From Daejeonella sp. H1SJ63 (GTDB lineage Bacteria; Bacteroidota; Bacteroidia; Sphingobacteriales; Sphingobacteriaceae), in assembly GCF_029360775.1 (NCBI RefSeq), contig NZ_JARKMZ010000010.1, positions 62,001 through 126,000 of the forward strand: DNA of 64,000 bases, in the 5' to 3' direction. A program made the position numbers and the translations under genes. Below the pieces are notes generated by a model, which saw only the letters and a list, made by a program, of their open reading frames with translations, was not told the origin of the DNA and did no database searches. This document shows positions 1 to 64,000 of this stretch, one piece after another (the stretch's first letter is position 1; each line of letters starts with the position of its first letter).

Positions 1-483
1 TATGTGGATGGTAAAGGGCTGAAAATGCCGGTTTCAGATAATTATACTGCAAAGGTGCTGGTAGTTAATGGATTCATTGACGAGGATTTTACAGGTAAGG
101 TTGATACTCTGCAATCAAAACTGATGAAGGACCTTTACCGGGCTGCATTATTTATCAAAGCAGATACACTTTGGGATAGTCAGATCGAACAGCTGTTTGT
201 TGATCTGAATGGAGATATTGAAATGGTACCCAGAGTAGGTGATCATAAAATCATTCTGGGTGATGCCGATTCATTGCAAACCAAGTTCAGAAATCTGTTT
301 TTCTTTTATAAGAAAGCAATCCCCAAGATGGGATGGGATACCTATAAAACAATTAATCTGAAATATGCCAATCAGATTGTTTGTGAAAAAAATGTGACTG
401 ATTCAACACAGCTGAAGTCCGGAAATGTTTCAGCTTCTGCAGACAGTACACAAACAGAAATTAAAGAAGTAACAAAAAATTAA
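1..483 (+). CDS. ftsQ: Cell division protein FtsQ, C-terminal part (cut by window edge)
   Basis: The reading frame is open from the first base, so only the last 160 or so residues are present. FtsQ is a bitopic inner-membrane protein that links early and late divisome proteins through its periplasmic domain; the part seen here would be periplasmic. The call rests on position directly before ftsA and ftsZ and on the Bacteroidota FtsQ-like pattern (a MPVSDNYTAKVLV stretch, then a beta-rich domain ending near NLKYANQIVCEK). The tail after that is Ser/Thr-rich. The stop lies 10 bases before the ftsA start, which fits one operon. The GTG at 4-6 is inside the gene, not its start. Confidence 0.75.
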   Translation, partial: YVDGKGLKMPVSDNYTAKVLVVNGFIDEDFTGKVDTLQSKLMKDLYRAALFIKADTLWDSQIEQLFVDLNGDIEMVPRVGDHKIILGDADSLQTKFRNLFFFYKKAIPKMGWDTYKTINLKYANQIVCEKNVTDSTQLKSGNVSASADSTQTEIKEVTKN

Positions 484-493
484 TGCTAATCAT

Positions 494-1840
494 ATGGATC
501 AAATTAACTCAGCCTCAGCAAAAAATTCACCAATAGTTGTCGGACTAGATATCGGTACTACGAAGATTTGCGTAACCGTTGGGCGCAGGAGTGAACACGG
601 CAAGATCGAGATCTTGGGTATCGGTAAGGCCGAATCTGCAGGTGTAACCCGTGGAGTGGTTTCAAATATTCAAAAGACAGTTCAGGCGATTATGCTTGCC
701 GTTGAAGAAGCCAGTGCACAGTCAAATGTGGATGTAAAGGTAGTAAATGTTGGGATTGCCGGGCAGCACATCAAAAGTTTGCAGCACCGTGGTATTCTTA
801 CCCGTAAGGAATTGAATACTGAGATTCAGCGCAAGGATATCGATAAGCTTATCGAAGATATGTACAAGCTTCTTATGCCACCGGGAGAGGAGATCATTCA
901 TGTATTACCGCAGGAGTTCACTGTTGATAATGAGCCGGGTGTAAAAGATCCTATCGGTATGGCAGGGGTGCGTCTTGAGGCAAATTTTCATATTATTTCA
1001 GGACATGTTAGTGCAGTGAAGAACATTTTGAAATGTGTGGGTAATGCCGGACTTGAAACCCAGGAATTGATTCTTGAACCATTAGCATCTTCTGAATCTG
1101 TATTGAGTGAAGAAGAAAAGGAAGCCGGAGTTGTGCTTGTTGATATTGGTGGCGGTACAACCGATCTGGCTATTTTTCATGAAGGAATTATCAGGCATAC
1201 TGCAGTGATCCCGTTCGGAGGTAATAGTGTAACAGAAGATATCCGTGAGGGATGTTCAGTGATGCGTAATCAGGCTGAACTACTGAAGACACGTTTTGGC
1301 TCGGCACTTGCTGAAGAGAATAAAGAAAATGAAATTATCTGTGTTCCGGGTCTTCGGGGCAGAGAACCGAAAGAGATCTCAGTTAAGAATCTGGCTTATG
1401 TGATTCAGGCCAGAATGGAAGAGATTATCGAACACGTTTATTATGAGATTAAATCTTCGGGCTTTGAGAAAAAGCTGATAGCAGGTATTGTGATAACCGG
1501 AGGCGGTGCGCAATTGAAGCATTTGCCTCAGCTGGTTGAATTTGTAACCGGACTGGATGCACGCGTTGGATATCCGAATGAGCATCTTGCAAAAAATGAT
1601 GTTTTGCCTAAGAATGTTTACGATGAGCTGAAAAGCCCAATGTATGCAACCGGTATCGGATTGCTGATCAAGGGAATTCAAAAGGCAGAAATGCTGGAGG
1701 AGACTATAAGCAGAGCTAAATCTCCTGAGGTAGCCCCCCTGGCAGAGAAGCCTAAAAAACCTATGGGTTTATTGGATTCACTGCTTCAAAAGGGAGCCAG
1801 ATTTATTAAAGATGATATCAAAGATGAGGACTATGTTTAA
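494..1840 (+). CDS. ftsA: Cell division protein FtsA
   Basis: Actin-like ATPase that anchors FtsZ filaments to the cytoplasmic membrane. The protein has 448 residues. An ASKHA phosphate-1 motif (GLDIGTTK) lies at residues 17-24 and the phosphate-2 motif DIGGGTTDL at 217-225; a GGGAQL adenosine motif comes later. Near the C-terminus a stretch starting GLLDSLLQKGARF looks like the usual amphipathic membrane-targeting helix, so the gene is complete. It follows ftsQ by 10 bases and precedes ftsZ by 128 bases. That gap holds several DnaA-box-like sequences, described separately. Confidence 0.97.
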   Translation: MDQINSASAKNSPIVVGLDIGTTKICVTVGRRSEHGKIEILGIGKAESAGVTRGVVSNIQKTVQAIMLAVEEASAQSNVDVKVVNVGIAGQHIKSLQHRGILTRKELNTEIQRKDIDKLIEDMYKLLMPPGEEIIHVLPQEFTVDNEPGVKDPIGMAGVRLEANFHIISGHVSAVKNILKCVGNAGLETQELILEPLASSESVLSEEEKEAGVVLVDIGGGTTDLAIFHEGIIRHTAVIPFGGNSVTEDIREGCSVMRNQAELLKTRFGSALAEENKENEIICVPGLRGREPKEISVKNLAYVIQARMEEIIEHVYYEIKSSGFEKKLIAGIVITGGGAQLKHLPQLVEFVTGLDARVGYPNEHLAKNDVLPKNVYDELKSPMYATGIGLLIKGIQKAEMLEETISRAKSPEVAPLAEKPKKPMGLLDSLLQKGARFIKDDIKDEDYV

Positions 1841-1843
1841 TAA

Positions 1844-1902
1844 TTATCCACAAAAAGAGAATTTCCCACATTCTAACAATTGTGGAAAACGACTGTGGAA
1901 AA
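1844..1902. promoter_or_regulatory. Cluster of four DnaA-box-like 9-mers between ftsA and ftsZ
   Basis: The 128-base gap between ftsA and ftsZ holds TTATCCACA at 1844-1852 (a perfect E. coli-type DnaA box), TTTCCCACA at 1862-1870, and TGTGGAAAA at 1881-1889 and 1894-1902. The last two are the reverse complement of TTTTCCACA, one mismatch from consensus. Two boxes point each way, and the middle pair forms an inverted repeat. A role in DnaA binding is an inference from sequence only. Confidence 0.5.
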
Positions 1903-1968
1903 TTATTTAATATTAGACCGGAAACTGTCTGAGCACGAAAAAGATTTACCCAACTGATTATTAAAGAT

Positions 1969-3594
1969 ATGCAGTTTGAAATGTTAAAAGAAAAGTCATC
2001 AATCATCAAGGTAATTGGTGTTGGTGGCGGCGGTGGTAACGCTGTAAACCATATGTACCGCCAGGGAATCACAGGTGTTGATTTCATTATTTGTAATACG
2101 GATGCTCAGGCTCTTGAGCTTAGCCCGATCCCTAACAAGGTTCAGTTAGGGGCAAGTTTAACTGAAGGGATGGGTGCCGGGTCAATACCTGAAGTGGGTA
2201 AGAACTCTGCAATTGAAAATATCGATGATATCAAGCGTATGCTTGGGTCAAATACCAAAATGCTTTTCATTACTGCAGGAATGGGTGGTGGTACCGGAAC
2301 CGGTGCCAGTCCGATTATTGCAAAAGCAGCAAAAGAAATGGATATTCTTACTGTAGGAATCATTACTACTCCTTTCTCATTTGAAGGAAAGCGCAGGAAG
2401 ATTCAGGCAGAAGAGGGTCTGGAAGAGTTCAAGAAATATGTAGATTCTTATCTGGTTATTTCAAACGATCGTTTACGTGAGATATTTGGTAACCTGACTC
2501 TGGGTTCTGCATTTGCACAGGCAGATAATATTTTAACAACTGCTGCCAAGGGAATTGCTGAAATCATCACTATTCCGGGATATATCAACGTTGACTTTAA
2601 GGATGTGCGTACCGTAATGAAAGAAAGCGGAGTGGCCATCATGGGAAGCTATGCAGCAGAGGGCGAAAATCGTGCTTTGAGAGCCGTTGAAGGAGCGCTG
2701 GCTTCTCCATTATTAAAAGATAATGAAATTGAGGGCGCCCGTTATATTCTTCTGAATATCAGCTCAGGTGATAAGGAAGTAACCATGGATGAGGTGAGTA
2801 TCATTACAGACTATATTCAGCAGGAAGCCGGACTTGCAGCTGATTTGATCTGGGGTAACTGTTCAGATGATACTCTTGGAGAGAAAATTTCAGTTACGAT
2901 CATCGCAACAGGCTTCCAGACTATGGAAGAGCGTGAAGTAGAAAAGAGCCAGGTACGTAAAGTGTCACTTTTAACTCCAGAGCAGGCTCCTCTGGTAAAA
3001 CCTGTGCAGGAAAACACCTTTATTGAGTCTAAGAAAGAGGAAATTAACGAACCGGTGCTGAAAGCTGTTGAAGAAAGCCAGGCAGATCTGTTTGCCGGAT
3101 ATTTTCAAAGTGCTCCAAAAGTAGAAGAGGAAAAGGTATCTGACACTGATGTTCTGCGTCATACGCTAACTGAAGAAGTTTCTCAGGAACCTGTTCAGAT
3201 GGAAGTTAAAGCAACAGAAACAAGCTTCGAATTTGAATTCAGATCAGAAGAGATTACTGCAGAACTTGAAGAGCCGGTAGCAGAGCGTGCAGAGGAAGAA
3301 ACTCCGATGACCTGGGTTAATCCGGATGAAAATAAAACAGATGAATCGATCGAAGAGCAATTGCGTAAATCGAAAGAAAGAATACTTCGTCTTAAAGACC
3401 TGAGTATGAAGCTTCGTACTGCCAATGGGCTTCAGGAGCTGGAGAGCGAACCCGCCTATAAGCGTAAACAAATGTCATTATTGGATGTTCCTCATTCATC
3501 AGAATCGCAGGTCTCACGCTTTACACTGAGTAATGATGAGGGTATTACTGAAATCAGACCTAATAATTCTTTTTTGCACGATAATGTAGACTAA
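1969..3594 (+). CDS. ftsZ: Cell division GTPase FtsZ
   Basis: Tubulin-like GTPase that forms the division ring. The protein has 541 residues. The N-terminal glycine loop GVGGGGGNAV, the tubulin signature GGGTGTG at residues 106-112, and a T7-loop-like NVDFKDV stretch near residue 208 are all visible. The GTPase core ends near residue 325 and is followed by a tail of over 200 residues rich in Glu, longer than the E. coli tail but usual in Bacteroidota. I chose the ATG that gives MQFEMLKEKS, the common start in this phylum. A terminator follows the stop, so this is probably the end of the division operon. Confidence 0.98.
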   Translation: MQFEMLKEKSSIIKVIGVGGGGGNAVNHMYRQGITGVDFIICNTDAQALELSPIPNKVQLGASLTEGMGAGSIPEVGKNSAIENIDDIKRMLGSNTKMLFITAGMGGGTGTGASPIIAKAAKEMDILTVGIITTPFSFEGKRRKIQAEEGLEEFKKYVDSYLVISNDRLREIFGNLTLGSAFAQADNILTTAAKGIAEIITIPGYINVDFKDVRTVMKESGVAIMGSYAAEGENRALRAVEGALASPLLKDNEIEGARYILLNISSGDKEVTMDEVSIITDYIQQEAGLAADLIWGNCSDDTLGEKISVTIIATGFQTMEEREVEKSQVRKVSLLTPEQAPLVKPVQENTFIESKKEEINEPVLKAVEESQADLFAGYFQSAPKVEEEKVSDTDVLRHTLTEEVSQEPVQMEVKATETSFEFEFRSEEITAELEEPVAERAEEETPMTWVNPDENKTDESIEEQLRKSKERILRLKDLSMKLRTANGLQELESEPAYKRKQMSLLDVPHSSESQVSRFTLSNDEGITEIRPNNSFLHDNVD

Positions 3595-3613
3595 GAACAA
3601 TAAATATCATTTG

Positions 3614-3650
3614 AAAGGCCTTTATTCCATGAATTAAGGCCTTTTATCTT
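3614..3650 (+). terminator. Rho-independent terminator after ftsZ
   Basis: Arms AAAGGCCTT (3614-3622) and AAGGCCTTT (3636-3644) pair perfectly around a short loop, followed by a T-rich stretch. It lies 20 bases after the ftsZ stop. Confidence 0.8.
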
Positions 3651-3737
3651 TTCCGGGAGCTCTTGAATTAGCTTTTGATAATCAGGCGCTAAATCTTAAC
3701 TTTGCCGGAAGTTATGCTAACAATAAAATTATAAGAA

Positions 3738-4973
3738 TTGGATTTATTTGATAAAATTTCGAAAAATATGGGACCTCTGGGCCAGCACCAGAAAATGGCC
3801 CATGGTTATTTCTCTTTCCCAAAATTAGAAGGTGAAATAGGTCCACATATGATGTTCAGAGGTAAAGAACACCTGGTATGGAGTTTGAATAATTACCTCG
3901 GACTTGCAAATCATCCGGAAGTACGCAAAGCTGATGCAGATGGAGCTGCAGAATTCGGTCTTGCATATCCGATGGGTGCCCGTATGATGTCGGGTAACTC
4001 TAATAATCACGAAGCGCTTGAAAGAGAGCTTGCTGATTTCGTAGGAAAGCAGGATGCATTCCTGCTGAATTACGGTTATCAGGGAATCATGTCTGCCATC
4101 GATGCAATTGTTGATCGTCATGACGTAATTGTTTATGATGCTGAATCGCATGCATGTATCATTGATGGAGTGCGTTTGCACCAGGGTAAGCGTTTCGTTT
4201 ACACTCATAATGATATGGAAAGCCTTGACAAGCAGCTTGAAAGAGCTACTAAATGGGTTGAGAATACCGGGGGCGCTATACTTGTAATTACTGAAGGTGT
4301 GTTCGGTATGTCAGGTGCACAGGGTAAACTTAAAGAGATCGTTGATAAGAAGCAGAAGTACAGTTTCCGTTTGCTTATTGATGATGCTCATGGTTTTGGA
4401 ACTATGGGGCCGACGGGTGCCGGAACTCATGAGGAGCAGGGATGTATTGATGGCGTTGATATTTATTTTGGAACCTTCGCCAAGTCAATGGCAGGAATAG
4501 GTGCATTCATTGCATCAACTGAGGAAATTACTAATTTCTTCCGTTATAATATGCGCTCACAGATTTTCGCTAAGTCATTGCCTATGCCAATGGTTGTTGG
4601 TCTGCGCAAACGTCTGGAATTACTCAGAAGCACTCCTGAGCTCAGAGAAAAACTTTGGTTCATCGCTACCAGTCTTCAGAACGGACTAAAAGAAAGAGGA
4701 TTTAATATCGGTGTAACAAATACAATGGTAACTCCTGTGTTTCTTGAAGGTGAATTGTCTGAAGCCACAGCTATCACAATGGATCTGAGAGAGAATTATA
4801 GCATATTCTGCTCTATTGTTGTATATCCGGTAATTCCTAAGGGTCTGATCATGCTGAGACTTATTCCAACTGCTCTTCATACTATTGAAGATGTGAACAG
4901 AACCCTGAAAGCTTACAGTGAAGTGGCAGAGAAATTGAAACTTGGTTATTACAAGGGAAAGAGTGGAATTTAA
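3738..4973 (+). CDS. PLP-dependent alpha-oxoamine synthase family enzyme (serine palmitoyltransferase-like)
   Basis: Fold-type I PLP enzyme of the family that condenses an amino acid with an acyl-CoA (serine palmitoyltransferase, AONS, KBL). The protein has 411 residues. The cofactor-binding Asp and His are in LLIDDAHGFG and the Schiff-base lysine is in GTFAKSMAG; the NNYLGLANHPEV and DAESHACIIDG motifs are also typical. The start is TTG at 3738 (MDLFDKISKN); the next in-frame ATG would remove conserved sequence. Bacteroidota make sphingolipids, so an SPT role is plausible, but the sequence differs from the Bacteroides enzyme as I remember it, and substrate cannot be told from sequence alone. 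Terminators on both sides suggest a single-gene unit. Confidence 0.8.
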   Translation: MDLFDKISKNMGPLGQHQKMAHGYFSFPKLEGEIGPHMMFRGKEHLVWSLNNYLGLANHPEVRKADADGAAEFGLAYPMGARMMSGNSNNHEALERELADFVGKQDAFLLNYGYQGIMSAIDAIVDRHDVIVYDAESHACIIDGVRLHQGKRFVYTHNDMESLDKQLERATKWVENTGGAILVITEGVFGMSGAQGKLKEIVDKKQKYSFRLLIDDAHGFGTMGPTGAGTHEEQGCIDGVDIYFGTFAKSMAGIGAFIASTEEITNFFRYNMRSQIFAKSLPMPMVVGLRKRLELLRSTPELREKLWFIATSLQNGLKERGFNIGVTNTMVTPVFLEGELSEATAITMDLRENYSIFCSIVVYPVIPKGLIMLRLIPTALHTIEDVNRTLKAYSEVAEKLKLGYYKGKSGI

Positions 4974-5013
4974 ACCTTATTGATTAGGTATTATCTGCAT
5001 TTTTCTAATTTTT

Positions 5014-5052
5014 AAAATATGCCCTCAGAAGCCTTCTGAGGGCATATTTTTT
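5014..5052 (+). terminator. Strong Rho-independent terminator
   Basis: A perfect 17-base-pair stem (AAAATATGCCCTCAGAA with its complement) around the loop GCC, followed by a run of T. It ends the synthase gene and could work in both directions. Confidence 0.9.
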
Positions 5053-5111
5053 TTAATCTGTTTTGTAATTTGCTGAAAAAGAATTACTTATCGCCTTTAT
5101 GTTCAATGTTT

Positions 5112-5139
5112 TTGTGAATAACTATAAAAAATGTGGAAA
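5112..5139. promoter_or_regulatory. Two DnaA-box-like sites upstream of the Hc1-like gene
   Basis: TGTGAATAA at 5112-5120 is the reverse complement of TTATTCACA, a perfect match to TTATnCACA. TGTGGAAAA at 5131-5139 is one mismatch away. Both point the same way and lie in a 277-base AT-rich gap just before the histone-like gene. Function is inferred only. Confidence 0.4.
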
Positions 5140-5250
5140 AAAACGCTAAAAACGCAAGATTTTATTTGTTTCAAGTATTCTTTATTTAAAAAAAACGTTA
5201 TACATTAGATAACAAAACAATACTAACCTCATAACTAAAGGATTAACAAC

Positions 5251-5448
5251 ATGAAAAAATTCACCGAAGCAAAAAATTTATTTGAATCACTGGAAGCTGA
5301 TGCTGAAAAATTCTACAGTAAAGCAAACAGTGCAGCTGGTACCCGTGTAAGAAAAGGTATGCAGGATTTAAAGAATCTGGCTCAGGCTATCCGTCTTGAA
5401 GTTCAGGAAATGAAAAACAAAGAAGCTGCAAAAGCGAAGAAAAAGTAA
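5251..5448 (+). CDS. Histone H1-like protein (Hc1-type)
   Basis: Small basic DNA-binding protein of 65 residues. The sequence has a helical N-terminal half, a conserved RVRKGMQDLKNLAQ segment and a lysine-rich tail ending AAKAKKK. This matches the short Hc1-like proteins widespread in Bacteroidota, thought to be nucleoid proteins. It stands alone between two terminators, preceded by a long AT-rich region that should hold its promoter and two DnaA-box-like sites. The exact role in this organism is unknown. Confidence 0.85.
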   Translation: MKKFTEAKNLFESLEADAEKFYSKANSAAGTRVRKGMQDLKNLAQAIRLEVQEMKNKEAAKAKKK

Positions 5449-5468
5449 TTCTTCTGAAGAAATTTAAA

Positions 5469-5497
5469 GGCCCGTTAGATCATAACGGGCTTTTTCT
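5469..5497 (+). terminator. Terminator between the Hc1-like gene and dapA
   Basis: GCCCGTTA (5470-5477) pairs with TAACGGGC (5483-5490) around GATCA, followed by TTTTT. It lies between convergent genes and mainly serves the rightward one. Confidence 0.85.
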
Positions 5498-5512
5498 GTT
5501 TTAAAGGTTTTT

Positions 5513-6397
5513 TTAGAGCAAATTTAATTGCTCAAGTTTGGTTTTGATCAGCTGTTCAGTTGCATCACTTACGTTTACAAGCGGCAAACGCATCGTATCT
5601 TCACAAATACCCAATAATTTCATCGCTGATTTTACTCCACCCGGATTACCTTCCACAAAGCAAAGGGAGATAAGTTCAGTAATGCTGTGATGTAATGGCT
5701 GTGCTTCAATGAATTTGCCATCCAGACACATACGCACCATGGTAGAGAATATTCCCGGTAATGCATTACCAATAACAGAAATAACACCTGCAGCCCCCAT
5801 GGCAATCAATGGTAAGGTGATAGGATCATCTCCGGAAATGAAAAGAAAGTCTTCAGGCTTGTCTTTAATAATTTTGTTAAACTGGTCAAAATTGCCTGAT
5901 GCTTCTTTCATGGCAATAATGTTCTTGAAATCATGAGCCAGACGAAGTGTTGTATCAGCGCTCATATTTACACCTGTCCTTCCCGGAACATTGTATAAGA
6001 AGACAGGCAGCTCACTTTCCTGTGCAAGTGCCTTGTAATGCTGGTAAATTCCTTCCTGTGTGGGTTTATTATAATATGGACAAACTGAGAGTACAGCATC
6101 AAACCCCTTTGAATCAAATTTTTTCAGGTCTTTGATCACTTCTGCTGTATTATTGCCACCTATGCCTGCAACCAATGGAACTCTTCCGTTTACATGAGAC
6201 AAAGTTGTTTCCCATACAGCCTTTTTCTCATCACTGCTGAGTGTTGCTGCTTCGCCGGTTGTACCTAAAGAAACAATGTATTCAACCCCGCCATTGATGA
6301 TATAATCAAGGACATTCCTGAGGTCTGTATGATCCACAGATCCATCTGCTTTGAAAGGAGTAATAACTGCTACTCCAGTTCCATGAAATTTGTTCAT
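5513..6397 (-). CDS. dapA: 4-hydroxy-tetrahydrodipicolinate synthase
   Basis: Condenses pyruvate with aspartate semialdehyde, the first committed step of lysine and diaminopimelate synthesis, in the cytoplasm. With the ATG at 6397 the protein has 294 residues, the usual family length. Schiff-base Lys164 (IAMKEASGN), catalytic Tyr135 (LYNVPGRTG) and the Thr46-Thr47 pair (SLGTTGEA) are all present. A longer open frame upstream adds 30 residues unlike the family, so I rejected it. ligA ends 94 bases upstream on the same strand, so the two may be cotranscribed. Confidence 0.97.
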   Translation of the reverse strand: MNKFHGTGVAVITPFKADGSVDHTDLRNVLDYIINGGVEYIVSLGTTGEAATLSSDEKKAVWETTLSHVNGRVPLVAGIGGNNTAEVIKDLKKFDSKGFDAVLSVCPYYNKPTQEGIYQHYKALAQESELPVFLYNVPGRTGVNMSADTTLRLAHDFKNIIAMKEASGNFDQFNKIIKDKPEDFLFISGDDPITLPLIAMGAAGVISVIGNALPGIFSTMVRMCLDGKFIEAQPLHHSITELISLCFVEGNPGGVKSAMKLLGICEDTMRLPLVNVSDATEQLIKTKLEQLNLL

Positions 6398-6491
6398 TTT
6401 ATTTGTATTAAACCAAATTTGGTTTGCGAATTTAAGGGCAAGAACCCCAATTTTAAAACGATTTGCTAAAAAATAGCAATTTATCACAAAA

Positions 6492-8558
<2,067 letters not shown>

Positions 8559-8628
8559 TCAGAGTTAAATTTTGTTAGAATAATGAAAATGCGAAAACCG
8601 GATAATTGACGACAGATAACTTACTGAT

Positions 8629-9306
8629 TCAGCTCTCAATTAACTTTGAGTGTATTTCGTCATAAATATCCATATAATTTCCAAGCAGATTATGATGGTA
8701 GTCGTTTAGTATTTTACTGAGTTCAAGAACTTCTTGTTCTGTAAGCGGGTCTGCCCAGATTCTCATGCAAATCTTTTTAAGAGCATACATGATATTGTGG
8801 GTTTCCCGATAACTTTCAAGGTATTGGGAGTGAATGAACTTATCAAAGAAAGTAAAAAAATGATCGGTATCGTCCACTTTGTTCAGTTTCAAAAAGCTTC
8901 TGAGTGCTTCACGGTCTGATTCACGCAGGTGAGTGTAAAAATCATTTGTTCTGACATGCTCCCTGATCAGTAACGTACTGTCGAGCATCAATTCAAGTGC
9001 GATATGTGCTAAAAATGAAGGTCTGACGATCGAATTGTTCAGTGCCGGAGTAATTGCTTTTCGGATTTCTCTGGTATGTTCAATGAAAAAGCCTGAATTA
9101 TGAAAATGCCTGTCAACCTTAAGATGCCTTTTCCAGCCTTCAAGTATAGCTTTTTCGAAACTCTTACCAAACAGATGTTCATTTTTTTCGGGATGAATAT
9201 TCCAGTCTTTACGTGCATTTTTAACCAGATCAGGCAATACTGTGCCCAGAACCAGATGTGGATCTTCGCTATGCCGGTCAAAGTAAAAATGAGACAGGAA
9301 GTTCAT
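8629..9306 (-). CDS. ACP phosphodiesterase (AcpH)-like protein
   Basis: The 225-residue protein starts MNFLSHFYFDRH and has GTVLPDLVKNA, a KVDRHFH histidine motif and a FLAHIALELMLDSTLL segment. These match the general layout of the AcpH/DUF479 family (MNFLAH, a DF segment, HRxID), which removes 4'-phosphopantetheine from acyl carrier protein. Similarity to the E. coli protein is only moderate, so the activity is a family-level guess. It is divergent from tyrS, and the 128-base gap between them should hold both promoters. Confidence 0.6.
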   Translation of the reverse strand: MNFLSHFYFDRHSEDPHLVLGTVLPDLVKNARKDWNIHPEKNEHLFGKSFEKAILEGWKRHLKVDRHFHNSGFFIEHTREIRKAITPALNNSIVRPSFLAHIALELMLDSTLLIREHVRTNDFYTHLRESDREALRSFLKLNKVDDTDHFFTFFDKFIHSQYLESYRETHNIMYALKKICMRIWADPLTEQEVLELSKILNDYHHNLLGNYMDIYDEIHSKLIES

Positions 9307-9401
9307 TTTGTATTTATTGGTTAGTCTTGTCAGGCTGATTTTTAGCGCGACAATTATAAAAATACGAAAATATTTGCCATCAGTGGTTTTATCAATTCTC
9401 T

Positions 9402-9409
9402 TATATTTG
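9402..9409 (+). promoter_or_regulatory. Bacteroidota-type -7 promoter element of tyrS
   Basis: TATATTTG matches the TAnnTTTG -7 consensus and lies 25 bases before the tyrS ATG. No clear -33 TTTG is visible at the usual spacing. Confidence 0.55.
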
Positions 9410-9434
9410 CAATCTTAACGATCCTTGAGATAAA

Positions 9435-10718
9435 ATGAATTTTGTAGAAGAATTACGCTGGCGGGGAATGCTGCATGATATAATGCCCGGTACTGAAGAT
9501 GAGTTGAACAAACAAATGACCTCAGGTTATATCGGGTTTGATCCAACCGCAGACTCTTTGCATGTTGGTCACCTGACCCAGATCATGACATTGATCCACT
9601 TTCAGAGAGCAGGGCATAGACCCGTTGCCCTGGTTGGTGGTGCTACCGGAATGGTTGGTGATCCATCAGGGAAATCAGCAGAACGTAATCTTTTGTCGGA
9701 AGAAATTTTGAATCATAATGTGAAGTGTCTTGAACATCAGCTCAAAAAATTCCTTGATTTTAACTGCGGTGCAAACAGCGCTGAGATGGTAAATAATTAC
9801 GACTGGTTTAAGAATTTTACTTTTCTGGATTTTATTCGCGACGTAGGTAAGCATCTGACTGTCAATTATATGATGGCTAAGGATTCTGTTAAAAAACGTC
9901 TTGAAGGTGATACAGGGATGTCTTTTACAGAATTCAGTTATCAGCTGGTTCAGGGCTATGATTTTTACTATTTATGGAAAGAAAGAAACTGCCAGGTACA
10001 AATGGGAGGTTCTGATCAATGGGGGAATATCGTAACAGGGACCGAACTTATTCGCCGTAAAGCTGCAGGAACTGCTTATGCTATCACTACGCAGTTGATC
10101 AAAAAGGCAGATGGTACCAAGTTCGGTAAAACAGAGAGCGGTGCTGTATGGCTTGATCCGGCGAAAACATCTCCGTATAAATTCTATCAGTTCTGGCTAA
10201 ATACCACTGATTCTGACGCAAAAAGCTGGATCAGGATTTTTACATTAAAATCTCAGCCTGAGATTGAACAGCTTGAGAATGAGCATGATGAAGCTCCGCA
10301 TTTGAGGATACTTCAGAAAGCACTGGCTGAAGAGATTACTATCAGAACGCATTCAGATGATGCATTGCAGACAGCATTGAAAACATCTGAATTCCTGTTT
10401 GGGAACGGTTCGCTTGAATTCCTGCAATCTTTATCTGAAACTGAAATAATGGAAGTATTTGAAGGTTTGCCTCAGTTTAAGATAAGCAAAGATGAATTGG
10501 CGGCCGGCATCACTGCTACTGATCTTCTGGCCGAGAAAACTGCAGTTTTCCCGTCTAAAGGAGAGGCCCGTAAAATGATAACCGGAGGTGGGGTATCAGT
10601 AAATAAAGAAAAGGTGCCTGACCCTGTACAATTATTCAGCTCTGCAAACCTTATCAAGGGGAAATTTCTTGTAGCTCAGAAGGGAAAGAAAAACTACTTT
10701 CTGATCATTGCCGGATAG
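9435..10718 (+). CDS. tyrS: Tyrosyl-tRNA synthetase
   Basis: Charges tRNA-Tyr with tyrosine in the cytoplasm. The protein has 427 residues. The class I HIGH-type motif is HVGH at residues 43-46, the KMSKS-equivalent loop is KFGKTESG, and the tyrosine pocket QGYDFYYL followed by MGGSDQWGN is intact. The C-terminal region (residues 365 onward) is an S4-like RNA-binding domain ([13 protein letters not shown]). A hairpin follows the stop. It is a typical single-copy housekeeping gene. Confidence 0.98.
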
Positions 10719-10725
10719 ATAAAAT

Positions 10726-10751
10726 ACTGACAGGATTCAGATTCTGTCAGT
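10726..10751 (+). terminator. Probable terminator after tyrS
   Basis: ACTGACAG (10726-10733) pairs with CTGTCAGT (10744-10751). The downstream sequence is AT-rich but has only short T runs, so this is a moderate candidate. Confidence 0.55.
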
Positions 10752-11223
10752 GTTAATATTATAGTTTCAGCATTTTTCAGATTATATCATGCCATCTGTT
10801 TTTATTGTTATCTTATCTGTATTACTGAATAATATGGGAAGCGTTGGCGGAATAGGTGTATTTACCGGGAAACAAAATTTTCAGCCTTTTGTAAGCAGCT
10901 CGTTTTAACTGGTCAATATATTGCCTAAGTATCAAAAATGCTACATGAGAGTTGTTCATTATTAAGCCCCGTATTTTTTAGATCAAATCTATCCGGATTC
11001 TGAATACTTATTCTGTGCAAATCTATTTAATAGACTGATTGTCAGAGTTTATCGTTGCTGCTTTTCCCTTGATAGGTATCTGCTTGATTTGCATTCTCCA
11101 GATATTTCCGCTGGTGGTATGGGTAAAGTCTGCTATAATTTGTATCCTGCTCTGATATAGGGGGATATGTTTTTTTAAATTATTTTTTTTTAGATTTAAG
11201 ACATAAACTAAAAATCTAATAAA
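10752..11223. other. Intergenic region with no clear gene
   Basis: About 470 bases without a convincing gene. A 39-codon frame at 10789-10908 (starting MPSVFIVILS) looks like a hydrophobic peptide and then a glycine-rich stretch; it has no recognisable RBS and I would not call it a gene. The last 60 bases are very AT-rich and end in a hairpin, TTAGATTT (11190-11197) with AAATCTAA (11212-11219), only four bases before the next start codon. It could limit ribosome access there. Confidence 0.4.
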
Positions 11224-12444
11224 ATGTCCAACTACCTAAACCGTCGTAAATTCCTGCAGGCCACTGCTGTTGCCGGCGCCACCTCTTTCTGGTCGCCATC
11301 ATTAAGTGCTGAAACATTATATGAAGCTCAGGTTTCAGATATTGGTAAATCCAAATGGGATCTTGACACTCCGGCTCTTTGTGTTGATCTTGATAAAATG
11401 GAGGCGAATATCAAAGCAGTACATACCGGATTAAAGGGAACAGGTGTTGGTGTTCGTCCGCATGTTAAGACGCATAAATGTCCGGCGATTGCAAAAATGC
11501 AGATTGCAGCAGGTGCAGTTGGTGTTTGTGCTGCAAAGTTGAGCGAATCTGAAGTGATGCTGGTAAATGGTATTCAGAATGTACTGATGACAGGTGTTAA
11601 TGTAACGCCATCCAAGATTAAGCATGCAATGGCTCTCAGAAAGAAGTATAAAGGCTTCTATCAGGCGGTTGATAATATGCAGAATGCCAGGGATTTGCAG
11701 GATGCGGCAAAGGCAGCTGGTATCGTTGCTGATATTGTTGTGGATCTGGATGTGATTAAAAGATCTGGAGTGAAAAATGGACAGCCGGCATTAGAGCTAG
11801 CTCAGTTTGTTGATAAAGCACCAAATCTTAAATTCCATGGTGTTCTTGCTTATGATGGAGCGGTTCAGCATGTTGAGGGTTTCAAAGCCCGCAGAGAGCA
11901 GGCATTAAAGACATTTGAGCCGGTAGTTCATAGTTATGAACTGATGAAGAAAGCCGGATTAAATATGGAAATTTTTAGTGGTGGTGGTACAGGCACATAT
12001 GATATTATGACTGAAGTTCCCGGATTTACTGATGTTCAGGTTGGTAGTTACCTGTTTATGGATCATCAGTACCTTATCATTGGAGGTAAAACCAATGATA
12101 AGGTGTATGATGATTTTGCACCTTCACTCACTGTGATGGCAACGATTATCAATAATGCAAATGAAGGGAAGTATGTTACTGATTCAGGTTCAAAAGCCCT
12201 GACTTTGAATGTGCCTCATGGTAAGATTATCGGTGAGCCTGATTTTGATTATAATGCAGGTTCTGATGAGTACGGATCGGTGAAAATTATCAATCCAAAT
12301 AAAACATATAAGGTCGGAGATAAATTTGAGGTAATTGTACCTCACTGCGATCCTGTTGTGAATCTGTATGATTTCATGTACGGAATTCGCAATGGTAAGG
12401 TTGAGAAGATATTGCCGATACTTGCCCGCGGAAAATCGCAATAG
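11224..12444 (+). CDS. Tat-exported PLP enzyme, alanine racemase-fold (D-threonine aldolase / D-serine dehydratase-like)
   Basis: The 406-residue protein begins with a twin-arginine signal (NRRKFLQATAVAGA), so it should be folded with cofactor before export to the periplasm. The mature part has the fold-type III PLP barrel: DTPALCVDLDKME, then RPHVKTHK with the probable PLP lysine Lys82, and a C-terminal PHCDPVVNLYD that fits the metal-binding His and Cys/Asp of D-threonine aldolase and DSD1-type D-serine dehydratase. Family members cleave or dehydrate D-beta-hydroxy amino acids. A periplasmic copy beside a sugar-oxidation island is unusual, and its substrate is unknown. It has its own terminator. 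Confidence 0.75.
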   Translation: MSNYLNRRKFLQATAVAGATSFWSPSLSAETLYEAQVSDIGKSKWDLDTPALCVDLDKMEANIKAVHTGLKGTGVGVRPHVKTHKCPAIAKMQIAAGAVGVCAAKLSESEVMLVNGIQNVLMTGVNVTPSKIKHAMALRKKYKGFYQAVDNMQNARDLQDAAKAAGIVADIVVDLDVIKRSGVKNGQPALELAQFVDKAPNLKFHGVLAYDGAVQHVEGFKARREQALKTFEPVVHSYELMKKAGLNMEIFSGGGTGTYDIMTEVPGFTDVQVGSYLFMDHQYLIIGGKTNDKVYDDFAPSLTVMATIINNANEGKYVTDSGSKALTLNVPHGKIIGEPDFDYNAGSDEYGSVKIINPNKTYKVGDKFEVIVPHCDPVVNLYDFMYGIRNGKVEKILPILARGKSQ

Positions 12445-12461
12445 GACTTAATTAAGTCTTT

Positions 12462-12500
12462 AAAATGCCTGATAGGTTCTAACTTATCAGGCATTTTAGT
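12462..12500 (+). terminator. Terminator after the PLP enzyme gene
   Basis: AAAATGCCTGATA (12462-12474) pairs with TATCAGGCATTTT (12485-12497), 13 base pairs. It follows the stop by 17 bases. Confidence 0.88.
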
Positions 12501-12615
12501 TTTAGAGGGTAAAGAACGAATTGTACCTGGTTTATCGTTCAACCTTCATATATCCTGCTCTTTTATTTCACTAAAACATAAATATTATCTGTTTTAATTG
12601 ATTGATGGACAAATA

Positions 12616-12650
12616 AAAAGGCAGCAGGTTTTTAAACCTGCTGCCTTTTT
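12616..12650 (-). terminator. Terminator at the end of the leftward sugar-oxidation genes
   Basis: A perfect stem of 16-17 base pairs built on GGCAGCAGGTTT and AAACCTGCTGCC, flanked by A and T runs, so it can work in both directions. It lies 22 bases past the DUF1080 stop. The core GCAGCAGG/CCTGCTGC recurs in the hairpin at 17331-17362. Confidence 0.88.
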
Positions 12651-12671
12651 ATAGAGTTAATAATTAACTGA

Positions 12672-13385
12672 TTATAATCTTTTGATTTCAATATTTCTGT
12701 ACCAAACCTCATCTCCATGATCCTGAAGAGCGATTTTCCCTGACTTGTAAATACTGAAGCCAGGCATAGTTTTGAACTTACTGCCTGCAACCATCGTCTT
12801 CCATTGTTCATCCCACATGGTTGTTGAAACCACTTTGACTCCGTTCATGATAAAATCGAGTTTGCCTTTGCTGGCAATGATTTCTACTTTATTCCATTGA
12901 CCAACAGGTTTTACCGGTTCTGAGCTGCTGGCTATCAGATCATACAGGTCGCCGGCACGATGCTTATTGATCTTTCCGTCTGCATGTCCGTCATTATCAA
13001 GAACCTGCATTTCCGGACCGGTATTATATGAAGCGGGGTATTTGCTTAGGTCTTCATTTACAAAGAAAATGATTCCGCTATTGCCGTTTTTCGAGATTTT
13101 CCATTCCAGTTTAAGATGGAAATTACTGAACTCCTCATTGGTTGTCAGGTCGCCGCCACTCTCTTTGGTTTTGTTTTTAGCATCCAGATACAGCGCACCA
13201 TCATTCACTTTCCAGGCTGCACCTGCCTGCTGTTTACCATAAGTGTGCCAACCTGCTGTACTTTTACCATCAAACAATTTCTGCCATCCTTTTTTAGATG
13301 AATCAGAAACATTTTTGCTTGTTTCGGGCGAATCAAAGCCACTGAACAGCACTGCAGCAAGGATAATCAGGCTGATACGTTTCAT
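12672..13385 (-). CDS. Secreted DUF1080 protein (3-keto-disaccharide hydrolase family)
   Basis: The 237-residue protein has a signal peptide (MKRISLIILAAVLFSG) and one DUF1080 concanavalin-like domain. The conserved LFDGKSTAGWHTYG opening, GNSGIIFF, GPEMQVLDNDGH and the closing LQDHGDEVWYRNIEI are all present. Members of this family are assigned to cleavage of 3-keto-glycosides in bacteria that oxidise sugars at C3. Its start is one base past the cytochrome c stop, so the two are tightly coupled. That pairing supports a periplasmic step in which a 3-keto sugar made by a dehydrogenase is split. The reaction here is inferred. Confidence 0.88.
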   Translation of the reverse strand: MKRISLIILAAVLFSGFDSPETSKNVSDSSKKGWQKLFDGKSTAGWHTYGKQQAGAAWKVNDGALYLDAKNKTKESGGDLTTNEEFSNFHLKLEWKISKNGNSGIIFFVNEDLSKYPASYNTGPEMQVLDNDGHADGKINKHRAGDLYDLIASSSEPVKPVGQWNKVEIIASKGKLDFIMNGVKVVSTTMWDEQWKTMVAGSKFKTMPGFSIYKSGKIALQDHGDEVWYRNIEIKRL

Positions 13386-13386
13386 T

Positions 13387-13800
13387 TTAGTTAGTTTTTA
13401 AAGACAGAATGTATTTAACCATTTCTTTTGCATCATCACTGCTTAAAGCGGGGTGTGGTGCCATTGGAATTTCACCCCAGGAACCTGAACCCCCCTGAAT
13501 GATTTTTCCTGCCAGTAAGTCAATATTGGCATCTGTAGCAGGGTATTTGTTTGCTACATCAATATAAGACGGGCCAACAAGCTTGGCATCTACTTTATGG
13601 CAGGTTAAGCAATCGGATGCACCGATCAGTTGTTCACCTTTTGCTGATCCTACAGACGCTACAGCACTTGCTGTTGTATCTGCGGCAGGAGCTGCTGCTA
13701 CTGCTTGTGTGCTGGTATCTTGTGTCTCAGCTGTTTTTTCTCCGCTGTTGCAGGCATAAATAACACTGCAAATACTTAATAGGGCAAATATCTTTTTCAT
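13387..13800 (-). CDS. Lipoprotein cytochrome c (c551/c552-like)
   Basis: Small monoheme electron carrier of 137 residues. An N-terminal signal ends in a lipobox-like VIYAC with Cys17, so it is probably anchored in a membrane by lipid. After an Ala/Thr-rich linker comes the heme site CLTCH (Cys64, Cys67, His68) and an axial-methionine segment IPMAPH with Met113. It closely resembles the cytochrome domain inside the giant protein at 17372-20764 (shared KII-GG-WGE motif). It is the likely electron acceptor for a sugar dehydrogenase of the island. Confidence 0.92.
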   Translation of the reverse strand: MKKIFALLSICSVIYACNSGEKTAETQDTSTQAVAAAPAADTTASAVASVGSAKGEQLIGASDCLTCHKVDAKLVGPSYIDVANKYPATDANIDLLAGKIIQGGSGSWGEIPMAPHPALSSDDAKEMVKYILSLKTN

Positions 13801-13838
13801 TGTATTTAAATTATATGGGGTGAAAATAGTGAATAATA

Positions 13839-14891
13839 TTAAATGCCAATAATTTTACGGTTGAACTCTTCATCACTGCCTCTTCCCGCAAAATCATCAA
13901 ACGCTTTTTCGGTAACTCTGATGATATGATCTTTAATAAATTCAGATCCTTCTTTTGCACCATCTTCGGGATGTTTGATACAGCATTCCCACTCCATTAC
14001 AGCCCAGCCTTTAAAATCATATTGAGTAAGTTTGCTGAATATTTTTTTAAAATCAACTTGCCCGTCGCCCGGCGAACGGTATCTGCCGGCGCGGTCTGCC
14101 CAGCCCTGATAACCCCCAAATGTGCCTTGTTTCCCGGTTGAATTGAATTCTGCGTCTTTTACATGGAATGCCTTGATCCTTTCGTGATAATGGTCAATGT
14201 ACTGAACATAATCAAGGCACTGAAGTACAAAGTGTGATGGGTCATATAATAAACAGGCTCTTGGATGATTATTTACTTTCTCCAGGAACATTTCATAGGT
14301 TACACCATCAAACAGGTCTTCACCAGGATGAATTTCATAACAAACATCTACTCCGTTTTCATCAAAATGGTCAAGAATAGGCATCCATCTTCTGGCAAGT
14401 TCTTTAAATCCTGCATCTACAAGACCTGCTGGTCTTTGCGGCCATGGATGCCAGGTATGCCAAAGTAATGAACCGCTGAATGTTGCATGAGCAGTAAGTC
14501 CCAGATTTTTGGATGCTGTTGCCCCATATTTCAATTGCTGAATAGCCCATTCAGTTCTTGCTTTAGGATTGTTATGAACCGATGCAGGAGCAAATCCGTC
14601 AAAAAGAAGGTCATATGCCGGATTCACAGCAACCAGCTGACCCTGCAGGTGTGTTGATAATTCGGTGATCTCCAGTCCGCAGCTATTAACCAGGCCCTTA
14701 ATTTCATCCGCATAGGTTTTACTTTCTGCAGCTTTTTGCAAGTCAATACAGCGGGGATCCCAGGTTGGGATCTGTACTCCTTCATAGCCAAGGCTTTTAG
14801 CCCATTTACAAATGGATTCCAGGCTGTTGAAAGGCGCTTCATCACCTAAAAACTGAGCCAGGAATATTCCGGGTCCTTTAATTGTTGTCAT
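13839..14891 (-). CDS. Sugar phosphate isomerase/epimerase family protein (xylose isomerase-like TIM barrel)
   Basis: The 350-residue protein lacks a signal peptide and has the metal-binding pattern of the AP endonuclease 2/xylose isomerase-like barrel: Glu in CYEIHPGED, Asp-His in LLYDPSHFV, His in AFHVKDAEF and Glu in AVMEWECC. Family members isomerise or epimerise sugars and keto-sugars. The Gfo/Idh/MocA gene lies 12 bases upstream in the same operon, a pair seen repeatedly in 3-keto-sugar and inositol-like pathways. A role in converting a 3-keto-hexose is an inference from context. Confidence 0.85.
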   Translation of the reverse strand: MTTIKGPGIFLAQFLGDEAPFNSLESICKWAKSLGYEGVQIPTWDPRCIDLQKAAESKTYADEIKGLVNSCGLEITELSTHLQGQLVAVNPAYDLLFDGFAPASVHNNPKARTEWAIQQLKYGATASKNLGLTAHATFSGSLLWHTWHPWPQRPAGLVDAGFKELARRWMPILDHFDENGVDVCYEIHPGEDLFDGVTYEMFLEKVNNHPRACLLYDPSHFVLQCLDYVQYIDHYHERIKAFHVKDAEFNSTGKQGTFGGYQGWADRAGRYRSPGDGQVDFKKIFSKLTQYDFKGWAVMEWECCIKHPEDGAKEGSEFIKDHIIRVTEKAFDDFAGRGSDEEFNRKIIGI

Positions 14892-14903
14892 ATATATTAT
14901 TCG

Positions 14904-16064
14904 TTAAACTTCAAAATTTGTCCATTTCTCATTACTTGAACCGCTTTTTACCACATTGTCTATAAAAGCCATTCCTCTTATACCTTCATTTACTGAAGGA
15001 TAATCATAAGCTTCAGCAGGTGCTTCAGTGCCTTCATTCTTTGCCGAAACTACCAGGGCGAAATTTCTGTACAGGTTTCCGAATGCTTCAAGATAACCTT
15101 CCGGATGCCCTCCGGGAGTACGTGTATTGAAGGTAGCATAGCCTGAAAGATTATGTCCGCCGGTTCTTAATATCTGAACCGGAGCGTCGAGCCATTTCAG
15201 AATGATGGTATTCGGTTCCTGTTGTGACCATTCCAGCCCTCCTTTTTCACCGTACACTCTTATTTTTAATGCATTTTCTTCTCCGGCAGCAATTTGAGAA
15301 GCCACCAATACTCCGTTCGCTCCGTTATCAAATTTCAGTAATACGTTTCCGTCATCATCCAGCGCCCTGCCTTGTACAACGATATTCAGATCAGCACAAA
15401 GTTTAGTGATTTTTAGCCCACTAACATATTCTGCCAGATGGGCAGCGTGTGTACCGATATCACCCATACATCCACTTTTCCCTGATCTGCCTGGATCTGT
15501 ACGCCATGCAGCCTGCGGGTTATTTCCGTCTTTTTCCGACAAACGACTTAACCAGCCCTGCGGATATTCGACAAGAACTTTCCTGATATTACCCAATTCT
15601 CCGGTCTTAACCAGTTGTCTGGCATGCTTAACCATCGGGTATCCGGCGTAAGTATGGGTCAGTAATAAACATAAGCCGGTTTCTTCAGTTTTTTTCTTCA
15701 GCTGCTTTGCTTCATCGAGTGTAAAAGTAATTGGTTTGTCGATTACTACATGGAAACCATGCTCCAGCGCCATCATTGCAGGAGCAAAGTGGACATGGTT
15801 GGGCGTAACAATACTCACAAAATCCATACGTTCATCAGCAGGAAGCAGGCTTTCTTTACGGATCATTTCTTCATAACTTGGATAGATCCTGTCTTCAGGG
15901 AGGAAAAGTGTTTTTCCACTTTCAAGTGCTTTTTCCGGGCTTGAGCTCAGCGCTCCGCAAACCAGCTCGATGAGTCCATCCATGTTTGCTGCGATGCGGT
16001 GTACTGCTCCAATAAAGGCATCTTTACCACCGCCGATCATTCCCATTCTTAATTTTCTTTTCAT
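14904..16064 (-). CDS. Gfo/Idh/MocA family oxidoreductase (cytoplasmic)
   Basis: NAD(P)-dependent sugar oxidoreductase of 386 residues without an export signal. The Rossmann motif near the N-terminus reads GMIGGGKDAFIG, and the usual EKP motif is VIDKPITF, a DKP variant also found in some family members. The second domain has the HxxDxxxH-like GDIGTHAAHLAEY. Enzymes of this family can oxidise glycosides at C3 or reduce 3-keto sugars. It is co-directional with the isomerase gene downstream (12 bases) and the epimerase gene upstream (86 bases). Confidence 0.9.
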   Translation of the reverse strand: MKRKLRMGMIGGGKDAFIGAVHRIAANMDGLIELVCGALSSSPEKALESGKTLFLPEDRIYPSYEEMIRKESLLPADERMDFVSIVTPNHVHFAPAMMALEHGFHVVIDKPITFTLDEAKQLKKKTEETGLCLLLTHTYAGYPMVKHARQLVKTGELGNIRKVLVEYPQGWLSRLSEKDGNNPQAAWRTDPGRSGKSGCMGDIGTHAAHLAEYVSGLKITKLCADLNIVVQGRALDDDGNVLLKFDNGANGVLVASQIAAGEENALKIRVYGEKGGLEWSQQEPNTIILKWLDAPVQILRTGGHNLSGYATFNTRTPGGHPEGYLEAFGNLYRNFALVVSAKNEGTEAPAEAYDYPSVNEGIRGMAFIDNVVKSGSSNEKWTNFEV

Positions 16065-16150
16065 ATATCCGCTAATGTTTTTTTATGTTTTGTACAGTAT
16101 AAAGTTCTGATAATCGTTGTAAAATACAAATGAACTTGCCTCCCGGATGA

Positions 16151-17314
16151 TTATTTGTTCAATGAAAATTTATAAACAGTACTGCTTGTGTAGCTTTCAC
16201 CCATATTCAAAACTGTGTCTGGAAAATCAGGTCTGTTTGGTGAATCAGGGAAATGCTGTGTTTCAAGACAGAAAGCAGATCTGAATTCGTCTTTCGATCC
16301 GCCCTTGAAGGTATTTTTAGCCTGCATAAAATTCCCGCTGTAGAATTGCAGGCCGGGTTCTGTAGTGAATACATCCATTACAATTCCTGACTTGTCGCCA
16401 ATGGCTCTGGCAGCATGGAATAGTTTATCTGAGTCCGAGCGGTTCAATATGTAGTTATGGTCATATCCTTTTCCGTATTTCAGTTGAATATGATCTGCTT
16501 CAATTCTGTTCTCAATGCTCCGTTGTTTTCTGAAATCAAAAGGAGTTCCATCTACTTTGAGAGGTTTCCCCATCGGGATCAGAGTGGAATCTACGGGATT
16601 ATATTCTTCTGCATTTATCTGTAACTGATGATTCAGAACAGATCCGCTGCCTTCCCCGTTCAGATTATAAAAGGCATGATTGGTCAGGTTGATGACCGTT
16701 TTTTTATCTGTGGATGCGTAGTAGTTAATTTTTAATTCATTATCATCCGTAAGGATGTAGATCACTTTTGCTCTAAGATTTCCAGGGTAACCCTCTTCCA
16801 TATCCTTTGAAAGATAGCTGAACTCAATACTTTGGCTATTTATTTGCTTTGCATTCCATACCACGGCCTGAAATCCTTTTTTCCCTCCATGAAGTGAATT
16901 GATTCCATTATTTGTAAACAAGGTATAGGTCTTACCATCCAGAATAAATTTGCCCCGGGCAATCCGGTTGCCATATCTGCCGATGGTTGCACCAAAATAA
17001 GGCTCAGTTGAGTTGATGTATTGATCTATCCCGGAAAACCCAACTACTACATCGGTTAATTTTCCTGTCTGGTCCGGGATCTGCAAACTGATTATTCTTG
17101 CGCCGTAATTTGTAAATGTTGCTACCACATTTTTATTGTTCTTCAGAGTATACAGATCGGTAGGTTTACCATCTATGTTTTTTTGAAATGCTTTTTCCGG
17201 GAGAATGACAGATTGCTGCAAGCTCTTAAATTCGGTTTCTTTTTGTTGATCAGTAACCGAATTACAGCATGAGATCACAAGGTATAATGCCAGTACCTGA
17301 AAATATGTTTTCAT
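16151..17314 (-). CDS. galM: Aldose 1-epimerase, probable lipoprotein
   Basis: Interconverts alpha and beta anomers of aldoses. The protein has 387 residues with a lipoprotein-like signal (LYLVISCCNS), so it should act in the periplasm or on a membrane surface. Typical GalM signatures follow: NGINSLHGGKKGF, the NLTNHAFYNLNG histidine motif, and GLQFYSGNF near the C-terminus. An exported mutarotase fits an oxidative pathway that needs a certain anomer. A hairpin lies only 17 bases before the start codon, leaving almost no room for a separate promoter, so readthrough from the gene upstream is likely. Confidence 0.92.
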   Translation of the reverse strand: MKTYFQVLALYLVISCCNSVTDQQKETEFKSLQQSVILPEKAFQKNIDGKPTDLYTLKNNKNVVATFTNYGARIISLQIPDQTGKLTDVVVGFSGIDQYINSTEPYFGATIGRYGNRIARGKFILDGKTYTLFTNNGINSLHGGKKGFQAVVWNAKQINSQSIEFSYLSKDMEEGYPGNLRAKVIYILTDDNELKINYYASTDKKTVINLTNHAFYNLNGEGSGSVLNHQLQINAEEYNPVDSTLIPMGKPLKVDGTPFDFRKQRSIENRIEADHIQLKYGKGYDHNYILNRSDSDKLFHAARAIGDKSGIVMDVFTTEPGLQFYSGNFMQAKNTFKGGSKDEFRSAFCLETQHFPDSPNRPDFPDTVLNMGESYTSSTVYKFSLNK

Positions 17315-17330
17315 ACATAGGGAATAAAAA

Positions 17331-17362
17331 AACCTGCTGCAATAATTTAATTGCAGCAGGTT
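17331..17362 (-). terminator. Intra-operon hairpin (terminator or attenuator)
   Basis: AACCTGCTGCAAT (17331-17343) pairs with ATTGCAGCAGGTT (17350-17362). On the minus strand a run of T follows. It lies between the giant ThuA protein gene and galM. Because galM starts 17 bases later, it probably causes partial termination rather than a full stop. Confidence 0.75.
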
Positions 17363-17371
17363 GAAGATCGT

Positions 17372-20300
17372 TTATTGAATCTTTGCAGGAACAAATTTTA
17401 ATGTTCTGAGCAGTGGTCTTGGGGTCCCGTTTTTAGGGTCGGCACTGATCAGTAAGTAAAGTGTATGAAGTTTCCCGTCGCTTGTTGCTTTTACCGGAAT
17501 TGACACCGTTTCATGTCCCGGATCTACGCTGACATTACCTGCAGCCACTATCGGGCCTTTTTCTGAATCCAGACGTAATTCCAAAGTGTATTTTGCTGAT
17601 AATGAATATTTTAGATTTGACAGCTCCAGGCTTCCAATTCCGTTCAGGTCAATCTGCTTGAATGTCATCCGGCCTTTGTTTTGTGGGTAAACTAAAAATC
17701 CTGTGGATGTTGAATCTTTCAGATTTATTCCGTTTCTGTCTGTGATTTCTCTGGCATTGAACAAATTACTTCTCAGGTAAACTGATGCTGCTGAAGAAAG
17801 AGGTTTAAGTCCCGGAGCTCCCTGATCAGTATATGCTGCATACAGACTGAATACTGTATTGTCTGATTCTATAATTCCAGAAGATGGTGTGATTCTGCCC
17901 TGCATAGGTAATGAAGCTTTGTTCACTGCTTTATTTTCGAGTGAAAGTACCCACTGGGTAATCTTTTTTGCATCGTCTTCACTCATGGTGGAATGAGCAG
18001 GCATGGCAACTTCGCCCCATACACCACCACCACCTTTGATAATCTTTGCAGACAGATAGCTCAGTGCTGAAGCGTCTTTCTGATATTTTGCTGAGACCTG
18101 GGTAAAAGCCGGACCTATTGATTTGGTATTGGTCTGATGGCATGACTGGCAATCAGATTTAAGCATTAAAGCTTGTCCTGACTGAGCTGCAGTAACTTCC
18201 TGATGACCAAGAGATGCTCCTGCAAAATCTGATCCCTTAGTATAGTTAGTAGAAACAAATACCGTGCTTTTGTTTACCGCTGCTCCCTGATCTGCTACCA
18301 ATACCTGATAGTCAACAGCTTTGCCGGGGAAATAGAAGCTGCGGTTACCCTGTATCTGAATAGTAACTTTAGGTCTTGCATTTCCGGCTACCACCTGAAC
18401 GGGGCTGCTGCTGGAACTTGCCATCTGCTTATCTGTAACCTTTACACTTACCTGATATTCTCCAGCCTTTGTATAGATGTACTCAATGGATGGGCTTTTA
18501 GTTGTCTTTTTGATGCCATTGCCCAAATCCCAGATATAGGTCAACTCATCCCTGTCATAATCTTCTGCATTTACTTTTGCCTGCAATTTGAAAGGAAGAA
18601 TCCCTGTGGTATTGTTAATAATGAGTTCATTGATCTTGGGCGGACGATTACCTGCCATATAATCAATCCTTGCTATTCCGGCATCCGGATTTTTTGAGAA
18701 CCATCCTTTTCCATATTCAAGAATATAGATTCTTCCATCAGGTCCCAGTTCCATATCAACCGGAGCTGCAAAAGACGATGAAGGCATGAATGCTTCCATG
18801 TTATCATAGTCGCCGTTAGGTTTCATACTAACTACCTTGATCCAGTTTCTTATCCATTCGTAAATGAATAATTTATTATTGTAATGATCAGGATAACGGG
18901 TTTCTTTAGGATAAAGCTCACTGTGATATACTGGTCCGGCCATAGCAGTCCGGCCACCCGTACCAACCTGAGGAAATTCTTTAGAGGCGGCATATGGATA
19001 CCAGATGAATGCAGGTTGTACCTGAGGTAACTCCTTTAATCCGGTATTGTTCGGAGAATTATTAACCGGTTTTTTTGGATCAAAAGCTTCAGCACTAATT
19101 CCTGTTTTATAATCGTAGGCCCGGTAAGGGTAGTTATTGCCTACAAAATATGGCCATCCGAAGAAGCCGGCATTACGGGCCTGATTTACCTCATCATAAC
19201 CTCTGGATCCGCGTTCAGGGCTGTCAGCGTTTGCATCCGGACCAACCTCTCCCCAGTAAAGGAATCCTGTTTTGCTGTCAATGGAAATACGGTATGGATT
19301 CCGGTTCCCCATTACATAGATTTCAGGTTTGGTATGAGGAGTCTTAGGAGGGAAGAGGTTTCCTGAAGGTATTTCATAGCTGCCATCGGGCTTCACGCGA
19401 ATACGCATGATTTTTCCGCGAAGGTCATTGGTGTTACCTGATGATCTGCCGGCATCATATTGTTCAAGGCCTGGACGGTTATCCATCGGTCCATATCCTT
19501 TATTAACAAATTGTTGTTTAGGGACATCAAACGGAGTTGAATTATCGCCCGTTGAAACGTACAGTAACCCATCCGGGCCAAAAGCAATTGAACCACCGGT
19601 ATGACAGCAAATTTCTCTTTGAGAGTAGAACTGTAAAACAACTTTTTCTGATGAGTTGTCCAATTTGTCGTTCACAAATTTAAATCGTGATAATCTGTTT
19701 ACTGAGGTGTCTTTAGGACTATAAAAGATATAGACATAATTGTTGTTTTTATAATCAGGATCAGCTGCAACACCTAAAACTCCTTCCTCTGCATTGGCTC
19801 CTGCAACGGAAGTTTGAAAATAGGCATTCAAGGCCCCAACCTGAGTAATACTTTTAGTACTTTCCTTATAAAGCATGATTTCACCACGTCTTTGAACCAA
19901 TAAAATATCCAGATTAGGAAGTATGGCCATTTCAGTAGGTTCAAATAAAGTTCCGGTGGTCAGAACTGTTTTAACAAAGCGGTTTTCTTCGGGCACTTTC
20001 AGAGTTTTAGCCTTCGAATAATTTAAAGCCGTATTATTGCCCATAGCATATTTTATTCCGCCAAGGAGATGTTTCAGGTAGGCTGCATCAGTGTATGATT
20101 CATTGGTATGGCCCATACCGGTATAGAACGCCCTTCCCCCGTCGAACTCATGATACCATGCAATAGGATGCGGGTTTCCATTGGCTCCACCCTCATAAGA
20201 TTTCTCGTCAAGATTAATTAAAACCTTAACTTCAGGATTAAGTTCTTTGTAATTATACCACTCATCTTTACGTAACCATTTTTCTGAGAGATGTTTGGTT

Positions 20301-20764
20301 GATGAATGGCTGCGGTCAAGTACATCCAGACTTGCATCCTGTATTTTAGGGTGGCTCAGGAAGTATCCTCCGGCAAGCTTTCCATACCATGCCCAGTCGT
20401 ATTCGGTATCTGCTGCTGCGTGAATGCCTGCATAACCCCCGCCTGCCTGAATATATCGTTCAAAGCTGGTCTGCTGAGGACTGTTTAAAACATTTCCGGT
20501 TGTATTCAGAAATACAACTGCTGAGTACTTTTTTAATGAATCTTCATTGAAAAAATTTTCATTTTCAGTGGTATCAACGATGAAACCGTTCTCTTTTCCA
20601 AGTTTTATGAGTGCAGTTTTTCCGGCACTTATTGATTCATGCCTGTAGCCAGCAGTTTTGCTGAATATCAGAATGCGGGGTTTAGCAGTTTGTTCAAAGT
20701 GCTTGAAAGCAAACAGGCTAAGAATAATGATGAATAACGGTAGAAGTAAGGTTCTCTTTGTCAT
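17372..20764 (-). CDS. Multidomain ThuA / sorbosone dehydrogenase-like / PKD / cytochrome c protein
   Basis: A large exported protein of 1130 residues when started at the ATG at 20764, which gives a signal peptide (LLLPLFIIILSLFAF). The 55-codon extension upstream overlaps a strong inverted repeat and is not protein-like. In order: a ThuA-like trehalose-utilisation domain (about 30-245), a six-bladed glucose/sorbosone dehydrogenase-type propeller (about 270-680, with GPDGLLYVSTGDN and GPDGRIYILEYG), a PKD domain, a monoheme cytochrome c domain (CQSCH, axial Met in VAMPAH), and a C-terminal beta domain that may bind carbohydrate. It can be read as a sugar dehydrogenase with a built-in electron outlet. 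PQQ synthesis genes are not in the window. Catalysis is unproven. Confidence 0.88.
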   Translation of the reverse strand: MTKRTLLLPLFIIILSLFAFKHFEQTAKPRILIFSKTAGYRHESISAGKTALIKLGKENGFIVDTTENENFFNEDSLKKYSAVVFLNTTGNVLNSPQQTSFERYIQAGGGYAGIHAAADTEYDWAWYGKLAGGYFLSHPKIQDASLDVLDRSHSSTKHLSEKWLRKDEWYNYKELNPEVKVLINLDEKSYEGGANGNPHPIAWYHEFDGGRAFYTGMGHTNESYTDAAYLKHLLGGIKYAMGNNTALNYSKAKTLKVPEENRFVKTVLTTGTLFEPTEMAILPNLDILLVQRRGEIMLYKESTKSITQVGALNAYFQTSVAGANAEEGVLGVAADPDYKNNNYVYIFYSPKDTSVNRLSRFKFVNDKLDNSSEKVVLQFYSQREICCHTGGSIAFGPDGLLYVSTGDNSTPFDVPKQQFVNKGYGPMDNRPGLEQYDAGRSSGNTNDLRGKIMRIRVKPDGSYEIPSGNLFPPKTPHTKPEIYVMGNRNPYRISIDSKTGFLYWGEVGPDANADSPERGSRGYDEVNQARNAGFFGWPYFVGNNYPYRAYDYKTGISAEAFDPKKPVNNSPNNTGLKELPQVQPAFIWYPYAASKEFPQVGTGGRTAMAGPVYHSELYPKETRYPDHYNNKLFIYEWIRNWIKVVSMKPNGDYDNMEAFMPSSSFAAPVDMELGPDGRIYILEYGKGWFSKNPDAGIARIDYMAGNRPPKINELIINNTTGILPFKLQAKVNAEDYDRDELTYIWDLGNGIKKTTKSPSIEYIYTKAGEYQVSVKVTDKQMASSSSSPVQVVAGNARPKVTIQIQGNRSFYFPGKAVDYQVLVADQGAAVNKSTVFVSTNYTKGSDFAGASLGHQEVTAAQSGQALMLKSDCQSCHQTNTKSIGPAFTQVSAKYQKDASALSYLSAKIIKGGGGVWGEVAMPAHSTMSEDDAKKITQWVLSLENKAVNKASLPMQGRITPSSGIIESDNTVFSLYAAYTDQGAPGLKPLSSAASVYLRSNLFNAREITDRNGINLKDSTSTGFLVYPQNKGRMTFKQIDLNGIGSLELSNLKYSLSAKYTLELRLDSEKGPIVAAGNVSVDPGHETVSIPVKATSDGKLHTLYLLISADPKNGTPRPLLRTLKFVPAKIQ

Positions 20765-20906
20765 TTTATGTATTTGGTTAATAATTCTGCGGATTATCAG
20801 AATGTTTTTTTTGTTAAAGATAGATTGCAAACGGGCAGGTTTAACATATGTCAATGATCCTTTTGGTATGTAAAAAATATCAGTAATGAAATTTAATAGA
20901 GTATGA

Positions 20907-20942
20907 TTATTGAAAATAAAAATATACATTTATTTTCAATAA
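20907..20942. promoter_or_regulatory. Perfect AT-rich inverted repeat in the divergent control region
   Basis: TTATTGAAAATAAA (20907-20920) and TTTATTTTCAATAA (20929-20942) are exact complements with an 8-base spacer. The site lies between the two divergent arms of the sugar-oxidation island, 143 bases from one start and 114 from the other. It is a good candidate operator. No regulator gene is adjacent. Confidence 0.55.
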
Positions 20943-21055
20943 CCTAATGGAAATAGCCTTGATCAGTGTTTTGAGAATATAATTACAAAATCGAAAAATG
21001 CCGGCTTTCAGGGCTTATTAATTAAATTATAAATTATAAACCTTTAAAAAAACAG

Positions 21056-22303
21056 ATGAATTTCAGTACCCGGATTAAATTATCACTAATGATGTTTTTT
21101 GAGTTTTTCAGTTGGGGATCGTGGTATGTTACTCTCGGAACATTTCTTGGGAAAAACCTTCAGGCAGATGGTGCTCAAACTGCCGCAGTATTTTCTACTC
21201 AGTCTTTCGGTGCAATTATCGCACCTTTTATAATAGGAATGATTGCAGACAGGTTCTTTAATGCTGAAAAGATTCTGGGTTTTCTTCATCTTGCAGGTGC
21301 ATTGCTAATGCTGCAAATGTATTATGCAGCAGACTTCGGCAGTTTTTATCCATACGTTTTTGCTTACATGATCATGTTCATGCCAACTTTGGCATTGGTC
21401 AATTCAGTTTCCTTTAATCAGATGCTTAATCCTGAAAAGGAGTTTTCTTCGATCCGTATCTGGGGTACAATTGGATGGATTGTTGCGGGGTTATGTATCA
21501 GTTTCCTTTTTCACTGGGATTCAGCTGAGGGGGTATCGCAGGGATTATTGAGAAATACATTTATGATGGGAGGTATATCATCACTCATCCTTGGCCTTTT
21601 TAGTTTTACTTTACCAAAAACACCACCAACCATAGCTAAAGGAGAAAAAGTTGCTTTTTCGGATGTTATGGGGCTGGATGCCCTGAAGCTGTTGAATGAC
21701 AGAAATTTTCTCATTTTCTTTATTTCGTCGATTTTGATCTGTATTCCTCTGGCATTTTATTATCAGAGCGCGAATCTCTTCCTTTCTGAACTTGGAATGG
21801 AGAATCCAACGGGTAAAATGACCATCGGTCAGATATCAGAGGTTTTATTTCTTCTTCTGCTGCCTGTATTCTTTACCAAATTTGGTTTCAAAAAAACAAT
21901 TCTTGTTGGAATGATAGCCTGGGCATTGAGATATGCTCTTTTTGCATTCGGAAACGCAAACGAATTATCTGTGATGCTCGTCGTTGGTATTGCCCTTCAT
22001 GGTATATGTTATGATTTCTTCTTTGTTTCAGGCCAGATCTATACCAATTCAAAGGCAGGAGAAAAATATAAAAGTGCAGCTCAGGGCTTAATTACTCTTG
22101 CAACCTATGGTGCAGGTATGCTGATTGGATTCTGGGTTGCCGGACTGGTAAGCGATGCTTATCAATTGTCTGATACCAGTCACGACTGGCAAAAAATATG
22201 GCTGGTTGCAGCAGGAATTGCTGCAGTTGTTGCCATATTGTTTGTGTTGACATTTGATCAGCGTAAGGAGGAAGAGTCCAGACAGGTTAAAGAACACGTT
22301 TAA
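21056..22303 (+). CDS. MFS transporter, nucleoside:H+ symporter (NupG)-like
   Basis: Inner-membrane permease of 415 residues with about 12 hydrophobic segments, starting MNFSTRIKLSLMMFFEFFSWGSWYVTLGTF-like sequence typical of the nucleoside/H+ symporter family in Bacteroidota. Its place at the head of a sugar-oxidation operon, six bases before an isomerase gene, suggests that it imports a sugar or keto-sugar product rather than a nucleoside. Substrate cannot be read from sequence. Its promoter should lie in the 291-base divergent gap upstream, which contains a 14-base inverted repeat. Confidence 0.88.
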   Translation: MNFSTRIKLSLMMFFEFFSWGSWYVTLGTFLGKNLQADGAQTAAVFSTQSFGAIIAPFIIGMIADRFFNAEKILGFLHLAGALLMLQMYYAADFGSFYPYVFAYMIMFMPTLALVNSVSFNQMLNPEKEFSSIRIWGTIGWIVAGLCISFLFHWDSAEGVSQGLLRNTFMMGGISSLILGLFSFTLPKTPPTIAKGEKVAFSDVMGLDALKLLNDRNFLIFFISSILICIPLAFYYQSANLFLSELGMENPTGKMTIGQISEVLFLLLLPVFFTKFGFKKTILVGMIAWALRYALFAFGNANELSVMLVVGIALHGICYDFFFVSGQIYTNSKAGEKYKSAAQGLITLATYGAGMLIGFWVAGLVSDAYQLSDTSHDWQKIWLVAAGIAAVVAILFVLTFDQRKEEESRQVKEHV

Positions 22304-22309
22304 TCTGCT

Positions 22310-23095
22310 ATGCTCAAGAATACTGAATATTTAAAAGCTAATATTAAACAATCTGTATGCCGCTGGTGTTTTAATCAGTTTACGATAGATCAGTTATGCC
22401 GTTCGGCCAAAGAGATAGGATTAGTTGGGATTGATCTTGTTGGCCCTGAAGACTGGCCGGTTCTCATGAAATACGACCTGATTTCTACGATGTGTAATGG
22501 TGCTGAGATCAGTTTGGAACAAGGTTGGAATAATCCGGTTTATCATTCAGTATTGATCAGGAATTACCGGGAAATGATTCCGCTGGTTTCTAAATCCGGG
22601 TATAAGAATCTGATCTGTTTTAGTGGTAACAGGGAGGGTATGGATGATGAGACCGGCTTGAAGAACAGTGCTGAGGGTTTAAAGCAGATCATGGCCTTCG
22701 CCGAGCAGCATGGAGTTACAATTATTATGGAGTTGCTAAACAGTAAAACAGATCATATTGATTATCAGTGCGACAGAACTTCATGGGGTGTTGAGCTTGC
22801 AAAAAGAATTGACTCTGATAATTTCAAACTCCTTTATGATATCTATCATATGCAGATCGATGAGGGAGATGTGATCAGAACGATTAAAGATAATCATCAA
22901 TATATTGGACATTATCATACTGCAGGAGTTCCGGGCAGGCATGAGATTGATGAATCGCAGGAGTTAAATTATCCGGCGATTATGAGAGCAATTCATTCAA
23001 CAGGTTTCAATGGTTACGTTGCTCAGGAGTTTATTCCGATTAAAGAAGATAAAATGGAAGCATTGAGGGAAGCGGTAAGAATCTGTGATATTTAA
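22310..23095 (+). CDS. Hydroxypyruvate isomerase-like / sugar isomerase TIM barrel
   Basis: The 261-residue cytoplasmic protein has the metal-binding residues of the xylose isomerase-like barrel: Glu in IIMELLNSK, Asp-His in LLYDIYHMQ, His in IGHYHTAGVPGRHE and Glu in VAQEFIP. The IYHMQ and HYHTAGVPGRHE motifs are those of hydroxypyruvate isomerase (Hyi)-type enzymes. It follows the permease gene by six bases, so the two are coupled. In this context it more likely rearranges a keto-sugar than hydroxypyruvate, which is inference. It is the second isomerase of the island. Confidence 0.88.
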   Translation: MLKNTEYLKANIKQSVCRWCFNQFTIDQLCRSAKEIGLVGIDLVGPEDWPVLMKYDLISTMCNGAEISLEQGWNNPVYHSVLIRNYREMIPLVSKSGYKNLICFSGNREGMDDETGLKNSAEGLKQIMAFAEQHGVTIIMELLNSKTDHIDYQCDRTSWGVELAKRIDSDNFKLLYDIYHMQIDEGDVIRTIKDNHQYIGHYHTAGVPGRHEIDESQELNYPAIMRAIHSTGFNGYVAQEFIPIKEDKMEALREAVRICDI

Positions 23096-23119
23096 ATAAG
23101 AATTTTAAAATTAAGAAAT

Positions 23120-24799
23120 ATGGCTGATAACACTTATGATGCAATAGTCATCGGATCGGGGATAAGCGGTGGCTGGGCTGCCAAAGAGCTTACCGAGAAG
23201 GGGCTTAAAACCATTATGCTCGAACGTGGAAGAAACGTTGAGCATATCAAAGATTATGTGAATGCTACGAAAGATCCCTGGGACTTTCCTCACAGAGGAG
23301 GTCGTACTCAGGAAATGATCGAAAATTATCCGGTACTTAAAAGAGATTATCCACTTAGTGAAAAGAACCTTGACTTTTGGGCAAGCGATCAGGATAGTCC
23401 ATATACTGAGGTAAAGCGTTTTGACTGGTATCGTGGTTATCAGGTTGGTGGACGTTCCCTGATGTGGGGCCGCCAAAGCTACAGACTGAGTCCGATGGAC
23501 TTTGAAGCCAATGCAAAAGAAGGGATTGCTGTTGATTGGCCAATCAGGTATCAGGATCTTGAAAAATGGTATGGACATGTGGAGCGTTTCGTGGGGATAA
23601 GTGGAACAAAAGCAGGCTTGGCTCAGCTGCCGGATGGAGATTTCCTTCCCGGAATGGAAATGAATGTGGTTGAGAAAGAGGTAGCAGCACGTTTGAAGGC
23701 ACATTATAAAGAAAGCAGGCACATGCTGATTGGCAGAGCGGCGAATCTTACTAAGGCAATTCATGGTCGCACAAATTGTCAGTTTCGTAGTAAATGTTCG
23801 TTGGGATGCCCTTTTGGCGGATATTTTAGTACTCAGTCTTCAACTCTTCCGGCAGCAATGGCGACAGGAAATCTGACACTGCGTCCTTTTTCAATAGTTA
23901 CCAAAATCCTTTACGATAAGGATACAAAAAAGGCAAAGGGAGTAGAGGTTCTGGATGCAGAGACCAACAAGACCTATGAGTACTTCGCAAAAGTGATATT
24001 CCTGAATGCATCTACTCTGAATACAACATGGGTGCTGATGAATTCAGCAACGGATGTATGGGAAGGTGGACTTGGAAGCAGCAGCGGACAGCTTGGACAT
24101 AATCTGATGGATCATCATTTTCGTATTGGTGCTTCCGGAAGAATGGAAGGTTTTGAAGATAAATATGTTTACGGACGTCGTCCGAATGGTATTTATATCC
24201 CAAGATTCAGAAATGTTGGGGATGACAAGAGAGATTATTTAAGAGGTTTTGGTTACCAGGGAGGTGCAAACCGGGAAGGCTGGGGGCGGAGTGTCGCTGA
24301 AATGAGTATTGGTGGAGACTTTAAAGATGCTCTATGTGAACCAGGCGCATGGACCATGGGTATCACGGCATTTGGTGAAACTCTTCCCTACCATGAGAAT
24401 AAAGTGACCCTGGATAAAACTAAAAAGGATAAATGGGGGCTCAATATTTTGGCTATAGATGCCGAGATAAAGGAGAATGAGCTTAAAATGAGAAAGGATA
24501 TGGCAGAGGATGCGAAGGAGATGCTGGAAGCGGCCGGGCTGAAGGATGTAAAAACATTTGATACTGGTTATTCACTGGGTATGGGTATTCATGAAATGGG
24601 AACTGCCAGAATGGGACATGATCCGAAAACCTCAGTTTTGAATAAATTTAATCAGGTTTGGGATGCACCGAATGTTTACGTAACTGATGGTGCGGCAATG
24701 ACTTCTGCAGCATGTCAGAATCCTTCATTAACTTATATGGCATTAACTGCCAGAGCGGTTGATCATGCATTTACAGAGTTGAAAAAAGGAAATATTTAA
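23120..24799 (+). CDS. GMC family FAD oxidoreductase, probable glycoside 3-dehydrogenase large subunit
   Basis: The 559-residue protein has the FAD-binding GSGISGGWAA motif at residues 12-21 and the GMC C-terminal domain with catalytic His491 (HEMGTARMG) and Asn534 (QNPSLT). It has no signal peptide of its own. Cys220, Cys226 and Cys230 form a C-x5-C-x3-C cluster like the 3Fe-4S site of FAD-dependent glucose dehydrogenases. The next gene encodes a Tat-type small subunit, so the pair fits gluconate 2-dehydrogenase and glucoside 3-dehydrogenase complexes, where the small subunit carries the large one across the membrane. It should oxidise a sugar in the periplasm and pass electrons to cytochrome c. 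The C3 position is inferred from the DUF1080 neighbour. Confidence 0.88.
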   Translation: MADNTYDAIVIGSGISGGWAAKELTEKGLKTIMLERGRNVEHIKDYVNATKDPWDFPHRGGRTQEMIENYPVLKRDYPLSEKNLDFWASDQDSPYTEVKRFDWYRGYQVGGRSLMWGRQSYRLSPMDFEANAKEGIAVDWPIRYQDLEKWYGHVERFVGISGTKAGLAQLPDGDFLPGMEMNVVEKEVAARLKAHYKESRHMLIGRAANLTKAIHGRTNCQFRSKCSLGCPFGGYFSTQSSTLPAAMATGNLTLRPFSIVTKILYDKDTKKAKGVEVLDAETNKTYEYFAKVIFLNASTLNTTWVLMNSATDVWEGGLGSSSGQLGHNLMDHHFRIGASGRMEGFEDKYVYGRRPNGIYIPRFRNVGDDKRDYLRGFGYQGGANREGWGRSVAEMSIGGDFKDALCEPGAWTMGITAFGETLPYHENKVTLDKTKKDKWGLNILAIDAEIKENELKMRKDMAEDAKEMLEAAGLKDVKTFDTGYSLGMGIHEMGTARMGHDPKTSVLNKFNQVWDAPNVYVTDGAAMTSAACQNPSLTYMALTARAVDHAFTELKKGNI

Positions 24800-24809
24800 T
24801 TCAGGAATT

Positions 24810-25376
24810 ATGAACAGGAGAGAAGCATTAAAACAGGTTAGCTGGATTCTGGGTGGTACGATTATCGGATCCGGTATTTTCCTTGAATATGGCTGTAATC
24901 CGGCACAGGAAAAAACTGCCGGATTCTTTGATCAGAAAACAATTGATCTATTGAATGAGATTGGCGAGACCATCCTCCCACAAACCAGTACGCCGGGTGC
25001 TAAAGAAGCTAAAGTTGGCGAGTTTATGGATATCATGGTTAAAGATTGTTATACTAAGGCTGATCAGAAGATCTTTACTGATGGACTTGCAGCATTACAG
25101 CAGAAATGTAAAGAAACTCAGACCAAGGAGTTTATGAATTGCAGTGCCTCAGAAAGAACAGCATTCCTTACCACTCTGGATAATGAGCAAAAGGCATATA
25201 TGGAAGCTAAAAGAGCTGAAGAACCATCTCATTATTTCAGGATGCTGAAGGAGCTGACACTTCTGGGCTTTTTTACATCAGAAGTTGGAGCTACCAAAGC
25301 CTTAAGATATATTGAAACTCCGGGCAGTTATGATGGTAATGTTCCTTATAAAAAAGGAGACCGCGCCTGGGCATGA
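24810..25376 (+). CDS. Gluconate 2-dehydrogenase subunit 3 family protein (Tat-exported small subunit)
   Basis: The 188-residue protein begins MNRREALKQV, a twin-arginine signal followed by a hydrophobic stretch and Cys29 (FLEYGC), which may be lipidated. The body matches the small subunit of membrane-bound gluconate/glucose dehydrogenases: helical, with DLLNEIGETILPQT near the start of the mature part and GFFTSEVGATKAL near the end. In this family it acts as export chaperone and stabiliser for the signal-less GMC subunit, whose gene ends 10 bases upstream. The operon order large-then-small supports a single complex. Confidence 0.88.
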   Translation: MNRREALKQVSWILGGTIIGSGIFLEYGCNPAQEKTAGFFDQKTIDLLNEIGETILPQTSTPGAKEAKVGEFMDIMVKDCYTKADQKIFTDGLAALQQKCKETQTKEFMNCSASERTAFLTTLDNEQKAYMEAKRAEEPSHYFRMLKELTLLGFFTSEVGATKALRYIETPGSYDGNVPYKKGDRAWA

Positions 25377-25401
25377 ACTTATTAATTCGAAATTAATAAA
25401 A

Positions 25402-26850
25402 ATGGAAGAAAACAAGAATAAGTCCAGAAGAGACTTTGTTAAGACGGCTGCTGTTGCTGCTGCCGGATTTATGATCGTTCCCCGCCATGTGCTGGGAGGT
25501 AAAGGATTCATTGCACCCAGTGATAAACTAATCATTGCAGGTGTGGGTGCCGGCGGTAAGGGCGAAAGCGACCTGACCGGATTTATGCGCGGAGGGAAAG
25601 CCGAGATCGGGTTTTTATGTGATGTTGACGATCGCAGAGCAGCTAATTCTGTAAAGAGATTCCCTAAAGCAAAATATTATAAAGACTGGCGTGAGATGTT
25701 TGATAAAGAAGCTAAGCATTTTGATGCTGTTTCTGTGTCAACACCTGATCATAACCATGCGATTACCACACTCGCTGCCATGCAGCTCAGAAAACATGTT
25801 TATGTTCAAAAGCCTCTAACTCACGATATTTATGAGGCAAGAATATTAACTGAGGCTGCAGTAAGGTATAAAGTAGTTACCCAGATGGGAAATCAGGGTA
25901 CTTCCAGCGATGGTTCCCGTCTGCTAATGGAATGGTATAATGCCGGATTGATTGGTGAGGTTGACACCGTTTATTGCTGGACAGACAGACCTGTCTGGCC
26001 ACAAGGTGTGCCATGGCCAGCACAAAAAAGTGATATTCCGAAAGAACTTGACTGGGATCTTTGGCTGGGAACCGCACCTAAAGCCGACTATATCGATAAA
26101 TTGGTGCCATTTAACTGGCGCGGATGGTGGGAGTATGGAACCGGGGCTTTAGGCGATATGGGCTGTCATCTGGTTGATGCACCATTCCGTGTATTGGGAT
26201 TAAAGTACCCAACTGATGTTGAATGCAGTGTCGGATCTGTTTATGTGGATTCATTTAAACGCGGTTATTTCCCTGAGAGCTGCCCTCCGTCTTCGCATGT
26301 AACTATGACATTTAACTCTGAAAAACAGGGCGGTAAGGCCGTTAAGATGCACTGGATGGACGGAGGTATTCAGCCAGAGCGACCTGTTGAACTTGGTCCG
26401 GATGAGATTTTCGGAGATGGTGGTAACGGAGTACTGTTTATTGGGTCTAAAGGGAAGATGCTTTGCGATACTTATGGAAGAAATCCAAGATTATTGCCAC
26501 TTTCACGTAATGCAGAAATCAATGTTCCTGCAACATTAGCACGTGTTCCTGATCAGGAGGCAGGCCACTATACCCAGTGGGTTGAAGCTGCAATTGCGGG
26601 TTACGGAAAAATGGAAGTAAGTTCTGATTTTTCAATTGCCGGTCCGTTGACTGAAGCTTTGTTAATGGGCAATCTTGCAATTCGTGGTTTTGATATTCGT
26701 AAACCGAATGCTACAGGAAATGGATTTACTTATCCCGGTCGTTATAAAAAACTGCTTTGGGATGGCCCTAATATGAAAATTACAAACTTTGATGAGGCAA
26801 ATCAGTTTGTGAAGAGAGCGTATCGTTCAGGCTGGACTCTGGGAGCTTAA
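25402..26850 (+). CDS. Tat-exported Gfo/Idh/MocA family oxidoreductase
   Basis: The 482-residue protein has a twin-arginine signal (KSRRDFVKTAAVAAAGF, Arg9-Arg10), so it is exported already folded with its nucleotide. The Rossmann motif is GVGAGGKGESDL and the EKP motif is VQKPLTHD, a QKP variant. The second domain has GDMGCHLVDAPF. The ATG at 25402 is preferred over an upstream open frame because it puts the RR motif near the N-terminus. It ends the rightward operon, 25 bases after the small-subunit gene. Periplasmic members of this family usually keep a tightly bound cofactor; the reaction here is not known. Confidence 0.92.
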   Translation: MEENKNKSRRDFVKTAAVAAAGFMIVPRHVLGGKGFIAPSDKLIIAGVGAGGKGESDLTGFMRGGKAEIGFLCDVDDRRAANSVKRFPKAKYYKDWREMFDKEAKHFDAVSVSTPDHNHAITTLAAMQLRKHVYVQKPLTHDIYEARILTEAAVRYKVVTQMGNQGTSSDGSRLLMEWYNAGLIGEVDTVYCWTDRPVWPQGVPWPAQKSDIPKELDWDLWLGTAPKADYIDKLVPFNWRGWWEYGTGALGDMGCHLVDAPFRVLGLKYPTDVECSVGSVYVDSFKRGYFPESCPPSSHVTMTFNSEKQGGKAVKMHWMDGGIQPERPVELGPDEIFGDGGNGVLFIGSKGKMLCDTYGRNPRLLPLSRNAEINVPATLARVPDQEAGHYTQWVEAAIAGYGKMEVSSDFSIAGPLTEALLMGNLAIRGFDIRKPNATGNGFTYPGRYKKLLWDGPNMKITNFDEANQFVKRAYRSGWTLGA

Positions 26851-26896
26851 ACTTATTTGAAAAAATAAGTTTAAGACGCTCTCATTAAAAAATTAG

Positions 26897-26925
26897 AAGG
26901 GATGATTTTTCATCCCTTTTTTATT
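26897..26925 (+). terminator. Terminator after the rightward sugar-oxidation operon
   Basis: AAGGGATGA (26897-26905) pairs with TCATCCCTT (26910-26918), followed by TTTTT. A weaker AT-rich hairpin lies at the stop codon (26848-26871). Confidence 0.8.
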
Positions 26926-27907
26926 GTACAAGCAGATTACAGCCGCGTATATCACTATTGTCAAATCTCCCCAGTATTTCGAAACTTCCATCAGCAAATT
27001 GTTTTCCAAGATCCTGACTTGCTATAAATGAACAGGAGTTGATATTGGCAAGGTCAATAATATTGACACCTCCGGTTTGATCATGTTTCAGTAAACTAAG
27101 TGGGTCATTCGTATCTCTGATCCTGATTTTCATCCATGGTGGGCAGTGGAATCTTCCGCCTCCTTTTGAATAAGCCTGCGACATGAGCTCTGTCATGCCG
27201 TATTCAGAATGAATTGCAGGAACGCCAAACCCTGTGCATAAGATATCGTGCAATTCAGTACGAAGCATTTCTTTTCGCTTACCTTTCATGCCTCCGGTTT
27301 CCATAACAATGAGTTCCGGGAATTCCAGTGTTCTGCTTTCAGCAAAATCAAGAAGAGCGTAGCTTACTCCAATGAGCAGAGTGGATTTACCCGATTCTTT
27401 CAGCTCATTCAGAGTTTCTTCCAGCAGCAGATGGTCGTAAAGAAAGTATCCGCTTTTGGGATTCTGACTTAGGGTGATCAGATCATCGACCATATAGATC
27501 AATGATGAGCCTTCACGTTCAAGATAAGATGGGAGAAGTGCAAGTATGGCGTAGTTTCGGATATCTCCGTAAAATAGTTCAAAGGCTTTTCTGTAGCTGT
27601 TTACATAAACTGAAATATCAGTCACATAATGCTTGCTTTGAATCATTCCGGTAGTTCCTGAACTGCTGAATGTTTCTTTAATTTCTCTCTTTCCCGAGAT
27701 GATTTTATGGCTTTTGAAAAATTCGATGGGGAGGAATGGGATGCTGTTCAGATCTTTTATACGGGTTGAATCGATACCCAGATTTGCAACAAAACGGCCA
27801 TAGACTTCGCAGTTTTTTACCTGATAATTAAAGATCTCCAAAGAGAGCCTTTCAAAATCCTGAGAATCAGAAATGTAGAAAATACGATCAGTGTCTATGA
27901 ATTGCAC
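26921..27907 (-). CDS. LuxE/PaaK-like acyl-protein synthetase
   Basis: The protein of about 328 residues resembles the LuxE (acyl-protein synthetase) and PaaK adenylate-forming families. Visible motifs are a phosphate-binding FSSSGTTGM loop and the adenylation motif EYGMTELMSQAYS. It may activate a carboxylic acid, perhaps for a surface glycan or lipid, but no partner reductase or acyl carrier gene is adjacent. I chose the GTG at 27907 because a perfect TATCTTTG promoter element ends three bases upstream; a TTG at 27913 would overlap that element. Confidence 0.72.
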   Translation of the reverse strand: MQFIDTDRIFYISDSQDFERLSLEIFNYQVKNCEVYGRFVANLGIDSTRIKDLNSIPFLPIEFFKSHKIISGKREIKETFSSSGTTGMIQSKHYVTDISVYVNSYRKAFELFYGDIRNYAILALLPSYLEREGSSLIYMVDDLITLSQNPKSGYFLYDHLLLEETLNELKESGKSTLLIGVSYALLDFAESRTLEFPELIVMETGGMKGKRKEMLRTELHDILCTGFGVPAIHSEYGMTELMSQAYSKGGGRFHCPPWMKIRIRDTNDPLSLLKHDQTGGVNIIDLANINSCSFIASQDLGKQFADGSFEILGRFDNSDIRGCNLLVQ

Positions 27908-27910
27908 GTG

Positions 27911-27918
27911 CAAAGATA
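27911..27918 (-). promoter_or_regulatory. -7 promoter element immediately before the LuxE-like gene
   Basis: The minus strand reads TATCTTTG then CAC then GTG start. This matches TAnnTTTG and predicts a leaderless transcript. Confidence 0.5.
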
Positions 27919-27982
27919 GGAATTATCTATTGTCAGTTATCAGGGTAAAGGCTGCTGAATTGAAGTTCATCGTTTTTGTTCC

Positions 27983-28333
27983 TTATCCCTTCTTCATTCC
28001 TTCCCTGAAATAAAATCCCGCCAGACCTGCAAATCCTGATGCAAGTCCGCCGATCAATCCGGTTATTAAAAGGATATAAATCCAGTTAATGGAACTTTCA
28101 GGCAGATTAAGCATCGCTCCAACACGGTTAGCCAGAATATGATTATTCGGGATAGTATGAATTAATCCTATAGCAATCCAAAGAATGAAAATTGCAATGA
28201 ATGAAGTTCTGAAAGCGTTCCACCCTGAATATGCTTTCCATGCTGAGACTGCAAATGCTATAGGGGCAATTATCCACCATGGCAGAAAGAATTGAAGAAT
28301 CAGACTGAGTATGGCGATGAGAAAAATTAACAT
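27983..28333 (-). CDS. Small integral membrane protein, unknown function
   Basis: I do not recognise this protein. With the ATG at 28333 it has 116 residues and about four hydrophobic segments, with a short basic C-terminus (REGMKKG). A longer frame starting at 28411 would overlap the upstream penicillin-acylase gene by 50 bases and add a non-hydrophobic head, so the shorter form is preferred. It lies 28 bases after that gene on the same strand and is probably cotranscribed. Confidence 0.6.
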   Translation of the reverse strand: MLIFLIAILSLILQFFLPWWIIAPIAFAVSAWKAYSGWNAFRTSFIAIFILWIAIGLIHTIPNNHILANRVGAMLNLPESSINWIYILLITGLIGGLASGFAGLAGFYFREGMKKG

Positions 28334-28361
28334 ATAAATTAGTTTAATGTGTATGGGATAA

Positions 28362-30806
28362 TTATTTTTTATTAAGCCTCCAGGTTGAAATGGTTCGATC
28401 TGATCTGTCATTTTTTCCTTTAAAATAGACCAGCTCGTTAAGCTTGCCGGCAGCCCATGTATCGATCATATCGTCATAATAATAGCTGCCCGGATTACCG
28501 GATTCACCACCCGGAAATACTCCGTAAGCCTTAGGATCTTTGCCTAAAGAAACAACCATACGCCATGAAGGTCCGTGACTTTCGCTGGTAGCATTGACCG
28601 ATGTCTTGGAGCCACCTGTATATAATGTTTTTGATCCGAATCCGGCAATTTTTGCAAGGTGAGGTACATGAGTTGCTTTAACATTGGCCCAGGCCCAGTC
28701 TTTCCCAATCGGGCCAAATTTTCGCTGAAGACTGTCTATAGCAAATTTGAAGGATGCGTTTACTGCATCTTCACGTGTTTCCTGCTTACTTGTGTTTAAG
28801 TTATCATACCACGGAGCCAGTGGTTCATTTAATAATAATTCTACAAGCCTGTCGCGTGAAGGATAGCGCATCGGAGTTTTTGGGTCATTAAAATCATCCC
28901 CCCAGATCTGTACAGCAAGATTTTTCTGCCAGATCTCGAATATGCTGGCGCCTATTTCATCAGCATTGAAAAATTTATTCCATTTACTCACTATGTTAAA
29001 ACCTTCGCGTTCAGCTGCACTTAGTTTTCCGGCATCTACAAGTCTGATCAGGGTGGAATGTATGTTTTCAGCAAGAATACTGTAATTGTCATTCTGCAGA
29101 TTTCTGATGCTGTCAACGTTGGCCTGAGTCATTACTGAAAGTCTTTTGTTGATGCGGTGCGCACGCTCGTATCCGGTGTATTCCCAGTTGATATAGTAAG
29201 GGTAGCTTTGATCTGAAGGGAATTGATTTGCTGAACTGACAAAGTTTCTGGGTGGATTTTTTACAGTAGGATTTTGATCTGCAGGAATTCTTCCTTTCCA
29301 GTCGTTGGCAGGATCAGTGCCATCCAGTAAAAATTTGCCCTGACCTTTCCATTTCAGAGGGAAATATCCGTTAGGGGTAATTGCAATGTCGTTCTCAATA
29401 CTGGCAAACACGAAGTTTTGTGCAGGAGCTGAAAAATAACTGATTGCTTTTCTGTAATCTGTATAGTTTTTTGCCTTGTTCAGAAGCAGAAATGTACGAA
29501 CATCATTGGAGCCGTCATGTGCCACCCAGCGAAGTGCATGTCCGGTTGGGATATTTCCAATTTTAGAGAAATTTTCAGGTCGCTGCTCACTGGTGTAAAC
29601 TATCGGTCCGTGATGTGTGTACAGTACAGTATCTGTCAGGGTTTTGCCACCACTAACATGAATGGTTTCAATTCTCTGTTTAACAGGAGTCCATTTGCCA
29701 TTATACCAATACTCTTTTTGAGATTTATCTTTAAATTTAATATTGTACCAATCCAAAACATCGGCACCCACATTGGTTACACCCCAGGCAACATTTTGGT
29801 TGAATCCTATAATTATACCCGGTGAACCAGGAATAGAAACGCCACATGCATTCATTTCCGGTGAAATTAATTGAATCTGATACCATATGGCAGGCAAGGT
29901 CAGGTCAAGGTGAGGGTCGTTTGCAAGAATCGGATAACCGCTGGCAGATTTTGTACCTGAAATTGCCCAGTTATTACTGCCGATACCTTCTTCAATTTCC
30001 CTGGTCCTGATATCAAATGATTTCAGACTATTGTTTTGTAAAACAGGAATTTCCGGAATTCTGATTGGGTTAAAGTCCCAGTTTGTACCTGATGGTATTA
30101 TCGGATCTTCCCTGTAGGGGTAATCAGGAAACAGGTTTTGGGTAATTTCAGGACCGAATTTGTTCAGGATATTATTCATGTAGAATTCATTTGAACCACC
30201 TGCCAGGGTTGCAGACATTAACTTTAGTAATAATGCAGAATTCAGAGGTTTCCAGTCTTCGGGTTCATAATTCAGTAACTTATATTCGAGTGGGTAATCT
30301 CCCGGTTTGAGAGAGTGGATGTAAGCATTGATTCCAGCTGTATAAGCATCCATCATTTCTTTTATCTCAGGATCCTTCATCATGATTTTTACCATTTTCT
30401 CAGCTCCATAGGTCATTCCCATCCTGCGCTGATAGCGATCCAGTTCCAGTGCTTTGGAACCAACAACCTCCGAAAGTCTGCCCGAAGCAAAGCGGGTTTG
30501 GAAGTCCATTTGCCACAATCTGTCTTTGGCCGTAATATAGCCCTGTGCAAAATAAAGATCGTGATTATTGCCGGCAAATATATGAGGGACCATCTGATCG
30601 TCAAATCTGATTTCAATACTTCCTTTCAACCCTTCAATACTGAGAGAGTTTTCAGTAGCCGGTTGCTTTTTTTCTGCATTTGTCCAAAAGCCCTGAAATG
30701 GGTTGAGAAATCTTGCCAGAGGTGGGATATCACCAAATTTTGTATTTAATCCAATGATAAGTGCAATTGCAAATAATCCTGATATTCCTGCTTTGATTAT
30801 TTTCAT
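28362..30806 (-). CDS. Penicillin acylase family protein (Ntn hydrolase)
   Basis: The 814-residue protein has an N-terminal hydrophobic segment for export and the alpha-spacer-beta layout of penicillin/cephalosporin/AHL acylases. The self-cleavage site is GIGSNNWAISG, which makes Ser277 the new N-terminal nucleophile of the beta chain. Conserved RFDDQMVPHIFA and FAQGYITAKDRLWQMDF lie in the alpha chain. Such enzymes hydrolyse amides, including N-acyl homoserine lactones, in the periplasm; the substrate here is unknown. It is followed closely by a small membrane protein gene. Confidence 0.92.
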   Translation of the reverse strand: MKIIKAGISGLFAIALIIGLNTKFGDIPPLARFLNPFQGFWTNAEKKQPATENSLSIEGLKGSIEIRFDDQMVPHIFAGNNHDLYFAQGYITAKDRLWQMDFQTRFASGRLSEVVGSKALELDRYQRRMGMTYGAEKMVKIMMKDPEIKEMMDAYTAGINAYIHSLKPGDYPLEYKLLNYEPEDWKPLNSALLLKLMSATLAGGSNEFYMNNILNKFGPEITQNLFPDYPYREDPIIPSGTNWDFNPIRIPEIPVLQNNSLKSFDIRTREIEEGIGSNNWAISGTKSASGYPILANDPHLDLTLPAIWYQIQLISPEMNACGVSIPGSPGIIIGFNQNVAWGVTNVGADVLDWYNIKFKDKSQKEYWYNGKWTPVKQRIETIHVSGGKTLTDTVLYTHHGPIVYTSEQRPENFSKIGNIPTGHALRWVAHDGSNDVRTFLLLNKAKNYTDYRKAISYFSAPAQNFVFASIENDIAITPNGYFPLKWKGQGKFLLDGTDPANDWKGRIPADQNPTVKNPPRNFVSSANQFPSDQSYPYYINWEYTGYERAHRINKRLSVMTQANVDSIRNLQNDNYSILAENIHSTLIRLVDAGKLSAAEREGFNIVSKWNKFFNADEIGASIFEIWQKNLAVQIWGDDFNDPKTPMRYPSRDRLVELLLNEPLAPWYDNLNTSKQETREDAVNASFKFAIDSLQRKFGPIGKDWAWANVKATHVPHLAKIAGFGSKTLYTGGSKTSVNATSESHGPSWRMVVSLGKDPKAYGVFPGGESGNPGSYYYDDMIDTWAAGKLNELVYFKGKNDRSDRTISTWRLNKK

Positions 30807-31025
30807 GTGGTTAATTTATGATTTAAATATGTTAAAAATTAACTCGTTTATCAAATGATTATTCAGCTTTGGATTAAGTGTGTTATTGCGAATTTCGCCC
30901 TTTAACTGGCCAAAATCTTATGTATTTACTATGCAAGCATAAAAAATACTGTACTTCCTTGCTTATTATTAGTTAATGCAGTAATTTTATTAATATTCGC
31001 TTAGCCAATTATAAATCTGAGAATT

Positions 31026-33902
31026 ATGAATAGAATTTTTACCCGTTTTGCCAGCCTTTTGGTAGTACTTGTCTTTACTATCTCAATGGCATTTGCTCAG
31101 AACACGAGCATTTCAGGAATTGTTACAGATAAGGCAACTAATGAGACCTTGTCGGGGGTCGCCATCACAGTGAAAGGTAAAAGCATCGGAACCTCTACAG
31201 GCGGGGACGGACGGTTTTCTTTGAGTACTTCAGAGGGCACCCCCTTCACAATTGTAATAAGCTATTTAGGTTATAAACCTATTGAGCAGCAAATCACCGG
31301 TTCAGTTTCAGATTTGTTAATTGCCATGGAATCTCAGGCTATTCTTGGTCAGGAAGTGGTTGTTGCCGCATCCCGTACTCCTGAAAGAATCCTTGAATCT
31401 CCGGTATCTATTGAAAGAATGGGGCTTACAGCAATTAAAGAAACAGCTTCATCCACATTTTATGATGCCCTTGCAAATTTAAAAGGTGTGGAGATGAGTG
31501 CTCAGAGTTTGACTTTTAAATCAGTCAACACCAGAGGGTTTAATGCCAATGGGAATACCCGTTTTAATCAGTATGTTGATGGAATGGACAATCAGGCTCC
31601 CGGTCTGAATTTTGCCGTTGGTAATATTATTGGTATTTCTGAACTGGATCTGGATAATGTTGAGCTTCTGCCCGGAGCGTCATCTGCCCTTTATGGTGCA
31701 GGAGGTATTAATGGAACTATGCTGATGAATTCCAAAGATCCTTACACTACGCAGGGAGTAAGTTTTTCGATTAAATCCGGGCTTAACCATGTGAGTGATC
31801 CAATGCAATCTTCGGCCCCATTCAGGGAAGCCGCAGTCAGAGTTGCAAAAGCATGGAACAAGTTTGCATTTAAAACCACCTTCTCATTCCTTCAGGCTGA
31901 TGACTGGCAGGCAGGAAATTATTCAAACTTTGATCGTACATCCCGCACTTTCAAATCAGGAGACAGAAGCTCTGATCCTAATTATGATGGTATTAATATT
32001 TATGGTGATGAGGTTAGTCAGAACATGCGTAACGTTGCCAATTCTGTTCAATCTGCAACCAATGCAGGTGTTGCAGCAGCTACCGGAGGTGCCATACCGA
32101 ATATTATCGGAATGATTAATGCATCATTGCCGGTAACAGCTACGCCATCGCAGATAGGGGCTTTTCTGGGTGGCTTCCCGGCTGCATTAAGATCAACTAT
32201 TCAAAATGTACTTCCATTTAATTTCGGCTTAAGGGGAGGGTTGATACCTGATCAGGCTGTTTCGCGTACCGGATACCTGGAAAAGAATCTGGTTGATTAC
32301 GATGCAAAATCGATGAAATCATCAACCTCGTTCCATTATAAACTGAGTAATTCAATTGAAGCAGTTGCACAGGCAAACTGGGGTTCAGGTACTTCTGTTT
32401 ATACTGGTTCTGATCGTTATTCATTGCGAAATTTCAGTATAGGGCAATACAAACTTGAACTGAAAGGTAAGGAATTTATGTTGCGTGGATACACTACTCA
32501 GGAGCGTTCAGGTGATTCTTATATTTCTTCAATTCTTGGCAGTTATATCAACGAAACATCTAAGGCCAGTACAACATGGTTTCCTCAGTATATCGGGAAT
32601 TATGTGGGGGCACGTTCAGGTGGGGCATCTGATGTTCAGGCTCATGCAATGGCACGTCTGGTTGCAGATCAGGGAAGATTTGAATCCGGATCACCTCAGT
32701 TTGCTGCAGCTAAAGAAAAGATCATGAATACAACGATCAGTTCTGGTCTGGGAGCTAAATTTGATGATAAGTCGAACCTGTGGCATTACGAAGGAATGTA
32801 CAATTTTACTAATGCCCTGAAAGATGCAGTTGAACTGCAGGTAGGAGCATCATACAGAAGATATGATTTGAATTCGGCAGGAACAATTTTTGATGACCTT
32901 AACCGTAAAATTGATATTGATGAATATGGTGCATTTATTCAAATGGGTAAAAAGCTTAGTGATGCATTCAAGCTGAGTTTATCAGGACGTTATGATAAAA
33001 ATGAAAATTTTGATGGACGTTTTACTCCAAGGGTGACCGGCGTATATACAGTTGCTCCAAACAATAATATCAGGGTTTCTTATCAGACCGGTTACCGCAA
33101 TCCCACTACTCAGAACCAATATATTGATTTATCGGTTGGCGGTGGTTCAACCCGCCTGATCGGTGGTTTGCCTGCAAGCCTTACGAAGTATAATCTTTAT
33201 GTAAATAAACCTTATACAGATGTAAGTTATCGTAATTTTCTTGCATCTGCAGCAGCAGGTGCTCCTAATCCTGCATTGTTAAAGACTTATACTTTTGAAG
33301 CAGGTGGTGTTAAGCCTGAAAGTGTTAAGGCGTATGAACTGGGTTATAAAGGATTATTGGGGAGCAATGTTCTGATTGACGCTTACGGATACTTTAATAC
33401 TTATGAAAATTTTGTTACTGCGGTTGAAGTTTTTCAACAAAACGGTACTTCATTTACAAAATTTGGTGTCCCTGTAAATGCTGAAGGTAAGGTTACTTCA
33501 TATGGAACGGCCCTTGGTATTGATTACCTTGTCGGGAAATTTAATCTGAGTGGAAATATTTCCTATAATCAGATCGGCGATATTCCTTCCACTTATGTAA
33601 ATGACTTCAATACTCCAAAAGTTCGCTATAATCTGGGTGTAAGCAACCGCAATATTGCCAAAAACGTAGGAATGAATATCTCATACCGCTGGCAGGACTC
33701 TTTCTACTGGACTTCTTCATTTGCATCAGGAGATGTCCCTGCTTTCGGAACGGTGGATGCTCAGGTAAATCTGAAAATTCCATCAGTTAAAGGAATGATC
33801 AAAATCGGTGCATCTGACCTGTTTAATAAATACTTCATTACATCCTACGGAAACCCTGAAATGGGTGGTATGTATTATGTTGGATTTACCTTTAATCAAT
33901 AA
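31026..33902 (+). CDS. TonB-dependent outer-membrane receptor
   Basis: The 958-residue outer-membrane protein has a signal peptide ending near AFAQ, a carboxypeptidase-regulatory-like domain (SGIVTDKATNETLSGVAI), a TonB plug (LANLKGVEMSAQSL, NVELLPGASSALYGAGGINGT) and a long beta-barrel ending in an aromatic FTFNQ. It differs from SusC-type transporters in having no SusD gene next to it, so it may carry a siderophore, vitamin or other small molecule. It is a single-gene unit with a 219-base gap upstream in which no clear -7 element was seen. Confidence 0.92.
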   Translation: MNRIFTRFASLLVVLVFTISMAFAQNTSISGIVTDKATNETLSGVAITVKGKSIGTSTGGDGRFSLSTSEGTPFTIVISYLGYKPIEQQITGSVSDLLIAMESQAILGQEVVVAASRTPERILESPVSIERMGLTAIKETASSTFYDALANLKGVEMSAQSLTFKSVNTRGFNANGNTRFNQYVDGMDNQAPGLNFAVGNIIGISELDLDNVELLPGASSALYGAGGINGTMLMNSKDPYTTQGVSFSIKSGLNHVSDPMQSSAPFREAAVRVAKAWNKFAFKTTFSFLQADDWQAGNYSNFDRTSRTFKSGDRSSDPNYDGINIYGDEVSQNMRNVANSVQSATNAGVAAATGGAIPNIIGMINASLPVTATPSQIGAFLGGFPAALRSTIQNVLPFNFGLRGGLIPDQAVSRTGYLEKNLVDYDAKSMKSSTSFHYKLSNSIEAVAQANWGSGTSVYTGSDRYSLRNFSIGQYKLELKGKEFMLRGYTTQERSGDSYISSILGSYINETSKASTTWFPQYIGNYVGARSGGASDVQAHAMARLVADQGRFESGSPQFAAAKEKIMNTTISSGLGAKFDDKSNLWHYEGMYNFTNALKDAVELQVGASYRRYDLNSAGTIFDDLNRKIDIDEYGAFIQMGKKLSDAFKLSLSGRYDKNENFDGRFTPRVTGVYTVAPNNNIRVSYQTGYRNPTTQNQYIDLSVGGGSTRLIGGLPASLTKYNLYVNKPYTDVSYRNFLASAAAGAPNPALLKTYTFEAGGVKPESVKAYELGYKGLLGSNVLIDAYGYFNTYENFVTAVEVFQQNGTSFTKFGVPVNAEGKVTSYGTALGIDYLVGKFNLSGNISYNQIGDIPSTYVNDFNTPKVRYNLGVSNRNIAKNVGMNISYRWQDSFYWTSSFASGDVPAFGTVDAQVNLKIPSVKGMIKIGASDLFNKYFITSYGNPEMGGMYYVGFTFNQ

Positions 33903-33958
33903 GATTGTTCCGGGCTGATCGCCCATGACCTGTTGAAGTTTTTTTTGTTGAATTTATG

Positions 33959-33993
33959 AATCCTGTTCCGTTCGCCCGGAATGGGATTTATTT
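33959..33993 (+). terminator. Probable terminator after the TonB receptor gene
   Basis: AATCCTGTTCCG (33959-33970) pairs with CGGAATGGGATT (33977-33988) with two non-Watson-Crick positions, followed by TATTTGTT. Confidence 0.5.
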
Positions 33994-34150
33994 GTTAAAG
34001 GCTTGACGCCTAATTCGATTTTTATTTCTAGCTATGCTCCTGAACTGTTATTTTGTTAATTAGTACCTGCCGTTATATTATCCTCCGGTTTATTAGATTT
34101 AATTAAATACCGGCTAAACAGGCTCTTGATTTTTATTTTAAGATTTGAAT

Positions 34151-34680
34151 ATGGAAGTAGAAATAAGAGTGGTCAGTGATGAAATAATCAGAGTACGTTT
34201 AGCTCCTCAGGTCGTATTTCTGAAAGATTTTTCATATGCCATCAGCAGTCATGAATTCAGACCTTCTGTTTTTTGCTGTAAAGAAACTGATGATAGCTTC
34301 AGGGTTGAAACGAATACGTTTCCTGTGTAATCAATAAAAGTAATTTTCTTATTTCCTTCGAGGATATACATGGCAGTTTGATCAATGAGGACCTGCACCC
34401 GATCCATTGGGAAGAAAATACCGATTATGGCGGATATTATGTATATGCCACTAAAAATGTCAGGAGCAGGAAAATTTTTATGGTTTGGGAGACAAATCAA
34501 GCGACCTTAATCTGAAATGAGAGGCAAGAGATATGTAAACTGGAATACTGATGCTTATTCCTATGGAAAAGGTCAGGATCCCTTATATCGCACAATTCCT
34601 TTTTATGGTACATGAAGGCAACAGCTATGGGATATTCTTTGATAATACCTTCAAAAGCCATTTTGATTTTGCACATCAGG
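34151..34680 (+). pseudogene. GH31 alpha-glucosidase remnant (N-terminal part)
   Basis: Fragments of the N-terminal beta domain of a GH31 glycosidase are spread over three frames. One frame (34151-34330) gives the opening EVEIRVVSDEIIRVRLAP; another, from about 34331, gives FEDIHGSLINEDLHPI and WEENTDYGGYYVYAT; then FYGLGDKSSDLNL breaks before RGKRYVNWNTDAYSYGKG. A further shift gives VHEGNSYGIFFDNTFKSHFDF. Only about the first 190 residues of a normal protein of roughly 800 remain; the catalytic domain is gone. The fragment runs into branching-enzyme sequence at about 34680. Confidence 0.82.
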
Positions 34681-34684
34681 AACA

Positions 34685-35687
34685 CATACAATGCATGTAC
34701 GTTGGGACGATTCAGGAATATGGGAGCTTTTCATTTCTGATATAGGAAAGGGGGGAGGTTTATAAGTATTTTATACAATCCAATTCCGGAGAAAATCTCG
34801 AAAAGGCGTAATGAAGTCAGATCATTTCTGATCAGTAATGCACTTTTTTGGTTAGATCGTTATCATGCCGACGGACTCCGGGTTGATGCAGTAGCATCGA
34901 TTCTCTATCTTGATTATTCACGTAAAGAAGGCAAATGGATACCGAATGAATTTGGGGGCGTGAAAATCTGGAGACTATCGGGTTCATCAGAGAGTTTAAT
35001 GAAGCCGTGTATGCCCATTTTCCGGATGTGCAGACCATTGCAGAGGAATCGACTGCATTTTGCTGGAGTGAGCAGGCCAGTTTATGCCGGGGGCTTGGAT
35101 TTGAGATGAAATGGATGATGGGCTGGATGCATGATACTCTTGATTATTTTGGGAAGGATCCGGTTCACAGGAAATATGCTCATGAAAGAATAACCTTTAG
35201 TACAGTATATGCTTTTACTGAAAATTTCATGCTTCCTTTCTCTCATGATGAAGTGGTTCATGGTAAAGGATCATTGCTGGCAAGGATGCCGGGAGATGAA
35301 TGGCAGAAGTTTGCCAATTTAAGACTGTTGTATTTATATATGTTTACTCATCCCGGAACAAAGTGTCTGTTCATGGGTAATGAGATTGCACAATCTGCCG
35401 AGAATTCGGTTTTGGTTTATTTGCGCAAGGGGAATGATCAGGTTAATGATGTTTTGGTGGTTTTGAACACGACTCCTGTCCCCAGGCATGCATGGCGAAT
35501 CGGACTTCCGAATGAAGGCAAGTGGAAAATTGTTTTTAATTCAGACGACCCGTTTTATTATGGTTCGGGATTAGTCGCTGAGCAGATCGTTATTTCTGAA
35601 GAAATTTTCTGGCATGGCAGGGCTCAGTCAGGTTTAATGACCTTACCTCCATTAGGCGGACTTGTGCTAAAAACTACGGGAGAATAA
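34685..35687 (+). pseudogene. glgB: Glycogen branching enzyme remnant with deletions and frameshifts
   Basis: Pieces of GlgB occur in order but cannot be read as one protein. A CBM48-like part ([18 protein letters not shown], then a frameshift to [18 protein letters not shown] and a stop at 34809) jumps by deletion to the catalytic barrel ([19 protein letters not shown], with the nucleophile Asp). A frameshift follows IPNEFGG, then [18 protein letters not shown] and the catalytic Glu in IAEEST. A shifted segment near 35060 hides GVSRPVYAG. After LFMGNEIAQSAE about 85 residues are missing before the C-terminal beta domain. The last open stretch (35007-35687) looks intact but lacks the nucleophile region, so the gene is dead. 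Confidence 0.88.
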
Positions 35688-35694
35688 ACAAGGG

Positions 35695-36663
35695 TTAACT
35701 GATCTTTCCTGTAATTTTATCCAGCATCTGCATAACAATAACAGCATCTTCCGCAGAACACGGATTGGGACCATCTCCAAGAAAATAGTTTACAACCTGT
35801 TCAATCATAGGTTGCTGCACATGTGGAAGAAAGTTGAATGTCAATGGTTCAGTCTTTCCGTTAATTGTAATCTCACAAGGGTCTGTAAATACTGCAAAGC
35901 TGATTTGACCTTTAGTACCCGTTATTACACAAATATCTTCATCTTTATTCGGGTGTCCGGTAAAGTCCCATATCCCTTTAAACTTTATATTATTACCGAA
36001 TGTGATATCTGTACTGACAAAGTCATCAGCTTTATAAAGGCCTGCGATATTTGATGATTTTCCTTCAACGTGAACCGGTTCACCAAAGAAAAATAGCATC
36101 AGATCCAGCTGGTGAGGAGCAAGATCATGGAAATTACCACCTCCCGATATGTCCGGATTTACTCTCCATGTATTTTCAATTCCGGGGGTAGGGGCCAATG
36201 AAAGTTTCAGATCAACCGAAACGATGTTTCCGATGGTTTGCTTATCTATTAGTCTTTTGATTTCCAGAAATTTGGGTTGTGCCCTGCGATAATGGGCAAC
36301 ACTCAGTTTGCAGGAATATTTTTTTGAAGCTTCCAGCATTCTTATAGCCTCTGATGAATTGAGTGCCATCGGCTTTTCTACATAGACTGACTTTCCGGCT
36401 TTAAATGCTTTTAAGGTATAATCTTCGTGTGAATCAGGGGGAGTAGCTACATAAATGCCATTTATTTCCGGGTCGTTAATAAGCTGATCGGCGTCTGAAT
36501 ACCATTTGGGTACATGATGTCTTTTTGCATAGTCTTCGGCTTTGGCCCCATCGCGACGCATAACGGCATGCAAGATTGAATTGGGCACCAGATTAAATGC
36601 TGGTCCACTTTTTACCTCTGTTACATTTCCGCAACCAATGATTCCCCAGACTATTTTTTTCAT
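35695..36663 (-). CDS. Gfo/Idh/MocA family oxidoreductase
   Basis: Cytoplasmic NAD(P)-dependent oxidoreductase of 322 residues. The nucleotide loop is GIIGCGNVTEV, the EKP motif is VYVEKPMALN, and the second domain has NFHDLAPHQLDLMLFF with the catalytic-site histidines. The substrate is probably a sugar, sugar acid or dihydrodiol; it is not a close copy of the two Gfo/Idh/MocA proteins in the sugar-oxidation island. It stands between the branching-enzyme pseudogene and the glycolytic operon, and a large palindrome lies 26 bases before its start codon. Confidence 0.92.
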   Translation of the reverse strand: MKKIVWGIIGCGNVTEVKSGPAFNLVPNSILHAVMRRDGAKAEDYAKRHHVPKWYSDADQLINDPEINGIYVATPPDSHEDYTLKAFKAGKSVYVEKPMALNSSEAIRMLEASKKYSCKLSVAHYRRAQPKFLEIKRLIDKQTIGNIVSVDLKLSLAPTPGIENTWRVNPDISGGGNFHDLAPHQLDLMLFFFGEPVHVEGKSSNIAGLYKADDFVSTDITFGNNIKFKGIWDFTGHPNKDEDICVITGTKGQISFAVFTDPCEITINGKTEPLTFNFLPHVQQPMIEQVVNYFLGDGPNPCSAEDAVIVMQMLDKITGKIS

Positions 36664-36688
36664 GCTTATCGGTCTTACTTTTCTTACT

Positions 36689-36733
36689 AATTTTAACGCT
36701 GACAGGGTTTTAAACCCTGTCAGCGTTAAAATT
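36689..36733. repeat. 45-base perfect palindrome
   Basis: A 22-base arm (AATTTTAACGCTGACAGGG plus TTT) is followed after one base by its exact complement ending at 36733. It stands between the gapA terminator and the Gfo/Idh/MocA gene. It could be a terminator, but its perfection and the central GGGTTTTAAACCC fit a small mobile palindromic repeat of the kind often seen in Bacteroidota genomes. Confidence 0.75.
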
Positions 36734-36819
36734 AAAAATTAAAATTTAAGATTCTCATCTCCGGTACAAACCAATGTATAAACGGCATTAATTTATTTAA
36801 TTCCGGCAGAATGATAACT

Positions 36820-36851
36820 AAAAAACCCTGCCTTGGATTCAAAGCAGGGTT
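36820..36851 (-). terminator. Terminator of the pfkA-gapA operon
   Basis: AACCCTGC (36824-36831) pairs with GCAGGGTT (36844-36851). On the minus strand a T run follows the stem directly. Confidence 0.82.
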
Positions 36852-36884
36852 CCGGTTAGTTATTAATGTGTATTAATGTAATTT

Positions 36885-38736
<1,852 letters not shown>

Positions 38737-38738
38737 AT

Positions 38739-39722
38739 TTAAATAGATAAAACACTTACCATCTCCATTAAATCTTCTTCCAGTTTAAATTTAGAAGCAT
38801 TTAATGCCTCGCTCAGGGGTGTTAAAGCAACTGTATTTCCACGTAGTCCTACCATCTGGCCGCTATTCCCCCGCAGTAATTCATTCACTGCAGCATAGCC
38901 CAGACGACTGGCAAGTACCCTGTCAAAACTGCTTGGACTCCCTCCGCGTTGTAAGTGCCCTAATATAGTGACTTTGACGTCGTAATAATCAAATTTTTCT
39001 GTTACACGCTGTGCCAGCTGATAGGCACCACCACTTTTATCGCCCTCTGCAACAATTACAATGCTAGAGGTCTTTTTATTCTTTGCATCAATTGAAAGTT
39101 TGCTGATAAGCTCATCTATTCCTGTTTCAACTTCCGGTAAAAGTACAGCTTCGGCACCTCCCGAAATTCCGGCTCTCAATGCAATGCATCCTGAATCGCG
39201 ACCCATTACCTCTACAAAAAACATACGATTATGCGAAGCGGCAGTATCGCGTATTTTGTCTATTGCCTCGATTACGGTATTGGTTGCTGTATCATAACCG
39301 ATAGTGAAATCCGATCCGTAAAGGTCATTATCTATGGTTCCGGGAATGCACATAATTGGAATATCGAAGCGCTCTGATAAGCGTAAAGCTCCTTTAGCTG
39401 TACCATCACCTCCTATAGCAACAAGAGCATCTATGCCTTCTGATTTCAGATTCCTGTATGCTTTTTCGATACCTTCATCTGTCATGAATTCCAGACACCG
39501 GGCAGTTTTGAGTATTGTACCGCCCAGGTGAATAATATTCCCTACTGAACGGGCATTCATAGTCCAGAAATCACTTTCCAGCATTCCCTGATACCCTCTT
39601 CTGATCCCGCTTACCTCTACACCAGAGAAAATAGCTGTTCTTACAACTGCCCTTATACAAGCATTCATACCGGGGGCATCACCTCCGGATGTAAAAACTC
39701 CTATTTTGTTTATTTTTGTCAA
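38739..39722 (-). CDS. pfkA: 6-phosphofructokinase
   Basis: ATP-dependent phosphorylation of fructose 6-phosphate, the committed step of glycolysis. Motifs KIGVFTSGGDAPGMNACIR, VAIGGDGTAKG, PGTIDNDLYGSD and GHLQRGGSPSSFDR are intact; the Gly in GGDGT is that of ATP-using enzymes. I prefer the TTG at 39722 (MTKINKIGVF, 327 residues) because family members start there; a GTG at 39746 would add eight residues. It heads an operon with the BadF-type paralogue and gapA and is divergent from a NUDIX-type regulator gene. Confidence 0.97.
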   Translation of the reverse strand: MTKINKIGVFTSGGDAPGMNACIRAVVRTAIFSGVEVSGIRRGYQGMLESDFWTMNARSVGNIIHLGGTILKTARCLEFMTDEGIEKAYRNLKSEGIDALVAIGGDGTAKGALRLSERFDIPIMCIPGTIDNDLYGSDFTIGYDTATNTVIEAIDKIRDTAASHNRMFFVEVMGRDSGCIALRAGISGGAEAVLLPEVETGIDELISKLSIDAKNKKTSSIVIVAEGDKSGGAYQLAQRVTEKFDYYDVKVTILGHLQRGGSPSSFDRVLASRLGYAAVNELLRGNSGQMVGLRGNTVALTPLSEALNASKFKLEEDLMEMVSVLSI

Positions 39723-39751
39723 TATTGGGTTGTATAAATTTATCACGAATA

Positions 39752-39772
39752 TAGTGTGTATTTTTTACACTA
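39752..39772. promoter_or_regulatory. Candidate operator between pfkA and the NUDIX regulator
   Basis: TAGTGTGTA then TTT then TTTACACTA: the outer six bases TAGTGT and ACACTA pair exactly, and the whole is a near-palindrome of 21 bases in the 117-base divergent gap. Position beside a NUDIX/winged-helix regulator makes it a plausible binding site. This is inferred. Confidence 0.5.
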
Positions 39773-39839
39773 AGTAATTTTTCAATATTTTTTCACACAG
39801 TTATGACTAAACCTTATATTAGTTTTTAAAATAGATATT

Positions 39840-40535
39840 TTGGAAACGTTTCTCCCTAAATTTGATTCTGTATTTTCTATTGACTGTGTAATTTTTGGAT
39901 TAGATGAAGGAGAGTTGAAAATCCTTCTGATCGAAAGAAATGAAGAACCATTTAAAAATTGGTGGGCGCTTCCGGGTTATATAGTTGAGCAGGATGAAAG
40001 TATTGATAATGCCGCTGAGAGGATATTGTATGAACTGACAGGGTTAAGGGGGATTTATATGGACCAGTTCTATACTTTTGGAGATGTAAACCGACACCCT
40101 CAGGGAAGAGTAATTACAGTTGCTTATTATGCGATGCTCAGGCTTTCCGGAAATAAAGAGCTTAAACCTGTGAGTAATTACGCTTCTAAAGCTGTCTGGA
40201 TATCTGTGAAAGATATTCCTAAACTAGCTTTCGATCATGAAAAGATCTTTATACGCGGATTTGAAAAGATCAGGAATAAAATCAGTTATCAGCCCATTGC
40301 CTTTGAACTTCTTCCTGAAAAATTTACACTTACACAACTCCAGAATCTGTATGAAGTAATTCTGAATAAGAAGCTCGATAAGAGAAATTTCAGGAAGAAG
40401 ATGTTGAATTACGGTATTCTGAAAGAACTGAATGAAAAGCAGAAGGGTGTTTCTTACCGTGCGGCTAAACTTTATAAATTCGACAAGCGCAAATACGCAA
40501 AACTGTTTCAGAAGGAACTTACTTTTGGGAAGTGA
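39840..40535 (+). CDS. NUDIX-domain transcriptional regulator (NrtR/AraR-like)
   Basis: The 231-residue protein has an N-terminal NUDIX fold (LLIERNEEPFKNWWALPG) and a C-terminal winged-helix part (LYEVILNKKLDKRNFRKK). The NUDIX box (GYIVEQDESIDNAAERILYELTGL region) has lost most of the REUxEE core: the residue after Arg is Ile and the second Glu of EE is Leu. Catalysis is therefore unlikely and a ligand-sensing role is probable, as in NrtR and Bacteroides AraR. The start is TTG at 39840. It is divergent from pfkA, with an inverted repeat between, so control of the glycolytic operon is the natural guess. Confidence 0.85.
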   Translation: METFLPKFDSVFSIDCVIFGLDEGELKILLIERNEEPFKNWWALPGYIVEQDESIDNAAERILYELTGLRGIYMDQFYTFGDVNRHPQGRVITVAYYAMLRLSGNKELKPVSNYASKAVWISVKDIPKLAFDHEKIFIRGFEKIRNKISYQPIAFELLPEKFTLTQLQNLYEVILNKKLDKRNFRKKMLNYGILKELNEKQKGVSYRAAKLYKFDKRKYAKLFQKELTFGK

Positions 40536-40566
40536 TGCTCGGGAGAATAAAATTCCTTATGAAATT

Positions 40567-41604
40567 TTATTTGCTGCTTAAGTTTAAATCATTAATTTTT
40601 TTGTTTACCAGTTTGAACCACACTGCCGGAATCAGAACCGGTATAAGCATGCTGGCATAGCCTCCGGGCAGCACCGGACTTCCTTCATAACTTTCCAGCT
40701 GATGAAATGGCTTTGCTGCATGAAAATGATGGTCTGAATGACGACTCAGGTCAATCAGCAAAAAACGACTGATTACTTTATCGCTTTGCCATGAATGCCT
40801 TTCGCTTACCCGTTCATTATTTTGCCGGCTGAGTCCGTAATGCTCAATATAATTAGTGTACTCCAGCAATAAATTGGCAAATAAAGCTTGCAATAATAGT
40901 GCTAAGCAAAGTTCCCAGCCTGATAGAACTGTTGCAAGTATTATAACAATGAGATAACCTGTGGCACAGGCCAGTATATAGTTATGGAACCCGTAAGCTG
41001 AATGTTCTTTTTTCTTACAGCGTTCTTTTTCAAGGTTAAATGACTGTTTAATCTGGCCTGAAATTGAACGTATAAAGAAATGATAATAACTCTCTCCATA
41101 ACGGGCAGTGACAGGATCTGCATCTGTCCCTACATACTTGTGATGGATTTTTAAATGATGAATGAAAAAATAAGGATTGAAGACGGTGAAAAGCAGCAGC
41201 CTTCCCATTAAATTCCAGAATTTGTTTTTTCTGTGTATCAGTTCATGTGCCACAACAATTGCAAGGGTACCGGAAGAGGCACCGGTTGATAATGCTGCTG
41301 CAAGTATCCAGTACCCTTTTATTATTTCAGAATGAATACCATAGATCAGGCTCGAAACGGAAAGTAACTGAGCGATAACAGAGAGGGCCATTAGAATTTC
41401 CGGAAGTTTATCATCTGCTGAATCGTCATTTGTACGATCTTCAGGAAGAACTAATTCAAGCAGGCCAAGCAGAACAAATGAAAAAAGAAAGTTAAGCAGA
41501 CTGAGCCATCCTCCGTTCAGATTGCCAGTGATAACAAGGACAACCGGCAAAAGATTAAGAAAATATTTCCAGTTTCTGAATGACCGGTTAAGGCTTTTAA
41601 CCAT
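40567..41604 (-). CDS. AlkB-like membrane monooxygenase (alkane 1-monooxygenase family)
   Basis: Integral membrane di-iron enzyme of 345 residues in the fatty acid desaturase/alkane hydroxylase superfamily. Three histidine boxes are visible: HELIHRKN, HHLKIHHKYVG and SRHSDHHFHAAKPFH, plus NYIEHYGL, which is the AlkB-specific HYG motif. About six hydrophobic segments surround them. Family enzymes hydroxylate terminal carbons of alkanes or modify lipids. No rubredoxin gene is nearby, so the electron donor is elsewhere. It is a single-gene unit convergent with the NUDIX regulator gene. Confidence 0.85.
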   Translation of the reverse strand: MVKSLNRSFRNWKYFLNLLPVVLVITGNLNGGWLSLLNFLFSFVLLGLLELVLPEDRTNDDSADDKLPEILMALSVIAQLLSVSSLIYGIHSEIIKGYWILAAALSTGASSGTLAIVVAHELIHRKNKFWNLMGRLLLFTVFNPYFFIHHLKIHHKYVGTDADPVTARYGESYYHFFIRSISGQIKQSFNLEKERCKKKEHSAYGFHNYILACATGYLIVIILATVLSGWELCLALLLQALFANLLLEYTNYIEHYGLSRQNNERVSERHSWQSDKVISRFLLIDLSRHSDHHFHAAKPFHQLESYEGSPVLPGGYASMLIPVLIPAVWFKLVNKKINDLNLSSK

Positions 41605-41670
41605 TATAATCTTCTGATGTTTAAGAAGAAAAGGTAATGAAAAAGTATAAGATTTAGTTAAAATATTGTT

Positions 41671-41703
41671 GATGGGTTCCGGATCAACGATCTGAAACCC
41701 ATC
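41671..41703 (-). terminator. Terminator after the gene at 41713
   Basis: GATGGGTT (41671-41678) pairs with AACCCATC (41696-41703), with extra pairing inside (GGATC/GATC). On the minus strand an AT-rich tract follows. Confidence 0.6.
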
Positions 41704-41712
41704 TTATGGGAG

Positions 41713-42111
41713 TTATTTCTTGCCTTTCCTTGAAAACATGATCATGATAATCGATCCGGCAAAGATCATGCTCCACCCTGTCCAGCGAATGTGTACAATC
41801 TTACTTGCTGCTGCTGCAAGTTTCTTAAAAGGAATGAAACTGAAATAATTGGTTACTTTGAACTGAACAGCAGCAAAGGTAAATATCAGTAACAGGAACA
41901 ATGCCCATCCGCAGAATCTCAGCAATCCGTTTTTATTTCCGGCGGCAGCAATAAGTGCCAGTGCTGCCAAAGCATAAACGATTGCAGCCAGCGAAGTGTC
42001 AATGTCCCAATAATTCCAGTTTCCGATTACAGGTAAATGCAACATTGGTAATAAACCCCCTGCAATAACAAGAAGGGCACCTGTAATCCCTGCAAAGTTT
42101 TTAAATTTCAT
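41713..42111 (-). CDS. Small integral membrane protein, unknown function
   Basis: I do not recognise the family. The protein has 132 residues, about four hydrophobic segments (KNFAGITGALLVIAGGLLPM, ALAALALIAAAG and others) and a basic end (FSRKGKK). It follows gldC by 11 bases on the same strand, so it is probably in one operon with it and ends at the hairpin at 41671-41703. Confidence 0.65.
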   Translation of the reverse strand: MKFKNFAGITGALLVIAGGLLPMLHLPVIGNWNYWDIDTSLAAIVYALAALALIAAAGNKNGLLRFCGWALFLLLIFTFAAVQFKVTNYFSFIPFKKLAAAASKIVHIRWTGWSMIFAGSIIMIMFSRKGKK

Positions 42112-42122
42112 AAGATCAGGAT

Positions 42123-42470
42123 TTATGCCTGAGGGTTTCCGCCTTCGGTAAGTTCCATCTTCTCAGCGAAATGAGCACAATAATCGCGAAGGTCTCCTAC
42201 AATAGCCTCTTCGCCTGTTGCACGCAAAAAGCTGTCGCCCATCGTTTGAAGAGTTTCATAAAAGAATCTTTTCATTTCATCAACAGGCATATCCTTGGTC
42301 CACAGATCGATGCGTAATGAGTTTTTGTAATTATGATCCCAAAGCGCAAGCATCATTGATTTTACAGGTAATGCCTCCTTGTTTTCAGAATCTGTTGATT
42401 CCCATAAAATTGTTTCAGGGACATTCTGCTCATCAAGCTCTATGGTAAGTTTTATTTCTGCTTTTTTCAT
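42123..42470 (-). CDS. gldC: Gliding motility protein GldC
   Basis: Small soluble protein of 115 residues with MKKAEIKLTIELDEQNVPE at the start and LWTKDMPVDEMKRFFYETLQ in the middle, the pattern of GldC in Bacteroidota. GldC is tied to gliding and the type IX secretion set in Flavobacterium, but it also occurs in non-gliding species, so motility cannot be concluded. It is cotranscribed with a small membrane protein gene downstream; the gap to the next upstream gene is 50 bases. Confidence 0.9.
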   Translation of the reverse strand: MKKAEIKLTIELDEQNVPETILWESTDSENKEALPVKSMMLALWDHNYKNSLRIDLWTKDMPVDEMKRFFYETLQTMGDSFLRATGEEAIVGDLRDYCAHFAEKMELTEGGNPQA

Positions 42471-42520
42471 TTTTTGATTTGTAAGTAATATCTATATGTT
42501 ATAAGCCCGGGATATTGTTT

Positions 42521-42775
42521 CTAGATTTTTTTGAACAATACAATAAGTATTGCCACAAAGATGAGAAATAGAAGCTCAAATAACCAAATCCGTTTCAGAT
42601 CAACGACCAGACGTCTGAATACAAGATCCGTGATGGAGCTCAGGAGAAACATAATGAAAAGAGGCACAGAGCCCAGCTCGCGCCATCCATTCTCATCGGC
42701 ATAAATCAGCAGCCAGGCTATTCCTGTAATCAGTAAAGCAGAAACAATATTCAGCGGGGTTAAACGCAAATTCAT
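42521..42775 (-). CDS. Small hydrophobic protein, unknown function
   Basis: Not recognised. The 84-residue protein has two or three hydrophobic segments (LNIVSALLITGIAWLLIYA and LFELLFLIFVAILIVLF). Its start codon overlaps the helicase stop codon by four bases (ATGA type at 42772-42775), which indicates translational coupling to the helicase. Confidence 0.7.
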   Translation of the reverse strand: MNLRLTPLNIVSALLITGIAWLLIYADENGWRELGSVPLFIMFLLSSITDLVFRRLVVDLKRIWLFELLFLIFVAILIVLFKKI

Positions 42776-44157
42776 TTTTTCTTCCGGTCTTTTTTATGAA
42801 CAGCATCAAACTTCGGTCCTTTCTTCCTTCGGGAGGCACCCGGCTTGTTGTTTTTGGGTTTAACCTGAGGCTTGACTCCGGATTTTGCGGATACAGTACC
42901 CTTTGTATTTTTAGGCTTCTTCTCATGGAAGGCCCCCTTGAATTCAGGATCGTCTTTTCGTTTTTGCAGGTCAATTTCCCGGGCAATGTTCTGACGTTCT
43001 TCATAGGGAGTTTCTTCTATAAATACCCCTTCAGGGATATTAAACATAGGGATTTTCTGCCTGATCAGCTTTTCGATCTTCTGAACATAATATTCCTCAG
43101 CCGGATTACAGAAAGTTATTGCATCACCGGTTTGGCTCGCTCTTCCAGTGCGCCCTATGCGGTGTACATAATCCTCGATAATGATAGGAACATCGAAATT
43201 GATTACATGGCTCACACTGCTCACATCAAGTCCGCGTGAGGCTACATCAGTTGCCACAAGAATACGTATCTGACCTTCTTTAAACGCATTAATCGAATTA
43301 ATTCGTGTGTTTTGCCCCTTATTAGCATGAATTACCCGTACCTGATCCTCACCATAGCGGCGCTCCAGAAAATGGAATATATTATCTGCTACGGTTTTGG
43401 TTTTGCAAAAGATGATCAGCCTTGAAAATTCTTCTGTATTCTTAAGCAGATGCTGCAGCAGGTTTAATTTAGTTTTTAAATTCGGTACATTATATAAAGC
43501 CTGGCTGACTGTAGCAGCAGGAGTGGCCTGAGCTGCTACTTCAATTATCAATGGGTTTTTGAGGAAATCACCTGAAATTTTATGCACCAGCTCACTCATT
43601 GTCGCAGAAAATAAAAGGTTCTGTCTTTTCCTTGGTACAATCTCCAGAATTCTGTGGATAGAACCAATGAATCCCATATCCATCATTTTATCGGCTTCAT
43701 CCATTACCAGAAATTTCAGATGCTGGGTATTGATATGCCCTTCCAGGTAAAGATCCAGAAAGCGCCCGGGAGTGGCTATCAGTAAATCAACTCCCTTTTT
43801 CAACTCCGCAATCTGAGTTTTAGGACCAAGTCCGCCGTAAAGCAACACCGTTCTCAGATCAGTATACTTTGCGAATATTTTCACATTCTCCTCGATCTGC
43901 ATTGCAAGTTCACGGGTTGGAACAATGATTAATGCCCTTGCTTCGTTGCCCTGGGCATATTTTAGCTTCATCAGTATCGGCAAAACAAAGGCAGCTGTTT
44001 TACCTGTTCCGGTTTGAGCGATGCCCATGATATCCTGTCCGGAAAGTATCGGCATAATTGCTTTTTCCTGTATTGGAGTGGGGGTAGTGTACCCTGCATC
44101 CGCAACTGCATTAAGTATCTGCCTGTTCAGCTTGAAATCTTCAAAGGATATTGACAT
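42772..44157 (-). CDS. DEAD-box ATP-dependent RNA helicase (RhlE-like)
   Basis: RNA unwinding enzyme of 461 residues with all superfamily 2 motifs: Q motif (TTPTPIQEKAI), AQTGTGKT, PTRELA, TPGR, DEAD, SAT, and in domain two RGLDV and HRIGRTGR. The C-terminal 80 residues are Lys-rich with little order (KPKNNKPGASRRKKGPK), as in RhlE-type helicases that act on ribosome or mRNA structure, often in cold. A TACCTTTG promoter element ends four bases before the ATG, predicting a leaderless or nearly leaderless transcript. Confidence 0.96.
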   Translation of the reverse strand: MSISFEDFKLNRQILNAVADAGYTTPTPIQEKAIMPILSGQDIMGIAQTGTGKTAAFVLPILMKLKYAQGNEARALIIVPTRELAMQIEENVKIFAKYTDLRTVLLYGGLGPKTQIAELKKGVDLLIATPGRFLDLYLEGHINTQHLKFLVMDEADKMMDMGFIGSIHRILEIVPRKRQNLLFSATMSELVHKISGDFLKNPLIIEVAAQATPAATVSQALYNVPNLKTKLNLLQHLLKNTEEFSRLIIFCKTKTVADNIFHFLERRYGEDQVRVIHANKGQNTRINSINAFKEGQIRILVATDVASRGLDVSSVSHVINFDVPIIIEDYVHRIGRTGRASQTGDAITFCNPAEEYYVQKIEKLIRQKIPMFNIPEGVFIEETPYEERQNIAREIDLQKRKDDPEFKGAFHEKKPKNTKGTVSAKSGVKPQVKPKNNKPGASRRKKGPKFDAVHKKDRKKK

Positions 44158-44161
44158 GCTG

Positions 44162-44169
44162 CAAAGGTA
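44162..44169 (-). promoter_or_regulatory. -7 promoter element of the DEAD-box helicase gene
   Basis: The minus strand reads TACCTTTG then CAGC then ATG. It matches TAnnTTTG, with only four bases to the start codon. Confidence 0.6.
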
Positions 44170-44356
44170 GGGATTTGGAATTTAGCACAGACGGAGATGT
44201 TAGAAGGTAGTAAGATTGAAGGCTGCTGAAATGAAATTATCCTTATTCCTTTTATGTCAGCAATCACTTATTGTTTAAGTTCAGGATGTGAGTTCAGAGA
44301 ACTAAGCAAAATAATTCCGAAATTTGCGTTCATATTTTAAATCTAAAACTCAGGGC

Positions 44357-45691
44357 ATGTCCACAATTCTTATCAAATCAGCAAGTATTGTTAATGAAGG
44401 TCAAATATTTACTGGCGATGTCTTTGTTAAAGACGGTTTGATAGAACAAATAGGGCCAAGCCTGGATATTGCTGCTGATAAGGAGATCAATGCTGAAGGT
44501 TTACACCTGCTACCCGGTTGTATCGATGATCAGGTTCATTTCCGTGAACCCGGCTTAACGCATAAGGCAGATATATTTACTGAAAGCCGGGCAGCTATTG
44601 CAGGGGGGGTCACTTCTTTCATGGAGATGCCAAACACAGTACCGAACACCCTTACTCAGGAGTTGTTAAAGGATAAATACAATATAGGTTCCCGGACTTC
44701 TGCTGCTAATTATTCTTTTTTTATGGGTGCCGGCAATGATAATCTGGAAGAAGTTTTAAAAACCGATCCGCGGAATGTTTGCGGAATTAAGGTTTTTATG
44801 GGTTCATCTACCGGGAATATGCTGGTTGATAATGAAAAGACTCTCGAAGGAATATTCAGTCAGGCACCAATGCTGGTAGCTACTCATTGTGAAGATGAAG
44901 CTACTATTCGTGCCAATGCAGAACATTTTAAGGCAAAGTACGGCGATCAGTTAAGTCCAGAAATGCATCCCCTGATCCGTAACGCTGAAGCCTGCTTTAT
45001 TTCATCGTCATTTGCGGTAGGTCTGGCAAAAAAATACAATACCAGATTGCATATTCTGCATATTTCAACAGCGATAGAGACTTCACTATTCGATAATTCA
45101 ATTCCATTGGCTCAGAAGAGAATCACTGCCGAAGCATGTATTCATCATCTTTGGTTTTCGGATGCCGATTACGCAACAAAAGGCAACTGGATTAAATGGA
45201 ATCCTGCAGTTAAATCTGCGGCAGACCGTGATGAGATTTTTAAAGCTGTACTGGATGATCGTATCGACATTATTGCTACTGATCACGCTCCTCATACCAT
45301 TGACGAAAAATCTCAGCCATACAGTAAGGCTCCTTCCGGTGGTCCGCTGGTTCAGGATGCTTTACCCGCGATGCTTGAATTTTATAAACAGGGAAAAATC
45401 AGTCTGGAGAAAGTGGTTGAGAAAATGGCTCACAGTCCGGCGATCTGTTTTCAGGTAGAGAAACGAGGCTTTATTCGGGAAGGCTACTGGGCAGATCTGG
45501 TATTGGTGGATCTTAATAAACCTTCACTTGTGAGCCGGAAAAATGTACTTTCAAAATGCGGATGGAGTCCCTTCGAAGGACAAACATTCAGGGCATCGGT
45601 AATAAGCACTATTGTTTCAGGTAATCTTGTTTATGATCAGGGCAAAATTATGGATGGGATATATGGGAAAAGATTAACCTTTATGCGTTAA
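44357..45691 (+). CDS. pyrC: Dihydroorotase
   Basis: Makes dihydroorotate in pyrimidine synthesis, in the cytoplasm. With the ATG at 44357 the protein has 444 residues; an earlier in-frame ATG adds 11 residues that do not fit the family. The metal-lysine segment CGIKVFMGSSTGNM, the histidine motifs ATHCEDE and LHILHIST, and the ATDHAPHT motif are present. The first metal-binding motif reads DDQVHFREPG, so the first His of the HxH pair is Gln59. I recall the same DDQVHF in other Bacteroidota dihydroorotases, so this is probably a lineage feature. Confidence 0.95.
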   Translation: MSTILIKSASIVNEGQIFTGDVFVKDGLIEQIGPSLDIAADKEINAEGLHLLPGCIDDQVHFREPGLTHKADIFTESRAAIAGGVTSFMEMPNTVPNTLTQELLKDKYNIGSRTSAANYSFFMGAGNDNLEEVLKTDPRNVCGIKVFMGSSTGNMLVDNEKTLEGIFSQAPMLVATHCEDEATIRANAEHFKAKYGDQLSPEMHPLIRNAEACFISSSFAVGLAKKYNTRLHILHISTAIETSLFDNSIPLAQKRITAEACIHHLWFSDADYATKGNWIKWNPAVKSAADRDEIFKAVLDDRIDIIATDHAPHTIDEKSQPYSKAPSGGPLVQDALPAMLEFYKQGKISLEKVVEKMAHSPAICFQVEKRGFIREGYWADLVLVDLNKPSLVSRKNVLSKCGWSPFEGQTFRASVISTIVSGNLVYDQGKIMDGIYGKRLTFMR

Positions 45692-45740
45692 GTTCCTTCG
45701 CCTTTGCTCCGGCAGAAGTTTAATTTAAACCCCCGACGGT

Positions 45741-46232
45741 CTACTTCTCCCTGAGAAACATAATAAAATCACTGGCTGACTGGTCTGTGTAACCAACATG
45801 CCTGAGCATGCAAATTACCTGCCCGCGGTGGAATGTGGAATGATTCATACAATGAAGTATAATCTCTGCATTGTTCTGGCTGAATTTCCTGCCCTTGAGA
45901 TTGATATATTCGGTACTTTCCAGAAAGAAATTGTCATCTTTCTGACTGATAAATTCAGTAAGATCTTCTGAGTTTTTACGAAGCAATCCGCAGATGCCGG
46001 CAAAGCTACCACTGATATCAAGATTGTGCATATGAGGGACATTCTTGCCATCCAGCCGTGCCAGCCAGGTCTGTTCTGCGTCAGCAATATGCATGATAAT
46101 CTTTTTGATAGTCATGAATTCGTTCTGTTGGTTTGAGGCTATATCCAGCTCATCTACACCGGCCAGATATTTACAGATTTTCTCATTTGCCCAAAGGTTA
46201 TACTGCAGGTAATTACTCAGAATAGCTTTCAT
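45741..46232 (-). CDS. DinB family protein
   Basis: The 163-residue protein has the four-helix DinB/YfiT layout, starting LSNYLQYNLWANEKICKYL and with the metal-binding histidines in IIMHIADAEQTWL and LHCMNHSTFHRGQV. Members are metal-dependent and include thiol transferases; the role of this one is unknown. It is convergent with pyrC and divergent from hscA. Confidence 0.88.
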   Translation of the reverse strand: MKAILSNYLQYNLWANEKICKYLAGVDELDIASNQQNEFMTIKKIIMHIADAEQTWLARLDGKNVPHMHNLDISGSFAGICGLLRKNSEDLTEFISQKDDNFFLESTEYINLKGRKFSQNNAEIILHCMNHSTFHRGQVICMLRHVGYTDQSASDFIMFLREK

Positions 46233-46358
46233 AAAGAACAGACTTGATTATATTAAAAATACAATTAAAATTCGGGAATAATTATGATCCAAATACTAAT
46301 TGTATTGTAATAATATCTCAAATCAGCCGGAGTTGTTCCTTATTGATACTAAACTAGC

Positions 46359-46366
46359 TACCTTTG
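46359..46366 (+). promoter_or_regulatory. -7 promoter element of hscA
   Basis: TACCTTTG, a perfect TAnnTTTG match, 20 bases before the hscA ATG. A TTG at 46333-46335 may be part of the -33 region, but the spacing is not ideal. Confidence 0.6.
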
Positions 46367-46386
46367 CGCCTTGTTGAAAAGCATTT

Positions 46387-48237
46387 ATGGCTAAAGTCTC
46401 TATTAATATTGCAACCGGTTCAGTTCAGAAAGAGGAAATTATTGTTGGAATCGACCTTGGTACTACGAACAGTTTAGTAGCATTTATCAATCCGGATTCT
46501 AATCCTCAGGTTATAAATGATACCGGAAAAGGTGTTTTGGTCCCCTCTGTAGTTCACTTTCAGTCTGATGGAAGTGTAATTGTTGGAAATGAAGCAAAAG
46601 AATATCTGATTTCAGATCCTGCTAATACTATTTTTTCTGTAAAGCGTCTGCTGGGCCGTTCTTATAAAGATATTGAAGCTCACAGCAGTTTATTTTCATA
46701 TAAAATTATTGATGACGATCAGGAAAGTCTGGTTAAGATCAATGTTGCTGATAAATATTATACCCCGATAGAACTTTCAGGTATGATCCTGAAAGAGTTG
46801 AAGGAAAGGGCAGAACATGCTCTGAAAACTGCGGTGAACAGAGCTGTAATTACCGTTCCGGCTTACTTCAATGATAGCCAGCGACAGGCAACGCGCGATG
46901 CAGGAAAACTTGCAGGTCTTGATGTGCTGAGAATTGTGAATGAGCCTACAGCGGCGAGTCTTGCATATGGTATCGGACTTGATCCGGAAGAAGAGAAAGT
47001 AATTGCGGTTTATGATCTGGGCGGAGGTACTTTCGATGTTTCTATCCTTAAAATTCAGAACGGAATTTTTGAAGTGCTTTCAACCAATGGTGATACTTTT
47101 CTTGGTGGTGATGATTTCGACAGAGCCATAGTTAATTATTGGGTTGAACAAAATAATATAGGTGAGAGGGTAAATGAATCTTCCTTAAATCAGGCATTAC
47201 GGTTAAAAGCTGAAGAAGCAAAGAAGGCACTAACTACGCAGAATATTTTCAATGATACTGTTGGGGATATTCCCTGTGCAATTACAAAACAAAAATTCGA
47301 AGAACTGATCCTTTCCAAAGTCGAACAGACCATTGATTGCTGCAGCAATGCATTGAAAGATGCCGGACTGACTGCTGCAGATATCAACGAAGTTGTTATG
47401 GTTGGCGGATCTACCCGTACACCTTTGGTTAAGAAGAAGGTGGCAGAGTTTTTCGGTAAGGAAGTTCATGATCAGATCAATCCTGATGAGGTTGTAGCTT
47501 TAGGTGCCGCCATTCAATCTGATATTCTTGCCGGAAACAGGAAGGATATTTTACTGCTTGATGTTACTCCGCTCTCTTTAGGTATAGAGACTATGGGCGG
47601 ATTAATGGATGTAATTATCCCAAGAAATGCCAAGGTTCCAACGAAAGCAGGAAGACAATATACTACTTCGATCGATGGTCAGGTAAACATGAAAATATCT
47701 GTTTACCAGGGTGAGCGCGATCTGGTAAGTGAAAACAGGAAATTAGCCGAGTTTGACCTGAAAGGTATACCTGCCATGCCTGCCGGATTCCCTAAGGTAG
47801 ATATTAATTTCAGGCTGAATGCTGATGGTATCCTCACCGTAGAAGCTGTAGAATTAAGGTCAGGTGTAAAGCAGGAAGTTGAAGTTAAACCAACCTACGG
47901 ATTAACGGATGAGCAGGTAGAAAAGATGCTGATAGACAGTATCGAGAATGCCAGGGATGATGTCAGCAAAAGAATGCTGATTGAAGCCCGTACCGAAGGC
48001 GAACAAATGGTGTATACTGTAGAGCGTTTTCTTCAAAAGAATACTGAACAGGTTTCTGAAAAGGAAAGAGCAGATACAATTAATCTTGTTCAGAATCTGA
48101 AAAATGCGCTCGGTTCAGGAGATAAAGACCTGATTCTTAAGTGTATTGATGAGGTGAATGAGTTTACAAGACCATTTGCCGAACGATTGATGAATACAGC
48201 TATCTCTTCAGCAATGAAGGGGAAAGCGATTGAGTAG
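46387..48237 (+). CDS. hscA: Fe-S assembly chaperone HscA (Hsp70 family)
   Basis: Specialised Hsp70 that helps transfer Fe-S clusters from the IscU scaffold. The protein has 616 residues, shorter than DnaK, which fits HscA. The ATPase motifs are [13 protein letters not shown], the [14 protein letters not shown] phosphate-2 loop and [11 protein letters not shown]. The peptide-binding domain begins around [16 protein letters not shown], and the C-terminal lid is short. It stands alone here; the ISC ferredoxin and IscX are encoded at 62.1-62.7 kb. Confidence 0.93.
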
Positions 48238-48461
48238 GGGGCTGTTTGGTTAGTAGTTAGTTAGGATATGCTGATTACCATTTAGCGTTTATGTGTCTCA
48301 ATACTCAATACGCATTACCCTCAGTACTTGATTATTGTAAGCTGGTTAAGGATTAGTTTGCTGGGTGAAGGTTTGATAATTTGAAATTTGTTATTTATTG
48401 TCATTAGTTTCCTGCTTAATTTAATCCTGCTGATTAATTAACAATTTCGAATGGTTTTTCT

Positions 48462-49400
48462 ATGAGAATTCTCTTATTTATAGCCATTTTGCTTCTATCA
48501 TTGAAGAGTTTTGCCCAGAATGCCGGGTCGGATAATTTACTGATACTCGAACTTTTGCAAAACCAGCGTTATGACGAGGCTTCTGAATACCTTAAGAGAA
48601 TATATCCTGAACCAATCAGCGATAAAAAGATACTTTCCCGCTTTGGATACAGCCTTAGAATGGCCGGAAAATTAACCGAAGCCGAAAAATATTATCAGCG
48701 TATTCTTGATCAGGATCCCGGAGAGATATCCTCCCTGTTCAGTATGGCCGGAATCAGTCAGCGCAAGGGCAATTTTCTTAAAGCAAAGGATTATTACAAA
48801 CAAATTCTTGCCATTGACAGTACCAATTTCTCTGTCTACAAGCAGTTAAGTGATATGATCGAATCTTCAGAAGGACTGCTTTTTGCTACAAATTATCTAC
48901 AGAAAGCAAATAATCTTAATCCGGCTGACGGAGATATAGCCTACAGCTATTCCAAAGTGCTTAAAGATTTGAAACAGTATGATTCTGCGGCCAAAGTTCT
49001 GGATGAAGCTATTAGGGTTGATTCAACTAATCTGGTCTTGCTCAGAGGTAAAGCAGAACTTGCCTATGCCATGAAAAGCTATGATAAGGCTGCAGAGTAT
49101 CTCAGTAAAACGATTAGTGAATCCATTTCACCCAATACGGCAGGATATTATGCACAGGTGGGCGATGTGCTTGAGAAAAATAAACTGATCAGACAATTGC
49201 TGGAAGCTTATCAGAAAAGCTTGTTTTTTGATAATAAACCTCTGACTTTATATACCATTGCCTCTATTTATGATCAGAAACTAAAGCAATTTAAGTCTGC
49301 TTTAACCTATTATCGCAGGTACGTTAATTCAGAACCTCCTTCAGATCAGAAGGCTTATATTGAGTACAGTAAATTCAGAATTGCAGAATTGAGCAGGTGA
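48462..49400 (+). CDS. Exported tetratricopeptide-repeat protein
   Basis: The 312-residue protein has a signal peptide (LLFIAILLLSLKSFAQ) and at least six TPR-like helical pairs, for example TEAEKYYQRILDQDPGEIS and KAKDYYKQILAIDSTN. Such repeats mediate protein contacts; this one should lie in the periplasm or at the outer membrane. No partner is obvious. It is 224 bases past hscA, with no promoter motif seen in the gap, and convergent with ribE. Confidence 0.85.
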   Translation: MRILLFIAILLLSLKSFAQNAGSDNLLILELLQNQRYDEASEYLKRIYPEPISDKKILSRFGYSLRMAGKLTEAEKYYQRILDQDPGEISSLFSMAGISQRKGNFLKAKDYYKQILAIDSTNFSVYKQLSDMIESSEGLLFATNYLQKANNLNPADGDIAYSYSKVLKDLKQYDSAAKVLDEAIRVDSTNLVLLRGKAELAYAMKSYDKAAEYLSKTISESISPNTAGYYAQVGDVLEKNKLIRQLLEAYQKSLFFDNKPLTLYTIASIYDQKLKQFKSALTYYRRYVNSEPPSDQKAYIEYSKFRIAELSR

Positions 49401-49419
49401 TGAAAACCTGCATATGATT

Positions 49420-50010
49420 TTATAAACGATGGCTTGTCAGTTTCGCTACGTACTTTCCGATAATATCAAATTCCAGATTAACCGTATCGCCCTCTTTCAG
49501 ATTTTGCATGTTGGTATGCTCATAAGTATAGGGTATGATTGCCACGGAAAATGAACTTTCCTTCGAATTGACGACAGTAAGACTGATCCCGTTTACACAT
49601 ATCGATCCCTTTTCAACTGTAATATTCCCGGCTGAAGGGTCGTAGCTAAATGTATATTCCCAGCTTCCCGGCATTTCTTTAGCCTCGGTACAGATTGCAA
49701 TCTGATCAACGTGCCCCTGAACAATATGTCCGTCGAGCCGGCCATTCATTTGCATGCATCTTTCCAGGTTGATCAGATCGCCGGTCTTAAGTTTTCCCAG
49801 ATTGGTTTTATTCAGTGTTTCTGTAATTGCGGTAACCGTATGCATCCCCTCTGAAATAGCCACCACAGTTAAGCAAACACCATTATGCGCTACAGACTGA
49901 TCGATCTTCAATTCATTGGATAGGTCTGATCCGATAATCAGATGAAGGTTATCACGATCTTTTTGCAGATCAATTACCCTGCCGGTAGTCTCTATTATAC
50001 CTGTAAACAT
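49420..50010 (-). CDS. ribE: Riboflavin synthase, alpha subunit
   Basis: Dismutates two lumazine molecules to riboflavin. The protein has 196 residues and the two lumazine-binding repeats: MFTGIIETTGRVI at the start, the repeated DxSVAxNGVCLTV-type motif (QSVAHNGVCLTVV and KGSICVNGISLTVV), and GHIVQGHVDQ between. No FMN riboswitch is visible, and it follows accC by 15 bases, so it is transcribed with it. Confidence 0.96.
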   Translation of the reverse strand: MFTGIIETTGRVIDLQKDRDNLHLIIGSDLSNELKIDQSVAHNGVCLTVVAISEGMHTVTAITETLNKTNLGKLKTGDLINLERCMQMNGRLDGHIVQGHVDQIAICTEAKEMPGSWEYTFSYDPSAGNITVEKGSICVNGISLTVVNSKESSFSVAIIPYTYEHTNMQNLKEGDTVNLEFDIIGKYVAKLTSHRL

Positions 50011-50025
50011 CTTTTTGTAATTGTT

Positions 50026-51510
50026 TTAGTATTCTTTTCGGTTTTTTTTCCAGTTGGAGCCTGATTGCACAGCTTGGGGTATACTTGCATTTCTGTTCTG
50101 TTCTTTCATAAATAAAGTCCCAAGCAGTGCCGCTATCATAGCTTCATCTTCATTTCCGCTTTGCAGGTATTCAGGTTTAAAGTACTTGCCAACAAAATGG
50201 GTGTCGAATTTGCCTGAAACAAAGGCATGGTGCTGCATCACAAATTTCCCGAAAGCCAGAGTAGTTTGAATTCCGGTAATCTGATACTCATCAATCGCTC
50301 TGATCATTCGCTCAATAGCCTCGGTTCGGTCTTTTCCATAACTAACCAGCTTTGCGATCATTGGGTCATAATAAATCGGAATATCCATTCCCTGTTCAAA
50401 CCCATCATCTACCCTGATGCCCGGACCTTTGGGTGTAATGTAGGTCTTCAGGTTGCCAATATCAGGGAGGAAATTATTGGCAGGATCTTCGGCATACACT
50501 CTTACCTCAATGGCATGCCCTTTGATCTTCAGGTCTTCCTGTCTGAAATTTAATTTCTCGCCTCTCGCAATTTTGATTTGTTCTTTGACCAGGTCAATCC
50601 CTGTAATCATCTCCGTTACCGGATGCTCAACCTGCAGACGGGTATTCATCTCCAGAAAGAAGAAGTCGAGGTTTTCATCAAGTATGAATTCAACTGTTCC
50701 TGCTCCGGTATAGTTACAGGATCTGGCCGCATTTACGGCACTTTCGCCCATTTTTTGACGTAATTCCGGACTTAAAACTGAAGAAGGGGCCTCCTCAACA
50801 ACTTTTTGATGCCTGCGCTGAACAGAACAGTCACGTTCAAAGAGATGAACGATATTTCCATAATTATCGCCGAGTACCTGAATTTCGATATGCCGTGGAG
50901 AACTTACATAGCGCTCGATAAAAACAGATCCATCGCCAAATGCTGAAGTAGCTTCAGATACTGCAAGATCCATCTGTTCAACAAAATCTTCAGGCTTTTC
51001 AACAATCCTCATTCCTTTTCCGCCACCACCTGCTGCGGCTTTGATCAGAATCGGGAAACCCACTTCCAGAGCTCTTTTCTGAGCTTCCCCAATGTCTGTT
51101 ACAGCCTCTTCAGTTCCCGGTACCATTGGGATATTGTATTTTAAAGCTGCAGCTTTTGCTGATAACTTATTACCCATGATTTCCATCGCTTCCGGCGATG
51201 GCCCGATCAGGATCAGTCCGGCAGCTTTTACCTTTCTGGCGAAATCGGCATTTTCAGATAAAAAGCCATAGCCCGGATGTATTCCCATAGCCCCGGTTTT
51301 CAGACAGGCTTCAATAATTCTATCAGCTAAAAGGTATGATTGGGCAGAGGGAGCAGGGCCAATGCAAACGGCTTCATCAGCATACCTTACATGGAGTGCA
51401 TTCCGGTCGGCTTCAGAATATACAGCCACAGTTTTAATACCCATTTCACGGGCAGAACGCATCACTCGAAGGGCTATCTCACCCCTGTTGGCTACCAGGA
51501 TTTTTTCCAT
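50026..51510 (-). CDS. accC: Acetyl-CoA/propionyl-CoA carboxylase, biotin carboxylase subunit
   Basis: Biotin carboxylase with ATP-grasp fold, 494 residues. The start MEKILVANRGEIALRV, the glycine loop GGGGKGMR, the EMNTRLQVEHPVTE catalytic segment and the C-terminal domain are intact. The length fits the accC type or the alpha subunit of propionyl-CoA carboxylase without its biotin domain; no biotin carrier gene is adjacent, so which acyl-CoA is used is not certain. The ATG at 51510 is chosen because a TACCTTTG element ends three bases before it. Confidence 0.92.
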   Translation of the reverse strand: MEKILVANRGEIALRVMRSAREMGIKTVAVYSEADRNALHVRYADEAVCIGPAPSAQSYLLADRIIEACLKTGAMGIHPGYGFLSENADFARKVKAAGLILIGPSPEAMEIMGNKLSAKAAALKYNIPMVPGTEEAVTDIGEAQKRALEVGFPILIKAAAGGGGKGMRIVEKPEDFVEQMDLAVSEATSAFGDGSVFIERYVSSPRHIEIQVLGDNYGNIVHLFERDCSVQRRHQKVVEEAPSSVLSPELRQKMGESAVNAARSCNYTGAGTVEFILDENLDFFFLEMNTRLQVEHPVTEMITGIDLVKEQIKIARGEKLNFRQEDLKIKGHAIEVRVYAEDPANNFLPDIGNLKTYITPKGPGIRVDDGFEQGMDIPIYYDPMIAKLVSYGKDRTEAIERMIRAIDEYQITGIQTTLAFGKFVMQHHAFVSGKFDTHFVGKYFKPEYLQSGNEDEAMIAALLGTLFMKEQNRNASIPQAVQSGSNWKKNRKEY

Positions 51511-51513
51511 GTA

Positions 51514-51521
51514 CAAAGGTA
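51514..51521 (-). promoter_or_regulatory. -7 promoter element of accC
   Basis: The minus strand reads TACCTTTG then TAC then ATG. It is a perfect TAnnTTTG match only three bases from the start codon and rules out the TTG start two codons upstream. Confidence 0.6.
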
Positions 51522-51603
51522 TGTTTCAGATCGTCTGCAATTAAGACAATTTCCGGATAATTATTCTGCGCTTAATGTCATATTCAGGCATCGTAATTCC
51601 TGA

Positions 51604-52638
51604 TTAATGAAGTTTTTTCAGAGTCTGAACAGTATGGTCGATCATGTCATCGCTGAGATCCAGATGAGTAACAAAGCGGATCATCTGCTTGCCGAAAGTG
51701 TTGCATTTAATACCACGGTGACCTAGCTTTTCAACAAACTCTTCAGCATGATACTTATCTGTAAGCTCAAAGATGACAATATTCGTATCTGCAGGCATAA
51801 CATTTTTTACCAGAGCTGAAGCTTTTAAGGTATCAGCAAGTATGCGGGCATTTTTATGATCATCTTTTAACCTGTCGATATGATTATCCAGTGCATAGAT
51901 TCCCGCAGCTGCCAGAAAACCTGCCTGGCGCATTCCTCCGCCCAGTACTTTTCTGATTCTCCTTGCTTTATAAATGGTTTCTTTGCTTCCTAAGAGTACA
52001 GAACCGACAGGTGCACCAAGACCTTTCGACAGGCAAACCGAAATTCCGTCAAACATCTTTCCGTAATCTTTTGGCGAATCTCCGGTTTCGGTAAGTGCAT
52101 TGAAAATTCTTGCACCATCCAGATGCAGATTGATATTTTTCATACGGCATAGATGATAGATTGGCTCAATCTGATCGAGAGTGTAATAGCTTCCGCCGCC
52201 ACGGTTAACGGTATTTTCAAGCACTACCAATGTGCTTTTTGGATAGTGAACATTATCCGGATTGATATGAGGCTCAATCATATCGGCATTCATTCTGCCC
52301 CTGTCGCCATATAACAGGCGCACTGATGCGGATGAATTAAAAGCAATACCACCACCTTCATAACGATAAACATGTGCAGTTTCATCGCAGATCACTTCTT
52401 CCATCGGATTGGTAAAACATTTAATAGCAATCTGATTGGTCATAGTTCCGGAAGGACAGAATAAAGCGTCCTCCATCCCGAAAATGTCTGCAATTTTTTC
52501 CTGCAAGGCATTGACAGTCTCATCTTCATTAAATACATCATCACCAATTCTGGCGCTGAACATAGCCTCAAGCATTCCCGGAGTGGGTTTGGTTACCGTA
52601 TCACTTCGCAGGTCGACAATCATTTTATTTTCATTCAT
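51604..52638 (-). CDS. ltaE: Low-specificity L-threonine aldolase
   Basis: PLP enzyme that splits threonine and allo-threonine to glycine and acetaldehyde. The protein has 344 residues, starting with IVDLRSDTVTKPTPGM, the family opening. HLDGARIFNA binds PLP and the Schiff-base lysine is in SVCLSKGLGAPVGS; the AFCPSGTMTNQIA-type motif is ALFCPSGTMTNQIA here. It is upstream of accC by 93 bases, but accC has its own promoter. Confidence 0.96.
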   Translation of the reverse strand: MNENKMIVDLRSDTVTKPTPGMLEAMFSARIGDDVFNEDETVNALQEKIADIFGMEDALFCPSGTMTNQIAIKCFTNPMEEVICDETAHVYRYEGGGIAFNSSASVRLLYGDRGRMNADMIEPHINPDNVHYPKSTLVVLENTVNRGGGSYYTLDQIEPIYHLCRMKNINLHLDGARIFNALTETGDSPKDYGKMFDGISVCLSKGLGAPVGSVLLGSKETIYKARRIRKVLGGGMRQAGFLAAAGIYALDNHIDRLKDDHKNARILADTLKASALVKNVMPADTNIVIFELTDKYHAEEFVEKLGHRGIKCNTFGKQMIRFVTHLDLSDDMIDHTVQTLKKLH

Positions 52639-52870
52639 GCCTAAATTTAGATTTTCTCTGCATTATCCCGAAAATTTGTTGAAATATGTAGAAGTTAAAA
52701 TATAAATCCTGCAGGAGAAAACAGGATATTGTTCAATATGATTTAAATTAAATGCTCTGAAGGGGTTTGGAGAGCTTTTTATTCAATTTGAAGTATTCAT
52801 TTTTCCAGGTGTACTGTTGACAATAAGTATAAATTCATACATTTAGCTTTTTAAAAATATTTATAAAACT

Positions 52871-53734
52871 ATGATCATAATCGCAGATGGCGGGTCTACC
52901 AAGACCAATTGGTGTTTATTGAATAAGACTGGTCAGAAAATTTACTTTAATACAGAGGGATATAATCCATACTTCGTTAGCAAAGAATATATTACAGACT
53001 CATTGCTTAAAGGATTACCGAGTGATCTTGAACTGGATGAGATTCAGGAAGTTAATTATTACGGTGCCGGATGTTCCACTCCTGATAAGGTGAAAATCGT
53101 TGTTGATGCTATGCAGCTTGTTTTTAAAAATGCTCATGTTTATGTTGGCCATGATCTTTTGGCTGCTGCACGTGCAGTTTTGGGATTGGATACCGGATTT
53201 GCGGCTATTCTGGGAACCGGCACAAATACAGGCCTGTACGATGGTAAGGACATTTCACTGAACATAGATTCTGCTGCATATATTCTTGGGGATGAGGGCA
53301 GCGGCTGCCATATCGGTAAAAAACTGTTAACAGATTATCTTAGAGGTTACATGCCTGAAGTTGTAAGAGAACGTTTCTGGGAAACCTATAAACTGACCCC
53401 TGATGAAGTGACTGACAATGTTTATACCAAACCTCTGGCGAACCGCTTTTGTGCCAGCTTCGCTAAATTTGTTTACGACAATAATGTGCATGCCGAGTAT
53501 TCAAGAAAGATTGTAAAAAATTCATTTGTTGATTTTTTTGAAAATCTGGTAAGTCATTATCCGAATTATAAGGATTATACTTTCAACTGTATTGGTTCGG
53601 TTGGTTATAACTTTAGAAATGTTCTGGAAGAAACGGCAGTTGAATATGGAATGAAGGTAGGCAAGATCATTCGTTCACCAATAGATGACCTGGTGCGCTA
53701 TCATGTTGAGCTGGCTCCAAGGACCCAAAACTAA
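52871..53734 (+). CDS. BadF/BadG-type N-acetylglucosamine kinase
   Basis: Sugar kinase of the ASKHA fold, 287 residues. The phosphate-1 loop is canonical (ADGGSTKTNW), the phosphate-2 loop is AILGTGTNTGLYDG, and ILGDEGSGCHIGK is the typical sugar/ATP-binding segment. It is the intact paralogue of the gene at 37888-38736; the two proteins align along their whole length (for example YGAG, GDEGS, and the IKEPI/IRSPI endings). It is expressed alone between a long upstream gap and a strong terminator. Confidence 0.88.
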   Translation: MIIIADGGSTKTNWCLLNKTGQKIYFNTEGYNPYFVSKEYITDSLLKGLPSDLELDEIQEVNYYGAGCSTPDKVKIVVDAMQLVFKNAHVYVGHDLLAAARAVLGLDTGFAAILGTGTNTGLYDGKDISLNIDSAAYILGDEGSGCHIGKKLLTDYLRGYMPEVVRERFWETYKLTPDEVTDNVYTKPLANRFCASFAKFVYDNNVHAEYSRKIVKNSFVDFFENLVSHYPNYKDYTFNCIGSVGYNFRNVLEETAVEYGMKVGKIIRSPIDDLVRYHVELAPRTQN

Positions 53735-53750
53735 TCAGTAAAATATTTTG

Positions 53751-53787
53751 ATAAGAGGCTGCGATAATTTATATCGCAGCCTCTTAT
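53751..53787. terminator. Bidirectional terminator between convergent genes
   Basis: ATAAGAGGCTGCGATA (53751-53766) pairs perfectly with 53772-53787 around a 5-base loop. A second palindrome, AACCCGGATCCGGGTT, lies at 53791-53806 right at the next stop codon. Confidence 0.88.
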
Positions 53788-53806
53788 GTAAACCCGGATC
53801 CGGGTT

Positions 53807-54328
53807 CTATTTGTTAATAAGGTTCTTTTGCTTTCTGCGGTGCTTGTATCGCGACTGCCTTAAGGTATTTGCTTCTCCCGAGATCACACTGATATTTCCG
53901 TCGACCTCAAGAATAGCAAGGCGTACTTTTTTGTATGATTCAATGCCATGTTCCCTGATTGCTTCTTCGAGTTCATCCATGCCAATACTTTCATTATGCA
54001 GGTTAGCAATATCTACTTTACCGTCTGAAATCAGAATAACCGGTTTACCTTCAATCAGTTCTTTTATCGTTCCTGACCGGTACATCCATACCTTCAGCAG
54101 ATAGTTTAATGAGAATAATACACTTGCGGCAAGTACTCCACCTGTTAAACTAACATTAGGTCCAACCATTGCATTTTGTACAGAATTGCTGATCAGAACC
54201 AGAAATACCAGATCGGTAGTTGAAAGCTGTGATAGCTCTTTTTTGCCAAAAATCCTGATCGCAATAACCATGAACAGGTATACACCTGCACATCTTAAGA
54301 CAATATCCAGATAAGGGTTCATCGCCAT
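53807..54328 (-). CDS. DUF421 (YetF-like) membrane protein
   Basis: The 173-residue protein has three hydrophobic segments at the N-terminus and a soluble domain with GKPVILISDGKVDIANLHNESIGMDELEEAIREHGI-type features of DUF421. The conserved family FGKKELSQLSTTDLVFL segment is clear. The molecular role of DUF421 is not known to me. It is one base from ogt on the same strand, so the two are coupled. Confidence 0.88.
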   Translation of the reverse strand: MAMNPYLDIVLRCAGVYLFMVIAIRIFGKKELSQLSTTDLVFLVLISNSVQNAMVGPNVSLTGGVLAASVLFSLNYLLKVWMYRSGTIKELIEGKPVILISDGKVDIANLHNESIGMDELEEAIREHGIESYKKVRLAILEVDGNISVISGEANTLRQSRYKHRRKQKNLINK

Positions 54329-54329
54329 A

Positions 54330-54809
54330 TTAAAAATTCAGACTGCTTTGTCCGATAGAACTTATCATTGCCTCATGCTCCAGTAACCATCTTTTACGCC
54401 ATAATCCTGCAGAAAAGCCAACCAGTTCGCCATTGCTGCCTATTACCCGGTGGCAGGGGACAGCGATTATGAGATTGTTACGGCCATTGGCAGAAGCAAT
54501 AGCACGGATAGCTAAAGGATTTTTCATTCTTTTTGAAAGGATGGCGTAGCTTATAGGTCTTCCGGCTTCAATATTTCTGAGTTCATCCCATACACTCTGC
54601 TGAAAATCTGTGCCGGGCTGAGCCATTGGAAAATCAAAGACAATTCTTTTCCCCTCAAAATATTCTTTGAATTGTGATTTTGCCTGTTCTGAGATCTTGT
54701 TCGGGCTTTCTTCAGGTATTTCTTCAGGAAAGAAAATAGCAAAAACTTCCCTGTCATTGGCAGAAATTTGCATCTTCCCGATAGGACTGTCAAGTGTTGA
54801 AGTAAACAT
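54330..54809 (-). CDS. ogt: Methylated-DNA--protein-cysteine methyltransferase
   Basis: Suicide repair protein that takes alkyl groups from O6-alkylguanine. The protein has 159 residues. The acceptor cysteine is in the AVPCHRVIGSNG motif, and FQQSVWDELRNI and RAIASANGRN match the DNA-binding helix and active-site Asn. It is divergent from ccmB across a 71-base gap. Confidence 0.95.
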   Translation of the reverse strand: MFTSTLDSPIGKMQISANDREVFAIFFPEEIPEESPNKISEQAKSQFKEYFEGKRIVFDFPMAQPGTDFQQSVWDELRNIEAGRPISYAILSKRMKNPLAIRAIASANGRNNLIIAVPCHRVIGSNGELVGFSAGLWRKRWLLEHEAMISSIGQSSLNF

Positions 54810-54867
54810 GCTGAAATAAAAAACAAATTACACAGAATATTCAGCTCAGAAAAAGAAAATCAAAGAT

Positions 54868-54875
54868 TATATTTG
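54868..54875 (+). promoter_or_regulatory. -7 promoter element of ccmB
   Basis: TATATTTG then CAGCA then ATG. A perfect TAnnTTTG match five bases before the start codon. Confidence 0.55.
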
Positions 54876-54880
54876 CAGCA

Positions 54881-55543
54881 ATGGATTTATTAAGCCAGAT
54901 AAAATTTCTGATCCGTAAGGAAATCATGCTGGAATGGCGTTCGAAATATGCCTTTAATGGCATTCTTCTCTATGTAGTTTCAACTGTATTTGTTTGTTAT
55001 CTGGCTTTCCGCGAGATCAGCAGTCCGCCAACCTGGAATGCCCTTTTCTGGATTATTATGCTGTTTGCATCGGTCAATGCAATTACTAAAAGTTTTATTC
55101 AGGAAAGCAGGGGCAGACAGCTTTATTATTATACCATTACTAGTCCGCAGGCCATTATTATTTCCAAAATCATTTATAATATTCTTCTGATGCTATTGCT
55201 TTCAGTCATAGCACTGGGATTTTACACTTTGGTGTTCAAAAATCCTTTGGGAGACCCGGCTTTTTATTTACTTTCCGTTTTGCTGGGCAGTATCAGTTTT
55301 GCTTCGGTGTTTACGATGATATCCGGAATTGCATCCAAGGCAAGTAATGGGGGAGCCCTGATGGCAATTCTGAGCTTTCCTGTAATTATTCCTTTGCTTG
55401 TAGTTTTAATTAAACTTTCAAAAAATGCGATGGATGGCCTCGACAGGTCGGTATCTTATGACGAGATAGGGGTTCTGCTGGCTATTAATGTAATAGTAGT
55501 AACAACTTCATTATTACTATTTCCTTATTTATGGAGGGATTAG
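54881..55543 (+). CDS. ccmB: Heme exporter protein CcmB
   Basis: Inner-membrane part of the CcmAB ABC module that releases heme-loaded CcmE in cytochrome c maturation. The protein has 220 residues, six hydrophobic segments, and the family features IRKEIMLEWRSKYAFNG at the start and SFIQESRGRQLYYYTITSPQ in the first loop. No ccmA ATPase gene is next to it. A 195-base gap separates it from ccmC, which has its own promoter element. Confidence 0.93.
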   Translation: MDLLSQIKFLIRKEIMLEWRSKYAFNGILLYVVSTVFVCYLAFREISSPPTWNALFWIIMLFASVNAITKSFIQESRGRQLYYYTITSPQAIIISKIIYNILLMLLLSVIALGFYTLVFKNPLGDPAFYLLSVLLGSISFASVFTMISGIASKASNGGALMAILSFPVIIPLLVVLIKLSKNAMDGLDRSVSYDEIGVLLAINVIVVTTSLLLFPYLWRD

Positions 55544-55709
55544 GTTCAGGATAGATAGGCATTCTGTATAATTTTTGTAATCCAATCACATATTCTTTCC
55601 ATATCTAAAATCTCAGGCTATTTCCTCAGTTAATAAATCGGAAAATAGATAATGAATTATTTCAGTTGAATTCTGATTAAATACCTTATTTGTTCTCTAA
55701 ATAATATTT

Positions 55710-55746
55710 TACCTTTGGCATGACTAATCTGTACTCATATGACTAA
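55710..55746 (+). promoter_or_regulatory. ccmC promoter element and overlapping short upstream frame
   Basis: TACCTTTG at 55710-55717 is a perfect -7 element, with TTTG at 55689-55692 as a possible -33. An 8-codon frame (MTNLYSYD) starts at 55720, two bases after the element, and its stop (55744-55746) overlaps the ccmC start (55739) out of frame. It could couple or limit ccmC translation. Confidence 0.45.
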
Positions 55747-56404
55747 AAACTGGTGGAAAATTCTGGCCACAGTTCTTGTGCTCTTTTCTATAATTGCAGG
55801 GTTTTTATTTCATGTTCCTGAAAAGCCGATTCTTAACGAAACTATACGTAATATTCACTTTCATGTGCCCATGTGGTTTTCAATGATCGTAACACTTACG
55901 GTTTCTTTTGTTTACAGTATCCGATATCTGAGATCTTCAAGTGAGAATGATGATCTGATGGCTATAGAAAGCGCTAATGTTGGAATTATTTTTGGTGTGT
56001 TGGGCCTGATTACCGGAGCTGTCTGGGCAAAATTTACCTGGGGCGAAGCATGGAGCAATGATCCGAAACAAAACAGTGCAGCCATTGCTTTATTGGTTTA
56101 TCTGGCTTATTTAGTTTTGAGAAATGCCCTTGAAGAAGAACAGAAAAGAGGCAGAATTTCTGCGGTTTACAATATTTTTGCATTTCCGATCATGGTGGTA
56201 TTATTGTTCATATTACCCCGAATGACTGATTCTTTGCATCCCGGAAACGGAGGTAACCCGGGCTTTAATACCAAAGATATGGCACCCGAATTAAGACCGG
56301 TATTTTATCCTGCTGTACTTGGGTGGATCCTGATCAGTGTTTGGATCACCACTCTGAGATACCGCATACGTAAATTGGAGAACCAGATTAATGAAGAGAA
56401 TTGA
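55739..56404 (+). CDS. ccmC: Cytochrome c biogenesis protein CcmC
   Basis: Heme-handling membrane protein that loads heme onto CcmE. The protein has 221 residues and six hydrophobic segments. The tryptophan-rich periplasmic motif reads TWGEAWSNDPKQN, the Bacteroidota form of WWD, with histidines in RNIHFHVPMW and DSLHPG as likely heme ligands. ccmD follows 79 bases later. A short upstream frame overlaps the start. Confidence 0.93.
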   Translation: MTKNWWKILATVLVLFSIIAGFLFHVPEKPILNETIRNIHFHVPMWFSMIVTLTVSFVYSIRYLRSSSENDDLMAIESANVGIIFGVLGLITGAVWAKFTWGEAWSNDPKQNSAAIALLVYLAYLVLRNALEEEQKRGRISAVYNIFAFPIMVVLLFILPRMTDSLHPGNGGNPGFNTKDMAPELRPVFYPAVLGWILISVWITTLRYRIRKLENQINEEN

Positions 56405-56483
56405 TTTTGAGCAAAGAATAAAAGATGATGAATTCTAGCCTTTGTTCAGATAACAGTTAACAGACAACCAAAATAATTTCATA

Positions 56484-56699
56484 ATGAAAAACCTAATCCT
56501 AACTATTTGCCTGATTCTTTCTTTTTCAGCTATCGCATTTGCACAAAGCACAGGTGGTGTTGATATGGCAACCGAACTCAGAAGTTCCGGGAAAATATAT
56601 GTGGTAGTAGCGGTTATTGCAGTTATTTTCATCGGAATAGCTATTTATCTTTTCAGTATTGATAATCGTCTGAAAAAAATTGAAAAGCAAAAACGGTAA
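56484..56699 (+). CDS. ccmD: CcmD family protein
   Basis: Small membrane protein of 71 residues: signal-like N-terminus (LILSFSAIAFAQ), a short periplasmic part, one transmembrane helix (VVVAVIAVIFIGIAIYLF) and a basic cytoplasmic tail (NRLKKIEKQKR). The size, topology and place after ccmC identify it as the CcmD analogue, which stabilises the CcmC-CcmE complex. Confidence 0.85.
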   Translation: MKNLILTICLILSFSAIAFAQSTGGVDMATELRSSGKIYVVVAVIAVIFIGIAIYLFSIDNRLKKIEKQKR

Positions 56700-56848
56700 A
56701 AAAACCTCTTTTAAAATCTGCTGGTCAGGTTTTTTTCTGTCTGACTAAAATTGTACAAATTACACTAAGTGATTTTCATTTTCAGGTTCAGCTTATTTCT
56801 TTCAACTTTGTACCATAAAACCAATTATTCAAATTAATTAAATTTTTT

Positions 56849-58285
56849 ATGGCTAAGTCTATAGACGCAGCGCACTCAGAAACTTCGTTTTTTGGTGACG
56901 TTTGCCAGTTCTTTGATCATGCGGCACAGTTTACCTCTCATCCTGAGGGATTACTTGACCAGATCAAATCCTGTAATAGTGTTTATCGTTTCCGTTTCCC
57001 GATCCGTCGTGGTAATGGTTTTGAAGTAATTGATGCCTGGAGAGTTGAGCATTCTCATCACAAATCTCCGACAAAGGGGGGTATCCGTTACAGTGAAATG
57101 GTTAATGAAGATGAGGTGATGGCTTTGGCCGCTTTAATGACCTATAAGTGCGCCATCGTAAATGTTCCTTTTGGTGGTGCTAAGGGTGGTATTAAGATCA
57201 ATTCGAAAGATTACACCATATCAGAGCTGGAAAATATTACCAGAAGATATACGGTAGAGCTGATCAAGAAGAATTTTATCGGACCGGCAATTGATGTTCC
57301 TGCACCTGATTATGGTTCAGGTGAACGTGAGATGAGCTGGATTGCAGATACCTATCAGACCATGAACCCCGGGCAGCTTGATGCTTTGGGCTGTGTTACC
57401 GGAAAACCAATCGCACTTCATGGTATTGCCGGACGTAAAGAAGCAACAGGACGTGGAGTAGCAATTGCTGTTCGCGAATGTGTTGATATTGCCGAAGACA
57501 TGAAGAAGCTTGGATTAACTCCGGGCTTATCGGGTAAACGTGTTATTGTTCAGGGACTTGGAAATGTGGGCTATCATACCATTAAATTTCTGACTGAGTT
57601 TGGGGCAACTGTTGTGGGTATCTGTGAATATGAAGGTGCAATCTATAATTCGAATGGATTAAGTCTTGATGAGGTATTTAATCACCGTAAATCTACAGGT
57701 TCCATTCTTGGTTTCTCAGGCGCTCAGAAAGAGTTTAAGAATACAGCAGAAGGTTTGGAGCAGGATTGTGATATCTTAGTTCCGGCAGCCCTTGAGAATC
57801 AGATTACAATGAATAATGTTGCGAATATCAAAGCTAAAATCATTGCAGAAGCAGCTAATGGCCCCACAACTCCTGATGCTGCTGCTTTCCTGATAAAAAG
57901 AGGTTGTATATTGATCCCGGATATGTATTGTAATGCAGGCGGGGTAACTGTTTCTTATTTTGAATGGTTGAAAAACCTTTCGCATGTGGCTTTCGGTCGC
58001 ATGGATAAACGCTACGAGGAAAATGCAAATCTGAATCTGGTGAATGTGGTTGAGAAGATCACAGGAGTTTCTCTTGATTCGGCACAAAGAAGTATGATCA
58101 TCAAAGGTGCTTCTGAGCTCGAACTCGTTAATTCGGGTCTTGAAGATACCATGATCCGTTCTTATCATGAAATACGTGATGTGCAGATGAATAATCCTAA
58201 AATTGATGGATTAAGAACTGCAGCTTTTGTGAGTTCGATTGATAAGGTTGCCGTTTCCTATATGAATATGGGGATCTGGCCATAA
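56849..58285 (+). CDS. gdhA: Glutamate dehydrogenase (Glu/Leu/Phe/Val family)
   Basis: Interconverts glutamate and 2-oxoglutarate with ammonia. The protein has 478 residues. The catalytic lysine region is [33 protein letters not shown] holds the catalytic Asp, and the nucleotide loop is [11 protein letters not shown]. Cofactor choice cannot be set from sequence. The gene sits between ccmD and ccmE and ends with its own strong terminator, so it is not part of a ccm transcript. Confidence 0.94.
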
Positions 58286-58300
58286 ATCGAATAAAATTTC

Positions 58301-58344
58301 TAAACAAAAAGGGCTTCGGGTTATTACGAAGCCCTTTTTGTTTA
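58301..58344 (+). terminator. Strong terminator after gdhA
   Basis: TAAACAAAAAGGGCTTCG (58301-58318) pairs perfectly with 58327-58344, 18 base pairs including the A/T ends that give the T run. Confidence 0.92.
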
Positions 58345-58402
58345 GAATGATTCTAATATAGAAACATTCTTGTTATATTTACCGCAAAAGTCTACTATTT
58401 CG

Positions 58403-58410
58403 TACTTTTG
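58403..58410 (+). promoter_or_regulatory. -7 promoter element of ccmE
   Basis: TACTTTTG, a TAnnTTTG match, 37 bases before the ccmE start. It separates ccmEF from gdhA. Confidence 0.5.
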
Positions 58411-58447
58411 TAATTGATTTTGATTCTAACCAAATTCAAAAATTATC

Positions 58448-58858
58448 ATGAAGAAAAGTTCCATCGCAGGTATAGTCATCATCGCATTGGCGATTGGTAT
58501 TATTATCAGCACTTATGCTGACTCCAGTACTTATGGCTCATTTACTGATGCTAAAGAATCTGAAACAGAACTGCATGTTGTAGGACAGTTGAATAAGCAA
58601 AAAGAACTTCATTATAATCCTCAGCAGGATGCAAACTACTTTGCATTTTACATGAAGGATAATCAGGGAAAAGAATGTAAAGTCGTTTTCAATGGTTCTA
58701 AGCCACAGGATTTTGAGCGTTCAGAACAAATTGTACTTACCGGTAAAATGATTGGCAATGAATTTCATGCTTCAAAGATTTTGATGAAATGCCCTTCCAA
58801 ATACACTAAAGACGAAGTAGAAGTTACAGAAGTTTCAGCCTCTACAGCCAAAATCTAA
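58448..58858 (+). CDS. ccmE: Cytochrome c maturation heme chaperone CcmE, CxxxY variant
   Basis: Periplasmic heme chaperone of 136 residues with one N-terminal membrane anchor (GIVIIALAIGIIISTY) and an OB-type beta domain. The heme-binding site, HxxxY in classical CcmE, reads KCPSKY here: Cys115 and Tyr119. The Cys form is known from archaea and some bacteria, where CcmH is absent. The start gives the anchor directly. ccmF follows by seven bases. Confidence 0.93.
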   Translation: MKKSSIAGIVIIALAIGIIISTYADSSTYGSFTDAKESETELHVVGQLNKQKELHYNPQQDANYFAFYMKDNQGKECKVVFNGSKPQDFERSEQIVLTGKMIGNEFHASKILMKCPSKYTKDEVEVTEVSASTAKI

Positions 58859-58865
58859 ATTCTAA

Positions 58866-61325
58866 ATGGACATACAATACATTGGAGAAAACCTTCTTCC
58901 GGGGAAGTTAGGGCAGTTCTTCGTCATACTATCATTTTGTACGGCAGTGCTTTCAACCATTGCCTATTTTTTTGCAACCCGTGCAGGTTTGTCAAAAGAC
59001 CCTCTGATTAATCAGGAATCGGCCAGCTGGAAGCGTATTGCACGACTAGCATACAGTCTGAATCTTTTTGCTGTTGTTGGTATAGGTTCCTGTCTGTACT
59101 ATATCATTTATAATCATTTGTTTGAGTACAATTATGCATGGGCTCACTCATCCAAAATTCTACCGGTCTATTATATTATTTCATCTTTCTGGGAAGGGCA
59201 GGAGGGAAGTTTCTGGCTTTGGATGTTCTGGCAGGCTGTTTTAGGATTCGTTGTTCTGCGCAGAGGTAAAACCTGGGAAAATTCGGTAATGACTACGATT
59301 ATGCTTTCGCAGGCATTTATTGCATCCATGCTCTTAGGGGTTGAAATCTTCGGATTCAGAGTTGGAAGCTCACCTTTTATCTTATTGAGAGATGCGATGC
59401 AGGGTCCGATATTTCAAAGAGGAGATTATTTAAGTCTGGTTACGGATGGTAATGGATTGAATCCATTATTGCAGAACTACTGGATGGTGATACATCCGCC
59501 AACTTTATTCCTGGGATTTGCTTCGATGATCGTGCCTTTTGCTTATGCAATTGGGGGATTATGGGAAAAGAGATATTCCGATTGGATAAAGCCGGCTATG
59601 CCATGGACCCTTTTTGCGGTAATGATTCTGGGTACCGGGATTATCATGGGCTCATTCTGGGCTTATGAAGCTCTGAATTTCGGGGGCTTCTGGGCATGGG
59701 ACCCGGTTGAAAATGCTTCCATCATTCCATGGCTGACGCTGATTGCAGCGGTTCACGTTATGATTGCCTACAAGAATACCGGACATTCATATTTTACAGC
59801 AACATTTCTGGTTCTGATCAGTTTTGTACTGGTTCTATATGCTTCATTCCTTACCCGGAGCGGTATTTTGGGCGAGACCTCTGTGCATGCCTTTACTGAT
59901 CTGGGTATGTTCTGGCAACTGGTATTTTATGTACTTGTATTCCTTTTTCTGGCTATTATTATGCTGGTGGTCAGATGGAAAGAATTGCCGATTACCAGGA
60001 AAGATGAAGAAACCTATTCGCGTGAGTTCTGGTTGTTTATCGGGGCTTTGGTATTGTCAATTGCCTGTTTGCAGATTCTGGCTACAACTTCAGTTCCTGT
60101 ATTTAATGCCATGTTCGGAACTGAAATTGCACCGCCGCCAAATGTTATTCAGCATTACAATAAGTGGCAGGTTCCATTTGCAGTAGTGATTGCTTTCGTT
60201 TCTGCATTCTCTCAGTTCTTAAAATATAAGAATACCGATGCCAAGAAATTCTTTATCAGCATTTCGGTATCGCTGATCATGTCGGTGTTTATCACAGCTG
60301 CAGCAGTTTATGTGATGAACGTTTACTCCAACGTAATGTACATCATCCTGACTTTTGCTTCTGTATTCTCAATTCTGGCCAATGCCAGAATTCTGGGTGA
60401 AGCATTTAAAGGTAAATGGAAACTGGCAGGTTCTGCAATTGCTCATATCGGTTTTGCTTTATTGCTTGTAGGAGCCCTGGTTGCTGCTGCTACAAACAAG
60501 GTAATTTCTATCAATAATACAGGGATTGGTTTTGGAGATGAGTTTGACAAGAACAACAACCCGCGCGAAAATATCATTCTTTACAAAGATGAGCCTGTAA
60601 AGATGGATCGCTATACAGTTACCTATTTAGGAGATTCAACAGAAGGAGTAAATACTTATTATAGAATTAACTACCGTGTGATTGATGAAAAATCGGGCAA
60701 GGAAAAGGAGAATTTTACGCTTTATCCGAATGCTCAGCAGAATGCTAAGATGCGTCAGATCATAGCATCTCCGGATACAAGGCATTACCTGTTCCACGAT
60801 GTTTATACCCATGTTAGCAGTGTGCCTCTTAAAGATGAAGATCACGAGGAACATGAAGGGCATTCTGATGATGAGAATTACGAAAAACCGGTAACCTATG
60901 AAGTTAATGTTGGCGATACTGTACGCTTCAGGGAAGGATATATTTTAGTTAAGGGTATTAACCGGAACGCTAAAGTTCAGAATATCCCATTAGGTGAAAG
61001 AGATATTGCCATAGGTTTGCAGCTGGAGGTAAACTCTGAGGGCAAGATATTCCCGTCAGAGCCGGTTTATCTTTTGAAAGACGGTTCCAAATTTGACTTT
61101 GGGAAGAAGGTAGATGAGAAAGGCCTGAAACTCAGATTTACCAATGTTTTCCCTGATAAGGATAAGCTTGAGCTGATGGTTTATCAGAAACCTAAAGCAG
61201 AGAAGGATTGGGTTGTGCTGAAAGCTATTGAATTCCCTTATATCAATTTGTTCTGGGGAGGGACCATTATTATGGTTATCGGATTTATCCTTTCCATTTT
61301 CCGGAGAAACAAGGAAATTAAGTAG
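58866..61325 (+). CDS. ccmF: Cytochrome c heme lyase CcmF
   Basis: Large membrane protein of 819 residues that joins heme to apocytochrome c. The WWD motif is GGFWAWDPVENASIIPW; further histidine-bearing loops (MVIHPPTLFLGF, SVHAFTDLG) are present. About 14 hydrophobic segments form the first 530 residues, then a periplasmic domain with a His/Glu-rich run (EDHEEHEGHSDDE) and a final helix ending in a basic tail. It follows ccmE by seven bases. Confidence 0.94.
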   Translation: MDIQYIGENLLPGKLGQFFVILSFCTAVLSTIAYFFATRAGLSKDPLINQESASWKRIARLAYSLNLFAVVGIGSCLYYIIYNHLFEYNYAWAHSSKILPVYYIISSFWEGQEGSFWLWMFWQAVLGFVVLRRGKTWENSVMTTIMLSQAFIASMLLGVEIFGFRVGSSPFILLRDAMQGPIFQRGDYLSLVTDGNGLNPLLQNYWMVIHPPTLFLGFASMIVPFAYAIGGLWEKRYSDWIKPAMPWTLFAVMILGTGIIMGSFWAYEALNFGGFWAWDPVENASIIPWLTLIAAVHVMIAYKNTGHSYFTATFLVLISFVLVLYASFLTRSGILGETSVHAFTDLGMFWQLVFYVLVFLFLAIIMLVVRWKELPITRKDEETYSREFWLFIGALVLSIACLQILATTSVPVFNAMFGTEIAPPPNVIQHYNKWQVPFAVVIAFVSAFSQFLKYKNTDAKKFFISISVSLIMSVFITAAAVYVMNVYSNVMYIILTFASVFSILANARILGEAFKGKWKLAGSAIAHIGFALLLVGALVAAATNKVISINNTGIGFGDEFDKNNNPRENIILYKDEPVKMDRYTVTYLGDSTEGVNTYYRINYRVIDEKSGKEKENFTLYPNAQQNAKMRQIIASPDTRHYLFHDVYTHVSSVPLKDEDHEEHEGHSDDENYEKPVTYEVNVGDTVRFREGYILVKGINRNAKVQNIPLGERDIAIGLQLEVNSEGKIFPSEPVYLLKDGSKFDFGKKVDEKGLKLRFTNVFPDKDKLELMVYQKPKAEKDWVVLKAIEFPYINLFWGGTIIMVIGFILSIFRRNKEIK

Positions 61326-61329
61326 TAAA

Positions 61330-62106
61330 ATGAAGATTGTATTGCTGGGTAGTGGTAATGTGGCAACACATTTGGGCAGGGCTTTTAAAATGGCCGGACA
61401 AACTGTTTCTCAGGTTTGGAGCCGCAATCTGCTTCATGCCGCTGAACTGGCTGATACCTTAGCAGCAGAGCCGGTAACTGATTTGTTTGATCTGGAACCG
61501 GATGCAGATCTCTACATTATTTCAGTAAAAGATGAGGGTATTGCTGACCTGGCTTCCAGACTTAAGCTTAATGATAAACTCGTAGTTCATACTTCGGGAA
61601 CTACCGGAATTTCAGCTCTGGAGGGTGTATCATCCAAATTTGGAGTATTTTATCCGCTTCAGACATTTTCAAAAGTCAAATCTGTTGAATTCAGACAAAT
61701 CCCTATTGCTGTAGAAGGGAATACTCCGGAGGTTTGCGCATTGATACGCTCTATTGCCGATCGCCTTTCAGAAAATGTAATTGAACTTGATTCTGAGCAG
61801 AGAAGAACTCTTCATATTTCGGCAGTTTTTGCCTGTAATTTTACCAATCATTTATTTGCTCTGGCTAAAGAACTCTTAGAGGAACAGAAACTTGACTTTG
61901 ATCTTTTACGACCGCTGATTGCTGAAACGGCAGAAAAGATTCAGATGAATGATCCGGCATCGGTGCAGACCGGACCGGCCGTCAGAGGCGATGTAAGTAC
62001 GATGAGTGCGCATCTGGAGCTACTCAGGAATAAGCCTGAACTGAAGCTGATTTATGAAAAATTAAGTCAGAGCATAGTCAATTTACATCAGCGATCTGTG
62101 GGCTGA
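61330..62106 (+). CDS. Rossmann-fold protein with DUF2520 domain
   Basis: The 258-residue protein starts with the NAD(P)-binding MKIVLLGSGNVATHLG and has a DUF2520 C-terminal helical domain (HISAVFACNFTNHLFALA). It resembles ketopantoate reductase or F420 oxidoreductase-type proteins; the substrate is not known. I chose the ATG at 61330 rather than an upstream frame that overlaps ccmF by about 100 bases. It is four bases past ccmF and probably cotranscribed. Confidence 0.88.
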   Translation: MKIVLLGSGNVATHLGRAFKMAGQTVSQVWSRNLLHAAELADTLAAEPVTDLFDLEPDADLYIISVKDEGIADLASRLKLNDKLVVHTSGTTGISALEGVSSKFGVFYPLQTFSKVKSVEFRQIPIAVEGNTPEVCALIRSIADRLSENVIELDSEQRRTLHISAVFACNFTNHLFALAKELLEEQKLDFDLLRPLIAETAEKIQMNDPASVQTGPAVRGDVSTMSAHLELLRNKPELKLIYEKLSQSIVNLHQRSVG

Positions 62107-62117
62107 ATTTAAATTGC

Positions 62118-62125
62118 TATTTTTG
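62118..62125 (+). promoter_or_regulatory. -7 promoter element of the ferredoxin operon
   Basis: TATTTTTG then CGCCA then ATG. A TAnnTTTG match five bases before the start codon. Confidence 0.5.
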
Positions 62126-62130
62126 CGCCA

Positions 62131-62463
62131 ATGAATATTTTTAAGTTAAAAGTTAATTTTGAGGAGCCTGCAAAGGCATCCCTTGAGCTGCCGATCGCAG
62201 AGGGCGAATCAGTTTTGGATGTCTGCCTTGATAATGGTATAGAGTTGCAGCATAATTGTGGAGGTGTTTGCGGATGCAGTACCTGCCAGGTGTATGTCAA
62301 TGTAGGGATGGATAATCTTCAGGAGATCTCTGATAAAGAAGAAGATTTTATAGACAGGGCTGTAAATCCAAGGATCAATTCCCGTTTGGGTTGTCAGTGT
62401 GTGGTTATTGATGGAGATATTGAAGTTACTCTTCCGGATCAGAATCAGTTTTTAGGACATTAA
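62131..62463 (+). CDS. fdx: 2Fe-2S ferredoxin (ISC type)
   Basis: Electron carrier for Fe-S cluster assembly, 110 residues. Ligands are Cys43, Cys49, Cys52 (C-x5-C-x2-C) and Cys88; the extra Cys47 between the first two is the mark of adrenodoxin-like ISC ferredoxins. iscX follows by 13 bases. With hscA at 46.4 kb this shows the ISC system is used here. Confidence 0.93.
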   Translation: MNIFKLKVNFEEPAKASLELPIAEGESVLDVCLDNGIELQHNCGGVCGCSTCQVYVNVGMDNLQEISDKEEDFIDRAVNPRINSRLGCQCVVIDGDIEVTLPDQNQFLGH

Positions 62464-62476
62464 TTGAAATACACAA

Positions 62477-62719
62477 ATGGCAAACGAAAAATTTGAATTA
62501 CCGTTTTATTGGAATGATTACGAAGATATAGCCATGGGCTTATATGAAAAATTTGGGGATGAGTTCGGTGAATCAAAGATATACAGAATCCGTTTTACTG
62601 ATCTGATGGAATGGGTTTTGAGCCTTCCTAACTTTGGCGGTAAACGTGAAGATTGCAATGAAGGCCATCTTGAACAGATCCAGTCTACCTGGGTTTACGA
62701 GTGGCGCGACAATCAATAA
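62477..62719 (+). CDS. iscX: Fe-S assembly protein IscX
   Basis: Small acidic protein of 80 residues, starting LPFYWNDYEDIAMGLYEKFG, with the conserved RFTDLMEWVLSLPNF segment and a tail QSTWVYEWRDN. IscX binds the cysteine desulfurase IscS and can regulate cluster assembly. It lies between fdx and the KdsC-like gene, with short gaps on both sides. Confidence 0.92.
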   Translation: MANEKFELPFYWNDYEDIAMGLYEKFGDEFGESKIYRIRFTDLMEWVLSLPNFGGKREDCNEGHLEQIQSTWVYEWRDNQ

Positions 62720-62737
62720 AATTAAAACACGACATCC

Positions 62738-63271
62738 ATGTTCTTAGAAAAGTTAAAGAATATTTCGGCTTTTGTACTTGATGTGGATGGCGTGCTTACC
62801 AATGGTACCCTGCTTCTTACTGAAGCAGGAGAACAGCTCAGGCAATTCAATATCAAAGATGGTTACGCTTTGCAGCTTGCTGTAAAAAAAGGGTTTAAAA
62901 TTGCTGTAATTTCCGGCGCAAAATCCAAAGGCGTAGAAGCCAGAATAAAGGGCCTTGGAATAAAGGATGTATTTCTTGGTGTGGACTCCAAGCCTGAAGT
63001 TTATCATGATTTTTTGAACAGTTCAGGTCTTAGTTCAGGTCAGGTTTTGTTCATCGGAGATGATATTCCGGATCTGCAGTTAATGAAACTTGCCGGACTC
63101 TCAGCTTGTCCTTCGGATGCAGTTGAAGAGATTAAAGCTCTGGCTGATTATATTTCTCCCAGAAAAGGAGGCGATGCCTGCGTCAGAGAGATTTTGGAGA
63201 AAGTTTTAAAAATTCAGGGGTGCTGGCTGGATGATGAAGTTTCTGCCAGTGACGGTTCTCAAACGAATTAA
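62738..63271 (+). CDS. kdsC: HAD phosphatase, KdsC-like
   Basis: The 177-residue protein is a cap-less HAD phosphatase: DVDGVLTNG holds the nucleophile, VISGAKSKG and GVDSKPEVY follow, and FIGDDIPDLQLM is motif IV. This is the 3-deoxy-D-manno-octulosonate 8-phosphate phosphatase pattern, used in lipopolysaccharide core synthesis. It follows iscX by 18 bases and ends at a terminator, but its operon partners give no hint of KDO. Confidence 0.9.
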   Translation: MFLEKLKNISAFVLDVDGVLTNGTLLLTEAGEQLRQFNIKDGYALQLAVKKGFKIAVISGAKSKGVEARIKGLGIKDVFLGVDSKPEVYHDFLNSSGLSSGQVLFIGDDIPDLQLMKLAGLSACPSDAVEEIKALADYISPRKGGDACVREILEKVLKIQGCWLDDEVSASDGSQTN

Positions 63272-63280
63272 AAAGATATG

Positions 63281-63304
63281 AAAGCGGCAATTGGCCGCTT
63301 TTCT
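63281..63304 (+). terminator. Terminator after the KdsC-like gene
   Basis: AAAGCGGC (63281-63288) pairs with GCCGCTTT (63294-63301), followed by T-rich sequence that overlaps the next promoter element. Confidence 0.75.
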
Positions 63305-63326
63305 TATTTTTGTCCAAATTTAAATT

Positions 63327-63905
63327 ATGATCGGGCAGTTTCCTCCAATTATTCTTGCATCCAAATCACCCAGACGACAGGAGCTTCTCAAACTGATGGG
63401 TATTGATTTTACTGTTGTACTTAAAGAAGTTGATGAAAGTTATCCCTCAGGATTAAATCCTACAGAGATCGCGGTTTATATTGCAGAAAAAAAGGCTAAA
63501 GCATTTGATGAAAGCATAAGAAATGAGATTGTTATCACTGCTGATACTATTGTTTCTCTCGACGGGCAAATACTGGGGAAGCCTGAGACTGCAGATCATG
63601 CTTTTGAGATGTTGTCGGCCCTGTCAGGTAGGAGGCATGATGTTATTACAGGTGTAAGTCTCCTGAAGGGGCATAAGCTGTACAGTTTTTATGAACTTTC
63701 AGAGGTGTTTTTTAAGCCTTTAAGTGCAGAAGAAATAAATTACTATATCGCAGCCTGTCAGCCTATGGATAAGGCCGGAGCCTATGGAATACAGGAATGG
63801 ATAGGAATGATTGCTGTAGAAAAAATTATTGGTTCTTATTCCAATATTGTGGGGCTCCCTACACACCGCTTGTACAGGGAGTTATGTAGAATTACTGCTC
63901 AGTGA
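63327..63905 (+). CDS. maf: Maf nucleotide pyrophosphatase
   Basis: House-cleaning pyrophosphatase of 192 residues acting on modified or canonical nucleotides. The Maf opening ILASKSPRRQELLKLMG, the metal-binding VITADTIVSLDGQILGKP and the MDKAGAYGIQ motif are intact. A TATTTTTG element at 63305-63312 lies 14 bases before the start. The remaining 95 bases of the window contain no recognisable gene; an ATG at 63993 may open the next one. Confidence 0.96.
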   Translation: MIGQFPPIILASKSPRRQELLKLMGIDFTVVLKEVDESYPSGLNPTEIAVYIAEKKAKAFDESIRNEIVITADTIVSLDGQILGKPETADHAFEMLSALSGRRHDVITGVSLLKGHKLYSFYELSEVFFKPLSAEEINYYIAACQPMDKAGAYGIQEWIGMIAVEKIIGSYSNIVGLPTHRLYRELCRITAQ

Positions 63906-64000
63906 TTTTCAAACATCAGTCCCTCTTTTAAGGAATAAGCTGAAAGTTTAAGACTCTTAAATAGATGTATTTGCAATACGTATTTTGTAAGTATGGCGGC

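Follow-up and report, generated by a model that had tools for sequence, protein, structure and literature searches.

A probable System I* cytochrome c maturation gene set with a cysteine-type CcmE in Daejeonella sp. H1SJ63

The window, a 64,000-nucleotide stretch of DNA from Daejeonella sp. H1SJ63, carries ccmB, ccmC, ccmD, ccmE and ccmF on its plus strand, and the positions and profile scores of these genes are collected in Table 1. The first-pass annotation had listed ccmB, ccmC, ccmD and ccmF as the companions of ccmE, an assignment upheld by Pfam matches above the cut-off; the ccmB of the window is also the only PF03379 match in the genome. Against the NCBI models, CcmE, CcmF, CcmC and CcmB all score far below the cut-offs, so automatic annotation may under-call such proteins. 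The gene that separates ccmD from ccmE, which resembles glutamate dehydrogenase and was named by eye, has a very similar counterpart in the same interval of a relative (locus L062).

Table 1. Features of the ccm gene set of Daejeonella sp. H1SJ63 (positions in the window, except for the last row, which is given by genome, contig and position)
Feature	Position	Strand	Description
ccmB	54881..55543	+	220 aa; membrane subunit of heme-handling ABC complex; Pfam CcmB 47.0 bits, cut-off 24.9
ccmC	55739..56404	+	221 aa; WWD-family heme-handling protein; Pfam Cytochrom_C_asm 84.2 bits; NCBIfam ccmC 73.3 bits, below cut-off of 186
ccmD (CcmD_alt)	56484..56699	+	71 aa; Pfam PF20077 75.2 bits; TIGR04391 28.5 bits, cut-off 24
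glutamate-dehydrogenase-like gene	56849..58285	+	named by eye; between ccmD and ccmE
ccmE	58448..58858	+	136 aa; OB-fold heme chaperone with N-terminal membrane anchor; Pfam CcmE PF03100 52.1 bits, cut-off 24.6
CPSKY motif, Cys115 to Tyr119	58790..58804	+	read from sequence; HxxxY position of His-type CcmE
ccmF	58866..61325	+	819 aa; heme lyase; Pfam match
ccmF segment holding the insert, aa 650-785	60813..61220	+	136 aa; mostly strands in the model; residues 659-666 with pLDDT < 50
probable ccmA	G000:C37:48981-49598	-	on a contig other than that of the remaining ccm genes; phylum profile, signature, tree

The ccmE reading frame (58448-58858, plus strand; 136 aa) includes the stretch ILMKCPSKYTKDE. 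Near the C-terminus of the protein, Cys115-PSK-Tyr119 had been proposed to stand in place of His-xxx-Tyr, and this was confirmed by the translation of the frame, by the Pfam CcmE match and by the codons read directly from the DNA, TGC at 58790-58792 for Cys115 and TAC at 58802-58804 for Tyr119. All five residues of the motif are invariant in alignments of 16 and of 32 CcmE proteins. The AlphaFold2 model (pLDDT 84.9) consists of an N-terminal helix and beta strands, and its comparison with the PDB placed CcmE chains at ranks 1, 3, 4, 16 and 17, with other OB folds interspersed; 8ce8 was the top match, followed by 1lm0, 1j6q, 1sr3 and the CxxxY domain of Desulfovibrio vulgaris CcmE (2kct). The last of these was also the best PDB match by sequence, a weak one (E 0.022). 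Among named CcmE matches, the closest (88-90%) come from three Daejeonella records and from a MAG that bears the label Sphingobacterium thalpophilum, and a search with CcmE against plasmids returned no match.

PF03100 places CcmE in 264 of the 392 phylum genomes and in 205 of the 247 class genomes, two samples that overlap. CcmB (PF03379) reaches the same total in the phylum (264/392), and a loss of CcmB in the phylum was rejected on the strength of these equal counts; by eye, CcmE occurs alone in G162, G212, G237 and G348, and CcmB alone in G056, G095, G253 and G370. The gene immediately after ccmE is ccmF at 90 of 120 ccmE loci, and a narrow motif scan found a thioredoxin-like WCxxC frame in none (0/120); a similarly narrow scan for [WFY]CxxC was negative for the open reading frames listed for the window.

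The motif was read at 190 loci from 174 distinct genomes of the phylum, comprising the listed matches and 30 weak-scoring ones chosen on purpose; for G062 and G294, which have two CcmE matches each, the second lies outside the 174-genome count. Cys occupied the position in 174 of 174 genomes (173 with CPSKY, one with CPSRY) and His in none, which argues that CPSKY is not a product of chance; the suggestion that the Cys type is general in this group was thus borne out in every genome read. A scan of contigs with KCPSKY in its search pattern was discarded as unfit for distinguishing His from Cys, and its 80 loci, all CPSKY, were kept outside the 174.

Additional CcmE-like genes were observed at several loci. 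A Mucilaginibacter MAG (L126) carries tandem CcmE genes at 7995-8408 and 8412-8822 (both +), each with CPSKY. CcmE-like paralogues close to ccmE were found in L090 (7632-8012, -), L099 (3617-3994, -), L031 (441-800, -), L093 (7551-8105, -), L108 (7481-8311, +) and L087 (7665-8066, -), those of L090, L099 and L087 being located between ccmE and ccmF. These paralogues end just short of the position of the CPSKY tail and share a GH[VT]HG...Y[FV]H stretch instead; they are possibly a second CcmE devoid of the heme-binding tail.

The genome (G000; 3.65 Mb in 56 contigs, rated 100% complete) contains a single CcmE match, which is of the Cys type and lacks the HxxxY of canonical System I. The absence of a CcmH gene nearby, as the first-pass annotation had it, extends to the whole genome, where both PF03918 and a profile of divergent CcmH-like domains gave zero matches. 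Accordingly, the two findings named beforehand as counting against its reading, a second CcmE of the His type and a CcmH encoded elsewhere, were both absent. A CcsA-type protein was likewise not detected, CcmF and CcmC being the sole PF01578 (Cytochrom_C_asm) matches genome-wide. Cytochrome c domains of family PF13442 are matched 30 times, 25 of them above the cut-off, and substrates for the ccm set probably exist in the genome. Within the window, two CXXCH open reading frames, at 13390-13854 (-) and 17375-20929 (-), overlap PF13442 matches below and above the cut-off, respectively; both are likely substrates of the ccm set.

It had been reported correctly that ccmA is absent from the window. 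The broader proposition that CcmA is missing was rejected, since a profile of the phylum singles out a gene on contig C37 and a tree places it with ccmB-linked proteins. The profile was built from eleven CcmA-like proteins of the phylum, ten of which adjoin ccmB, and scored the C37 gene at 172.7 bits, compared with 118.1 for the next ABC protein. The gene carries the signature FSSGMKQR. In a tree of the eleven profile proteins, two outside proteins and 12 ABC proteins of the genome (the C37 gene and 11 others, a part of its 37-38 ABC matches), it groups with ccmB-linked CcmA on a long branch and away from the 11 others, with support of 92/88, below the tool's mark of 95/80. With TIGR01189 it obtains 77.7 bits, 14th of 38 matches; no protein of the genome exceeds the cut-off of that model (131.6 bits), the best reaching 107.3. 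Its neighbours, named by eye, are lpxA-like and efp-like genes (locus L199, 1501-2151, -). CcmA is therefore probably present in the genome but unlinked, which makes the set CcmABCDEF rather than CcmBCDEF.

CcmF was compared across Bacteroidota on 97 frames, obtained from 115 loci with a profile match by removing 18 frames under 400 bits, mostly CcmC-sized and including a CcmF cut by a contig end (L114); the remaining five of the 120 loci were matchless. An alignment of 50 Bacteroidota CcmF shows no variation at H210, H297, H341 and H527 and little or none in the WWD stretch (about 273-283). The four histidines are complete in 96 of the 97 frames, the last having a gap at H210, and they also occur in the control CcmF. 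From their alignment to these controls and their order along the chain, they would correspond to P-His1/2 and TM-His1/2. The roles of P-His1/2 and TM-His1/2 in CcmF are addressed in PMC10746174. The AlphaFold2 model of CcmF (pLDDT 90.2) superimposes on Thermus CcmF 6zmq (Z 36.9; 572 of 589 residues aligned).

Bacteroidota CcmF exceeds the controls by about 150 residues: counted from the first Met, the median is 810 aa (range 587-1038 in the 97 frames, some of which may be partial), against 643-666 aa in five CcmF from plasmids. The extra length comes from an insert of about 115 residues, mostly beta, in the periplasmic part, after the conserved DxY segment and ahead of the last membrane helix. 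Measured as the counterpart of residues 650-785, this region has 121-144 aa in 12 CcmF of Bacteroidota, as against 12-17 aa in the five controls. At least 100 aa are present in 96 of the 97 frames, and the insert occurs in 0 of 5 controls, a comparison that covers four Proteobacteria and Cytobacillus firmus, with Deltaproteobacterial and archaeal CcmF outside it. Searched as part of the whole CcmF model, the fold of the insert gave only weak matches, to Gc domains of viral glycoproteins (Z 7.3 and 5.5). The exceptional frame belongs to L111 (G014; 7885-9948, +), which has 21 aa in the segment, no insert, and adjoins a CPSKY CcmE. A literature search yielded no description of the insert that was recognised as such, a weak negative.

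System I* is reportedly known in print since Allen et al. 2006. In the account given by PMC3601427, CcmH belongs to the canonical System I set, and System I* is marked by a CxxxY CcmE, with CPSKY as the commonest variant motif, and by a CcmH that is dispensable and often absent, about one third of the systems having it. The first-pass annotation had equated a Cys variant without CcmH with System I*, and the description in PMC3601427 supports this: a CxxxY CcmE, no CcmH, and CcmB, CcmC and CcmF are all found in Daejeonella sp. H1SJ63. Compared with Desulfovibrio and other bacteria with System I*, the Bacteroidota differ in showing the Cys type in every phylum genome read and in the CcmF insert (Desulfovibrio CcmF lying outside the comparison), and Daejeonella sp. 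H1SJ63 differs in its unlinked ccmA. PMC3601427 names Desulfovibrio, Deltaproteobacteria, Chloroflexi and Firmicutes as holders of System I*, and the stem 'Bacteroid' has no occurrence in its text; additionally, no paper on Ccm maturation in Bacteroidota was recognised by title or abstract in the literature search, outside of which most subscription papers fall.

Other known systems share parts of this arrangement. Methanosarcina acetivorans, with CcmABCEF, likewise has a CXXXY CcmE and no CcmH/I, whereas archaeal sets are without CcmD and the CcmF of M. acetivorans is split (PMC9084895); the window encodes both a CcmD_alt and an undivided, long CcmF. Plasmid clusters of canonical System I in Rhizobium and Vitreoscilla encode homologues of CcmE and CcmF, the latter with the same four histidines, but their CcmE is of the HxxxY type (HDETY, HDENY) and their CcmF lacks the insert. 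The ccm cluster of Cytobacillus firmus plasmid p1 resembles that of the window in a CPSKY CcmE followed by CcmF, and differs in a gene annotated as CcmH and in a CcmF of 660 aa without the insert. From these sequence comparisons, the system of the window is best called a member of System I*, and the CcmF insert would mark the form of this phylum as a variant.

We consider it very probable that a complete System I* (CcmABCDEF) matures cytochromes c in this organism without CcmH, and the set appears to be the only route of c-type maturation in the cell. By homology, CcmC and CcmD would act on the outer side of the inner membrane and load heme onto Cys115 of CcmE, presumably through a heme-Cys bond, and CcmA, as the likely partner of CcmB, would help to drive the release of holo-CcmE. 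Heme would then pass from CcmE to the WWD site of CcmF, which, working without CcmH, would join it to the CXXCH of apocytochromes. There are precedents for such a pathway: the ccm operon of Desulfovibrio, expressed in E. coli, produces holocytochromes without CcmH or CcmG, its Cys-type CcmE binding heme covalently (PMC3601427), and Methanosarcina needs C120 of CcmE (PMC9084895). The H130C variant of E. coli CcmE binds heme and does not hand it on (PMC9084895), which implies that the other steps of the pathway have to be adapted to Cys.

Whether Cys115 acts as a covalent carrier may be questioned on the basis of the CxxxY CcmE of D. vulgaris, which is reported to bind ferric heme non-covalently via Cys127 (PMC3884852). 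A pathway that is otherwise the same, with Cys115 as axial ligand of a non-covalently held heme, is nonetheless unlikely, as the CcmE of D. desulfuricans binds heme covalently (PMC3601427) and heme-stained CcmE was undetected in the C120A mutant of Methanosarcina (PMC9084895).

A minority of phylum genomes encode proteins that resemble CcmH. PF03918 is matched in 12 of 392 genomes, in five of them above the family cut-off, and ten of the 12, including all five, carry divergent Cys-rich CcmH-like proteins with the pattern CxCxxC...CxC or similar; in eight of these ten genomes, two tandem domains follow a zinc ribbon. The domains, carried by genomes of families f17, f35 and f15, lie around 1501-1740 in loci L046-L054, L056 and L058. 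The other two genomes, G076 and G355, both of the class of the window, match only the rear part of PF03918, and no Cys-rich CcmH-like frame was printed for them. A profile of the CcmH-like domains reaches PDB CcmH 2kw0 at E 0.001, and the existence of such proteins lends some weight to the idea that an unrelated or highly diverged protein, encoded at another place, has taken over from CcmH, in which case CcmF would not work alone. The same profile, however, finds only 14 of 392 phylum genomes, one of them weakly and partially, and nothing in the genome of the window, which leaves a hidden substitute for CcmH improbable in comparison with a CcmF that functions without it.

That the ccm set is a relic, with cytochromes c either absent or matured by a different system, might be read into the unlinked ccmA, the glutamate-dehydrogenase-like gene inside the cluster and the low scores of CcmE, CcmF, CcmC and CcmB against NCBI models, but is very hard to reconcile with motifs conserved phylum-wide, many matches to cytochrome c domains, the lack of a CcsA-type protein (PF01578) and, as regards CcmF alone, the naming of this protein in a comparison of proteomes of Melioribacter roseus (Ignavibacteriae; PMC5492636).

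With a System I* that functions without CcmH as the favoured explanation, the insert becomes a candidate for part of the role of CcmH, by helping apocytochrome or holo-CcmE to dock at the WWD site, and CcmF would then be a one-protein cytochrome c synthase; we regard this proposal as speculative and rather doubtful. The distribution of the insert does not support a strict replacement of CcmH, because G014 has neither (a Cys-type CcmE, no CcmH match and an insert-less CcmF) and G188 (L081) has both, a CcmH-like protein being present and the insert kept. No periplasmic column of the 50-CcmF alignment contains Cys in at least 10 rows, and a shared CcmH-like thiol is thus not seen in the periplasmic part of CcmF. 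If the proposal were true, the insert would be a compensatory feature, of a kind for which bioinformatics had given no evidence according to PMC3601427.

Why heme is carried on His in some organisms and on Cys in others, and how CcmF manages without CcmH, are matters still to be settled in the field of heme attachment. Should a phylum rich in cultured members rely on the Cys form without CcmH, both would become testable beyond archaea and sulfate reducers, and the CcmF insert would offer a concrete, deletable target.
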